A stretch of DNA of 47,296 nt from Leptospirales bacterium (GCA_013297885.1 JAAFIR010000037.1:1-47296); one strand, 5' to 3'. Positions 1-47,296 are shown, counted from the first letter of the stretch. Translations and numbers: made by a program. The notes: generated by a model not told the origin, from the letters alone.

Positions 1-124
1 AGCTTACAAAACAATTAAGCAAAGTATTAAAATTTATAATGAATCTAGACTTCATCAAAGTATAGATTATAAAACTCCTAATGAAGCATACTACGAAAAG
101 TGGTATACCTATTTTAGGAATTGA
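1..124 (+). mobile_element. IS3-family transposase (OrfB), 3' end only
   Basis: The frame from position 2 to the TGA at 122-124 encodes the last 40 residues of a DDE integrase-type transposase. The tail reads YNESRLHQSIDYKTPNEAYY, the usual end of IS3-family OrfB proteins, which follows the catalytic Glu helix. The rest lies outside the window. The stop codon sits directly on the 3' end of a disrupted DUF1566 lipoprotein on the other strand, so the right end of the element is at about 119-130. The left window edge inside an insertion sequence suggests an assembly break at a repeat. Confidence 0.85.
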
Positions 125-1443
125 CAGAGTTCCCCCATTGATAATTGTTTACAGTGCCTGAACAGGTTGCATCGTTGTTCTGACTTCTGCTACACTTCTG
201 CCAGATTAGTCCAGTTTTTTTGTCTAGTATTGTTCCATTATTGTTGTCCACAAAATTTTGAGTTGAGTTTTCTTGTTCGGATATACAACGTACATAAGCG
301 TTATTGGTCTTAGTGAAGTTGTTGACAACACCATTAGAGAAATAAACAAGCAACGCTAGTGCTGTATTAGTTGCGTTGGTAGTAGAACTCCAATAAGTGT
401 TAAAAACCGTAGCCGGAAAAGCCGCATTGATTGATGGATTTGAAACTCCACTATCCACTAAGTCAACTAGCTCATTTACTGTTGGGACACGCCAAGTTCT
501 TCCAGCTAAAGTTAAACCAGAACAATAAGTTGTTTGGTTTGCCCAGGTGTCCTGTGTAGCAGTACCAATTCCACATGTTGCACCAGAAAGTCCCCTTGAG
601 CATCTCTGCCAGATTAATCCAGAATAGTTGTCTGTTACAGTTCCGTCCATATTATTTGTGTAAGAGCGTGCAACACCAGTTTGGTTTGTGCCATTATCTC
701 CTGCTTGGTAAACGGTTGTTTGTCCTGTGCGAATGGAGAGATAAGAATATTCTCTAGTAACTGTGTCTGATCCCACTCCATCTTTAAAATTTTTACATTT
801 TAAAGTGAGTCCAGCAAGATGGTAAACATCTACTGGTGTGGAATAAATTGTTGAATTTGAAGTTGGCTCGTTTCCGTTTGTGGTGCAACGAATTTGTCCA
901 CAATTGGATGATGTGAAAGTGATGGTTTGGGGTGTGGAATAATTTCCAGATGCAAGTGAAAATGTTGGGGTTGTGCTGGAACAAGAAATAGAAATATTTG
1001 AAACATTTGCAGAAATTGTGCCAAAACCAGAAGTCACATTACAAGTTGAGTTTGTAGGCTGGGTTGTTATAGATACAGAATAAGCAATTCCAGATGATAA
1101 AGTATTAGCAAACTGAAATGTAGAGGAACCTGAATTGATGGTTAATGTTTGGTTGGAAGGAGCTCCAACTTGAAAGGACTAAACCATTTGTAGTTAAACC
1201 AGTTATGTTGCCACCTAGTGTGAAACTTCGAGCAGGACTTCCTGTCCCTGTTGCGACTCCTGTTCCTGTCCCTGTTGCAACTCCTGTTCGAGTACCTGTT
1301 ACACCTACAAATCGAATTAAACCAGTAGTTATCAAACTACTTGTAACCGGATTATTGGTGTTAGAAAAATCAAATATAGATTTTTTTGCTTCACGGCAAT
1401 TAAGTTGAAATAAAATGAAACTAATAAATAGAAACTTTGGCAT
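114..1443 (-). pseudogene. DUF1566 lipoprotein, frameshifted and cut by IS3
   Basis: The start at 1443 (ATGCCAAAG, preceded by AAAGG) gives a lipoprotein signal peptide with lipobox QLNC. A low-complexity GVATGTGTG stretch follows, then a small beta domain (GGNITGLTTNGLVLS). The frame breaks near 1165-1180. The other frame continues the same domain (VGAPSNQTLTINSG) into a chitobiase-type C-terminal domain (TPTFSLASGNYSTPQTITF) and the DUF1566 repeats (GLIWQRCSRG, GRTWRVPTVNELVDLV, YVRCIS). Restoring the frame needs one extra base. The protein then stops at NYQWGNSVNS, exactly where intact relatives continue CNSLTLAGRTWRLP, because the IS3 end begins there. Two independent lesions make this a pseudogene. 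An intact product would be a surface or periplasm-facing lipoprotein of unknown role. Confidence 0.88.
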
Positions 1444-1795
1444 GTAAAATCCTTTTTGCTTTCAAAAAATTTAACACAGTTTTTTGGGTAATAACCAGAT
1501 CTACCTGTTTTGGTGTATCTGATATTGTAAACACGCCAACTGAATTTGTGTTTTCAGTAGCTAAAATATTACCTTTATCACAAATACCTAAATTATTAAT
1601 AGGTGCAACTTGAACAATTCCGTTTCGAATAATACCTTTTACTGCTTGAACTGAAATAGAAATTTGGTTTGAATTTCTCCAAAAAAGAAGTGCTGCAGGG
1701 AAAAGAGATTTGGAATCATCTTCGGTTGTCAATGGTTTACAATTTGAAATTGTAAAAAGTGATAAAAAGAAAATGAATAAACTTTTTTTTAAAAT
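1421..1795 (-). CDS. Small putative lipoprotein with an apparent ATT start
   Basis: The frame reads KKSLFIFFLSLFTISNCKPL, a typical spirochaete lipoprotein signal peptide with lipobox ISNC, then about 100 residues with a small beta domain (SISVQAVKGIIRNGIVQV). No ATG, GTG or TTG precedes the signal peptide before the upstream in-frame TAG. AGGAG at 1802-1806 lies six bases before an in-frame ATT at 1793-1795, and a consensus promoter lies upstream. Either ATT is the start, as in infC of enteric bacteria, or an ATG has mutated. The first in-frame TTG, at 1732, would remove the signal peptide. The 3' end overlaps the next lipoprotein by 23 bases, so the pair is probably one transcript. The family is not recognised. 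Confidence 0.55.
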   Translation of the reverse strand: MLKKSLFIFFLSLFTISNCKPLTTEDDSKSLFPAALLFWRNSNQISISVQAVKGIIRNGIVQVAPINNLGICDKGNILATENTNSVGVFTISDTPKQVDLVITQKTVLNFLKAKRILHAKVSIY

Positions 1796-1893
1796 AATTA
1801 ACTCCTAAAACTTTTACATGGTAAAAAAGAATTGATACAAATTATGTTTTATGGTAAAAAAAAGAAGATTAAAATGATATCAGCTTTTGATAA

Positions 1894-1921
1894 ATTATAA
1901 TAAATTGAACAGACTTGTCAA
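1894..1921 (-). promoter_or_regulatory. Consensus sigma-70 promoter for the lipoprotein pair
   Basis: On the minus strand TTGACA (1921-1916) and TATAAT (1899-1894) are separated by 16 bases, a perfect match in both boxes. Transcription would begin near 1887 and leave a leader of about 90 bases before the ribosome-binding site at 1802-1806. It is the strongest promoter-like match I found in the window and drives two damaged lipoprotein genes. Confidence 0.7.
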
Positions 1922-2280
1922 TAAATTTATTGCAATTAGCAAAGTTTTTTTGATAAGGGCTAGCCTTTTTTCTATAGAAAATGAACTCTAGTAACCAAAC
2001 TTTTCAGATAAATGTATTTTTTTTGTGATTTTTTTTTGCAAAACTAAACAACTTAAACCAAAGGAGTTCCTGTTAAGTTCGTTTTTTTGCAATTTCAGGG
2101 AGTTTCACTACACAAAAAATTTTTTGCATAACTATTCATTTGGCAAAAAGATTTCTCAAAACAAAAAAATTTAAAAAAACTAAAGTCTATTTTGCAAATC
2201 AAATTTTTCACTTAAAAAAAATCCTTATTAAAAGAAATTTACTTCTAAACTAAAGAATTTTCCTATACAATGCTGTTGCT

Positions 2281-2467
2281 GCGAAAGGGATTGAAACGGG
2301 GTCATAAAATTTTGAATAAAATTTTATGACCGAAGTTGAAAGCCCGGTTTTTCGTAAATATTGAATTAAAAATGAAAAATTAAAAATGAGTTTTAACTCA
2401 TTTAATTTTACATTCTTCATTTTAAATTCAACATTTTTTCTGCGAAGCAGAAAAGAAAAATTCGCCC
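2281..2467 (+). repeat. Three-way-junction intergenic element, copy A
   Basis: GCGAA (2281-2285) pairs with TTCGC (2461-2465) to close the element. Inside come the joint AGGGATTGAAACGG, a perfect 14-bp hairpin (2300-2313 with 2318-2331, loop GAAT), the joint GTTGAAAGCCCGG, and a long imperfect AT hairpin whose tip is AATGAGT/ACTCATT. The same order is seen at 13016, 19443, 24847 and 39377. It sits between divergently placed genes in the gene-free stretch 1796-2545. The rest of that stretch is AT-rich; apart from the promoter I see nothing else in it. Confidence 0.7.
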
Positions 2468-2545
2468 AAAAAAACAACTAAGACCAATTCAAAAAATACT
2501 TTACTGGTCAGGTTTTTGCTAAAAATAGAATTTAAGAAGGTAAAA

Positions 2546-3238
2546 ATGAAGAATTTACTAATAATTTTATTTGCGATTAGTCTTTATAATTGTGATGATA
2601 ATTCACCAGTAATTGAAACACTTGACGGTGACAAACTCACTGTAAAAAAATTTGAACAAGCCTATGAAACAGCAATTGAGTCTATGAGTCGTATGCAAAA
2701 TGTGGAAAAAGAAAATTTGATTAAAATCATTTCTAAAGAAAGATCAGAAATTTCTGATGATGACCAAATTGGTTTACAACTTTACGAACAATTTCAAAAG
2801 AAAAATTTTTATGAAACATATAGAAATGCTTTAATGGTTAAAAAAGCTGCTGATAAATCTGGTTTTACTTCAAGAGCTGATATAAAAAGTATTATTGCAT
2901 TTGCTGAAATGCAAACTGTAAACCAACTTTACATCACTGAACAAGTTGAGAAAAAAATTCAAATTTCAGAAGATGATATAAAAACTAAAGTGGAAGATTT
3001 AAGAAAAGATGCAAAATTTAGAAATGAACCTTTAGACAAACTAACTCAATATGCTCGTGGATATTTAAAAGCACAAGCTTCAAGAGAATTGCTTCCTAAA
3101 ATTTATGAAAGAGTAAAAGAAGGAATTTCAATTAAACATAATGAAAAATTTGAACTAGACCAATATTTCAAATCAGGTATTCCTGAAAATTTAAAAAAAT
3201 TAAACGAATCCAAGAAAGAAGAATCTGAAAAAAAATAA
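2546..3238 (+). CDS. Putative lipoprotein, SurA-N-like helical protein
   Basis: The start at 2546 is chosen because AGAAGG lies five bases upstream and the signal peptide MKNLLIILFAISLYNC begins there; an upstream in-frame ATG at 2516 would add ten charged residues. Cys16 after LYN is the likely lipid site. The remaining 215 residues are charged and helical. The order of helices (DGDKLTVKKFEQAYETAIE, later ITEQVEKKIQISEDDIKTKV) resembles the SurA or trigger-factor-type N-terminal chaperone fold seen in some leptospiral lipoproteins such as LipL31. No PPIase domain follows. It abuts uppP without a gap, so the two are probably co-transcribed. The chaperone role is inference. Confidence 0.75.
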   Translation: MKNLLIILFAISLYNCDDNSPVIETLDGDKLTVKKFEQAYETAIESMSRMQNVEKENLIKIISKERSEISDDDQIGLQLYEQFQKKNFYETYRNALMVKKAADKSGFTSRADIKSIIAFAEMQTVNQLYITEQVEKKIQISEDDIKTKVEDLRKDAKFRNEPLDKLTQYARGYLKAQASRELLPKIYERVKEGISIKHNEKFELDQYFKSGIPENLKKLNESKKEESEKK

Positions 3239-4069
3239 TTGGGAATTTTCTTAAATGCTTTTTTAAGAAGCATAATCGAATCTATTACAGAATTTCTGCC
3301 CGTATCTTCAACCGGGCATTTATTTTTATTCTCTTCAAATTTCCCTTTTACGGGAATTGAAAATGCAAATGAATTTGATGATCTATTTGATATTTTTATT
3401 CAGTCTGGAGCTATACTTGCAGTTTTAGTTTTGTACTTTTCTTTTTTAAAAGAAAAATTTTTACTTAGTGTAAATTATTTAAAAAAACAAACTGAAGATT
3501 TTTCAGGAATTCAATTTTTTATAAGTATTTTGATAGGAACTATTCCCATTTTAGTTTTTGGTTTTATATTTAAAAAAAAATTAGATATTATTAAATCTAG
3601 TGAAAACTTATTATTGGTTTTGGGACTTGCTTGGTTAATTGGAGGAGTATTAATTTTAACAATTGAAAAATTTTTCTCCACTGAAACAAAAACCCAACTT
3701 ACTTTTAAAGATTCAATCCTAATTGGAATTTTTCAATGTGTAGCATTAATACCCGGAGTTTCAAGATCTGGTGCAACTATCATGACAAGCAAAATCCTTG
3801 GATTAAAAAAAGACATTTCAGCTGAGTATTCCTTTTTTCTTGCTATACCAGTTTTGATTTCAGCATCAGCATATAAACTTTTTAAATATAGAACAATTTT
3901 AAATTCAGAAAATTTAATAATTTTAACATTTGGTTTTGTGCTTAGTTTTATTTTTTCAATTTTAGTTATTCGATTGTTTATAAGATTTATAAAAAAATAT
4001 TCTTTTATAAGTTTTGGATATTATAGAATATTTCTTGGAATAATAGTTTTAATAATATATTTTAGATAG
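3239..4069 (+). CDS. uppP: Undecaprenyl-diphosphate phosphatase
   Basis: This 276-residue membrane protein dephosphorylates undecaprenyl diphosphate to recycle the lipid carrier for peptidoglycan and surface polysaccharide. Both family signatures are present: [14 protein letters not shown] near the N-terminus, with the glutamates and the serine/histidine motif, and [10 protein letters not shown] at about residues 175-184. Length and about eight hydrophobic segments fit BacA/UppP. The start is TTG, placed directly after the TAA of the preceding lipoprotein, which implies translational coupling. The 3' end overlaps the converging STAS gene by eight bases. Confidence 0.95.
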
Positions 4070-4394
4070 TTAAAAAATTTTCAAGTGTTGAGAGTGGGAT
4101 ATATTTTTCGATCTGAGAAATTTTTAAAATTCCTCTAATGTTGGTTGGAGGATCCAAAATAAAAAGAGTTATATTTTTTCGTTTAAAATCGTTAATCAAA
4201 CGAATAATTGAACCCATACCAGAAGAATCAATATTTCTACATAATTTCATACTAATTCCAACAGTAAAAATATGAGGAGCTAATTTTTGTTTTAGTTCAA
4301 TTTCAAATTCTTTAAATGTCATCATATCCAGCATTCCTTCTAATTTAAAAATTAGTTTGGAGCCATCTTCGTAAGAATCAAATTTTAAACTCAT
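4062..4394 (-). CDS. STAS-domain anti-sigma factor antagonist
   Basis: This 110-residue single-domain protein carries the STAS switch motif [15 protein letters not shown] at about residues 52-66. The serine pair after Asp is the usual phosphorylation site in SpoIIAA/RsbV proteins, where a kinase-like anti-sigma factor phosphorylates the serine to break binding. The flanking strands ([11 protein letters not shown] and [10 protein letters not shown]) fit the fold. It stands alone on its strand and converges on uppP. Its partner is not adjacent; the ATPase at 6106-6822 is the nearest candidate. Confidence 0.85.
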
Positions 4395-4569
4395 TTGAAC
4401 AAGATTCCAAACATTTTTTATTTTTACAATTAGGATTTTAAAAATTAATAGAAATAATTATAAAAATCTAAATTTAAAAAAATTTATTTGTAAAAATTAC
4501 CAAAGTTATCTAAAATGACATAGAATTGTATAATGAATAAAAAAATAAATTTATTTCAAAAAAACTTTT

Positions 4570-4600
4570 TTGACTTGATTCCAGTTCTTATTTGACTTGA
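4570..4600 (+). promoter_or_regulatory. Two 9-bp direct repeats upstream of the symporter
   Basis: TTGACTTGA occurs at 4570-4578 and again at 4592-4600, 22 bp apart, about two helical turns. This spacing suits a regulator binding one face of DNA. The second copy also resembles a -35 box, but the nearest -10-like hexamer (TAGAAT, 4612-4617) is only 14 bases away. The stretch 4395-4569 is otherwise plain AT-rich intergenic DNA. Confidence 0.35.
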
Positions 4601-4626
4601 AGATTACAGTCTAGAATGGATTATAT

Positions 4627-6141
4627 ATGGGAATCTGGGATTTAATTTTTTTAATTAGTTATTTAGCATTAATCGTTTATTTTGGTTTAAAATTTTCTAA
4701 ACAAAATACAAAAGAATCCTATTTTTTAGGAAATAAAAATCTACATTGGAGTTTAATTCTTTTTTCAATAGTCGCAACTGAAACGTCTAGTTTAACTTTT
4801 TTGAATATTCCATCAATAAGTTATAAAGGAGATCTAAATTTTTTACAAATTGCACTTGGTTTTATAATCGGAAGATTTTTAGTTTCAGCAATTTTAATTC
4901 CTTTTTATTTTAAAGAAGGTTATTCTAGCATATACGAACTTGTGAAAAATAAATTTGGAGTAAAAGCTCAAAAATTAGTTTCAGGAATTTTTTTGATTTC
5001 TAGAATTTTAGGAGATGGAATAAGGCTTTATGCAACTTCAATTCCAATTTCATTTTTACTTAAACAGTCTTTTTTAAATAATTTTTCTGATACTGAAATT
5101 AGAATTTTTTCATTATTACTAATTACAATTTTAACAGGGGTTTATACAATTCTTGGTGGCTTTCAATCAGTAATCATTACTGATAGCATTCAATTTTTTA
5201 TTTATATTTTTGGTGGAATTTATTCTTTTTATTTTTTATATTCTTTACTCAATTTAAATTCAACAGAAATCATTTCAATTTTATCTGAAAAAAATAAATT
5301 ACAAATTTTTGATTTTAAAGGTACATTAAATTTAATTTATAAAATATATATTACATTAGAAATTAAAAATTTTTTATCTTTAATTTATTCATTATTTGTT
5401 AGTATTAATGGTGTGATTGCAGGTATTTTTATTTCAATTGGCTCACACGGAGTTGACCAAATGTTTGCACAAAGATATTTAGCTACAAAAAATGAAAAAG
5501 AAAGCAAACTTGCTCTTAACTTATCAGGTATTATTGTATTTTTTCAGTTTTGTTTATTTTTAGGAATTGGTTTATTATTATCTATTTATTATTCCAATGA
5601 AGTAATAAAAGGAGATAAAGTATTTTCAAAATTTATAACTGAAAAAATTCCATCTCCACTTTTAGGCATAATTCTAGCTGCAATTTTAGCAAGTGCTATG
5701 TCCACTTTATCCAGCTCCATAAATTCAATGTCGATGACAATTGTATATGACTGGCTAAAAAATAAGGATTCAAAAAAAAATAATATTTTATTAAGTTTAA
5801 TTTGGTCTCTTGTATTATTTTTTAGTTCCATGCTTCCTTATTTTTTTACTGAGGATTTTGGAAAAAATTTAGTTGAAATTGGATTAAAAATTGCTTCTTA
5901 TTTTTATGGAAGTTTAATTGGATTATTTTTTTATATTCGATTTACCAAATCAAAAAAAGAAGGATCATCATTTAACTGCATTTTATCTTTATTAATTTCT
6001 ATTTTTATAACAATATATTTAAGTTTTGAATTTAAACTAATTTCTGCGTATTTAATTCCAGTTGGAATTTTGAGTTTTTATATACCTCTAATCCTAATGA
6101 ATTTTTTAAATCGCAATATGACGTTTACTGATAAAATTTAA
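4627..6141 (+). CDS. Sodium:solute symporter family transporter
   Basis: This 504-residue polytopic protein has about 13 hydrophobic segments, as in SSS-family transporters that couple solute uptake to sodium. Recognisable parts are the start IWDLIFLISYLALIVYFGLK, the KESYFLGNKNLHW loop after helix 1, the SIVATETSSLTFLNIPS segment with the unwound-helix signature, SHGVDQMFAQRYLATKNEKE in the middle, and ILASAMSTLSSSINSMSMT, the conserved helix with sodium-binding serines. The substrate cannot be told. ATG at 4627 has no clear ribosome-binding site. The end overlaps the converging ATPase gene by 36 bases. Confidence 0.9.
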   Translation: MGIWDLIFLISYLALIVYFGLKFSKQNTKESYFLGNKNLHWSLILFSIVATETSSLTFLNIPSISYKGDLNFLQIALGFIIGRFLVSAILIPFYFKEGYSSIYELVKNKFGVKAQKLVSGIFLISRILGDGIRLYATSIPISFLLKQSFLNNFSDTEIRIFSLLLITILTGVYTILGGFQSVIITDSIQFFIYIFGGIYSFYFLYSLLNLNSTEIISILSEKNKLQIFDFKGTLNLIYKIYITLEIKNFLSLIYSLFVSINGVIAGIFISIGSHGVDQMFAQRYLATKNEKESKLALNLSGIIVFFQFCLFLGIGLLLSIYYSNEVIKGDKVFSKFITEKIPSPLLGIILAAILASAMSTLSSSINSMSMTIVYDWLKNKDSKKNNILLSLIWSLVLFFSSMLPYFFTEDFGKNLVEIGLKIASYFYGSLIGLFFYIRFTKSKKEGSSFNCILSLLISIFITIYLSFEFKLISAYLIPVGILSFYIPLILMNFLNRNMTFTDKI

Positions 6142-6822
6142 ATTAAAAGGGATTTCAATCCGAGCAAAAGTATTTCCATCTTTAGTTCCAATTCGATATA
6201 ATGAAGGATCTAATTCTTCAGCTTTAAGAAGAATTAAACTTAGGACAAGTCCAAGACCTTCACCTTCTGTATTATCAGCATTTTCCATATAATAACTCAT
6301 AAGGTTATCATATTTTTCACCTAATGCTAGCTTTTCACGAATTCTTAATTCTTCAGATGGTAGAAGTAAAGTATTATTTAAAATTTCAACTTCAAGTCCT
6401 TGGTCATCAAAACTAAATTGAACTTTTACATATACTCCTTTATCTTTATTTTTCAAACCGTAATTTCTAAGATTAGCTTTGTTGATTAGTTTTTTAAATT
6501 CAATAATTCCTTTTTGATATTCCATCGAATCTTTTATGTTTAAAGCATGCTCTAGAAAAAAAAGTTTTTTTGCATTTGCTTTAACACCATTTAGAATAGA
6601 TTCAAAAATAATATTGTAAACTGTGTTAATTAATTTTTCTTTTTTATATTTTATCAAAATTAACTTGAGAGCATGTTTGATAACTTCTTCAATTGAATTT
6701 GTGAATCCATAAACCATAATAATAATTTTTTTAGAATTTATAAATTCAGAATCCAATAATTTCATTGAATCTATTTCATCCATTCCGGCAATTTCTTCGA
6801 TTGTAATCTGATTATTACTCAT
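6106..6822 (-). CDS. Bergerat-fold ATPase-like regulator, possible STAS partner
   Basis: This 238-residue protein ends with an HATPase-like domain. YNIIFESILNGVKANA at about residues 67-82 looks like the N-box helix (Glu...Asn), and EGEGLGLVLSLILLKA at about 191-206 is a clear G2-box. The usual DxGxG of the G1-box is replaced by NNTLLL, so ATP binding may be altered. There is no HisKA domain and no phospho-accepting His segment, so it is not an ordinary histidine kinase. It starts three bases after the stop of the STAS gene, so the two are one operon. RsbW/SpoIIAB-like partner switching is the natural reading but is inference. Confidence 0.7.
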   Translation of the reverse strand: MSNNQITIEEIAGMDEIDSMKLLDSEFINSKKIIIMVYGFTNSIEEVIKHALKLILIKYKKEKLINTVYNIIFESILNGVKANAKKLFFLEHALNIKDSMEYQKGIIEFKKLINKANLRNYGLKNKDKGVYVKVQFSFDDQGLEVEILNNTLLLPSEELRIREKLALGEKYDNLMSYYMENADNTEGEGLGLVLSLILLKAEELDPSLYRIGTKDGNTFARIEIPFNLNFISKRHIAI

Positions 6823-6825
6823 TTT

Positions 6826-7167
6826 TTAAAGCTCTAAACAAGCCTCAACAGCAGAATCTTCATCAGCAAACATTTGTGATGGAGTGTTTTTTACTGAAAG
6901 CTTAATTATGTTTTCTACTGCACCATGACAATTACAGATATGAATTATACCATTATGCTTAAATAAATTTGATAAAGTTCTAAGAATCACGCCAACTCCA
7001 GATGAATCAATAAATGGAACTTCATTAAAATTGAATACAATTCTATATTTTTTTTGAGCCATTAATTCTTGCATCACTTCATTGATTGGTTCAATATCAT
7101 ACATAGTCACTTCACCTTTAATATCCAAAATGGGTATTGACTTTTTTTCTCTAAGTTCTACATTCAT
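6826..7167 (-). CDS. STAS-domain anti-sigma factor antagonist
   Basis: This 113-residue protein opens with MNVELREKKSIPILDIKGEV and holds the switch motif FNEVPFIDSSGVGVILRTL at about 48-66, with the serine pair that RsbW-type kinases phosphorylate. Length and strand order fit a free-standing RsbV/SpoIIAA protein. It is the first gene of a two-gene unit with the ATPase-like protein. Phosphorylation would be expected to control its binding to that partner; this is family knowledge, not seen directly. Confidence 0.9.
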   Translation of the reverse strand: MNVELREKKSIPILDIKGEVTMYDIEPINEVMQELMAQKKYRIVFNFNEVPFIDSSGVGVILRTLSNLFKHNGIIHICNCHGAVENIIKLSVKNTPSQMFADEDSAVEACLEL

Positions 7168-7316
7168 AATTACCTAATATTTCTAAATTTTCTTAAACAA
7201 TAGTTTTTTAAAATTTGATTGCATTTTGTCAATAAGAATCTTAAAATCTAATTAATTTACTTTAAACCAAATGTATTTAAATAATTTGAAAGATTTTTTT
7301 CGGTAAATTCCTTTTA

Positions 7317-7445
7317 ATGATACAAATTTTTAATTTTTTACAAAAAATTAAACCAACTACCAAAACCCAAAAAAAACAGACTTTTCAAACTTTAGTTTGT
7401 AAGCTAAATAAAAGTGATGAACTAGTTATTACTTTCACTCTTTAA
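7317..7445 (+). CDS. Possible 42-residue small protein
   Basis: An ATG-started frame encodes MIQIFNFLQKIKPTTKTQKK followed by QTFQTLVCKLNKSDELVITF and a short tail. The mix of basic residues and a terminal beta-like segment looks more protein-like than the surrounding AT-rich DNA, but no ribosome-binding site is visible and I recognise no family. It lies in the 430-base gap 7168-7595, whose only other visible structure is the hairpin at 7504-7543. Confidence 0.2.
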   Translation: MIQIFNFLQKIKPTTKTQKKQTFQTLVCKLNKSDELVITFTL

Positions 7446-7503
7446 CTTATACCGATTGACAATACTAATTACCTATTTTAAGCAACAAAATTCAAACGGA
7501 CAT

Positions 7504-7543
7504 ACACCTAGCTAAAAGTAATAGAATTACTTTTAACACCTAG
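7504..7543. repeat. Perfect hairpin flanked by 8-bp direct repeats
   Basis: TAAAAGTAAT (7513-7522), loop AGA, and ATTACTTTTA (7526-7535) form a perfect 10-bp stem. ACACCTAG flanks it at 7504-7511 and 7536-7543. A palindrome bracketed by an 8-bp direct repeat resembles a tiny insertion with target duplication, or an operator between half-sites. There is no run of T after the stem on the strand of the neighbouring gene, so a terminator is less likely. Confidence 0.4.
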
Positions 7544-7595
7544 TATAAAAAAAGGTTAAATCTTTTTTTTATTTAATCAATTTAAATTGAAGCTA

Positions 7596-8351
7596 TTAAT
7601 TTGGTTCGCAAGTTACAGAAATTTTAGAATTCAAATTAAAATTTAGTCTTATTGTTCTTTTACTGCCAGAAGCACAAACTTGACCTTGGGTTAAACTATC
7701 TGAAGCTACTCCGCCATCATAAGCTGTTTCTCCAATAAAGGTAATTTCATCTGAACCAGTGACTGAAACAGAACAAGGCTTTAAAGTATTTACTCTACCA
7801 TTATCTAATCTAGCAGCAAGAAAAGTTCCTCTTATGATATTTCCATTTGAAGGATCAATTCTAGCAAGAAAAGTCACTTTTGGTCCACCTCCATTTCCAT
7901 AAGAACGTTGCACAGCATCAGAAGAAACAAAATTTCTGAGTCCTGTGTTTCCACCTGTTGCACTAAAAGCAACAAATAAATTGCCTGAATTTGCAAATAG
8001 TGCTTCACCTCGAGAATCATCTGGGGAGGTATCATAATCAGATTTATTCCAATCTTCTAAACCACTAGTAACTTTTTTTACAAATGCATCCTGATTAATA
8101 GAACTCACTTGCCTATATCCAACTGTGTAAACTGAATTTCCTGATGTAGAAGTATTGGTTGTAGTTATTCCAGCACAAGTAGAACTAGCAAAATTTTCAG
8201 GAGCATTTGAAATGGTTGTGGGGCTTGTCTGATTTTGTCTAAAAATTGTAGCTAAAAAAAATCTGGTTTGATTTTCTTGGTTTTGTTTTTTGCCGTCATC
8301 AAATATCTCATTATTACAATTTAGCAAAAAAATAAAAATTATAAACTTCAT
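7596..8351 (-). CDS. Putative lipoprotein, unknown function
   Basis: A very short signal peptide, MKFIIFIFLLNC, ends in a lipobox at Cys12, followed by a polar linker. The body (about 70-250) has repeated beta-strand-like stretches such as NSVYTVGYRQ, GNLFVAFSATGG, VTFLARIDPSNGNIIRGTFL and SDEITFIGETAYDGG, resembling beta-propeller (SBBP-like) lipoproteins of Leptospira. Three cysteines late in the chain may form disulfides. I can name no function. The start ATG at 8351 directly opens the signal peptide. Confidence 0.75.
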   Translation of the reverse strand: MKFIIFIFLLNCNNEIFDDGKKQNQENQTRFFLATIFRQNQTSPTTISNAPENFASSTCAGITTTNTSTSGNSVYTVGYRQVSSINQDAFVKKVTSGLEDWNKSDYDTSPDDSRGEALFANSGNLFVAFSATGGNTGLRNFVSSDAVQRSYGNGGGPKVTFLARIDPSNGNIIRGTFLAARLDNGRVNTLKPCSVSVTGSDEITFIGETAYDGGVASDSLTQGQVCASGSKRTIRLNFNLNSKISVTCEPN

Positions 8352-8448
8352 ATTTTCTTAGACTTTTTCGATCAATATGTATCATAAAATTCTTTACTGC
8401 AAAATTTAATGAATTTTTATCAAAAAGTTTTAATCACTTATCCTGTTT

Positions 8449-8469
8449 ATTTGTCATGATAAGACAAAT
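8449..8469. promoter_or_regulatory. Operator-like inverted repeat in a divergent promoter region
   Basis: ATTTGTC (8449-8455) and GACAAAT (8463-8469) are perfect 7-bp arms with a 7-base spacer. The site lies between two divergent genes, the lipoprotein starting at 8351 and the methyltransferase starting at 8537, where a dimeric regulator could control both. It contains TTTGTC/GACAAA half-sites that recall the TTTG-N5-CAAA box reported for leptospiral LexA, but the spacing differs, so I do not call it a LexA site. Confidence 0.35.
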
Positions 8470-8536
8470 TGGCATATTTAAAATTTCGAGTAAGATTTTG
8501 ATTTAATTTTTTTTTGGTCAATAAGAAATGTAAATT

Positions 8537-9400
8537 ATGAAACTAATTCCATGTAATTCTTGTGGCTCTAATGATTTTAATTTTTTGTATTCCAAATCTT
8601 CCCATTTAAATGAATTTTTTGAAATTGTAAAATGTAAATCTTGCAATCTAGTTCAAGTAAATCCTCAGCCAAGCTTTGAAGAAGTTGCAAAATATTATAC
8701 AAATGATTATTTTACAAAAAGAACTGACAGGGGTTATGATAATTATTATTCTTCTGAAATACGAAAAGAAATTGAAAGAGTATTTCAATTAAATCTATCA
8801 GACTTAAATTTTTTTAAGTGGGAAAAAACTCTAAAAATCAAAAAAACTTTGGATATAGGTTCTGCTGCTGGGTATTTTGTAGCTTATATGAAATATAAAA
8901 ACTGGGATTCATATGGAATTGAAATTTCTGATGAGCCAGTAAAATTTTCTGTAGAAACTTTAAAACAAATAGTTTTCAAAGAAGATTTTTTAAAGTGGGA
9001 TATTGAACAAAAAAATAAATTTCAGCTCATTACACTTTGGGCATCAATTGAACATTTGCATCATCCAAAAGAAACACTCAGGAAAATTTATTCTCATTTA
9101 GAACCAAACGGAAGAGTTATAATCAGTACATGTAGATATGGATTTTTAGCTCGTTTAAGAGGAATTAAATGGAGATTTTTAAATGTTCCTGAACATCTTT
9201 ATTATTATTCTAAAAAAAATTTAGTCAGTTTATGCGAAGAACTTGGATATAAAGTGATTCAACAAATTTCTTATGGTTCAGGTTTAACTGCAAAAAAAAA
9301 TGCTAATTTTATATATAAACTAACTAAATTATTCTGTGATAGATTAGTAAAATTTACAAATCAAGGAGACATGATTGCTATAATGCTAGAAAAAATCTGA
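8537..9400 (+). CDS. SAM-dependent methyltransferase with N-terminal zinc ribbon
   Basis: The 287-residue protein starts with a four-cysteine zinc ribbon (CNSCGS at 6-11 and CKSC at about 33-36, then NLVQVNPQP). A class I methyltransferase follows: motif I is LDIGSAAGYFVAYMKYKNW, then YGIEISDEP (acidic end of strand 2) and LITLWASIEHLHHPKETL (motif IV region). This architecture is typical of Methyltransf_23 enzymes that modify sugars in surface polysaccharide or secondary pathways; the substrate is unknown. It ends in TGA, which shows that TGA is a normal stop in this genome. Confidence 0.85.
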   Translation: MKLIPCNSCGSNDFNFLYSKSSHLNEFFEIVKCKSCNLVQVNPQPSFEEVAKYYTNDYFTKRTDRGYDNYYSSEIRKEIERVFQLNLSDLNFFKWEKTLKIKKTLDIGSAAGYFVAYMKYKNWDSYGIEISDEPVKFSVETLKQIVFKEDFLKWDIEQKNKFQLITLWASIEHLHHPKETLRKIYSHLEPNGRVIISTCRYGFLARLRGIKWRFLNVPEHLYYYSKKNLVSLCEELGYKVIQQISYGSGLTAKKNANFIYKLTKLFCDRLVKFTNQGDMIAIMLEKI

Positions 9401-9467
9401 AGCTGAAAAAAGAAATCACTTGACTTAGAAAGTGAATTCTTTAAAGTAATTGCATTAGGATTTTAGA

Positions 9468-11069
9468 ATGGAATTAGAAGCAAGACTTGAGAAGCCAAGC
9501 ATTTTACCGAACCGTTTACAAAACAATAATTTATTATTAAAATTAAAAACTCCACCTGCTGTTCATTTACCCCAAAGACAACCACTAGTTATAGGTTTAG
9601 CTATTGATAAAAGTTGGTCAATGAAAGGTGAAAAAATGGAAGCAACAATTGAAGCTGCATGTTCCATGGTTAATTGGCTAACTAGAAATGATTTTATAGC
9701 CATCATAGCTTACTCAGCTGACATACAAATTGTTCAACCATTAATTCAATTAAAAGAAAAAACTGCAGTTATTGATAAAATTCGTTCTATTCAAGTAGGG
9801 ACTTCAACAAATTTAAGTGGTGGTTGGCTTCAAGCATTACGAGGAGTTGAAAGTGCAGGTGTTCCAAACGCCTACAAAAGAGTAATTCTTCTAACAGATG
9901 GTCAAGCTACTTTAGGAATAAAAGACCCTGTGCAATTTAACCAAATTGCTGCAGACCATTCGGGAAGAGGAGTTTCCACTACTGCAATTGGTTTTGGTGA
10001 AGACTTTAATGAAACTTCCCTCAAAGATATTGCAATGTATGGAAAAGGCAATTTCTACTATGTTTCATCACCTGAAGAAACTTCAGAAATTTTTTTCAGA
10101 GAGTTTGGAGATATTGGGGCTTTGTATTCTCAAGCAACAGATGTTACAATAAATTTTTCACCTGGTGTAAAAATGGCAGAAATATACAATGATTTTACAT
10201 TTATTTCCAATTCAGATAATTCTGTTACAATCCAAGCTGGAGACATTAGAGCAGATGATTCTAGAAATTTAGTTCTTTCACTAGATATAGACTCTAACCA
10301 ATTAACAAATGCTTCTGATATCGCATCAGTTTCAGTTAGTTATTATAATCTCTTTGAAAAAATGAGATTAGAAAAAGTTGAAAAAATGATTCCATTAATC
10401 AAAACAGATTTGGAACCACCTTTAGATAAAGAAGTTGTTATTGAAAGATTAATCGCTTCTTCAGCCAAAACAATTATGAAAGTTGCAAGATTAATTAAAG
10501 AAAATGATATTACTCTGGCACGTTCCATTTTACAAACTTCTATTGATAAAGTTGAAGAAAACTTAAAACTTTCCAACGAAATTTTAATACCCATTCTGCA
10601 AAGACTAAGAAATATTGAAGTTAAAATTAGAGATAATTCGCCTTCAGCAAATATGACTAAACAATTTTTATCTGAAAGTACTGATCTTTATTCAAAAACA
10701 GACATCATCGACACTTCTGGAATTGAAATGCACGATCGAATATATGAACATAAAGTTATTGGTGATATTGACCTCTATAAATGCCCTGATCTCAAAAATG
10801 CGGTTCAATCTCAAATTAAAGAAGGTTATAGATTTATAGTATTTGATTTATCAGACTGCAAGTTCATTGACTCTTCTGCCATTGGTGCATTTATTCAAAT
10901 CGTTGGTTGGCTGAGAAAACGTGGTGGTGAATTCATAGTAACAAATATTACTGATTCTGTAAAAAAAGTGTTTTTGGTTACAAGACTTGAAAACCATATT
11001 AGAGTAGCTGGTTCATCAGAAGAAGCAAAAGATATAATTGAATCAATCATCGCTTCTGCTAAAAGATAA
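9468..11069 (+). CDS. von Willebrand A domain protein fused to a C-terminal STAS domain
   Basis: Residues 40-220 form a VWA domain with an intact MIDAS: IDKSWSMKG carries DxSxS (D47, S49, S51), a threonine lies in GTSTNLSGGW, and LLTDGQATLG supplies the last aspartate. A beta region and a helical segment (about 310-400) follow. The last 110 residues are a STAS domain with KFIDSSAIGAFIQIVGW and an RVAGSSEEAKDIIES tail. No signal peptide is present, so it should be cytoplasmic. The fusion suggests that metal-dependent protein binding is linked to serine-phosphorylation switching, perhaps with the STAS/ATPase pair 2.3 kb upstream. The 3' end overlaps the read-through frame of dprA by 27 bases. 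Confidence 0.85.
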   Translation: MELEARLEKPSILPNRLQNNNLLLKLKTPPAVHLPQRQPLVIGLAIDKSWSMKGEKMEATIEAACSMVNWLTRNDFIAIIAYSADIQIVQPLIQLKEKTAVIDKIRSIQVGTSTNLSGGWLQALRGVESAGVPNAYKRVILLTDGQATLGIKDPVQFNQIAADHSGRGVSTTAIGFGEDFNETSLKDIAMYGKGNFYYVSSPEETSEIFFREFGDIGALYSQATDVTINFSPGVKMAEIYNDFTFISNSDNSVTIQAGDIRADDSRNLVLSLDIDSNQLTNASDIASVSVSYYNLFEKMRLEKVEKMIPLIKTDLEPPLDKEVVIERLIASSAKTIMKVARLIKENDITLARSILQTSIDKVEENLKLSNEILIPILQRLRNIEVKIRDNSPSANMTKQFLSESTDLYSKTDIIDTSGIEMHDRIYEHKVIGDIDLYKCPDLKNAVQSQIKEGYRFIVFDLSDCKFIDSSAIGAFIQIVGWLRKRGGEFIVTNITDSVKKVFLVTRLENHIRVAGSSEEAKDIIESIIASAKR

Positions 11070-12035
11070 ATTTTTTTTATAATATCCACCCCCAAGGTTA
11101 GAAATTTCTCCATATGTTTCTAGCTCATTTAATTTTGCAAAAAGCCTTGGTGTTTCTTCAAAACCTTCTTTGGTAGACTAAAAATCTGAAATATGAAAAA
11201 AATTATTTTTATCTATCAAATCATTTATAGAAATTTTTACAGCACCATCTTCAATTAATTTTTTTCCACCTTCATTATATAATGAAGCTTTGTCATCAAA
11301 AATAATTAATTCTTTATTTTGATCTATTGTATGATGAGCAGTTGAAATAGCTCCTGATTTATTTGGAGCTTCCATTAAAAAAATAGAATTTGCAATTCCA
11401 CTGATGATTCTATTTCTTTTTGGAAAAGACCAAACTCCAATTTTTTCCCCTACTCTCATTTCAGATAAAAATAATGATTTTTTATAATTTAACATTTTAT
11501 TATATAGATCTGAATTTGTTTTCGGATATTTTTTTTCAAGACCTGTTCCAAGCACACCAATAACAGGAAGAGCAAACCCAATTGCAGAAAACATTGCTTC
11601 TCTATCAATTCCATTTGCTAGTCCAGAAATAATTCCATGAGATTTGGTGAGAGAAATTTTTTCGACAAGTAAGTTAGTTGCAAGAACAGAAATGCGAGAT
11701 GGTTTACGGGTTCCCACGATACCAATAAATTCCTGTTTTAATAAATTTATATCTCCAATATAAAAAAGAACAATTGGAGGTTTGTAAATTTGTTTTAATG
11801 AATCTGGATAGAAGGAATCATAATAGTCTATGGATTTGATTCCAAGTTTATTTTGATTTGCAAAAGAAATTTCTGCTTCTTTTCTAACTTTGTCCAGTTC
11901 CTTTGTTGAAAACAAGTTCACCAAATAATCAAACATGGAAGCAAGTGAAGTAAATCTTTCTTGTAAATTGTATTTATTTACAGGATTTAGAAATAAAGGA
12001 AAACTAAATAGTATTTTGATATAATCTGCCATCAT
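11043..12035 (-). pseudogene. dprA: DNA-processing protein DprA split by an in-frame TAG
   Basis: DprA loads RecA onto incoming single-stranded DNA during transformation. The Rossmann-like core is intact: GIVGTRKPS, SGLANGIDREAM, VLGTGLEKKYPKTN, FPKRNRIISGIANSIFLMEA and KSGAISTAHH. Translation stops at TAG (11180-11178) after HISDF. The same frame continues with STKEGFEETPRLFAKLNELE and GEISNLGGGYYKK, which matches the DprA winged-helix tail and its glycine-rich wing, up to TGA at 11043. The stop may be a nonsense mutation, or the core (285 residues) may still work alone, since many DprA proteins lack this domain. It follows the TPR lipoprotein by 18 bases. Confidence 0.85.
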
Positions 12036-12053
12036 AATAGATAGCAGAATTAG

Positions 12054-12920
12054 TTACTTTTTCTCTGAAATTTTTTTTAAGTTTTTTATTACATTTTGGT
12101 AAGAATTATTTTTTTGTAAACTTTCTTTAATAATTCCAGAATTTTTCATTTCTTCAAGTTTTGATTTAATAGTTAAATATTCTGATTCTGCTAGTTCTGG
12201 TTTACCAAGCCTAAATAAAAAATTCGCTCGAGCAAATTTTGCAGGGATATTATTTGGCTCTTTTGCAATTACAGAACTAATTAATTTTATGGCTTTGTCT
12301 GTTTCATTATAACCATTTGGATCTACCCCATCCACCAAACCATCAGTGATAGAAGAATCAAAATATATCAAAGCCAACTCAAATGGATACCTTTGGTCTT
12401 TAGGGTCTCTGGTAATTAGTCCTTTAAAAATATTTACTGCGGTAGTTCGTCTTTCTTTATCCCAGCCTCGATCACGTGAAGCATTAGCAAAAGCAAGACC
12501 AGCTTCAAATAAAATATCATCATTTAACTCTTTGTAAAGCATCACTTTTTCAAAAAAAGGAATTGCACCTTCAAAAAAATGAACTTCATGGGAAATAGTT
12601 TCAGTTTTTCCGGGTAAATTTTCTTCAATTGCTTTTGCATAATACCTTGTGCTTAATTCATAATTTCCAACTTTCATATAAGAGAGTGCAATTTTATGAG
12701 AAAGTGCTCCAGCTTCTTTGGTTTTTTTTACAAGCTTACGAATTTTTTCTTCTAGCTCTTTCATTTCTGCTTCAGTGAGGTCTAGTTTTTCTTTCCATCT
12801 TTCAATCTCAGCTTCTTTTGGAGTTTTTGGGGTAACTTTTTTTTTAAAATTTTCCTGCCCTATTTCTTTTAATTTTTCACAACTAAATAAAAACACCAAT
12901 ACAAGTAAAACAATCTTCAT
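12054..12920 (-). CDS. TPR-repeat lipoprotein
   Basis: The signal peptide MKIVLLVLVFLFSC has a lipobox at Cys14. A charged coiled segment follows (ERWKEKLDLTEAEMKELEEK), then helical pairs with TPR signatures: GALSHKIALSYMKVGNYELS, YFYAKAIE-like spacing, ILFEAGLAFANASRDRGWD, RYPFELALIYFDSS and IPAKFARANFLFRLGKPELA. It is probably periplasmic and scaffolds protein contacts. It heads a two-gene unit with dprA, an arrangement without an obvious functional link. Confidence 0.85.
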   Translation of the reverse strand: MKIVLLVLVFLFSCEKLKEIGQENFKKKVTPKTPKEAEIERWKEKLDLTEAEMKELEEKIRKLVKKTKEAGALSHKIALSYMKVGNYELSTRYYAKAIEENLPGKTETISHEVHFFEGAIPFFEKVMLYKELNDDILFEAGLAFANASRDRGWDKERRTTAVNIFKGLITRDPKDQRYPFELALIYFDSSITDGLVDGVDPNGYNETDKAIKLISSVIAKEPNNIPAKFARANFLFRLGKPELAESEYLTIKSKLEEMKNSGIIKESLQKNNSYQNVIKNLKKISEKK

Positions 12921-13015
12921 AATTCAAAATTAATTTAATTTTGGAAACTGTCATTAGAAAAATTTCTCTTTGCAAAATTTTAATAATTAGTCTTTAGTGA
13001 TTAGAATTTAGAATG

Positions 13016-13115
13016 GCAAATTTTTTTGTGTCATTCGACACAAAAAAACCGTGCTCTCAACTCTGGTCAATTTTTTTCTAAGAAAAAAAATTGACCCCGC
13101 TTCAATCACTTTTGC
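13016..13115 (-). repeat. Three-way-junction intergenic element, copy B
   Basis: Read on the minus strand, GCAAA (13115-13111) closes with TTTGC (13020-13016). Between them are the joint AGTGATTGAAGCGG, a hairpin built on GGTCAATTTTTTT pairing with AAAAAAATTGACC, the joint GTTGAGAGCACGG, and a perfect 12-bp hairpin TTTTTTTGTGTC/GACACAAAAAAA with loop GAAT. The joints nearly equal those of copy A although the stems differ. It lies between divergent genes, so it is not simply a terminator. Confidence 0.7.
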
Positions 13116-13189
13116 TAGCAATGAAAAAATTTTCTAGACTTGATTTAATTAAAAAATTATTGTTAAAAGTAAAAACCAACTGAGACAAA

Positions 13190-13957
13190 ATGAAAATTAT
13201 AATAATTTTTTTGCTGATTTCTTGTACTGCTTCTCAAGAAAAACCCAAAGAACCAAGTTTTGATTATACTCCACTTGGAACTATAAATTCCAAAACTAAA
13301 CTAAAAAAAGAAATATTCATTTTACCAATTAAAGAAACTGATAAAAATAAAAATCATGATGGATGTAGTTTTTTAAAAACTTTAATTTTACATTATTGTG
13401 AAAACGACAGAAATCAATTACTTTCTGAGGATGGTTTCATGAACTTAAATGAATTTTTAAAAATGGAATTAGACTATAAAGAAATTTTTTCTAAAACAGA
13501 ACTTATTAAAGATTTTAAAATAGAAAAAAATAAAACATATATCCAGATTGAATTTTTAGAATCAAAAATTAAACAAAAACAAATTGAATTGTATTTAGTG
13601 AGTTTTGCAATTTTAACCGGCTCTACAGGTGGCCAAGGTAGCTGGAGTGCTTGGTGGATTAGGGTATATTCAACTCTCTGGCTACCATATTTTTTAGGTT
13701 TTCCATTTAAAGTTATTGATGCAGAGATAAATATACGATTTAAATTAATCGAATCAAATTTAATTATTCTAGAAAAAACTTATAAAAGAAATTTTAATGA
13801 AAAAGAAGGGATTTATTATAACAACGAAGAAAAAGTTAGATTAAAATTTTATGATAAAAAAAATTTAAAAAAATTAGTCCTACCAATATTCCAAGAAATT
13901 CTTCACGATTTTACTAACCTCACAATTCAAAAATTAGAAGGAAAAAATTATGAATAA
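13190..13957 (+). CDS. Putative lipoprotein, unknown function
   Basis: MKIIIIFLLISC gives a minimal signal peptide with lipobox at Cys12, then a polar linker. The 255-residue protein has a hydrophobic centre (GGQGSWSAWWIRVYSTLWLP at about 148-167) that could dip into or cross a membrane, and a basic C-terminal region. Two cysteine-containing stretches (DGCSFLKTLILHYC) lie near residues 58-70. I recognise no family. Its length and composition fit a real gene. Confidence 0.65.
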   Translation: MKIIIIFLLISCTASQEKPKEPSFDYTPLGTINSKTKLKKEIFILPIKETDKNKNHDGCSFLKTLILHYCENDRNQLLSEDGFMNLNEFLKMELDYKEIFSKTELIKDFKIEKNKTYIQIEFLESKIKQKQIELYLVSFAILTGSTGGQGSWSAWWIRVYSTLWLPYFLGFPFKVIDAEINIRFKLIESNLIILEKTYKRNFNEKEGIYYNNEEKVRLKFYDKKNLKKLVLPIFQEILHDFTNLTIQKLEGKNYE

Positions 13958-14047
13958 AGTTGAAGAATTAAAATTTTTGCACACTTTTTTTCAACTAAAA
14001 AGGTTTTTTTTGCTGATTTTTTTTTGTGAAATCTAGTTAATAGTATT

Positions 14048-15427
14048 ATGAAATACTTGATATTAAGTTTTTTTATTTTTTATTGTAATAAAAATTCAAT
14101 CAACCCAAAAATAAAAACTTTTTTTTCACTCACCAATTCTTCAAATTTTGTAATTTCCAATCCAAATCCCACACCTCAAACTTCAAATCCAATACAAATT
14201 ACTCCAACTACTCAAAATAACACAACTTATATTCTAAATATCAATACTACTGAAATTATAACTACAATTAATATTTCGCTTAATTCAACTGAAACTTTAA
14301 GTATAACATCTACTGGTTTAAAAAGTTTTCAAAAAAAATTTAACCAAGCTGAAAATTTTGTAGTTAGTATCCCAAACCAAGTAGTAGGCCAATTTTGTAG
14401 TTTAAGTGAAAGTTCAGGAATCATTAACTCTAACAAAACAATTGATCTTTCTTGTAAAGAAGGAAACTCAAATGGAAATTTAAGTGCAGGAACAATTATC
14501 AATCCTTTAAGTTTAAATGGAAATGTAACAACTTTAAATATAACAGGTAGTTCTCCTAAAGTAAATGGAATGACCACTGACGGAAGATTTTTATATCCCA
14601 CTTATTCTAGTCCAAATAATATCATTCTTAAAATTGATTTAAGTACAAATATAGCTACCACAATTGCTGGTCAAAATGGAGTTACTGGTTCTGCAGATGG
14701 AATTGGAACTCTTGCAAGTTTTAACGATCCTGCTGCATCTTTGTATTATAATAATTTTTTATTTATTACAGAACTAGGTGGTGGAAGAATAAGAAAAATT
14801 GATTTAAGTAATAACCAAGTTAGCACAATTCTAACAGGTCTTTCAAATCCCTATGGAATTACAACTGAAGGAATATATGTTTATTTTTTTACTTATACGA
14901 GAATTGGAAGAATAAAAATCTCAGACAATTCCTTAACTTATTTAGCAGGAACTACTTCAACTGGTTATGCCGATGGTATTGGAACTATTGCTAGATTTAA
15001 TAATGATTATGGAACTATTTATCATCAAAACGGAATTATCTATATTTTAGATAGATTAAATTGTTCCCTTAGAACTTTGGATTTGTCAAACAATCAAGTA
15101 TCAACTATTGCTGGTTCTCCACCACCAACTCCAAACTGCACAACAACTGATGGAATTGGATTATCTTCAAGATTGGAACAAGCTGAAGGTATTGGCTCAG
15201 ATGGAACTTTTTTATATATCGCTCAAAGTGGAACATCTCATATTATTAGAAGATTTCATATTAGCACAAATACCTTAAGTTATTTTTCAGGTTTAAATGG
15301 TGTATCTGGAAACATTGATGGAAGTTTGATCAATGCTAGATTTAATCAACCATCTCAGATTTCTTCAGATGGTAGAAAGTTGTATGTTGCTGATTATAAT
15401 AATAATTTAATTAGAATTATAGATTAG
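14048..15427 (+). CDS. Lipoprotein with NHL-type beta-propeller
   Basis: The signal peptide MKYLILSFFIFYC ends at Cys13. Residues 30-140 are Ser/Thr/Asn/Pro-rich with a small beta domain (ETLSITSTGLKSFQKKFN). From about 165 to 459 there are NHL-like repeats, each with a strand, then DGIGT or a similar acidic turn, then ARFN: TVAGQ-type AGQNGVTGSADGIGTLASFN, LAGTTSTGYADGIGTIARFN, and LSGLNG-type FSGLNGVSGNIDGSLINARF. Such propellers bind proteins or ligands at the cell surface or in the periplasm. The ligand is unknown. No ribosome-binding site is obvious before ATG. The end overlaps the converging 1001-residue gene by four bases. Confidence 0.85.
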   Translation: MKYLILSFFIFYCNKNSINPKIKTFFSLTNSSNFVISNPNPTPQTSNPIQITPTTQNNTTYILNINTTEIITTINISLNSTETLSITSTGLKSFQKKFNQAENFVVSIPNQVVGQFCSLSESSGIINSNKTIDLSCKEGNSNGNLSAGTIINPLSLNGNVTTLNITGSSPKVNGMTTDGRFLYPTYSSPNNIILKIDLSTNIATTIAGQNGVTGSADGIGTLASFNDPAASLYYNNFLFITELGGGRIRKIDLSNNQVSTILTGLSNPYGITTEGIYVYFFTYTRIGRIKISDNSLTYLAGTTSTGYADGIGTIARFNNDYGTIYHQNGIIYILDRLNCSLRTLDLSNNQVSTIAGSPPPTPNCTTTDGIGLSSRLEQAEGIGSDGTFLYIAQSGTSHIIRRFHISTNTLSYFSGLNGVSGNIDGSLINARFNQPSQISSDGRKLYVADYNNNLIRIID

Positions 15428-18400
15428 CCACCTTTACTCATTGTAAATTTTTCTAAAAATTCTGTGATGTCAATGATGTTTCTGGTAATCATTTTTTTAA
15501 GTTCAGGTGGAATGTTTTGGGACTTAATTACGCGATAATAATTCAAAGCATTTTTTAACATTTTTCTTCGGGCAAATTCTTGTGCTTTCATAAGCATAGG
15601 TTTGTATTTATAATAGGAGTATTCCATAATATTATAATTTTTTGAAAGTTTATAAGAATGTGGAATTTTACTAAAATCATAAGTTAAAGTTAAAAAAGGT
15701 GCATCATCAATTTCAGGGGGTTTGAGCTCCAATACACCATGAATAATTTTTTCTTGTTCTTTAGGTTCTTCTGTTATTTCTGGAAGTCCAGACACTTGAG
15801 GAAGTTCCTCTTCAGACTGTGGCAAGTCTTCTGGAAATTCAGTGTCCCCAATGTTTATTTCTGGTGCTTCTTTTTCTTCAAATGGATCAACTAAATGTCC
15901 AGACTTTGAACGAACATAATCTTTTGGATCAGGTAAATCAAGTTTTAATAACTCAATTTCTCTGATTTCAAATCCACTATCAGATGAAGTTAAACTTTCT
16001 TTTTTGTCTGAAATAGATTTTGAAGATTCTTCATTTGCTTCATTGTCTTTACCTGATTTTGAAGATTCTTCATTAGCTTTATTTTCTTTACCTGATTTTG
16101 AGGATTCTTCATTAGCTTTATTGTCAGATTTAGATGGTTCATTTTTTGGATTTTGATTTTCGGCTGTTTTTTCACCTATAATATTTATTGAATTAGCTTC
16201 AGGTAAATCTATTTTAACTAAATCTGTTTCTTCTTTAATAACAAATTCGGTATTTGCAGAAGTTGTTTCAGTTCTATCTGAAAATTCTTTTGGAGCTGGT
16301 TTAGAATAATCTTCTTGTTTTTGGTTAACTTCTTTTTTTTCATCAGCAATTGGTAAATCTAATGTTTCTAATTTAGAAGTTGGAACTTCTCTTGGCTTGT
16401 ATTTTGGAGAGTCAGTTGGTAAAAATTCAATTTCTTTAAATTGTCCTGGAAATGCAGGTGTATCTAGAATTGATTCAGGGACAGGGCTTGATGCAAATTG
16501 ATTTAAATAATTTTCTTCCCACTGTTTTAAAAATTCTGCTCGTTTTTTTAATTTATCAGGAATACTAATTCTTCTTTCAATTCCAGTTCTTCTATCATTA
16601 TTTAAATTTTCACTTTTTTTAATTCTTCTTTCATTTCCAGATCTTCTATCTTTAAAAGGTAAAGATTTAAAATTTTGAAACTCCTCTGAATAATAAAGAT
16701 TAGATAATTTATCATTTATATCAATTTCTCTTGGAAAACGTTTGGGAGGAGAAAAAATTTCTTCTTCCATTTTATTTTTTTGTAATTCTTCATTAGTTAA
16801 TAATTTTGTTTCTTTTGCTTCTATTTTATTCTCTACTACTTCTAAAGCATTTTCTTTTTCATTATTTTGTATTAAAAATATAGGTTTGGTATTTTCATCA
16901 GAAACAATTTGTTTATCAAATTTTTTTATAAATTGAAGTTCTTTTAATTCTGGAACTTTATTTTGTTTGCTTTCCGAATTTTCTTCTAAAACAATTTGTT
17001 TATCAATTTTTTGAACAAATTGAAGTTCATTTTGAAGTTCTTTTAATTCTGGAACTTTATTTTGATTACTTTCAGAATTTTTTTCTGAAACAGGATTTTC
17101 AAAATTATTTGCAATGAATTCAACTTCATTATCTGAAACCTGACTTTCATTTAAAAGTTTTTTTTCTGATACTGATCTTGGAACCTTTTGAGATTTAATC
17201 TCTGATTGAGTTTGGAAGTGTTCTTCCTCTGGTTTATTTTTATTTTTTATAAATGAACCAAACTCTTGTAAAATTTCTTGCTCTAAATCAGAATTAGAAA
17301 CTATAGACTCAACTAAAGATTTTCCTTTTCCTTTTTTTCTTTTACCTGGATTAATATCCAAAAATTCTTCTTCAAAAGTTGAACTGGGTTTTTTAGTGGG
17401 ATTTAAAATTTGATCAAAATAATCATCGGTTTCTGAATCATTTAGGAAACCTTCAAAATCTTTAAAATCTTTTTTTGATTTAACTCTTTTCTTCCTAATA
17501 GATTCTTCTTCTAATAATTTAATTTTATTTAAATTGGATTTTTCACTAAAATAAATTTCTGATTCTTCAACTTCTTGTTTTGGTTTTAAATCTTCTATCT
17601 TGAAATCATCAGTTTTTTTCTTTAAACTAAAACTATCATCTAGAAGAGAATCTAATTTTTCATCAAGGTCTTTAGGATCAACTTCAGCTTTTTCTTCTGG
17701 AGCTTTTTTTTGTGTCTCCAATTCATCTTCAAAAATTTCTTCAATAGATTCAAAATTCTTTTTTTGGTCTTGAAGATTATTTTGTTTAGTTTGATTAATT
17801 TTTTCTTCAACATTTAATTTTTGATTTTGCAAATTTACTTTATCAGCTTCAATGCTAAATTCTATAGGGTTAAATTCAGTTTTATCTTTTGATAGTGGAG
17901 AAAAATTTTCAGGTTTTAGTTTCTCTTCTAACTTGGTTTGTGGAGAAAAATTTTCAGGTTTTAGTTTCTCCTCTATTTGGGTTTGGGGAGGAAAATTTTC
18001 TGGTTTTAGTTTTTCTATCGAATGAGGAAAATTCTTAGGAGTTTCCTTTTCTGGAACTGTTTCAATTTGTTTTAGAATATTTAATTTTTCTGTTAAAGAA
18101 CCACCTAGGCTTTCTGAAAGTTCTTTTAAAGGCAAATCAAGACTTTTTTGTTTTAAATTCTTAGGAATAGATTTTTCAAGTTCAGGATTTTCTCTACGAA
18201 TGATATCACGAATATCTGAAATATTCCTTGAAATCCTTTCCTGAATTTCAATATTATTAATTTTAGTTAAAATTCTTGAATAGATTTCCATTGCACTTTT
18301 AAATTGTGCTTTATTGATAAGTGATTCTGCATTTTTTAAAGGGTTTTTATATAATAGGTTTAATTTTTTGTCTGAACCTAATATTTCTTTAACAGAAAAA

Positions 18401-18429
18401 CTTAACAATCTTTGTTTGGAATCAGACAT
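15424..18429 (-). CDS. Large disordered acidic protein with matching ends
   Basis: This 1001-residue protein has no signal peptide and is mostly Glu/Lys/Ser/Asn-rich disorder. Tandem repeats include three copies of KLKPENFSPQTKLEE type (about 140-180), two VPELKELQ blocks (about 455-520), paired DRRSGNERR and DRRTGIERR motifs, and three NEESSKSGK blocks. The ends are ordered. Residues 33-80 (AQFKSAMEIYSRIL then ERISRNISDIRDIIRRE) resemble the last 60 residues (RKMLKNALNYYRVIK then KKMITRNIIDITEFLEKF), so a TPR-like helical pair seems duplicated at both termini. The role is unknown; a cytoplasmic scaffold or tether is plausible. The paired DRRxGxERR motif occurs in other bacterial regulatory proteins. 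Confidence 0.8.
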   Translation of the reverse strand: MSDSKQRLLSFSVKEILGSDKKLNLLYKNPLKNAESLINKAQFKSAMEIYSRILTKINNIEIQERISRNISDIRDIIRRENPELEKSIPKNLKQKSLDLPLKELSESLGGSLTEKLNILKQIETVPEKETPKNFPHSIEKLKPENFPPQTQIEEKLKPENFSPQTKLEEKLKPENFSPLSKDKTEFNPIEFSIEADKVNLQNQKLNVEEKINQTKQNNLQDQKKNFESIEEIFEDELETQKKAPEEKAEVDPKDLDEKLDSLLDDSFSLKKKTDDFKIEDLKPKQEVEESEIYFSEKSNLNKIKLLEEESIRKKRVKSKKDFKDFEGFLNDSETDDYFDQILNPTKKPSSTFEEEFLDINPGKRKKGKGKSLVESIVSNSDLEQEILQEFGSFIKNKNKPEEEHFQTQSEIKSQKVPRSVSEKKLLNESQVSDNEVEFIANNFENPVSEKNSESNQNKVPELKELQNELQFVQKIDKQIVLEENSESKQNKVPELKELQFIKKFDKQIVSDENTKPIFLIQNNEKENALEVVENKIEAKETKLLTNEELQKNKMEEEIFSPPKRFPREIDINDKLSNLYYSEEFQNFKSLPFKDRRSGNERRIKKSENLNNDRRTGIERRISIPDKLKKRAEFLKQWEENYLNQFASSPVPESILDTPAFPGQFKEIEFLPTDSPKYKPREVPTSKLETLDLPIADEKKEVNQKQEDYSKPAPKEFSDRTETTSANTEFVIKEETDLVKIDLPEANSINIIGEKTAENQNPKNEPSKSDNKANEESSKSGKENKANEESSKSGKDNEANEESSKSISDKKESLTSSDSGFEIREIELLKLDLPDPKDYVRSKSGHLVDPFEEKEAPEINIGDTEFPEDLPQSEEELPQVSGLPEITEEPKEQEKIIHGVLELKPPEIDDAPFLTLTYDFSKIPHSYKLSKNYNIMEYSYYKYKPMLMKAQEFARRKMLKNALNYYRVIKSQNIPPELKKMITRNIIDITEFLEKFTMSKGG

Positions 18430-18615
18430 GGCTCTATTTAATATTCGACCAGAATTTTCTAAATCATAAAATAAATTGAAATCAATTTTTTTACTAAAAC
18501 CAACAAACCAAACTCAGGTTACTAAAAATAAATCGTGTTAAGTAGAGTAAGTTTTTTTAATAATGAATTAAAAAAGTTATTGACAATTAGAAATTTTACC
18601 GAAAATTAGTTTGAG

Positions 18616-19020
18616 ATGAAATTAGTTTCCAAGAAAAACTTAAGTTTCGGTTCCAGCCCAGACAATCATGATGGGCTTCAATTAAAAATCACTTTTGATG
18701 AAGATACTAAAACTGCTTATGGAGACTATACTTGTCCAATTAAGTTTCAAGGCAATCCTGACAATATTCATCCAGGCATCATTGCAACAATTTTAGATGA
18801 AATAATGATTAAAATTAACGAAGCAATGAATTTTGAAACTATGACTGGCGAACTTACAATTCGTTATCTACAACCTGCCATGACAAATGAACCTCTTCAC
18901 CTTAGAGGATGGTTTGTGAAAAAAAATAAAAGAGTCATTGAAAATCGTGCTGAAATTGAAAACGAAATCGGTAAAATCGTTGCACGCGGAAAAGGTAAAT
19001 ACATGGAAGCAGGTGAGTAA
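18616..19020 (+). CDS. PaaI-type hotdog thioesterase
   Basis: The 134-residue protein shows the hotdog thioesterase pattern. [20 protein letters not shown] at about 55-74 is the central helix, with HPG and the acidic residue (Asp/Glu) used in catalysis. [20 protein letters not shown] is the long strand, and [20 protein letters not shown] is the closing pair. Such enzymes hydrolyse acyl-CoA thioesters; the substrate is unknown. It ends 14 bases before tRNA-Leu, and the two may share a transcript. A TTGACA at 18580-18585 could be its -35 box. Confidence 0.8.
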
Positions 19021-19034
19021 AAAATAATTTTAAC

Positions 19035-19096
<62 letters not shown>

Positions 19097-19118
<22 letters not shown>

Positions 19119-19437
19119 CATTTAATCTTAGTTTCCGTTTTTTATTCTTTTAAATTTGTTTCACAAATTTAGGAGTTGGCTTAACCACTCCGCTCGCCAC
19201 TCCTAACCTCGCTTCTGCTCGAAGCTGCGGTTGGTTCGATTCCGACCATCGGTACTTTTTAACTTGGTTTCCGTTTTTATGTTTTTAAATTTGTTTCACA
19301 AATTTAGGAGTTGGCTTAACCACTCCGCTCGCCACTCCTAACCTCGCTTCTGCTCGAAGCTGCGGTTGGTTCGATTCCGACCATCGGTACTTTTAATCTT
19401 AGTTTCCGTTTTTTATTCTTTTAAATTTGTTTCACAA
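19097..19437 (+). repeat. Tandem repeat of the tRNA-Leu 3' end plus trailer, about 135 bp, 2.5 units
   Basis: The tRNA T arm and 3' acceptor (GGTTCGATTCCGACCATCGG and on) recur at 19097, 19233 and 19368, spaced 136 and 135 bp. Each copy is followed by nearly the same trailer (GTTTCCGTTTTT, then AAATTTGTTTCACAAATTT, then GGAGTTGGC...GCCACTCC). The third unit stops after GTTTCACAA at 19437 and element C begins. The copies lack the 5' half and cannot be tRNAs. Repeats of a tRNA 3' end are usual marks of site-specific integration or of slippage; no integrase is nearby. The gap 19119-19600 holds only this array and element C. Confidence 0.9.
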
Positions 19438-19442
19438 TACTA

Positions 19443-19542
19443 GAGTTAGAGATGCAAAAAGTATCGAAGAGAGTGCAAAAGCACCAAGCTTTTTGCAGCT
19501 CGACCCCTTTTTTAAAGCTTGATTTAAAAAGGGGTAACTCCC
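19443..19542 (+). repeat. Three-way-junction intergenic element, copy C
   Basis: GAGTTA (19443-19448) closes with TAACTC (19535-19540). Stem 2 is GCAAAAAG (19454-19461) with CTTTTTGC (19489-19496) around an inner GTGC/GCAC hairpin. The joint AGCTCGA leads to stem 3, CCCCTTTTT with AAAAAGGGG. The CTAGAGTTA edge and CTCCC end are shared with the copies at 24847 and 39377. It lies between the tRNA repeat array and coaE, all on the plus strand. Confidence 0.75.
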
Positions 19543-19600
19543 TTAAATTAATCTCTTGCTTTTAAAATTTATAATCTTTAATTAGTATAAAGGGGTAAAT

Positions 19601-20200
19601 TTGAATAAAGGAAGAGTTGTTTTAGGTATTACTGGTAATATGAGTTCAGGGAAATCTACTGTTGCAAAAATTTTTGAAGAACTTGGAGCTTATAAAATTT
19701 CAGCAGATGAAATAGCACATTTTTTTACTTCTAGTAAAACCCCGATTAGAAATGAATTAAATGAGATTTTAGGTGAAAATTGTTTAAATGGGGACAACTC
19801 ATTTGATAGAAAAAAAATTGCTAAAATAGTTTTTTCAAATCCTGAAAAACTTAATTTATTAAATCAATTGATGCATCCTTTTATTAGACAAAAAACGATT
19901 GACGAGTTTGAAAATAAAACCGGGTTAATTGTTTGGGAAGCTCCATTACTTTTTGAAACCAATGGACAAGAAATTTGTGATTTTACTTTAACTGTTTTTA
20001 TGGATTATGAAAATTCCCTTATAAAAGTAAAAAAACGAGATGGGATTTCAGAAGAAGAGTTCAAAAAAAGATTAGAAAATCAAATGAATATTAAGAATAA
20101 AATCAAACTATCCGATTTTATAATAGAAAACAATACTACAATTGAAAATTTAAAATTAAAATCAAAAGAAATTTTTGATAAACTATTGCTTAGGATTTAA
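19601..20200 (+). CDS. coaE: Dephospho-CoA kinase
   Basis: This enzyme phosphorylates dephospho-CoA at the 3'-hydroxyl, the last step of CoA synthesis. The 199-residue protein has the P-loop GITGNMSSGKST (residues 9-20), the substrate-binding ISADEIAHFF in place of the usual DxD/A region, RQKTIDEFENKTGLIVWEAPLLFE, and a lid segment with KRDGISEEEFKKRLENQMN. The start is TTG at 19601, with AAGGGG seven bases upstream; no ATG fits as well. The SPOR gene begins just after its stop, so the two are co-transcribed. Confidence 0.93.
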   Translation: MNKGRVVLGITGNMSSGKSTVAKIFEELGAYKISADEIAHFFTSSKTPIRNELNEILGENCLNGDNSFDRKKIAKIVFSNPEKLNLLNQLMHPFIRQKTIDEFENKTGLIVWEAPLLFETNGQEICDFTLTVFMDYENSLIKVKKRDGISEEEFKKRLENQMNIKNKIKLSDFIIENNTTIENLKLKSKEIFDKLLLRI

Positions 20201-20201
20201 A

Positions 20202-20861
20202 ATGAAAGAAAGAACATTTTACACAATTAATTTAGATATGAAGAGAATTCTTATTATTTTATTCATATTACTTCTTTTTTTCGCTTACTTTTTCTTTTTA
20301 GGAAGAGTTTCAAACAAAGAAAAAGCAAAAAATCAAATTGTTGAAGAAATAAAAAAAGAAAATCCTGTTGATCAAAAAAATGAATCCACTGATAAGCTTT
20401 CTGATTTAGAAAATATTAAAACTGAAAAAAATTCAGAAACAATTGAATTAAAATCAAATGTTAAAGAAGAAGCAAAAACAACGACTCCTGTTGTAGAATT
20501 AGCTGAAGAAAAAAAACAAGAAATAACACCTGCAAAAGTTACTAAAACATATTCAAAACGTATTAAAAAAAAAAATTCAAAAAAAGAAAACCTGAATGAA
20601 GAAAAAGAGACAACTGTTTTTTATTCAATACAACTTGGGGCATTTAGCTCTGAAGAACAAGCTACAAAATTTAAAAATAAAGTAATACAATCAAATAAGA
20701 AACTTGGAAAAAATTATGTTCCAATCGTACAAAAAGATGAGAATTTTTTTGTGGTAAGGCTTGGTCGATCCAATTCAAAAGAAGAATTGGAAAAAGTTAT
20801 ACAAAACCTAGACCCAAAAACACAAAGTTACTCCATGATACTTTCTAACCAAAAAAGATAA
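20202..20861 (+). CDS. SPOR-domain membrane protein
   Basis: The start at 20202 is favoured because AGGA lies eight bases upstream, overlapping the end of coaE. One membrane helix (ILIILFILLLFFAYFFFLG, about 15-33) is followed by a long Lys/Glu-rich linker and a C-terminal SPOR domain (FYSIQLGAFSSEEQATKFKN through FVVRLGRSNSKEELEKVIQ). SPOR domains bind denuded glycan strands in peptidoglycan, so the protein probably sits in the inner membrane and reaches the wall at division or growth sites. An inner ATG at 20238 would still keep the helix. Confidence 0.88.
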   Translation: MKERTFYTINLDMKRILIILFILLLFFAYFFFLGRVSNKEKAKNQIVEEIKKENPVDQKNESTDKLSDLENIKTEKNSETIELKSNVKEEAKTTTPVVELAEEKKQEITPAKVTKTYSKRIKKKNSKKENLNEEKETTVFYSIQLGAFSSEEQATKFKNKVIQSNKKLGKNYVPIVQKDENFFVVRLGRSNSKEELEKVIQNLDPKTQSYSMILSNQKR

Positions 20862-20952
20862 AGATTGATTTTTTTTCTCAATATTAGTTAGATGTAAATA
20901 ACGGTATTTTTAGAATAAATTCATTCAAGATATACTGCATTGCGAGTTTAAT

Positions 20953-21825
20953 ATAGAGAATTCTACCCCAAAACAAATCACCATTGCCTATTTTATATTA
21001 GTTCATAGATTCCCTGAACAATTTAAAAGACTTTTTAATGCACTATACCACAAAGAAAACTACTATTTAATACATTTAGATAAAAAAACTAGTTTTGAAA
21101 TTTATGAAGATATCAAATTATTTTTAAAAGAATTTCCAAATACATTTATTTTAGAAAGTGAAAATGTGGTTTGGGGTGGATATAGCATGGTTCAAGCCGA
21201 ATTAAATGGCATGAATTATTTATTAAAATTAAATCTAAATTGGGATTTTTTTATTAATTTAAGTGGTCAAGATTATCCATTAAAATCACAAAAAATTATT
21301 AGAGATTATCTTACAGAAAATATTGGTAATAACTTTATTAAAATTGCTAACCAATTGACTGAAAGACCTGAAACAATGAATCGAATAGAAAACTATTTTG
21401 TTGAAACAAATGATGGATTTAGTGGTATCACTTTTAGAAGAGCCTATTTAAAAGATGTAATCCCTTATATTGGTGGTCAATGGATGATTTTAACTAGAGA
21501 GTGTTGTGAATTTATTTGTAATAGTGGCGAAGCAAAAAAATTTGAAGAATATTATTTGAACACTTTAATTGCTGATGAATCTTTTTTTCAAACTGTATTA
21601 ATGAATACTTCCTTTAAAGGAGTTTTAATCAATGATGATAAACGAGCAATTATTTGGATACCAGATGGTGATATTAAGTTAAGACCAAAAACATTTACTT
21701 CTGAAGATATGAAATTTTTGTTACTTGGAGATAATTTATTTGCTCGAAAGTTTGATGACAATATTGATAGTCACATTATTGATGATTTAGAGATTTATTT
21801 TAATTTGCCTCTTAAAAAAAATTAA
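20953..21825 (+). CDS. Core-2/I-branching (GT14-like) glycosyltransferase without canonical start
   Basis: The frame encodes a full GT14-type enzyme: ITIAYFILVHRFPEQFKRLF and YYLIHLDKK at the N-terminus, ENVVWGGYSMVQAELNGMNY, FFINLSGQDYPLKS, GGQWMILTRECCEF and DESFFQTVLMNTSF. These match bacterial proteins related to beta-1,6-N-acetylglucosaminyltransferases. It is probably used on a surface glycan. No ATG, GTG or TTG lies between the in-frame TAG at 20911 and the conserved N-terminus; the first usable start, GTG at 21166, would delete the first 70 conserved residues. ATA at 20953 or ATT at 20923 could initiate, or an ATG was lost. I place the start at 20953 as a working choice. Confidence 0.7.
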   Translation: MENSTPKQITIAYFILVHRFPEQFKRLFNALYHKENYYLIHLDKKTSFEIYEDIKLFLKEFPNTFILESENVVWGGYSMVQAELNGMNYLLKLNLNWDFFINLSGQDYPLKSQKIIRDYLTENIGNNFIKIANQLTERPETMNRIENYFVETNDGFSGITFRRAYLKDVIPYIGGQWMILTRECCEFICNSGEAKKFEEYYLNTLIADESFFQTVLMNTSFKGVLINDDKRAIIWIPDGDIKLRPKTFTSEDMKFLLLGDNLFARKFDDNIDSHIIDDLEIYFNLPLKKN

Positions 21826-21851
21826 TCGATATTTAAAGTAATACATTTCAT

Positions 21852-21880
21852 TTTACAATATAAAAAAAATACAATACAGT
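21852..21880 (+). promoter_or_regulatory. Probable sigma-70 promoter for the large lipoprotein
   Basis: TTTACA (21852-21857) and TACAGT (21875-21880) are separated by 17 bases, 34 bases upstream of the ATG at 21914. Both boxes match the consensus at four or five positions. Confidence 0.4.
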
Positions 21881-21913
21881 TTGATTTGGAAATAAATTTC
21901 CGTAAAAATTATT

Positions 21914-24811
21914 ATGAAAAAGCTTTTTCTTTATATCTGTATAATCTTTTTTTTACCTTCATGTACTGCTAACCCAAGTGCATTTTTTTTTATATTTTTA
22001 GGAAAAAAAGATAAAGGAGCTTGTATAGTCTGTTTTTTATTACTTGGACAGAATAGAAGTTCAAGTCCACCTTCGAATCAAAACCCTATTCCACAACCCC
22101 CATCTCAAAATCCAACACAATCTCCAACTCCAGAAACTCCTATCTCACTTGTTGTTCTAAACCCACAAATAGATTTTATAATTAATCCAACAGAGAGAAC
22201 AATACAAGTAGGGGAGTCAGCTTATTTTACAACAATTAATTCTCAAACAAATGAAACAATAGAAACAGGGGTTGAATGGTCAGTTGATAATTCATCAATT
22301 GCTACTATTTCTCAAAACGGATTAACTAACGGAGTTAGCGTTGGTAATACAACAGTAAAAGCTAGATTAAATGGTTTAGAAAAAACTGCTAATTTAATAG
22401 TAACACCAGATTTAACACCTCCAACAATTACATCAGCAAGTTCAGTTTCACCAATTCTAGTTCGGGTGGTTTTTTCAGAACCAGTGAATAATTTAACTAC
22501 TTCTAGTATAAAAATAATGACAAGTGGTTTAGGAACTTGTTCAGATAATACTAACTTTACAGGAAATGTTTCTACAATCACAATTAATAGTATTACAACA
22601 ATAAATTCAACAACTTATGATTTAAATTTAGCAACTTCACAAAACACAGGAACTTTGTACACATTAGTTGGAAATAGAACTGTAATTACTGATTTAGCTA
22701 CTACTCCAAATTTACTCGGTTGTCCAAATAATGCCGATTTTGTTGGAAATGAAGTATTAAAAGTTTCAAATGTGAATTGTAATGGAACATCAAATATAAT
22801 ACTAACTTTTTCTAAACCTGTTAAAACTGGAATAAATGTTTTTGGTTCTGCTGAATGTAGCACAACTACAGAATGTAGTAATCGCTACAAAATTAATGGC
22901 GCTACTGATTTAGGAAATATTATATCAGCAAGAGTATTAAATGGTTCAGTTTGTGGAGGACTTGCTGCAGACTCTTCAAAAGTATGTATCACAACTTCAC
23001 TTCTTCAAAATGGAGCAATTTATTCAGTAGTATCGGCAAACAATACTAACGGAGATGGATTTGATAATTTAGGTTGGGGAGCAATTCGAAATTCTGCTGA
23101 CACAGAAAACTTGCAATCTTCCCCAAAAGATCGTGGAAGTTTTTTTGGATGTGGAATCCCTTCAGTAAATTTTGTGGATGGACCAGTGATTTTGGATCCA
23201 TTTACAGATGGTTCAGATTTTGGTTTTTTGACTATATTTTCAAACAAAGTTTATATTGGTCCAAATAGAACTGGAAATGCTGCAAGTTGATTTAATGCTG
23301 ATGGTTCGAATCCTCAATCAATTACATTTACTTTTGAAAAAGATATAACTGGAAATGCTACTCCTCCAGGTGCAAATGTTACTGGTAGACAATCTAGAAA
23401 TACTGCGGCTGCTCCATTTTTTTCAATTGGTAGTTCAGGTTGTATTGAAAACTCAAATGCTTTAAATGGTTGTGGACCAGATAACCAAGATGGCCGAGGG
23501 CTTTTTGTATCTGGTACACTTAGTGGACAAGAGTATATGTTTATTTCAGGATATACAACTGGTACATTACCCTCTCATATCCCACTTGGACCAAATAATG
23601 ATTATTTATATTTTAGCAGCGATTTAGATACTAATTTCACATTTAAGCATATGGATACTTCACGAGTATTTGATTCATGCCCAAATGGCACAGTATCTCC
23701 AGTTGTAACCCAGAACCAAGGCACAGATTCAATTGAAATTTTTAATGACAGAATCTACTGGTCAGTTCCAGGGAATGGACCAAATAGACCTTTCATCGCA
23801 AAAATTAGACCTGCCTCATTTCCACTAATATCTAGCGTTGACATTGATTGCGATACTGGTGGAAATGAAAGTCACTTTATCAATCCAAGATGGATTCCAG
23901 GTTTTGGAAATCAGTACAACATAACAGCTGTTTCCTCTACTACTTTTGGACCATCAGAACCATTAAGAGCTAGTGCAGACATGCTTGGTGCTGTTGTGCA
24001 AAGTTATAATGATAGAGTTTATATGATGAATTCTGGTTCGATACGTTTTAATAGCTTAGGAAGTCAATGTATAAATGGTTCTGTTTATTCTCCAGGTGCA
24101 TGTGAGCAGACTGGTGGATTTACAAGATCAGTTAATAATAATCCCAAAACTTGTACAAATAATACTAGTTGCCCTGAATGGGTTAATATCTCACCAACTG
24201 ATACTAAATACAAACAATTTTTTTCAATTGGATTACCAACAATTGCCATAACAGCTGCACCAATAGCAGGACAAAAACCTGTTCCAAAAATTGAAACTTA
24301 TCAAGGAAATTTATTTGCAATTAGAAATTCTTGTCGAACAGTTTTGTTAGAGATGAACGCATCCTGTCACTCAAACCAGCAATGTACAAATGATACTTAT
24401 TGTGCTAATGGTGATGAAAGACCTCAGCTTTGGAAATGTGAACCATCACTCACAGGTTCTGCTACTGAATGTGATTCAGGGGATTGGAGTTTAGTTGCAG
24501 ATAATGGTTCTGGATTTACAAATTTTGGTGATGTGAATAATAAACAAATCACAATGCTTCAACCAAATGGAAGTTATTTGTATGTTGGTTTTGATAACCC
24601 AACTGGAATCAAAGTTTATAGGACTAATTTAGCTAATCCCACAATTGAAGCTAATTTTACTCAAATAGGTGGAGATGGGTTTTTAAATCCAAGTACAAAT
24701 AAACAAATTTATTCTACAATTTCAATTCAAAATGGAAGTATTTATTTTGTATATGCATCTGTAGGAAAAACAGCAACCCCAGTGAGAGTTCATAGGCAAC
24801 AGAATAATTAA
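21914..24811 (+). pseudogene. Large Ig-like lipoprotein interrupted by in-frame TGA
   Basis: The first part has a signal peptide MKKLFLYICIIFFLPSC with lipobox LPSC, a Pro/Ser/Asn linker, a Big_2-like Ig domain (ERTIQVGESAYFTTINSQTN through NGVSVGNTTVKARLNG) and repeats of the SPILVRVVFSEPVNN type. TGA at 23288-23290 follows RTGNAAS. The same frame continues without interruption (FNADGSNPQSITFTFEKD and on) to 24811, a total of about 965 residues. A single CGA- or TGG-to-TGA change explains this, and TGA is a genuine stop elsewhere (for example at 9398 and 32349). The distal half has cysteine-rich propeller-like segments (CTNNTSCPEWVN, CHSNQQCTNDTYC). It is probably a surface or periplasmic lipoprotein gene that is now silenced, or read through at low level. 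Confidence 0.85.
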
Positions 24812-24846
24812 ATGAAATTCTTTTTTAAGAAAATTTTTCAACTCTA

Positions 24847-24980
24847 GAGTCAAGGATAAAAAAGGTTGCGAAAGCAAGTCAAGCCTTCTTTGGCTTGACG
24901 AAACCCTTTTTTAGCCTGACCCTTTTAATTTTTTCTATCACTTTTAATTCAATTAGTAAAAGTTTAAAAGGGTGACTCCC
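24847..24980 (+). repeat. Three-way-junction intergenic element, copy D
   Basis: GAGTCA (24847-24852) closes with TGACTC (24973-24978), a pairing-preserving change from GAGTTA/TAACTC in copy C. Stem 2 is AAAAAAGGTT with AACCCTTTTTT, capped by GTCAAGCC/GGCTTGAC. The joint AGCCTGA leads to stem 3, CCCTTTTAA with TTAAAAGGG, capped by ACTTTT/AAAAGT. The element sits between the 3' ends of two converging genes and could also terminate both. Confidence 0.75.
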
Positions 24981-24991
24981 AAACTTAATTA

Positions 24992-26107
24992 CTACTTTTG
25001 TTCTATGATTTCAGTTTTAGGTTTATCTGCTTCTTTTGGAGGATACATTTTTAAACTCAGCAAATAAACTCCCATTGATACAGTGATTCCAAGCGAAGCG
25101 AGAACAACATCTTTTCCTACTTGCCTAAAAGTTTGTAAATAAGGTTTATCTTGTTTAGTTATTAAATGCAAAATGATTTCTCTACCTGCAAGTAGCCCTA
25201 GAAACAACCAAGTAGTTGACATTGGAATATTGCTAATCACTTTAAAAAGAATTAAAACACTAGCATAAGCAAAATCAACAAGTGTAGCAGCTTTGGAATA
25301 AGTAATATCGGATTTTTCAGAAACAACTTCTTGAATGGCACCACCATTTGAATAAATGATAAAACCAATTGCAGAAGATAAAATAGAAATTGCCATTAAA
25401 AACTCATATATATTTAATTTTCTAGGTAAATAAATTGCTATATTTGCACTGTCTTGTAATAGCCAAGCAACCCAAAGTATTGCAGTTGATAACCATTGAA
25501 GTCTTGCCCATTTTTTTTCTTTTTTTGGTTTAGGTTCAAAACCTTTTTGGTATTCTTTTTTATAGAAAAAAGCATGTATTCCCCAGAATGCCATTGCAGA
25601 AATAAATGCAATTCCATATCCCAAAAAAGATTTGTTTAACATTTTTTCTATGTTTCCAGTTTTGCTTGTACTGAATAAACCAAGTATTAAAAAAGTTGTT
25701 GAAATTGGAGCTTTAAGTCTTGTGATGATGACTAGAACAATTGGAGCAAGTAATTGAAGTGGATTAAAATCTTTTGGCTCTTCAAACTTACTTAAAAGAT
25801 TAAAATGAATTTCATGATCCTGATCGATATAGCCATAAGTAAAAACACCAATCACTAAACCACAGAGCATAAACACTTTTGGAAACCAATGTAGCTTTTT
25901 TTTGCTTTCAATAAAAGTACCAACAGTTTGAATCGCATCATTACCAGCAACAGAAAAACAGGCAATTGCAAAAGCAATCCAACCTAAATAATAATGAGGA
26001 AAATTTAGATAATGAAGGGTTAAGATTAAAGCTGTTAAAAAAATTATATTAAGAACAAAGATTAAATTTTTTTTCTTCATCGGTTTATTGGTTTGTTTAT
26101 TCTGCAT
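24992..26107 (-). CDS. PiT-like inorganic phosphate transporter homologue
   Basis: The 371-residue protein has about nine to ten membrane segments. Two inverted signature segments of the PiT family are recognisable: ACFSVAGNDAIQTVGTFIES near residue 50, with the GNDA core, and SNIPMSTTWLFLGLLAGREI near residue 300, matching the PVSTT..G...G pattern; APISTTFLILGLF supplies a further STT motif. PiT proteins take up phosphate with sodium or protons. It is shorter and more diverged than typical PiT, so the substrate is inferred. It starts at ATG 26107. Confidence 0.7.
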   Translation of the reverse strand: MQNKQTNKPMKKKNLIFVLNIIFLTALILTLHYLNFPHYYLGWIAFAIACFSVAGNDAIQTVGTFIESKKKLHWFPKVFMLCGLVIGVFTYGYIDQDHEIHFNLLSKFEEPKDFNPLQLLAPIVLVIITRLKAPISTTFLILGLFSTSKTGNIEKMLNKSFLGYGIAFISAMAFWGIHAFFYKKEYQKGFEPKPKKEKKWARLQWLSTAILWVAWLLQDSANIAIYLPRKLNIYEFLMAISILSSAIGFIIYSNGGAIQEVVSEKSDITYSKAATLVDFAYASVLILFKVISNIPMSTTWLFLGLLAGREIILHLITKQDKPYLQTFRQVGKDVVLASLGITVSMGVYLLSLKMYPPKEADKPKTEIIEQK

Positions 26108-26305
26108 AGCTTCTCTTTGGAATCTATACTTTTTGTTGTATTGATTCTAGACAAGAATTAATAGAAAAAATGATTGTTACAAATAGATGAATTTTTTTTA
26201 CATAATGTAATCACATTACAAAAATAATTTTTATTACATTTAATTTCTTTTTTTAGTATATCCTCTAGAGTTTAAGTCAAAAAATATAAATCCAACTGGT
26301 TATTT

Positions 26306-27534
26306 ATGAAAAAAATTCTTTTTTTTATGATTTATATTAGTTTGGATGTTTTCGCAGAACCAATTTTAAAACTAAACAACCAAGATGAAGTCTTATCTTT
26401 AAAAAATTATGGTTATTATTTTGAAGATAAAAATGGAAACTACACACTTAAAGATATACTAAATAAAGAAAACCAAGAAAAATTCCAAAAGTTGGATCAA
26501 GATTATTTTTCCAGACCAGCAACTAAATCAGCATTTTGGTTTAAATTTGATATTAGCAATTTAACAGATCAAGATGTTTGGTTGTTGGTTGCAACTTCAT
26601 TGGCTTTTGAAATAGATTTTTATTCTCCTAATGAAAAAGGATTTTACGAAAGGCCAGTTTTAACTGGAATTTTAAGAGGAGAAGAAAGTAAATTATATCC
26701 AAATAATTGGTTTTGGCTACCTTTAAATAAAGCTAAAGATATAAAAATAAAAACTTTTTATTTTAGAATAACTGAAGAGGCCCCTTTTAGGGTTGGAACA
26801 ACGCGATCTTTAATATCTTTTAAAGCTCCATATGATTATTTTACAGCTGGATATTTTGGTGTATAGAAAATAATTTTGCTGAATTTTTATTTGAAGTAAT
26901 AGATACCTGTATAGGAATTTCTAAAAAAAATCAAACCAAGTTATTTCAATCTTTTTCACAAGCTGATACATCTACAACTAGAGAATTTGCTGGAACAGGA
27001 CTTGGTCTTACAATTTCAAAAAACTTAGTAGAATTAATGAAAGGGAAAATTCACTTTGAAAGTGAACTAAATAAAGGTTCAAATTTTAATTTTATTATAA
27101 ATTTAAAAAAAGAAAATTTAATACTTAGCAGAACTTTTCCAAGAACAACATCAGAAGAACTTTTTGAAGCAAGTAAATTTTTAATCTTAGTTGTAGAAGA
27201 TAACGATATAAATTTAAAAGTTACTGTTAAATTTCTACAAAAATTTAATTCTATTATCACTACTGCTGTTAACGGTAAAGAAGCATTAATAAAATTAGAA
27301 AATAATAATTTTGATCTAATTTTAATGGATTGTCAAATGCCAGTTTTAGATGAATACCAAACAACAAAAATTATTCGTAAATCAGGAAATAAAATAAAAA
27401 TTATTGCACTTACCGCAAATGCTATGACTGAAGATCGAGCTAAATGTTTGGAAGCTGGAATGGATGATTATTTATCAAAACCTTTTAAATTAATAGATTT
27501 AGAAAATATGTTAAAAAAATGGCTCATTCATTAA
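26306..27534 (+). pseudogene. Hybrid sensor kinase collapsed by internal deletion
   Basis: The 5' part (26306-26866) encodes a signal peptide and a 7TMR-DISMED2 extracellular sensor (ATKSAFWFKFDISNLTDQDV, NNWFWLPLNKAKDIK), ending at FTAGYFGV just where the seven-helix block should begin. After TAG, another frame gives ENNFAEFLFEVIDTCIGISK, GTGLGLTISKNLVELMKGKI and a receiver domain with VVEDNDINLKV, LILMDCQMPVLDEY (phospho-accepting Asp) and LSKPF. The seven helices, the HisKA dimerisation domain and the ATPase N-box are gone, and the two halves are out of frame. The G1-box reads DTCIG instead of DTGIG, a second lesion. A receiver-containing fragment could start at 27037, but no partner kinase is nearby. 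Confidence 0.88.
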
Positions 27535-27714
27535 TATAATAAACTTTAATTTATCTTTGATTTATACTTAAAATTAAATATTCATTTCATAAAATCAATT
27601 GATATCTAGTTACAAAACCAAGTTTCAAAAAATTCTTCGATTTGTTCTTTCTCAAAGATATGCTTATTAAAATTCATTACTTGAAAAAAAATGTTTATTA
27701 ATATTTTTGGAATC

Positions 27715-28104
27715 ATGAGTGAACCTGTATGTACCGCGTTAATTTTTGCAGATAGAGTTATAATTGAGAATAATGGAAAAAAAGGAATCATTGGAACTTT
27801 TTCAAAATTATATGCAGGTAGTTTTCCAGTTCAGTCTGCTCCTTTTGCAATTTATGCAAGTATCACAAATTTATTTGGGAAACATTCTTTTCATTTAAAT
27901 TTAATCAATGAAGAATCTAATGAATCCATTCTTCCTATCAATGGTGAAATTGATTCCAAAAGTAACGAAGATATGATTGAATTAGTTTTTAATTTAAACA
28001 CAGTTTTAATAAATACTGAAGGAAAATATTCTTTAGTTTTGGAAATAGGTAAAGAAGTATTAGCTACAATTTTTTTATATGTTGAAAAAATGAAAGTGAT
28101 CTAA
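27715..28104 (+). CDS. DUF6941 family protein
   Basis: From 27715 the protein opens MSEPVCTALIFADRVI, with GKKGIIGTFSKLYAGSFPVQ and APFAIYASITNLFG, the pattern of DUF6941 proteins, which begin close to this point. An alternative ATG at 27691 adds eight residues. The product is about 129 residues, a single compact beta-rich domain without signal peptide or membrane helix. No function is established for the family as far as I know. Its end overlaps the converging comF gene by four bases. Confidence 0.7.
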   Translation: MSEPVCTALIFADRVIIENNGKKGIIGTFSKLYAGSFPVQSAPFAIYASITNLFGKHSFHLNLINEESNESILPINGEIDSKSNEDMIELVFNLNTVLINTEGKYSLVLEIGKEVLATIFLYVEKMKVI

Positions 28105-28805
28105 TTTTCTTTCCCTTTAAGCAAAACCAAAATATCAACTTTTGATGCACCATTTTGAATTAAGAGTTTTGCAAGTTCATTTACTGTTGCTCCCGTAGTA
28201 AATAAATCATCTACTAAAAGATAATTTCCTTTAAAACTTTGTAAATAGTTTTTTTTTATTTCAAATGCTTTTGAAGCATGAATAAATCTATCTCGATATG
28301 ATTTTCCAGATTGAAGTTCATTTGAAATTTTTTGAAATGGACAAAAAGATTTTAATTTTAATTTTTTTTTTAAACGTTTAATCAAACCAGAACAAGGATG
28401 ATACGGCCTTTTTCTGATTGAAGATTTACTTGAATCAATATATAAAATTGAATTATAATTGTTTGAGATTAGCTTAGAAAAAATAAAATTTAGATTGAGA
28501 CTTAAAAAATTTGAAAGCCAAAATTCATTTTTAAATTTTAACTTCTGAATTAAATCTCTTTCAAATTGATTTTTCTCCCTTAAAAAATAAAGTTTTTCAA
28601 AAAATTTATTTCTTGAATTACAATAATCACAGAAGTCTTTTTTGGTTTCACAATTTTCACAAAATTCAAAATTAATCGAAGAATTAGAATTTTCTTTTAA
28701 ACATTTTTTACATATTCCTAGAATATTGGAAAATTTATCCAATTTCCCACAATTAGAACATGGATTTGGAAGAAAAAAATTTAATAGTTTTTGTATTAGC
28801 CCCAT
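28101..28805 (-). CDS. comF: ComF-type phosphoribosyltransferase
   Basis: The N-terminus has paired cysteine motifs that look like zinc sites (CSNCGK, CKKC, CENCETKKDFCDYC). The C-terminus holds the phosphoribosyltransferase fold with the PRPP-binding loop LLVDDLFTTGATVNEL. ComF proteins support uptake of transforming DNA in naturally competent bacteria and are widespread elsewhere. With dprA (11043-12035) this gives two competence-related genes in the window, the other of which is interrupted. The length of 234 residues is usual. Confidence 0.85.
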   Translation of the reverse strand: MGLIQKLLNFFLPNPCSNCGKLDKFSNILGICKKCLKENSNSSINFEFCENCETKKDFCDYCNSRNKFFEKLYFLREKNQFERDLIQKLKFKNEFWLSNFLSLNLNFIFSKLISNNYNSILYIDSSKSSIRKRPYHPCSGLIKRLKKKLKLKSFCPFQKISNELQSGKSYRDRFIHASKAFEIKKNYLQSFKGNYLLVDDLFTTGATVNELAKLLIQNGASKVDILVLLKGKEN

Positions 28806-28869
28806 ACTAACTATAGTTTAAATTTGTTATTTTGGAGGAAATTTTCTGTTTTTTTTCAATCAAAACATA

Positions 28870-28896
28870 TTGACATGAATATTTGAGAATTAATAT
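28870..28896 (+). promoter_or_regulatory. Probable sigma-70 promoter of the S41 protease operon
   Basis: TTGACA (28870-28875) is followed after 15 bases by TAATAT (28891-28896), or after 16 by AATATT. The TTG start lies 30 bases downstream. Confidence 0.45.
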
Positions 28897-28926
28897 TAAA
28901 AACACAAAACTATAAAGGCAACCACT

Positions 28927-30768
28927 TTGAAAAAATTTTCTTTATTATTTAAAACACTAATTCTAACATTTCTATTCACCCTACTTTGCTCACCTTCTTC
29001 TGCTAAAAAAAATCCTACACAAACAGGTGTTTTTGGCCAATCTGAATTTGAAACTGTTGTAAAAGAAGTAAAAGATAATTACATCGATAGAAGTATAGAT
29101 GAAAATAGAGCTTATACTGATGCAGCAGCTTATGTCTTAATGTCTTTACCTCATCCATTATTTTTATACCCAGAAAGTTTTTATAATGAAAGAGAATCTT
29201 TTGAAGAAAAAGAAGACTTAGCTCCAGGAACCACTTTTAAATTAGCTGATTCAGATCCATTTTTAATTTTTGATCCAAATTATAAAAAATTAGATGAGAT
29301 GAAAAAAGCAAAACAAAAATCAGATAAAAAACTTTCGAATGAAGAGTTAAAAAAATTAGTTGAAAGAGAACAAAATAAAAAAGAAGTTTTAGCATCTAGA
29401 TTTGAACAAATTGCATTTGGTAGAAAAGAGTTTGAAAGGGTTTTAGACTTTGTAGTAAAAAATTATACTAAATATAAAACTCCTCCACTAAAAGAACAAA
29501 ATGAAGTTACTCTTGATGAAGAAGATCAACCTAAAGAAGAATTTTCTGAAAAAGATATTTATATTGCTGCTGCAAATGGATACTTAAATTCACTTGATCC
29601 ACATTCAAATGTTTTTCCTGAAGCAACTTGGAAAAAATCATTAAGCCAAATTGAAGATTCTAGTTTTGAAGGAATTGGTGCAATTCTTTCTGGTGGTGGA
29701 ACAAAAGAAGTAATTGTAGAAAATCCACTAGAAGACAAACCAGCAGTAAAAGCGGGAATTCGAGCTGGGGATATAATTGTAGCTGTTGATGGAAAATCAA
29801 CTAAAGGTGTTTTACTTGATAGAGTTGTAAAAAGTATCAAAGGAAAAAAAGGTACAACTGTAACCCTAAGTATCAAAAGAAAAGGTTCAGCAAAAAATAT
29901 TGATATTTCAGTTGTAAGAACAAATATTGAAATTAAAAATATTTCTAAAAAATTAATTAAAGATCATGAATACATCGGTTATATTAAACTTACTGGTTTT
30001 GTAAGATTAGATGGAAAAGATGGATCGGATATTCAATTTAAAAATGCTTTTAAAGAATTAGAACAAGAAGCAAAAGAAAAAAATATCAAACTTAAAGGTT
30101 TAGTTTTTGATCTCCGAAATAATGCTGGTGGATATTTGGATTTGGCTGTTAGCATATCTGATTTTTTTGTTCCAAAAGATAAAGTAATTGTTAGTACGAA
30201 GGGATATGATTCTAGACTTAGAAGAGAAGAAGAAGATGAAAAAGTTGCAGTAACAGAAAAAAAATTAACTGATATTCCTTTAATTATTTTGATTAATGCT
30301 AAATCTGCTTCAGCTTCGGAAATTGTTGCTAGTGCTATTAAATCTCATGGTAAAGGACTTTTACTAGGTGAAAGAACTTTTGGTAAAGCAACTGTTCAAA
30401 CCTTAAAACCACTTTCTACAAATCCACAATATTTAATTAAACTTACCCAAGCGAGATATTATTCTCCTTCAAAAAGAACAATTCAAGTTGTTGGTGTAGA
30501 GCCAGATATCGAAGTTTCACCTGAAGAGGATGGAAGTTTTCCTTTTCAATTTAGAGAAGAAAATATGTGGCATCATTTACCAAAAATTCAAGCTGACAAT
30601 GTCAAAACTAAACAATTTTATGATATACCAAAAATTAAAGAATATGTTACTAAAAATGGAAAAGCTGACAATTTTCTCAAAGAACATAAAAATGATTCTA
30701 TAAAACCAGATTATCAATTAATACGCACTATTGATTATATGGATGCTTTAATTAATTTAAAAAAATGA
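28927..30768 (+). CDS. S41-family C-terminal processing protease with PDZ domain
   Basis: A signal peptide ([18 protein letters not shown]) exports this 613-residue protease; LLC may also serve as a weak lipobox. An N-terminal helical region includes a long charged insert (about 95-210). The PDZ domain is [20 protein letters not shown] through [15 protein letters not shown]. The catalytic S41 domain shows [31 protein letters not shown] with nucleophile Ser near 462, and [11 protein letters not shown] with the general-base Lys near 487. Such enzymes trim C-termini of periplasmic proteins. The start is TTG at 28927 with AAAGG upstream; the stop overlaps the nadB start as ATGA. Confidence 0.92.
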
Positions 30769-32351
30769 AAACAGATTTTTTAGTAATTGGGAGTGGGGTG
30801 GCTGGTTTATTTTGTGCAAATAAACTTGCCGCTTTTGGTAATGTTACGATCATTACTAAAAAATTTGACTATGAATCAAATACGAATTATGCACAAGGTG
30901 GCATAGCATCTGTATTTTCAAAAACTGACAATCCAGAAATTCATCTTAAAGATACTTTAGAAGCTGGAGCAGGACTATGTGATCCAGTTTCATCTAAAAT
31001 TTTAGTTGAAGAAGGACCTTTTCGTGTTCAAGAATTAATTGATCTAGGTGTTCCATTTGTAAAAGATGAATCTGGAAATTTAGACCTTGGTCTAGAAGGT
31101 GGACATAGACAAAATAGAATTGTTCACGCTTTTGATAGAACAGGTAGAGAAGTTGAAAAAACATTACTCGAAACTGTTAAAAAAAATCCAAACATAAAAA
31201 TCTTAGAACATCATACTTGTGTAGATTTAATTACAGGTCATCATCTAAAAAAGAAAAAATCAAATGGTATAATTTGTTATGGAGCTTATTCTTTAAATTC
31301 TAAAACAAATGAAGTTTTTCCTGTTCTCGCAAAAGCAACAATTTTAGCAACAGGTGGTGGTGGACAAGTTTATCTTCATACTACAAATCCTACAATTGCA
31401 ACAGGAGATGGAGTTGCATGTGCATATCGTGCTGGAGCTGTAATTAAAAATATGGAATTTTTTCAATTTCATCCAACTTCTCTATACTACCAAGGATCAG
31501 AATCTTTTTTAATTTCAGAAGCAGTTCGTGGTAAAGGTGGAATTTTAAAAAGATCAAATGGTGAATCTTTTATGCAAGAATACCATGAAATGAAAGATCT
31601 TGCACCAAGAGATATTGTTGCAAGAGCAATTGATAACGAGCTAAAAAAAAGTGGAGAAAAATTCGTTCTTCTAGACATTACTCATATCGATAAAGACGAA
31701 ATCATAAAACATTTTCCTTCGATTTATAAAAAATGTAAATCTCTTGGATTAGACATTACTACAACACCAATTCCTGTTGTGCCAGCTGCACATTATATGT
31801 GTGGTGGAGTTTCTACAGATGTTTATGGCAGAACCAATATAAAAAATTTATTTGCCTCTGGTGAAGTAGCTTCCACTGGTGTTCATGGTGGTAATCGTTT
31901 AGCATCTAATTCACTTTTAGAAGGACTTGTTTTCTCAGCTAGAATTGCAGACCAAATCAAAAAAGAAAATATAGATTTTCAAAAAGAACATGATGAAATC
32001 CCTGAATGGAATAAAGAAGGCTTAAAAAACACCGAAGAATGGGTCTTGATTTCGCATAATTTAATGGAAATCAAACAAATCATGAATGATTATGTGGGGA
32101 TTGTAAGAAGCAATTTGAGATTAGAACGTGCAAAACGTAGAATTGATTTAATTAATGAAGAAGTTAAAGATTATTACAACCGTACAATTATTTCCAATCC
32201 ACTATTAGAACTTCGTAATATAGTTCAAATTGCAGATTTGGTGATTCGATCTGCAATGTTAAGAAAAGAAAGTCGTGGGCTTCATTATTCAACAGATTAT
32301 CCCGAAAACAGGCTTCCTTCAAGAGAAGATACTATAATTATTCGAGATTGA
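30765..32351 (+). CDS. nadB: L-aspartate oxidase
   Basis: The enzyme oxidises L-aspartate to iminoaspartate, the first step of bacterial NAD synthesis, with FAD. The 528-residue sequence begins with a dinucleotide-binding [14 protein letters not shown], then [44 protein letters not shown], the [20 protein letters not shown] active-site region and [20 protein letters not shown]. These separate NadB from succinate dehydrogenase flavoprotein. It overlaps the protease gene by four bases, so the pair is translationally coupled. nadA and nadC are not in the window. Confidence 0.95.
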
Positions 32352-32504
32352 TCTTCAATAACTTAAAATAAATTTTAGTTACTTGGTTAAATTTTTCTCA
32401 CTTAAGCTCGATTAAATAATATTTTTTTTGTTGTGTAAGAAAAAAAATTGATTGATTAATTGAATTAATAGTTTGGAATTTTTTTTAAATCTGAAATAGT
32501 AAAT

Positions 32505-32771
32505 TCAATTTTTATTATTTCTTAAAATTTCTTCTCCAATTGATATTGCTTCAATAGAAATATTTCTTAAAAACCCACCTAAATGATTTTTAAAACCTAA
32601 AAAATAAATTCCTTTTCCTGAAGATTCTTTACCTATAATTTTTGGAATACCAATATCTTTTAACATAGAATTAAGGATTATCGAAGCTTTTCTTAAAAGC
32701 TCGGGTTTTAATCCAAGTACAGGAAAAATCTTGTCGAGCTTACCAGTTGACACTGGAAGTGATAAGCCCAA
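32505..32771 (-). pseudogene. C-terminal remnant, probable flavin-dependent oxidoreductase
   Basis: This frame of about 88 residues starts abruptly (LGLSLPVSTGKLDKIFPVLG) with no room for a domain. It contains SSGKGIYFLGFKNHLGGFLR followed by NISIEAISIGEEI, which resembles the last FAD-contact segment of two-dinucleotide-binding flavoprotein monooxygenases (GLYF.GF....G.LR.I..EA..I). An in-frame stop lies just upstream, and the cyclase gene ends at 32801. I read it as the surviving tail of a larger gene; a small intact protein is less likely. Confidence 0.45.
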
Positions 32772-32800
32772 TTTTTGGAGAGTATAAATTCACAAAAAAT

Positions 32801-34342
32801 TTAAATAGTATAAATTTTAATTTTTTGGGTTTTACCTTTTACTTCTTGTTCTGAAATAAATGTTCCCAATTTGGACATCGAAAAAGTTTCTTCGTTGAAT
32901 AAGATTTCTTTTCCAATCGTTTTGGTTAAACTTTCTAATCTTGAAGCTTGGTTTACAATATCTCCAATTACGGTAAATTCTTTTCTTTCTTTGGAACCAA
33001 TATTGCCCATTACAAAATTTCCAGTGGCGATTCCAACTCCGTTTTTTAAAATTGGTAAATTTCTTTCTTCAAAATTTTGGTTTAAGATTTTTAATTTTTC
33101 TACCATTTCTTTTGCACACTTTACTGCATTTAAACTTGGGTTTGATAATTTTTTTGGTCCACCAAAAATTGCCATTACAGCATCCCCCATAAATTTATCC
33201 ACAATACCTTCATGAATAGTAATGATTTCTACCATCTCTGAAAAATATTCATTAAGAAGTAAAATCATTTTTTTTGGCTCAAGAGTTTCAGAAATAGTTG
33301 TAAAATTTCTGAGATCAGAAAATAAAACTGCTCCAAATACTTCTTCCCCATCTTCAGAAAATTTTCCATTCAAAATTTGATCTCTAATTTCTTCTGAAAC
33401 ATAATGTCCAAAAACTTTTTTGATATTTTCTCTTTCACGAAGTCCAAACATCATCGAGTTAAAACCTTTTGTGAGACCACCAACTTCATCAGTAGAAATA
33501 ATTTTTGCATTATTAAAAATATCACCATCCTCTACTTTTTTCATAGCTTTGGAAAGTTCTTCGATTGGTTCGATAATACTTTTAGCTACTGAATAAGCAG
33601 CTAACACAATATATAAAATACAAATGCCACTTAAAATAAATGTCATTCTTATATGCTTTTCATGTACAGTTTGACTAGCTGATAACATCATTTCGTTTAA
33701 ACTTTGTAAAGATGTTGCAGTAATCATAATTATAAATAAAGTTGATAAAAAAATCATTGTGAACAATACTTTGTATCTAATACCAAACTGTGGCTTTTCT
33801 AAACTTACATCAATTTCTAAAACTCTCATATCATTTCTAGACATCACTTCTACCATAAAATAACAAATCACTGAAATGACAGGATTGGCTAGAAAAGCAA
33901 TTCCAATAAATAATTGGAGTGATTCCCAAGGAGTTAATATATTCAAATAACCTACAACTAAAGAATTTTGGATTCCAGCTAAAAACCAAAACAAAAAATT
34001 CATTAGTGAAGAATAAAGTGGTCTTTTTTTGAGACGCTTTTTTGCTTTATCAAAAACTTTTGGTTCTATTGGTAAATTATTTTTTATTGCATAAATAGAA
34101 ATTGTAATTTCTTTTTCAAGTCTCCAATAAATAAAAAGATAAGCTGGAACTGTCCAAGAAAAAGCGAAAAGTATTAAAACAAATAAAACATCTAAAGGGA
34201 TAATTAATGCAGCATAAACAGAATAAATTATATTTATTCCTGAACCCATTAAGGATAAAATAATGATTGAATAAGGAATATTGTATCTAGAATGTTTTCT
34301 TAAGTGGCTTCTTATTTCTTTAAATTTTTGAATCAAAAACAT
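32801..34342 (-). CDS. Membrane-bound class III nucleotide cyclase
   Basis: The 513-residue protein has about six membrane segments in the first 270 residues, a HAMP linker (SIIEPIEELSKAMKKVEDGD, with STDEVGGLTKGFNSMM) and a C-terminal cyclase domain. Metal-binding aspartates lie in LFSDLRNFT and VDKFMGDAVMAIFGG. FTVIGDIVNQASRLESL carries the substrate-specifying Asp and the catalytic Asn and Arg, and the preceding RKEF lysine region favours adenylate over guanylate. It should make cAMP in response to a membrane signal. It is last in a run with DUF2905 and NTF2-like genes. Confidence 0.92.
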   Translation of the reverse strand: MFLIQKFKEIRSHLRKHSRYNIPYSIIILSLMGSGINIIYSVYAALIIPLDVLFVLILFAFSWTVPAYLFIYWRLEKEITISIYAIKNNLPIEPKVFDKAKKRLKKRPLYSSLMNFLFWFLAGIQNSLVVGYLNILTPWESLQLFIGIAFLANPVISVICYFMVEVMSRNDMRVLEIDVSLEKPQFGIRYKVLFTMIFLSTLFIIMITATSLQSLNEMMLSASQTVHEKHIRMTFILSGICILYIVLAAYSVAKSIIEPIEELSKAMKKVEDGDIFNNAKIISTDEVGGLTKGFNSMMFGLRERENIKKVFGHYVSEEIRDQILNGKFSEDGEEVFGAVLFSDLRNFTTISETLEPKKMILLLNEYFSEMVEIITIHEGIVDKFMGDAVMAIFGGPKKLSNPSLNAVKCAKEMVEKLKILNQNFEERNLPILKNGVGIATGNFVMGNIGSKERKEFTVIGDIVNQASRLESLTKTIGKEILFNEETFSMSKLGTFISEQEVKGKTQKIKIYTI

Positions 34343-34343
34343 A

Positions 34344-34559
34344 TTAGAACTTTCTAATGAAATAAAAAATGAATGAAAGCAAAATAGAAATCAATATAGA
34401 AGTTCCAAATGGAAAATAAAATTTAAAATTTTCTTTTTCAAATTTAAAGTCTAAAGGAAGATTTCTGAGATTTGGAAATCTATTTCCAAAATGAAAATAA
34501 ATTCCCACTAATAAAAATAAAAAACTCAAAACAAAAAAAATTTTACTAAATTCTGTCAT
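34344..34559 (-). CDS. DUF2905 family small membrane protein
   Basis: This 71-residue protein has two membrane helices (FFVLSFLFLLVGIYFHF and TSILISILLSFIFYFI) joined by a basic loop, with LPLDFKFEKENFKFYFPFGT matching the conserved LPGDI...N..FYFP..TS of DUF2905. Function is unknown. Its start overlaps the stop of the NTF2-like gene by one base, and its stop lies one base from the cyclase start, so the three are tightly coupled. Confidence 0.85.
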   Translation of the reverse strand: MTEFSKIFFVLSFLFLLVGIYFHFGNRFPNLRNLPLDFKFEKENFKFYFPFGTSILISILLSFIFYFIRKF

Positions 34560-35038
34560 TACTCTTTGATTTTATTTCGTTTCATGTACATTGTGAGACC
34601 AGTCATTGCCTCTGAAGAAACTTTTTTTCTCATAAAAGGTAAAAATCCTAATAAATAACCTTTAAACCCAAGAGCCATTCCAGCCCATTTCCATAAATTA
34701 AAACTATCTCTATGTTTTACAATTTTTCCATTTTCAAATACAAACTCTGCATGGATGATATTTTTAATTGTTCTGCCAGTTTTTGAAAAATCATAAGTTG
34801 CAATCCAATCTGCTGATCCAGTTTTTTCATCTGCTTTGATATTCGAAAATTCAATGGAAAGATTAACTGCTCTTTCACAAAGCATTGACCACATAGCTCT
34901 AGTTTGATTACCTTTTAGTCCAACAAATGCTTCATCTGTAAACTCATTAACATCAGCATAACATTCTCCCATAGTTTTAGCATCTTTTTTTGAAAACGCT
35001 AGGTAAAATTTTTGAATTAATTCTTCATTTGGTTGCAT
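34559..35038 (-). CDS. SnoaL/NTF2-like fold protein
   Basis: The 159-residue protein has the NTF2 pattern: an N-terminal helix pair (EELIQKFYLAFSKKDAKTMG, then CYADVNEFTDEAF) and curved-sheet strands (GSADWIATYDFSKTGRTI, IIHAEFVFENGKIVKHRDSF, NLWKWAGMALG). Members may be small-molecule enzymes or binding proteins. It opens the operon with the DUF2905 and cyclase genes. ATG at 35038 has a weak AGGAT just upstream. Confidence 0.75.
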   Translation of the reverse strand: MQPNEELIQKFYLAFSKKDAKTMGECYADVNEFTDEAFVGLKGNQTRAMWSMLCERAVNLSIEFSNIKADEKTGSADWIATYDFSKTGRTIKNIIHAEFVFENGKIVKHRDSFNLWKWAGMALGFKGYLLGFLPFMRKKVSSEAMTGLTMYMKRNKIKE

Positions 35039-35316
35039 AAAATCCTCTTTTTATAACTAAAAACTTTTATCAAGTTTGGATAATTTTTATTTTCCTAAGT
35101 GTTTTTACAAGTAGAATTTAATTTCAAATCAAAATGGATTAATAATGTTAAAGTTTTTTTAGTAAATAAAAAAAATAATAAATATTTATTTATAAAAAAA
35201 AGTTAGATTTTTAAAAAACCCTAACCAAGTTTGAATTTAAGAATTTAATTCCTTAAAAAATTTTAATAAAATCGTTTTCTAATTGAAATAAAAAATCCAT
35301 TTTTAATTCTTTTTTA

Positions 35317-35826
35317 ATGACTCAATTTAACAAATTTTTTATCCTATGTTTATTTTTAATTTTCAGTTCCATATTAGTATCTAAAGATAAAGTAAATTCA
35401 TCTACTAAAATTTATAAAGGTGCATTTTTTGAAATTGAATATCCAAAAAATTTCACAGTGAAACCCTCTATCAAATCAAATATTCCTAAAAAATATGACT
35501 CCGCCTTTTTTATTTCACCTGATAAAAAAGTAAAATTTTATGTTTATTCACCACAATGGTCAGGGGATCCAACAGATATTTTAATTGACCCTAAAACTGA
35601 AATCGAAAGTGACAAAAAAACTGAAACGAAAAATAACACTAAACAAAATTGGTATAGTTTCAAAAATAAAAATTCAGAATACACAAGATCGTTTCATGAA
35701 ACAAGTAATGAAGACGGACCAACCAAATTAATTTTTGGAATTGAATATAAAAATCAAGTAGCTTATGATATGTATAAACAAAGCTACTTGAATTTTAAAA
35801 AATCTATAAAACAATTTGCTGATTAA
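35317..35826 (+). CDS. Exported protein, unknown function
   Basis: A signal peptide (FFILCLFLIFSSILVSKD) precedes about 145 mature residues. FFEIEYPKNFTVKPS and SAFFISPDKKVKFYVYSPQW resemble the start of a small beta-sandwich often seen in periplasmic proteins that begin with a membrane-damage-like fold (Y.i.yP..F.v). There is no lipobox. The gene is single and converges on the MFS gene with a 3-base gap. The 278-base gap before it is AT-rich without visible structure. Confidence 0.65.
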   Translation: MTQFNKFFILCLFLIFSSILVSKDKVNSSTKIYKGAFFEIEYPKNFTVKPSIKSNIPKKYDSAFFISPDKKVKFYVYSPQWSGDPTDILIDPKTEIESDKKTETKNNTKQNWYSFKNKNSEYTRSFHETSNEDGPTKLIFGIEYKNQVAYDMYKQSYLNFKKSIKQFAD

Positions 35827-35829
35827 AGG

Positions 35830-37047
35830 TTATACTTTTTCTATTCGCTTCAAAGAATAATAAGCTAAAAATAAACAAATAAATGTTAAACCTGCTCCAA
35901 GAAAAAGTGGTGCCCCGGGAATGTATAGAGTTTCTTTATTTTTAGTAAAATGATAAAAAATTTCTGTCATCAATGGTGGACCAAAAATAGAAGAAATCGA
36001 AATTAAGCTCATTATTAAACCTTGGAGTCGACCTTGTTCATTTGAGGGAACATCTCTAGAAAGTATTCCTTGTATTGCAGGCTCTTCCATTCCACCAAGT
36101 GAATAGGGAATGATAATTAAAAACATTATATATCCTTGTGAAGCAAATCCAAACAAAATATTTCCTAATATATAAAAACTAAATCCAATAAATAAAGTTT
36201 TTTTCTCACCTAAAAATTTTAGTATAACACCAATTAGCCCACCTTGTACAATGGCGTACATTAAACCAACAGCAGCTAACGAAAATCCAATTGTTGACTC
36301 TTGCCATTCAAATTTTTCAATTACATAAAATGACCAAGTAGTTCTCACTGCATGATGAGCTAGATTTAAAAGTAGCACAGTTAAAAATAATCCATATAGT
36401 TTTGGATAAAATTTAAATCCAGTGAGAGCTGAAATTGGATTGGATTTTTTAAAACTAAATTCTCTTCTTTCTTCTTTGGCTAATGATTCTGGTAAAAAGA
36501 AAAATGCCAAAATAAAATTGAGAATAGATAGAGATGCTGCAACAAAAAATGGAACCCTAGATCCAAATGGACTAACTAAGCCACCGAGTAATGGACCAAA
36601 AATAAATCCAAGACCAAATGCTGCTCCAACCAAACCAAATTTTTCTGCACGTTTTTCTGGTTCAGTTACATCAGCAATATAGGAATTGATAATTGCAAAA
36701 CTTGCTCCCATCATCCCAGCAATTATTCGTCCAATAAATAACCAATACATGTTTGTTGCAAAACCTTGTAGGATACAATCAAGTCCAAGTCCTAAAATAG
36801 AAATGAGTAGCACTGGTCTTCTTCCAAATCGGTCGCTGAGATTTCCCATCATAGGTGAAAATAAAAACATTGGTAACGAAAATGCAAATAACAACCAACC
36901 GCCATAAGCAGAAGCTTCTGAAATTGTGCCACCAGTGAGTTCACGTATTAATCTTGGAAGAACAGGGATAATGATTCCAAAACCCATTACATCCAAAAAA
37001 AGTGTCAAAAGAAGAAGAAACATTGCGAAATTAGAATTTGCTTTCAT
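35830..37047 (-). CDS. MFS transporter, TetA-like drug:proton antiporter family
   Basis: From 37047 the protein begins MKANSNFAMFLLLLTLFLDV, then GFGIIIPVLPRLIREL, the usual first helix of 12-helix TetA-like transporters (about 405 residues). Motif A appears as GNLSDRFGRRPVLLIS after helix 2, and LGFIFGPLLGGLVSPFG in helix 5 fits motif C of drug antiporters. Upstream starts at 37083 (TTG) or 37056 would add residues before the helix. The substrate is not predictable; chromosomal members of this branch often export unknown compounds. Confidence 0.9.
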   Translation of the reverse strand: MKANSNFAMFLLLLTLFLDVMGFGIIIPVLPRLIRELTGGTISEASAYGGWLLFAFSLPMFLFSPMMGNLSDRFGRRPVLLISILGLGLDCILQGFATNMYWLFIGRIIAGMMGASFAIINSYIADVTEPEKRAEKFGLVGAAFGLGFIFGPLLGGLVSPFGSRVPFFVAASLSILNFILAFFFLPESLAKEERREFSFKKSNPISALTGFKFYPKLYGLFLTVLLLNLAHHAVRTTWSFYVIEKFEWQESTIGFSLAAVGLMYAIVQGGLIGVILKFLGEKKTLFIGFSFYILGNILFGFASQGYIMFLIIIPYSLGGMEEPAIQGILSRDVPSNEQGRLQGLIMSLISISSIFGPPLMTEIFYHFTKNKETLYIPGAPLFLGAGLTFICLFLAYYSLKRIEKV

Positions 37048-37246
37048 AGTTAAAACCATAGTTTTAAAACAAACCCAATCCAATATTAAAAATTTTTTTA
37101 TGATAATACAGAAAAATTTTTTTATTTTTTTTCGATGAGTTATATCTAACTGACAAATGAATTTTTTTTTAAACTTAGAAAAAAAATGTCTTACTTTTTT
37201 TTCTTAAGAAAACTATTGTTTAAAAAAAATGAAGTATCAATTTAGT

Positions 37247-37274
37247 TTGACACAAAATTGTTAAACATTAGTTT
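37247..37274 (+). promoter_or_regulatory. Possible promoter giving a leaderless lipoprotein mRNA
   Basis: TTGACA (37247-37252), 16 bases, then TAGTTT (37269-37274). Transcription would begin at or next to the ATG at 37281, which has no ribosome-binding site. The -10 box is poor, so this is tentative. Confidence 0.3.
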
Positions 37275-37280
37275 AAGTTA

Positions 37281-38822
37281 ATGAAATCCCTTTTTTTGAT
37301 ATTTGTAATTCTAAAATGTTCACCACAAAATATCACTTCACCTTGTGATCCAAAAAACAAAACTTTTCAAGGTCTGGTGATTTTAAATTCTATTTTTAAA
37401 TTAAATAGTTCTGTTTGTAATATAAAAGTAAATACTCAATCATCATCAGAAGCTTCAAACTCTCCATCACCAATTCCCACGACACCAACTCCTTCCCCCA
37501 CTACACCAGCTACGATTCTTCCAAATTCAAAAGACATCACTACTTTTAGTTTTGCAATGGCTCAAACTGGTCTAAATAAAAACTATAATGCAACTATAAC
37601 TGACACAACAATTAATGTGGATTTGCCTTATGGAGTTGGTCTAAACTTAATTCCCACTTTCACTACAACAGGGCAAACTGTGACTGTTGCTTCAGTGACT
37701 CAAACATCCGCAACTACTTCCAATAATTTTTCAACTAACAGCATATATACCGTAACAGCACAGGATGGTTCCACAAAAACCTATTCAGTGAATGTGTATC
37801 AAATAACCCCGGTTGAAGATACGGGACAAGTTAATTGTCACAACGATTCTTCAATACAAACTTGTGCATCAGTTAGTGCTACTTTTCCAAGACAAGATGG
37901 CCATATGATGGATATACCAAATTCAAGAGGGTTAACAAGTCTGACCACAAACACAGGATATACAAATGATTTTGTTACAAAAAATATTTTAACAGGGATT
38001 GTTTGGAAAACTTGTGTTGAAGATAAAACTGATTCTATTTGTTCGACTGGCACAGCAGACACAATGATCTTGACTAATGCCAATATTGCTTGTTCCAATT
38101 TGAATTCTGCAAATTCAGGAGCTGGTTATGCTGGATTAAAAAATTGGAGACTTCCTGTTCTTCAAGAATTATTGCAATCCCAAACTTATATTACCAATGC
38201 AGTTTATTTTGACCCAATTCATTTTCCAGGGGCGATTAATGCTGTAAATACTAGAACATCGTCCAGAATCATTCCAAATGCAGCTTCTAGTTTTGTTTCA
38301 AATGGTGGCGCCAATGGATCATTTTCTCTCGCAACAGATGGTACTGCTACTTATGTACGCTGTGTTTCTGGTGGAACTTATCCAAATTCTGATTATTTGG
38401 ATAATGGTGATGGAACAGTCACTGAAAAAAGATCAAAATTAATTTGGCAGAAATGTGCAATTGGACAAACAAATGATGCCGCTTGTTCAGGAACAGTTTC
38501 TCAAATCACTTGGTCAAATTCACTTAATACTTGTAATTCACTCACTTTAGCTGGTAGAACATGGAGGCTTCCAAATTCAAATGAATTAGCTTCATTTTTG
38601 GATTTAACAAAAGCAACAGCACCTTATGTGAATCCATTGTTTGTTAATTTTCCAAGCGGTGGAAATAATAGGAATTTTAATTCTAGTACTTCTTTAGCTG
38701 GGAGTGTTCTTTATAATTATAGATTTAATTTGACAACACCTGCTGGTGTAACTTTAGATACTAAAAACAATGGAACTGTCACGACTAATGATTACAATGC
38801 CCGCTGTGTCACAGGTCCATAA
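37281..38822 (+). CDS. DUF1566 lipoprotein (intact member)
   Basis: The signal peptide MKSLFLIFVILKC has a lipobox at Cys13. After a Pro/Thr/Ser linker comes a DUF5018-like beta domain (ITTFSFAMAQTGLNKNYNAT to STKTYSVNVYQ, about 88-170). Then come two DUF1566 units: one with ILTGIVWKTCVEDK, NWRLPVLQELL and TYVRCVSGG, and one with LIWQKCAIGQTNDAACSG, GRTWRLPNSNELASFL and YNARCVTGP. The paired cysteines probably form disulfides. It is the only one of four DUF1566 genes in the window without a visible lesion and gives the reference for them. Function is unknown; export to the envelope is expected. Confidence 0.88.
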   Translation: MKSLFLIFVILKCSPQNITSPCDPKNKTFQGLVILNSIFKLNSSVCNIKVNTQSSSEASNSPSPIPTTPTPSPTTPATILPNSKDITTFSFAMAQTGLNKNYNATITDTTINVDLPYGVGLNLIPTFTTTGQTVTVASVTQTSATTSNNFSTNSIYTVTAQDGSTKTYSVNVYQITPVEDTGQVNCHNDSSIQTCASVSATFPRQDGHMMDIPNSRGLTSLTTNTGYTNDFVTKNILTGIVWKTCVEDKTDSICSTGTADTMILTNANIACSNLNSANSGAGYAGLKNWRLPVLQELLQSQTYITNAVYFDPIHFPGAINAVNTRTSSRIIPNAASSFVSNGGANGSFSLATDGTATYVRCVSGGTYPNSDYLDNGDGTVTEKRSKLIWQKCAIGQTNDAACSGTVSQITWSNSLNTCNSLTLAGRTWRLPNSNELASFLDLTKATAPYVNPLFVNFPSGGNNRNFNSSTSLAGSVLYNYRFNLTTPAGVTLDTKNNGTVTTNDYNARCVTGP

Positions 38823-38837
38823 TACCATTGTTAAACG

Positions 38838-38864
38838 ATACTACTGTAAAACGATAGTATTTTT
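38838..38864 (+). terminator. Weak AT-rich terminator after the DUF1566 gene
   Basis: ATACTA (38838-38843) pairs with TAGTAT (38855-38860), followed by a run of T. The stem is only six base pairs and has little GC, so its strength is doubtful. Confidence 0.3.
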
Positions 38865-38959
38865 ATAAATATAAAAATATACAACTTCTATTGAATCAAA
38901 AATCAGCTATTCCCATTAAAATTCTACTTGATTAAAACTTATAATAAATAAAATTAAAT

Positions 38960-39304
38960 TATCTTGTTGGATAATCGCGCGAAAGTGAGGAAAGTCCGGA
39001 CACCTTGGAATGAATGAACCGGGTAATTCCCGGAACAAAATTTTGAAAAAAATTTTGGATGGAAAGTGCCACAGAAAATATACCGCCGAAAGGTAAGGGT
39101 GAAATGGCGAGGTAAAAGCTCACCGCTTGGTTAGTAATAATCGAGGCAGGGTAAACCCTTCATGGTGCAATCTCAAGTATGTTGCCATTAAACCCATTCC
39201 AGTTGGCAACGGGTAGAGAGCAAAGAGCTTGGAAGTAATTCCAAAGCCAAGATAAATGATTATCATCTGCATGCAGATACAGAATCCGGCTTATAGACAA
39301 GATA
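38960..39304 (+). ncRNA. rnpB: RNase P RNA (bacterial type A)
   Basis: The catalytic RNA that matures tRNA 5' ends. TATCTTGT (38960-38967) pairs with ACAAGATA (39297-39304) as helix P1. Conserved blocks are GAGGAAAGTCCGGACACC (CR I), CCACAGAAAATATACCGCC (CR II region), GGTAAGGGTGAAATGGCGAG, AGGCAGGGTAAACCC, and GATACAGAATCCGGCTTATAG (CR V). TATAAT at 38940-38945 is a plausible -10 box, and a T run follows the 3' end. Confidence 0.95.
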
Positions 39305-39376
39305 CTTTTTTTATAATTTTAAATAACTCAAATTTTTTTCAATTGAATGATTTGAGAATTAAATTTCCAAACACTA

Positions 39377-39485
39377 GAGTTAGGGATTGAAGCGTTTCTG
39401 AATAGCCTCTGACTTTAGTCAGAGGATTCAGAAGTAGCGAAAAGCCCGACCTTTTTTTTAACATGTTAAAAAAAAGGGAACTCCC
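39377..39485 (+). repeat. Three-way-junction intergenic element, copy E
   Basis: GAGTT (39377-39381) closes with AACTC (39479-39483). The joint AGGGATTGAA is followed by stem 2, GCGTTTCTGAAT with ATTCAGAAGTAGCG, capped by CCTCTGAC/GTCAGAGG with loop TTTA. The joint AAAGCCCGA leads to stem 3, CCTTTTTTTTAAC with its complement around ATG. This is the cleanest copy. It lies between rnpB and the 3' end of lexA and could terminate both. Confidence 0.8.
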
Positions 39486-39494
39486 AAATTAAAG

Positions 39495-40103
39495 TCAGTA
39501 GTAACGGTAAAGACCAACTAATTTTCCAACAATAGAAACTTTTTTTGCTCTGATTGGTTTGAATTTTGGATTGCTTGCTTCTAATCGAACTGAATCTTTT
39601 TCTTTGAAATATGTTTTGAGAGTGGCTTCATCTTCTAAAAGAGCTACAACAATTTCACCATCGCGAGCAACTTCTTTTTTTTGAATGATTGCAATGTCAC
39701 CATCATTGATGCCTTCACCGATCATGGACTCACCTACAACTTTGAGAGCAAATAGTGTGCCTTTTTTTGCCATGCGGTCTGTGATTGGGATGTAATCACT
39801 GATATTTTCTTCAGCAAAAATGGGAATCCCCGCAGCAACTCTACCAAGAAGTGGAATGCTCATTGCACGAATGGGGATGCCGTCTTCAGCTGAGTGACGA
39901 AGTAACTCGATGGCTCTAGATTGGTTTTTAGAAGTCTTGAGATAACCTTTTCTTTCTATAGCTTTGAGATGGTCGTAAGCACCTTTTGCAGTGATTTCAA
40001 ATTTGTCACCAATTTCACGAATTGTTGGTGGCACACCTCTGTCTTTAATGACGGAAGTGATAAATTTTAAAACTAGTTCTTGTTTGTCTGTAAGTTCTTT
40101 CAT
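39495..40103 (-). CDS. lexA: LexA repressor
   Basis: LexA represses DNA-damage genes and cleaves itself when RecA filaments form. Residues 1-65 are a winged helix (LTDKQELVLKFITSVIKDRG, PPTIREIGDKFEI). The self-cleavage site is Ala91-Gly92 in RVAAGIP, and the Ser-Lys dyad is Ser126 in VVGESMIGEGI and Lys163 in EATLKTYF. The length of 202 residues is normal. The ATG has no ribosome-binding site and sits six bases after a -10 box, which suggests a leaderless mRNA. The gene converges on rnpB. Confidence 0.96.
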   Translation of the reverse strand: MKELTDKQELVLKFITSVIKDRGVPPTIREIGDKFEITAKGAYDHLKAIERKGYLKTSKNQSRAIELLRHSAEDGIPIRAMSIPLLGRVAAGIPIFAEENISDYIPITDRMAKKGTLFALKVVGESMIGEGINDGDIAIIQKKEVARDGEIVVALLEDEATLKTYFKEKDSVRLEASNPKFKPIRAKKVSIVGKLVGLYRYY

Positions 40104-40109
40104 ACTAAT

Positions 40110-40137
40110 ATATTAATACTATACAAATTTCTGTCAA
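40110..40137 (-). promoter_or_regulatory. lexA promoter with palindromic -10 region
   Basis: On the minus strand TTGACA (40137-40132), 16 bases, then TAATAT (40115-40110). The -10 box lies inside the 10-bp palindrome TAATATATTA. Only six bases separate the -10 box from the ATG, so the transcript should begin at or next to the start codon. A TTTG half-site lies in the spacer, but no full TTTG-N5-CAAA box is present, so the LexA operator here is not identified. Confidence 0.6.
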
Positions 40138-40328
40138 TCATTTTTTTACCAAATATTAAATCTTACATTTGTATTAAAATTTTTTTCTCCAATAAAAAAT
40201 ACATTCTAAACTCAATTTTCACTAATTGAAAAACTAGAATGTTTTGTATACTTATCAAAAATTGATCTTTTCCCAAATCGAGTATAGTAAAATATAACTT
40301 TCTTAAAACAAAAATCTAATCTTATCAT

Positions 40329-40799
40329 TTAGTATTCATTTTTGATTGTAAGAATAATTTTTTCAATTCCATTTTTTATACCTTGGTCAAAATTATTTTT
40401 TTTAAATTCAGTAATGATTTCTTTTTGGATAATTCTACTAGCAATTTGGTCTGTGAGAGCTCCTTCTAAACCTGAACCAACTTCAATTCTAAGTTTGTGA
40501 TCATTTTTTGAAATTAAAAGTAGTACACCATTATTTTTATTTTTTTGTCCAAGTCGCCAAGTAGTTGCTATTTTATGGGAATAGTCTTCTAAAATTTCTC
40601 CTTCTAAACTAGAAATAATTAAAACTACAATTTGGTTTGAAGTTTTTTTTTCATGTAGTTTTAAAGTATTTTTTAGTTCTGAAATTGTTTGCTTGGATAA
40701 AGTGTTTGTTTGGTCAATTATTCTTCCTGATAATGAAGGAACATCTAAACTAAAAATAGTTTGAATTGAAATAAAAAATAGAAAAATGAATTTAAACAT
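40329..40799 (-). CDS. TPM-domain exported protein
   Basis: The start at 40799 follows GGAG with a six-base spacing; an upstream TTG at 40811 would add four residues. A signal peptide (FKFIFLFFISIQTIFSLD) precedes the TPM domain, with LSGRIIDQTNTLSKQTISEL, VVLIISSLEGEILEDYSHKI, GVLLLISKNDHKLRIEVGSG and LEGALTDQIASRII. The family has been linked to photosystem repair and acid phosphatase activity in plants; in bacteria the role is unclear. No C-terminal membrane helix is present, so the protein should be free in the periplasm. Confidence 0.85.
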   Translation of the reverse strand: MFKFIFLFFISIQTIFSLDVPSLSGRIIDQTNTLSKQTISELKNTLKLHEKKTSNQIVVLIISSLEGEILEDYSHKIATTWRLGQKNKNNGVLLLISKNDHKLRIEVGSGLEGALTDQIASRIIQKEIITEFKKNNFDQGIKNGIEKIILTIKNEY

Positions 40800-40909
40800 C
40801 CCGATCTCCAATTCTTAAAAGTTCTTCATCCGTAATTTTTTTTTCATTAGTTCTCCAAATATTTTTTTATTCTAAGAATTTTATTTAGTCAATAAAATTA
40901 AAATATTTT

Positions 40910-41779
40910 TTAAAAAACAAAATCATATTGGACACTTGCAAAAAAGCCTTGGTTACCAAAATAATTCTCTCTATTTCCTTTAAAATCTAAACTAGATTTT
41001 TTTTTATCCAATTCTTTTTCAGAAGACTTTCCAATCAAATAAGTATGAGCAATTTGAATTAAATAAATTGCACCAGCTCCAATTGCTAATTGGTTTCTGG
41101 AAGCTTCCATTGCTTCTACATTTTTAAAAGCATTTTGATCTAATTGAGAAGAAAATAAAGAAGCATTAATTCCTCTATGTTCGTTAAAATTTGGATTATA
41201 AAGAAAACTTAAAAACAAATTATTGGAAACATTTTTTTCATATTTAGAAAGTTCTTCATTTAATTTTTGATTTTGGTAAATGGCACCAATTGTTAAAACT
41301 AAAAAAGTTCCTGAATAAAAATATCCCCAAGTTTTTCTATCTAGTTCAAAATGAGCAAGACCTGAAAACAATATAGATTTAAAAAGAGCATCTCTTCGTT
41401 TTAATTTAATTGTATTTAACTTTTCGTCTTCTTCAATTTCAGCAACAAGAAAGCCTACATTTTGTATTTCAATGTCTGCAATTCCTTCCTGCATTGGAGA
41501 ATCTTTTGCTGGCGGTTTGTAATTTGGATATTTATCTTTTATACCTTTAATGAGTTTTTTTAATACGGCATTATCTGTAATATCTTGAATGATAATACTT
41601 CCTATAGTTTCTTTTCGAACTTTTACATCTTTGTTTCCATTTTCAGTTTTAAAATATACATAAGAATTATCTTGTTTGTATACAATTCCTTTGACAACCT
41701 GTAAATCCCTAAAAATAAGAGTATGACTGAATAAAGGTATACTATATAAAAAAAAAGTTATTATAAAAATTTGTTTCAT
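40910..41779 (-). CDS. Exported/membrane protein with DUF5683-like segment
   Basis: From 41779, MKQIFIITFFLYSIPLFSHT is a signal peptide. An upstream frame to 41815 gives only polar residues without a signal. A small beta domain (LQVVKGIVYKQDNSYVYFKT to ETIGSIIIQDI) is followed by a charged linker and a membrane segment (ALFKSILFSGLAHFELDRKT, GYFYSGTFLVLTIGAIYQ) resembling the DUF5683 'P.G.aqfy.gk...g' pattern, then a second hydrophobic stretch (QLAIGAGAIYLIQIAHTYLI). It ends in FFASVQYDFVF, an aromatic end like outer-membrane beta barrels. Function unknown. Confidence 0.65.
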   Translation of the reverse strand: MKQIFIITFFLYSIPLFSHTLIFRDLQVVKGIVYKQDNSYVYFKTENGNKDVKVRKETIGSIIIQDITDNAVLKKLIKGIKDKYPNYKPPAKDSPMQEGIADIEIQNVGFLVAEIEEDEKLNTIKLKRRDALFKSILFSGLAHFELDRKTWGYFYSGTFLVLTIGAIYQNQKLNEELSKYEKNVSNNLFLSFLYNPNFNEHRGINASLFSSQLDQNAFKNVEAMEASRNQLAIGAGAIYLIQIAHTYLIGKSSEKELDKKKSSLDFKGNRENYFGNQGFFASVQYDFVF

Positions 41780-41804
41780 AAAATTTTTAAACTCTATTGT
41801 TAGG

Positions 41805-43524
41805 TCAAGGTGCACTCACACAACGAACATTTAGAACAGCGAGCTTGATACCTGAGGTGACATCGCCAGCACCGAAAAGGATAAGCCACGCATTGGAGCT
41901 ATCAGGAGCGTAGGGAGTAGAACTCCAATAAGCGTCAGCAAATAATGTCCTAGGAAAGAATGTTGAATTGATTGTAGGGCTCGAGGAAAGTGTATAATCC
42001 ACAATGCTAATCAATTCATCTTTGTTGGGAACTCTCCAATTAGTTCTACCTGCAAAACCCCCACCAGGTATAGTATTAGCATCATTACAAGTTTTCCACA
42101 ATAAACTTGTGCTTCCGCCAATCCAAGATGCTGCTGGTTGTAAAGGTAAGCTAGGAGAGCCTCCATTACAGGCATTTGTAGTTGCATTACAAAACTGGTA
42201 TGTTCCCTGGGTTCCAGAACAAGTAGCACCACTCAAAGGAACACCAGTTGCACTACTCATAGAACATTTCATCCATGTTAACCCAGTATTATTATCCAAA
42301 ATTGTTTGATCTCCATTGTCTGTAAAAGATTGCAAACCTGATTGAACTAAACAATAAATTACATTATTTGAAACTGTTCCTGTGCCATTTATAACTGAAC
42401 AAGATTGAATAGAAGGTTGAGTTGCAACTATCACATTGTAATTGCTTCCACTATTCGGAATAGCTGGAAAAACAAAACTTCCATTTGTATTTATTGTTAA
42501 ATTGTCTATTGTGTTATTTTGTAAAACAAGAGTTCTTCCAGAAATTAAACCAACAACAGTTCCACCAATGCCTGCATTTGGAACAAAATTAATGATTACA
42601 TTATAATCCTGACTACTATTGTCTGATGCTACTACCGTGTATTTAATTGAATTCGTAAAATCATTTTCTTTTTCTCCGTTTAACTGCTCTATTCCATTCA
42701 CCAAAACTCTTTTTCCAGTGTGAGCAAAACTTGCAGCTAGGTTAGTTACATTTGTTCCAATGGGAAGAGAAACAAATATATTCGATCCTGAAATTGTTGC
42801 GGATGAAGAATTCAAAATAAACGACTTCATTTCTTTGGAAGAAGGTGAGCCAGTGATAACCGAAATTGTATATTGTTTTGTAGAATTATTAAATGCTTGG
42901 ATGTTCAATAAAACTGGAGAGGAATAATTGTTAGCAGTTCTACCAGAAATTTGTTCTATTCCACCGATTAATGCTTTGATTCCATTATGTGAAAATGTAG
43001 AAGTTAGATTAGTCAAACCAGTTCCATTAGCTATATAAACAGAAACGTTAGTTCCCACGATAACTCCTCTTGCTGCAACAGAATCAAATTGAAAATTTAG
43101 TAATGTGTTTGAATCAGCAGTTCCTGTTTTAGTACCAATTGTATAATTGAATATTGTTCCATACGCGGCACTAGTTTGAAAAGCAAAGTTGTTAGAAAAA
43201 TTATTTGCAGTTTCACCAGATCTTTGTTCTATTCCTCTGACGCTAGCTCTTGCTCCAGTGTAAAAAAAAGTTGCCACTTGAGAGTTTAGATTTGTAGAAA
43301 ATGGAACTGTTAAACTCACTTGTTTGCCTGTTATGATTCCTGAAGAATTGGTTGAAGAAATTTGGTAAAATTTTAAAGATTTAGCATCTGATGGTTTTAG
43401 CCCTGGAAAAAAAACTGGCCAAAGGCGAGCTAAAGCTCCAGCTGGGTCTTGTCGCATCTAAATCTTGTTTTAAAGGACTGCAAAAAGAAAGAAGAATTAG
43501 AAATAAAACTTTTTTGTTATTCAC
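41805..43524 (-). pseudogene. DUF1566 lipoprotein with a one-base frameshift after the signal peptide
   Basis: GTG at 43524 is preceded by AAGGAG with ideal spacing and opens NNKKVLFLILLSFCSPLKQD, a lipoprotein signal peptide with lipobox LSFC. The frame runs LDAT and then leaves the protein. One base less near 43440-43446 would give LDATDPAGALARLW and join the 550-residue frame that continues to 41805. That frame holds three DUF5018-like domains (such as LAASFAHTGKRVLVNGIEQL), a carboxypeptidase-like beta domain (VGGTVVGLISGRTLVLQNNT) and a C-terminal DUF1566 unit (NTGLTWMKCS, TNWRVPNKDELISIVDYTL). The reading frame after the lesion starts at an internal ATG (43457) and would lack any export signal. 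Confidence 0.85.
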
Positions 43525-43672
43525 TTTTTTACTCCTTTTTTTATATTTTAATATGAAACTAAAATTTTTATTATTACTTTTGAGTATTCAAAAACTTATA
43601 AATAAAATTTACGTAATATGAGTTATAATATAAAATTTACAAAATTTAATCAATTACAATTCTAAAAAAAAG

Positions 43673-44593
43673 ATGTTAGAAGAAAAAATTAAATCCATTT
43701 CTCTTGAACTAGGTTTTGAAAATTGCAGAATCACTAAAGCAATCATTCCTGAAACTGATAAACAAAACATTTTAGATTGGGTAAAAAATGGCTTAAATGG
43801 AGAGATGTCTTGGTTTGAAAAAAATTTACCTATAAAATTAGAATTTAAAAATTTAGGTTTTGAAGTGAAATCTGTCATATTACTTTCATTAAATTATTTA
43901 GATGAAGAATATGAAAAAGTTTTTTCAAAACAAAAAATTCATTTTTCAAAATATGCAGTGGGTGAAGATTATCACGATGTAATTAAAGAAAAAGCAAAAC
44001 CAATTTTGGATTATTTAAAAAAAGAATTTCCAAAAAATTTTTTTAGACAAGGTGTTGATTCTCTTCCCATTTCCGAAAAAGTTTTGGCAAAAGAATCTGG
44101 TCTTGGTTGGCAGGGAAAAAACACAAATATAATAAATCCTGAATTTGGTTCTTATTTTTTTATTTCTGCAATTTTAACTGACCTAGATTTACAAGTTGAT
44201 GAAAAAATTTCAGATCGTTGTGGAAGTTGTAGAGCTTGTATGGATGCTTGTCCCACAAATGCAATTTTTGATGAATACAAAATAGATGCTACTAAATGTA
44301 TAAGTTATTTGAATATTGAAAAAAAATCAAAACTTGAACAGGATGAAAATTTACATTCTTGGATTTATGGCTGTGATATTTGCCAAGATGTTTGCCCTTG
44401 GAATTTTAGAGTTGCTAAGAAAAAAAATATTTATACAAATGAACCAAAATTTAAAATCAAATCAATTTTTAAAGATAAACCTTTAGAGGAATTTAAAAAC
44501 TTTACAAAATCAGAATTTGATGATTATAAAAAAAAATCTGCAACTTCAAGAATTAGTTTTGAAAAGTTTAAAGAGAATTTCTTTTCAAGTTAA
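43673..44593 (+). CDS. queG: Epoxyqueuosine reductase
   Basis: QueG reduces epoxyqueuosine to queuosine at the wobble base of certain tRNAs, using cobalamin and two [4Fe-4S] clusters. The 306-residue protein has VDSLPISEKVLAKESGLGWQ then GKNTNIINPEFGSYFF (cobalamin-binding and active-site Asp region), and the cluster motifs CGSCRACMDACPTNAI and CDICQDVCPWN, with a further Cys in ATKCISYLNIE. The C-terminal HEAT-like extension of longer QueG proteins is absent, as is common. Confidence 0.93.
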   Translation: MLEEKIKSISLELGFENCRITKAIIPETDKQNILDWVKNGLNGEMSWFEKNLPIKLEFKNLGFEVKSVILLSLNYLDEEYEKVFSKQKIHFSKYAVGEDYHDVIKEKAKPILDYLKKEFPKNFFRQGVDSLPISEKVLAKESGLGWQGKNTNIINPEFGSYFFISAILTDLDLQVDEKISDRCGSCRACMDACPTNAIFDEYKIDATKCISYLNIEKKSKLEQDENLHSWIYGCDICQDVCPWNFRVAKKKNIYTNEPKFKIKSIFKDKPLEEFKNFTKSEFDDYKKKSATSRISFEKFKENFFSS

Positions 44594-44669
44594 GAATAAA
44601 AAATTAAAATTTGGAAGAAATAAACTGCACTGTTATACGCTCTTTTAGAGCTACAAAAGTTGAAAGGAA

Positions 44670-44983
44670 TTAATTTTCCCCTGCCATACTAATTGCTTTC
44701 TTAAGTAAACTTTCAGAAAAATAAGTTTCAGAATTTCTAATTTTTTCAATCAATGGAAGAATACTTTTAATCAATCCTCGTTATTTTGCAATGACTAAAA
44801 CGCCAAGACTTCCAATGACTTGAATTCGATTTAATTGTGCAACCTTCCTTGCTTTTTCATCATCGACTAATAGCCAGTTTGCGTTTAATTTTCGATACAG
44901 AACCATAGCTGCTATTTCACCTCAGACAATTGAACCTTCATAGATAAAGTAATTATAGCAGAACTGTCTGCAACAAAAATCAA
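44670..44983 (-). pseudogene. Decayed DUF3368 (PIN-like) toxin gene
   Basis: Read on the minus strand, FELIFVADSSAIITLS matches the N-terminal acidic site of DUF3368 proteins. After a gap of roughly 40 expected residues and a TGA, GEIAAMVLYRKLNANWLLVD and EKARKVAQLNRIQVIGSLGV follow, then a TAA, then RGLIKSILPLIEKIRNSETY to AISMAGEN. The order matches a PIN-like toxin: catalytic Asp, the E.A.A helix, DDEKAR and the GTLGVL-type strand. Two in-frame stops, a deletion and a frame change make it nonfunctional. It lies directly after its cognate antitoxin remnant. Confidence 0.8.
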
Positions 44984-45009
44984 TTCAAAATTTTCCTTAA
45001 AGAAATCAC

Positions 45010-45234
45010 TTTTTTTTCTAAATCTTCTGAAGAATAATTAACAACATAGATTCCAAGTTTTTTACATTCTTTCTGGAAGTCGAAAAGAGATAACTTAGCA
45101 ATTTGAGCTGCTTTCTCAACTGAAACTTTTTTTTTTGGCTAAAAAAAAACTGCAATGCTTAATTGAATATCTTCAAGTAGGGTTTCTCGATTGTACAATT
45201 CAAAACTATTTGGTAAGTCGATAGAAAGTTGCAT
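45010..45234 (-). pseudogene. Decayed UPF0175 antitoxin gene
   Basis: ATG at 45234 opens MQLSIDLPNSFELYNRETLL with EDIQLSIAVFF, then an in-frame TAG. Beyond two homopolymer runs (about nine bases each, near 45130-45151) the frame resumes as KKKVSVEKAAQIAKLSLFDF, QKECKKLGIYVVNYSSEDLE. This is the UPF0175 antitoxin pattern: a short N-terminal strand, then an HTH-like helix pair (GKAAELAGLS type) and GIPVINY. A net-neutral pair of indels in the A and T runs breaks it. It is paired with the DUF3368 toxin remnant in the usual antitoxin-first order. Confidence 0.8.
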
Positions 45235-45309
45235 GACAGACTCCAATTAAAATCTGAATCATATACTCAAACAGAAATTGTCTTTGTCAATGGAAAAATA
45301 GTATTACCC

Positions 45310-45344
45310 AGATTTAGAATCTCACTGCATTCGATTCTAAATCT
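45310..45344. repeat. Perfect 12-bp hairpin between the toxin-antitoxin remnant and a lipoprotein
   Basis: AGATTTAGAATC (45310-45321) and GATTCTAAATCT (45333-45344) are perfect arms around an 11-base loop. There is no T run immediately after the stem on either strand. It could be a surviving stem of a decayed intergenic element whose 3' end lies at 45408-45425. Confidence 0.45.
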
Positions 45345-45407
45345 AGGATTAATTTTATTTGCATAAATAAAAATTTTACTTTTAAAAAACATCACACTTT
45401 GTTAAAA

Positions 45408-45425
45408 GCCTGACAAAGTGACTCC
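45408..45425 (+). repeat. Decayed 3' half of the three-way-junction element
   Basis: AGCCTGAC followed by AAAGTGACTCC repeats the joint and closing strand of copy D (AGCCTGACC and TGACTCCC), but stem 3 is almost absent and no GAGTCA partner is found upstream. It abuts the stop codon of the next gene. Confidence 0.35.
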
Positions 45426-47173
45426 TATGGCACGCTGATACAACGGACTCGGTTAGTGTCTGTTTTTAGTTTTTTATCTCTGCCTGGCCATTCTACTTTA
45501 AAAGCTTTTGTAGAGTCACCCTCTATAGTCGTTGAAGTCCACATATTTCCATAAGAATTATCCCAAGAGAAATCAGGATTCAATTGAAACTCTTCCAGAG
45601 AAATATACATTGTCATAGCTTCATTTATATTAGGAAGTCGCCAAGTTTTTCCTAAATAATTTATATTTTTACAATAATTAATAGCAGCTATCCAAGTCAT
45701 CATTGTTGGAGTTCCATTTTCACAATCTGAACCAGTGATACCTTCTGTACATTTACGCCATAAGATTCCGTTGTTTGCATCTAAAACATAATCATTATTT
45801 ATTCTAAAAGTTTTTGGTTCTTTATGAATTCTTGAGCCAGCAACACATTTTAAAAAATTATTTTGAGGGCATAGACCCCCAATATTTGCCTTTTCTCCAT
45901 GACAAACCGCCGATTGAAGTCTTCCTGCATTTGTATAAAACAAAGAAAACACTACTGGTTGAAAATTACTATTTATATAATTCCCAATATAATTTATCGA
46001 ATTCTGATTTGGAAAATTATTTTTCATTGAAGTGTTAGTATTGTATAAAATTCCAAATCTATCCATTTCTTGGATATCAGGAGTTCTCCAGTCATTTCTA
46101 CCCGAGTATCCAACACCCCCATTTAAACCATTCAAGTAAACACAATCATCCTGATAAGAATTATTAAAACTCCCAACATTGCAGCTAACCCCAGAAAGTC
46201 CAGTTGGGCAACTTTGCCACACAAGCCCTGTTGTTGTGTCAGTGGTTGTGTAATCGTTTGTGTAAACAGGATGTTGGTTTGGACCAGAATACACTGAATG
46301 TGGTAAACCAGATTGGTATTCTCCATCTTGACCAGTTCCAGCACAAGAAATCACATTTCCACTAACGTTATAACAAGATGTTTGTCCTGTTTTGTAAGGA
46401 AGTTTTCCAAAAAATGTCAAAGTGATATTTGCAGTTGTGCTTCCACCTGAGTTGGTAGCTGTGATTGTGTACGCTGAAGTGGAACCTTCATTTTCAATGT
46501 AAGTTCCTGAAATTGCACCAGTGGACGTATTAAACAAAATCCCAATGGGAAGGGCAGGTAAGATAGAATAAGTAATTCCATTTCCTGTGACACTAGGTGA
46601 AATATTCATTGTAGTATTATTTGCATAACCTGTGTTATTCAGTGTGGGATACGACAAGTTAAGCGGAGGTTGTGCAACTGTGATTGTAATATTTGCAGTG
46701 ACATTTCCACCAGAATTGGATGCTGTGATTACATAAGCAATTGGTGTTTGTTCTGCATTTGTAGTTCCAGAAATAGCACAAGTTGTTTGGTTGATAGTTA
46801 GTCCTGTCGGAAGTGTTGGATTTGCAGAACAAGAAGTGATGGTGCCTGTTTTTGTGGGAGTGATTGTTTTTGCAACACCCACTGCAAAAGATAAATTTCC
46901 AGATGTTGGATAAAGCAAATTTGAAGGTGCTGGTGGAAAAACTGAAATGGAAAGAACAGTGTTTGATGTTCCAGCAGAATTCCCAACCGTGATTGTATAA
47001 TTATTTGCAGGAGTTACAGAAGATGGTGTTCCTGAAATTCTACAAGTTGTGGCAGTGAGAGAAAGCCCAGAAGGAAGAGCAGGACTAGAAGAACAAGATG
47101 TCACAATTCCTGAAACTGTTGGAGTTACACTTACAAGAATTCCAGTTGTGTAAGCAACAGAATTTCCCAGAGA
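45425..47173 (-). pseudogene. DUF1566 lipoprotein lacking its 5' end
   Basis: The frame is open from about 47173 (SLGNSVAYTTGILVSVTPTV) and has no signal peptide; TAG lies directly upstream at 47176. Three putative-Ig (He_PIG) repeats follow, each with the pattern LP.GL....T..ISGT (PALPSGLSLTATTCRISGTP, PTLPTGLTINQTTCAISGTT, PALPIGILFNTSTGAISGTY), then two DUF1566 units (GLVWQSCPTGLSGVSC, DWRTPDIQEMDRF; ILWRKCTEGITGSDC, TWRLPNINEAMTM, RVRCISVP). A GTG at 47104 could start translation but would give an unexported fragment. The missing 5' end abuts an IS256-like terminus, which probably caused the loss. Confidence 0.8.
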
Positions 47174-47296
47174 CTATCCCATAAGATTGTGTATAGTAAA
47201 TCTTTTGTTAATTTTAAATCAGAGAAAAAAGTTTTGTCAATATAAAAAAAGTATTTTAAGAAAAAAAAGTGAACAGAGATCATAAAATTATTTTTA
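47174..47296 (+). mobile_element. Probable terminus of an IS256-family insertion sequence
   Basis: From about 47174 the plus strand reads CTATCCCATAAGATTGTGTA, which resembles IS256-family terminal repeats, where a similar spacing precedes ATAATTGTGTAAA. The junction is exactly where the lipoprotein frame ends. About 120 bases of AT-rich DNA follow to the window edge; no transposase frame is reached. Only one end is in the window, so neither the inverted repeat nor the target duplication can be checked. Confidence 0.4.

What the first reader, a model, noticed from the sequence alone, without database searches (positions are those of the whole stretch)
4062..11069. STAS-rich signalling neighbourhood with a VWA-STAS fusion
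Three STAS modules lie within 7 kb: a lone STAS (4062-4394), a STAS plus atypical Bergerat ATPase operon (6106-7167), and a VWA protein ending in STAS (9468-11069). In the ATPase the G1-box DxGxG is missing while the G2-box is kept, so it may bind STAS partners without acting as a standard kinase. The VWA domain with an intact metal site could be the output arm of this switch. I do not know a described system with this combination.
Basis: partly seen in the sequence, partly recalled or inferred. Interest (0 to 1): 0.65.

Follow-up and report, generated by a model that had tools for sequence, protein, structure and literature searches.

The report
Spirochaete-wide variant RsbW-like protein family
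The three STAS genes sit together by accident of this one genome, but the odd 'ATPase' beside one of them belongs to a large, uncatalogued protein family found across spirochaetes in which one nucleotide-binding residue is nearly always swapped (aspartate to asparagine), so it is probably a modified signalling switch rather than a broken one.

Summary
All features described are real: a lone STAS (4062-4394), a STAS-ATPase operon (6106-7167) and a VWA-STAS protein (9468-11069) with an intact metal site. The 'neighbourhood' is not a system: in all three sister species these units lie on different contigs, and VWA-STAS has other neighbours throughout the class. Three of the genome's 26 STAS domains within 7 kb is p~0.016 by chance, picked after the fact.

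The real find is the ATPase. It belongs to a family seen in 150 of 198 spirochaete genomes, up to 14 copies each, and only weakly matched by Pfam or NCBIfam. The predicted structure (pLDDT 90) is an RsbW/SpoIIAB-type Bergerat fold. The G1 aspartate, invariant in canonical RsbW-like proteins of related genomes, is asparagine in 145 of 146 aligned members, while the N-box Glu and Asn, the G2 glycines and a late Thr are kept: a conserved change, not decay. STAS pairing is a genus-level use of the family; elsewhere members stand alone or are fused to HDOD domains.

Best reading: an RsbW-like STAS partner with a modified nucleotide pocket. Kinase activity is neither shown nor excluded. New variant of a known kind.

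The parts
6106..6822 (-). RsbW-like Bergerat-fold protein, 238 aa, member of the uncatalogued spirochaete family with Asn at the G1 Asp position
6568..6603 (-). N-box and following conserved motif E74-S-I-L-N78-G-V-K81-A-N83-A-K85
   Evidence: E74 146/147, N78 144/147, K81 143/147, K85 143/147
6364..6378 (-). G1 position: N149-N-T-L-L instead of D-x-G-x-G; N149 aligns with the invariant Asp of canonical RsbW-like proteins
   Evidence: Asn in 145 of 146 aligned members, Asp in one
6250..6267 (-). G2 box E186-G-E-G-L-G191
   Evidence: G189 141/146, G191 145/146
6169..6171 (-). T218, conserved Thr of the late strand
   Evidence: Thr 144/146
6826..7167 (-). STAS protein, 113 aa, partner gene of the ATPase, within the anti-sigma-antagonist superfamily cut-off (TIGR00377 61.1 bits vs 53.45)
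   Evidence: conserved as a pair in 4 of 4 genomes of the genus
7000..7008 (-). D54-S55-S56, candidate phospho-acceptor serine motif of the STAS domain
9468..11069 (+). VWA-STAS protein, 533 aa (VWA set in a beta-sandwich, helical bundle, flexible linker, C-terminal STAS); a separate conserved gene, not shown to belong to the STAS-ATPase pair
9606..9620 (+). MIDAS motif D47-K-S-W-S51 of the VWA domain (T114 at 9807-9809, D144 at 9897-9899)
   Evidence: invariant in 21 sequences
10725..11066 (+). C-terminal STAS domain with invariant D468-S-S470
4062..4394 (-). lone STAS protein, 110 aa; genus-conserved, syntenic with bacA/uppP and lipL31, not with the other two units

Best explanation
The ATPase (6106-6822) is a member of a spirochaete-wide family of RsbW-like Bergerat-fold signalling proteins whose nucleotide pocket is modified in a conserved way: the base-contacting Asp of the G1 box is Asn, while the N-box Glu and Asn, the G2 glycines and a late Thr are kept (shown from sequence). 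In this genus one member has an adjacent STAS gene and most likely works as a partner-switch: it binds the unphosphorylated STAS protein and releases it, or another client, depending on the state of the nucleotide pocket and/or phosphorylation of the STAS Ser55 (inferred). The lone STAS and the VWA-STAS gene are independent signalling genes that happen to lie nearby in this genome.
For: Family: 150/198 spirochaete genomes, 9 copies in own genome, up to 14 elsewhere. Fold: pLDDT 89.7 model; best aligned structures LvrC Rec-Bergerat putative anti-sigma protein of Leptospira (Z 11.1, rmsd 3.5, 152 aligned), RsbW (10.8, 2.4, 114), SiaB (10.7, 4.1, 156), SpoIIAB (10.7, 3.0, 130). Pocket: Asn149 in 145/146, Glu74 146/147, Asn78 144/147, G191 145/146, T218 144/146; profile alignment with the helical insert cut out puts N149 on the invariant Asp and E74/N78 on the invariant Glu/Asn of canonical RsbW-like proteins of related genomes. 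STAS pair in 4 of 4 genomes of the genus, with the DSS serine kept; a second paralogue of the own genome also sits beside a STAS gene. A SpoIIE-type phosphatase lies beside the pair in one sister genome. Non-linkage of VWA-STAS and the lone STAS.
Against: No binding or activity data. The STAS pairing covers only one small clade plus one paralogue; among 102 distinct family copies with neighbours examined only 3 had STAS next door, and most copies are beside glycosyltransferase, SDR or other genes, so STAS need not be the ancestral partner. The profile match to canonical RsbW is weak (E=0.0008 only after removing the insert), and Foldseek E-values are all above 0.001. No SpoIIE gene is near the pair in the window.
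Confidence: 0.55

Rival explanations
1. Pseudokinase adaptor: the altered G1 abolishes nucleotide binding; the protein is a pure protein-binding module that sequesters STAS partners.
For: Asp of G1 replaced in 145/146; loss of the homologous Asp abolishes ATP binding in GHKL proteins such as Hsp90 D93N (established knowledge, not tested here).
Against: N-box Glu (the catalytic base), N-box Asn (Mg ligand), G2 glycines and Thr are almost invariant over the whole phylum; a pure adaptor would be expected to lose them in some lineages.
Confidence: 0.25
2. Active variant kinase (a stronger form of the best explanation): the Asn pocket still binds ATP and the protein phosphorylates STAS Ser55 like RsbW/SpoIIAB.
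For: Catalytic Glu and Mg Asn kept; STAS keeps DSS; RsbW and SpoIIAB are among the closest folds.
Against: Family-wide Asp-to-Asn change at the residue that reads adenine; most copies have no STAS neighbour, and the genome already holds a canonical STAS-RsbW-SpoIIE cassette.
Confidence: 0.3
3. One integrated switch: lone STAS, STAS-ATPase and VWA-STAS form a regulatory system with VWA-STAS as output arm.
For: Three STAS units in 7 kb, p~0.016 under uniform placement.
Against: Each unit is on a different contig in all three sister genomes, with different neighbours. VWA-STAS occurs in four families of the class without linkage.
Confidence: 0.04

Closest known systems
RsbW / SpoIIAB anti-sigma factor kinases (HATPase_c_2)
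   Same: Bergerat fold (Z 10-11 to RsbW 6m37 and SpoIIAB 1th8); operonic STAS partner with phosphorylatable serine; N-box Glu/Asn and G2 kept
   Different: G1 Asp is Asn family-wide; helical insert of about 37 residues between N-box and G1; about 230 aa instead of 140; stays below the Pfam cut-offs
LvrC of Leptospira interrogans (Rec-Bergerat, putative anti-sigma factor; PMC13269768)
   Same: Highest VIA Z among solved structures (11.1, 152 residues), tied with RsbW, SiaB and SpoIIAB; a spirochaete Bergerat-fold regulator
   Different: LvrC carries a Rec domain and was crystallised with ADP (PMC13269768); the family profile does not find it by sequence in the PDB at E<=1; the present protein has no Rec domain
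SiaB threonine kinase of Pseudomonas aeruginosa (6kko)
   Same: Bergerat fold, Z 10.7 over 156 residues; partner-switch kinase
   Different: Its partner is SiaC, not a STAS-family neighbour gene as here; no SiaB-named family match was seen in Pfam or NCBIfam
VWA-beta-sandwich-helix proteins: ArnB / Sec23-24 core (8s05), Catenulispora VWA protein (4fx5), Synechocystis VWA protein annotated with a macro domain
   Same: VWA set in a beta-sandwich followed by a helical bundle: 355-361 residues of the VWA-STAS model align (rmsd 17, so domain orientation differs); the Synechocystis protein matches query residues 28-387 at 29% identity
   Different: The C-terminal module is STAS here

Membership tests
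RsbW/SpoIIAB (HATPase_c_2) anti-sigma kinase family | Sequence match above the curated family cut-off | tested here: not met
   Window protein: HATPase_c 15.6 bits against 26.4, no HATPase_c_2 match; best HATPase_c_2 E-value among 40 family members 0.0011
RsbW/SpoIIAB (HATPase_c_2) anti-sigma kinase family | N-box Glu and Asn | tested here: met
   E74 146/147, N78 144/147; aligned to E57/N61 of canonical proteins
RsbW/SpoIIAB (HATPase_c_2) anti-sigma kinase family | G1-box Asp | tested here: not met
   Asn in 145/146 members; Asp invariant in 11 canonical proteins from relatives
RsbW/SpoIIAB (HATPase_c_2) anti-sigma kinase family | Bergerat fold | tested here: met
   AF2 model pLDDT 89.7; Z 10.8 RsbW, 10.7 SpoIIAB; shared fold, function not shown by this
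RsbW/SpoIIAB (HATPase_c_2) anti-sigma kinase family | Phosphorylates a STAS partner and binds a sigma factor | not testable with these tools
   needs biochemistry
SiaB kinase family | Sequence match to a SiaB family model | tested here: inconclusive
   No SiaB-named model among the listed Pfam or NCBIfam matches at E<=1 (25 of 38 Pfam families shown); the fold resembles 6kko
Anti-sigma-factor antagonist STAS proteins (TIGR00377), for 6826-7167 | Curated score and DSS serine motif | tested here: met
   61.1 bits against cut-off 53.45; D54-S55-S56
VWA proteins with MIDAS metal site, for 9468-11069 | DxSxS, Thr and Asp of the metal site | tested here: met
   D47, S49, S51, T114, D144 invariant in 21 sequences

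The most novel reading that the evidence does not exclude
The conserved Asp-to-Asn change re-tunes the Bergerat pocket of a whole spirochaete-specific family to a different ligand (for example a guanine nucleotide or a nucleotide second messenger), giving spirochaetes a multi-copy set of partner-switch proteins controlled by that ligand rather than by ATP.
Probability: 0.1. Interest if true: 0.8.

Novelty: new variant of a known kind. Interest (0 to 1): 0.45.

Why it matters
A large, conserved signalling family of a whole phylum appears to have no database entry and no paper that I could find. Members occur from Leptospirales to Treponema-like genomes, as stand-alone proteins and as HDOD fusions. 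Its defining feature is a single conserved substitution at a residue that canonical relatives keep as Asp, which makes a clear biochemical question (what does the pocket bind?) directly testable. It also warns against reading a chance cluster of STAS genes as a system.

Tried and rejected
1) The three-STAS neighbourhood as one system: rejected by synteny in three sister genomes and in VWA-STAS loci of the class. 2) G1 loss as decay in one protein: rejected, since Asn is family-wide. 3) Relatives outside the phylum: the top 80 of 160 hits in a collection of 84,980 species carry spirochaete-type titles apart from generic 'bacterium' records and one 'Caldithrix' MAG, whose phylum sample overlaps the spirochaete set, so it looks mislabelled; no match in 72,556 plasmid records. 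Hits 81-160 were not shown, so restriction to the phylum is likely but not proven. 4) Sequence relatives in the PDB: none. 5) First genome-contig query with the full alignment failed for lack of a conserved stretch. 6) Direct hhalign of the whole family against canonical RsbW aligned only the N-box; the insert had to be removed to reach G1. 7) Promoter and terminator scans were at shuffle level. 8) Complex prediction (STAS with ATPase) was not possible with the single-chain tool; the VWA-STAS model has pTM 0.50, so domain orientation is unknown. 9) Literature: no paper in the open library with the terms HDOD+HATPase+Treponema or STAS domain+von Willebrand+Leptospira; broader searches showed nothing on this family. 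Subscription journals are mostly not held.

Full report
WHAT IS THERE. The window is contig C72 of a 4.6 Mb spirochaete genome (LipL31-like lipoprotein next door). The ATPase 6106-6822(-) follows the STAS gene by 3 bp and is recognised only below the HATPase_c cut-off (E=0.022). The VWA metal site is intact and invariant in 21 orthologues, as is the DSS motif of its STAS domain.

IS THE CLUSTER A SYSTEM? Probably not. The genome holds 26 STAS matches, and three within 7 kb occur in 1.6% of random placements. In the three other genomes of the genus the lone STAS, the STAS-ATPase pair and VWA-STAS lie on three different contigs each: G095 C84/C96/C76, G278 C7/C77/C620, G176 C83/C229/C68. The lone STAS keeps company with bacA and lipL31 in all of them. 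VWA-STAS occurs in four families of the class; outside this window none of the loci examined has a member of the ATPase family among its neighbours, and in one family it sits in its own conserved gene string. What does hold in 4 of 4 genomes is the STAS-ATPase pair.

THE ATPASE IS A PHYLUM-WIDE FAMILY. A search of 198 genomes of the phylum found relatives in 150, often in many copies: 9 in the own genome, up to 14 elsewhere. In many genomes the domain is the N-terminal half of a ~500 aa protein whose C-terminal half is an HDOD domain (E to 7e-58), including a 1.1 Mb single-contig genome; the cultured Breznakiella homolactica has one copy, in a frame of HDOD-fusion length. The window protein passes no Pfam or NCBIfam cut-off; over 40 members the best HATPase_c E-value is 0.00021 (a member-like protein with E 0.00025 scores 21.9 bits against a cut-off of 26.4), the best HATPase_c_2 E-value is 0.0011, and NCBIfam gives nothing better than 0.001. 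In a scan of 84,980 species the best 80 loci carry spirochaete-type titles, apart from generic records and one apparently mislabelled MAG; the plasmid collection has no match.

STRUCTURE AND POCKET. AlphaFold2 gives a confident model (pLDDT 89.7, pTM 0.87). Among PDB chains the best aligned are LvrC of Leptospira (Rec-Bergerat, putative anti-sigma factor, PMC13269768), RsbW, SiaB and SpoIIAB, Z 10.7-11.1, above the histidine-kinase and PDK rows at about 7. With the helical insert removed, profile alignment puts E74/N78 on the N-box Glu/Asn and N149 on the G1 Asp of canonical RsbW-like proteins of related genomes. Over 146-147 aligned members Asn149 is kept in 145 (one Asp), Glu74 in 146, Asn78 in 144, G191 in 145, Thr218 in 144, and a KANxKR motif follows the N-box. 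In canonical relatives the Asp is invariant. From established knowledge, this Asp contacts the adenine amino group in GHKL proteins, and its change to Asn in Hsp90 abolishes ATP binding. The remaining pocket residues are strongly conserved, so the family is better described as a modified pocket than as a dead one; what it binds is unknown.

GENE CONTEXT. Among 102 distinct copies with neighbours, recurring neighbours are a glycosyltransferase (17), a divergent histidine-phosphatase-superfamily gene (9), an RNase_H-superfamily gene (9) and a short-chain dehydrogenase (8). STAS is adjacent only in the window's genus clade and in one further paralogue of the own genome. The pairing clade has support 0.999, and the nearest other member has no STAS neighbour, so the pairing looks recent. 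The own genome also encodes a canonical STAS-RsbW-HAMP/SpoIIE cassette, and in one sister genome a SpoIIE phosphatase lies beside the variant pair.

VWA-STAS. The model (pLDDT 82.7, pTM 0.50) has a VWA set in a beta-sandwich, a helical bundle, a disordered linker and STAS. The first three parts align over about 355-361 residues with ArnB (described as an archaeal Sec23/24 core orthologue) and a Catenulispora VWA protein, at an rmsd of 17 that reflects different domain orientations, and over query residues 28-387 with Synechocystis proteins annotated with a macro domain. So the fusion is a known VWA chassis with a STAS module attached; outside the class only VWA-part or STAS-part matches were seen among listed hits.

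VERDICT. Shown: family, distribution, conserved substitution, predicted fold, genus-level STAS pairing. Inferred: STAS binding, nucleotide-dependent switching. Unknown: ligand, kinase activity, output.

Noticed in passing
L259:3571-6960 (G000:C22, about 79,070-82,459): A complete canonical STAS-RsbW-HAMP/SpoIIE partner-switch cassette in the same genome.
   Followed up: partly
L079:667-2232, L066:1486-2964, L075:652-2157, L087:1450-2925: Fusions of the variant Bergerat domain to HDOD domains, widespread in the phylum including a 1.1 Mb genome.
   Followed up: partly
L099:6824-7627, L109, L144-L147 and others: A family-2 glycosyltransferase directly downstream of the family gene in 17 of 102 copies; short-chain dehydrogenase in 8; divergent histidine phosphatase in 9. 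The meaning is unknown.
   Followed up: no
L227:1495-2943: The single family member with Asp at the G1 place (IIDNSP); a natural contrast for biochemistry.
   Followed up: no
L133:3611-14696 and syntenic loci L124-L129, L136: VWA-STAS in one family sits in a conserved string with TPR-like, outer-membrane-like, cyclic-nucleotide-binding-like and O-acyltransferase-like genes (read from sequence, not scored).
   Followed up: partly
L046/L285 (G095:C76:4912-6442): The VWA-STAS gene of one sister genome is split over two frames: frameshift or assembly error.
   Followed up: no
L215 (DYKF01000007.1): MAG labelled Caldithrix sp. whose phylum sample overlaps the spirochaete set; probably mislabelled.
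   Followed up: partly
window 114-1037, 37281-38822, 41805-43457, 45425-47104: Several long secreted-looking proteins with similar C-terminal segments (W..C, R-V-P-N) recur through the window; not analysed.
   Followed up: no
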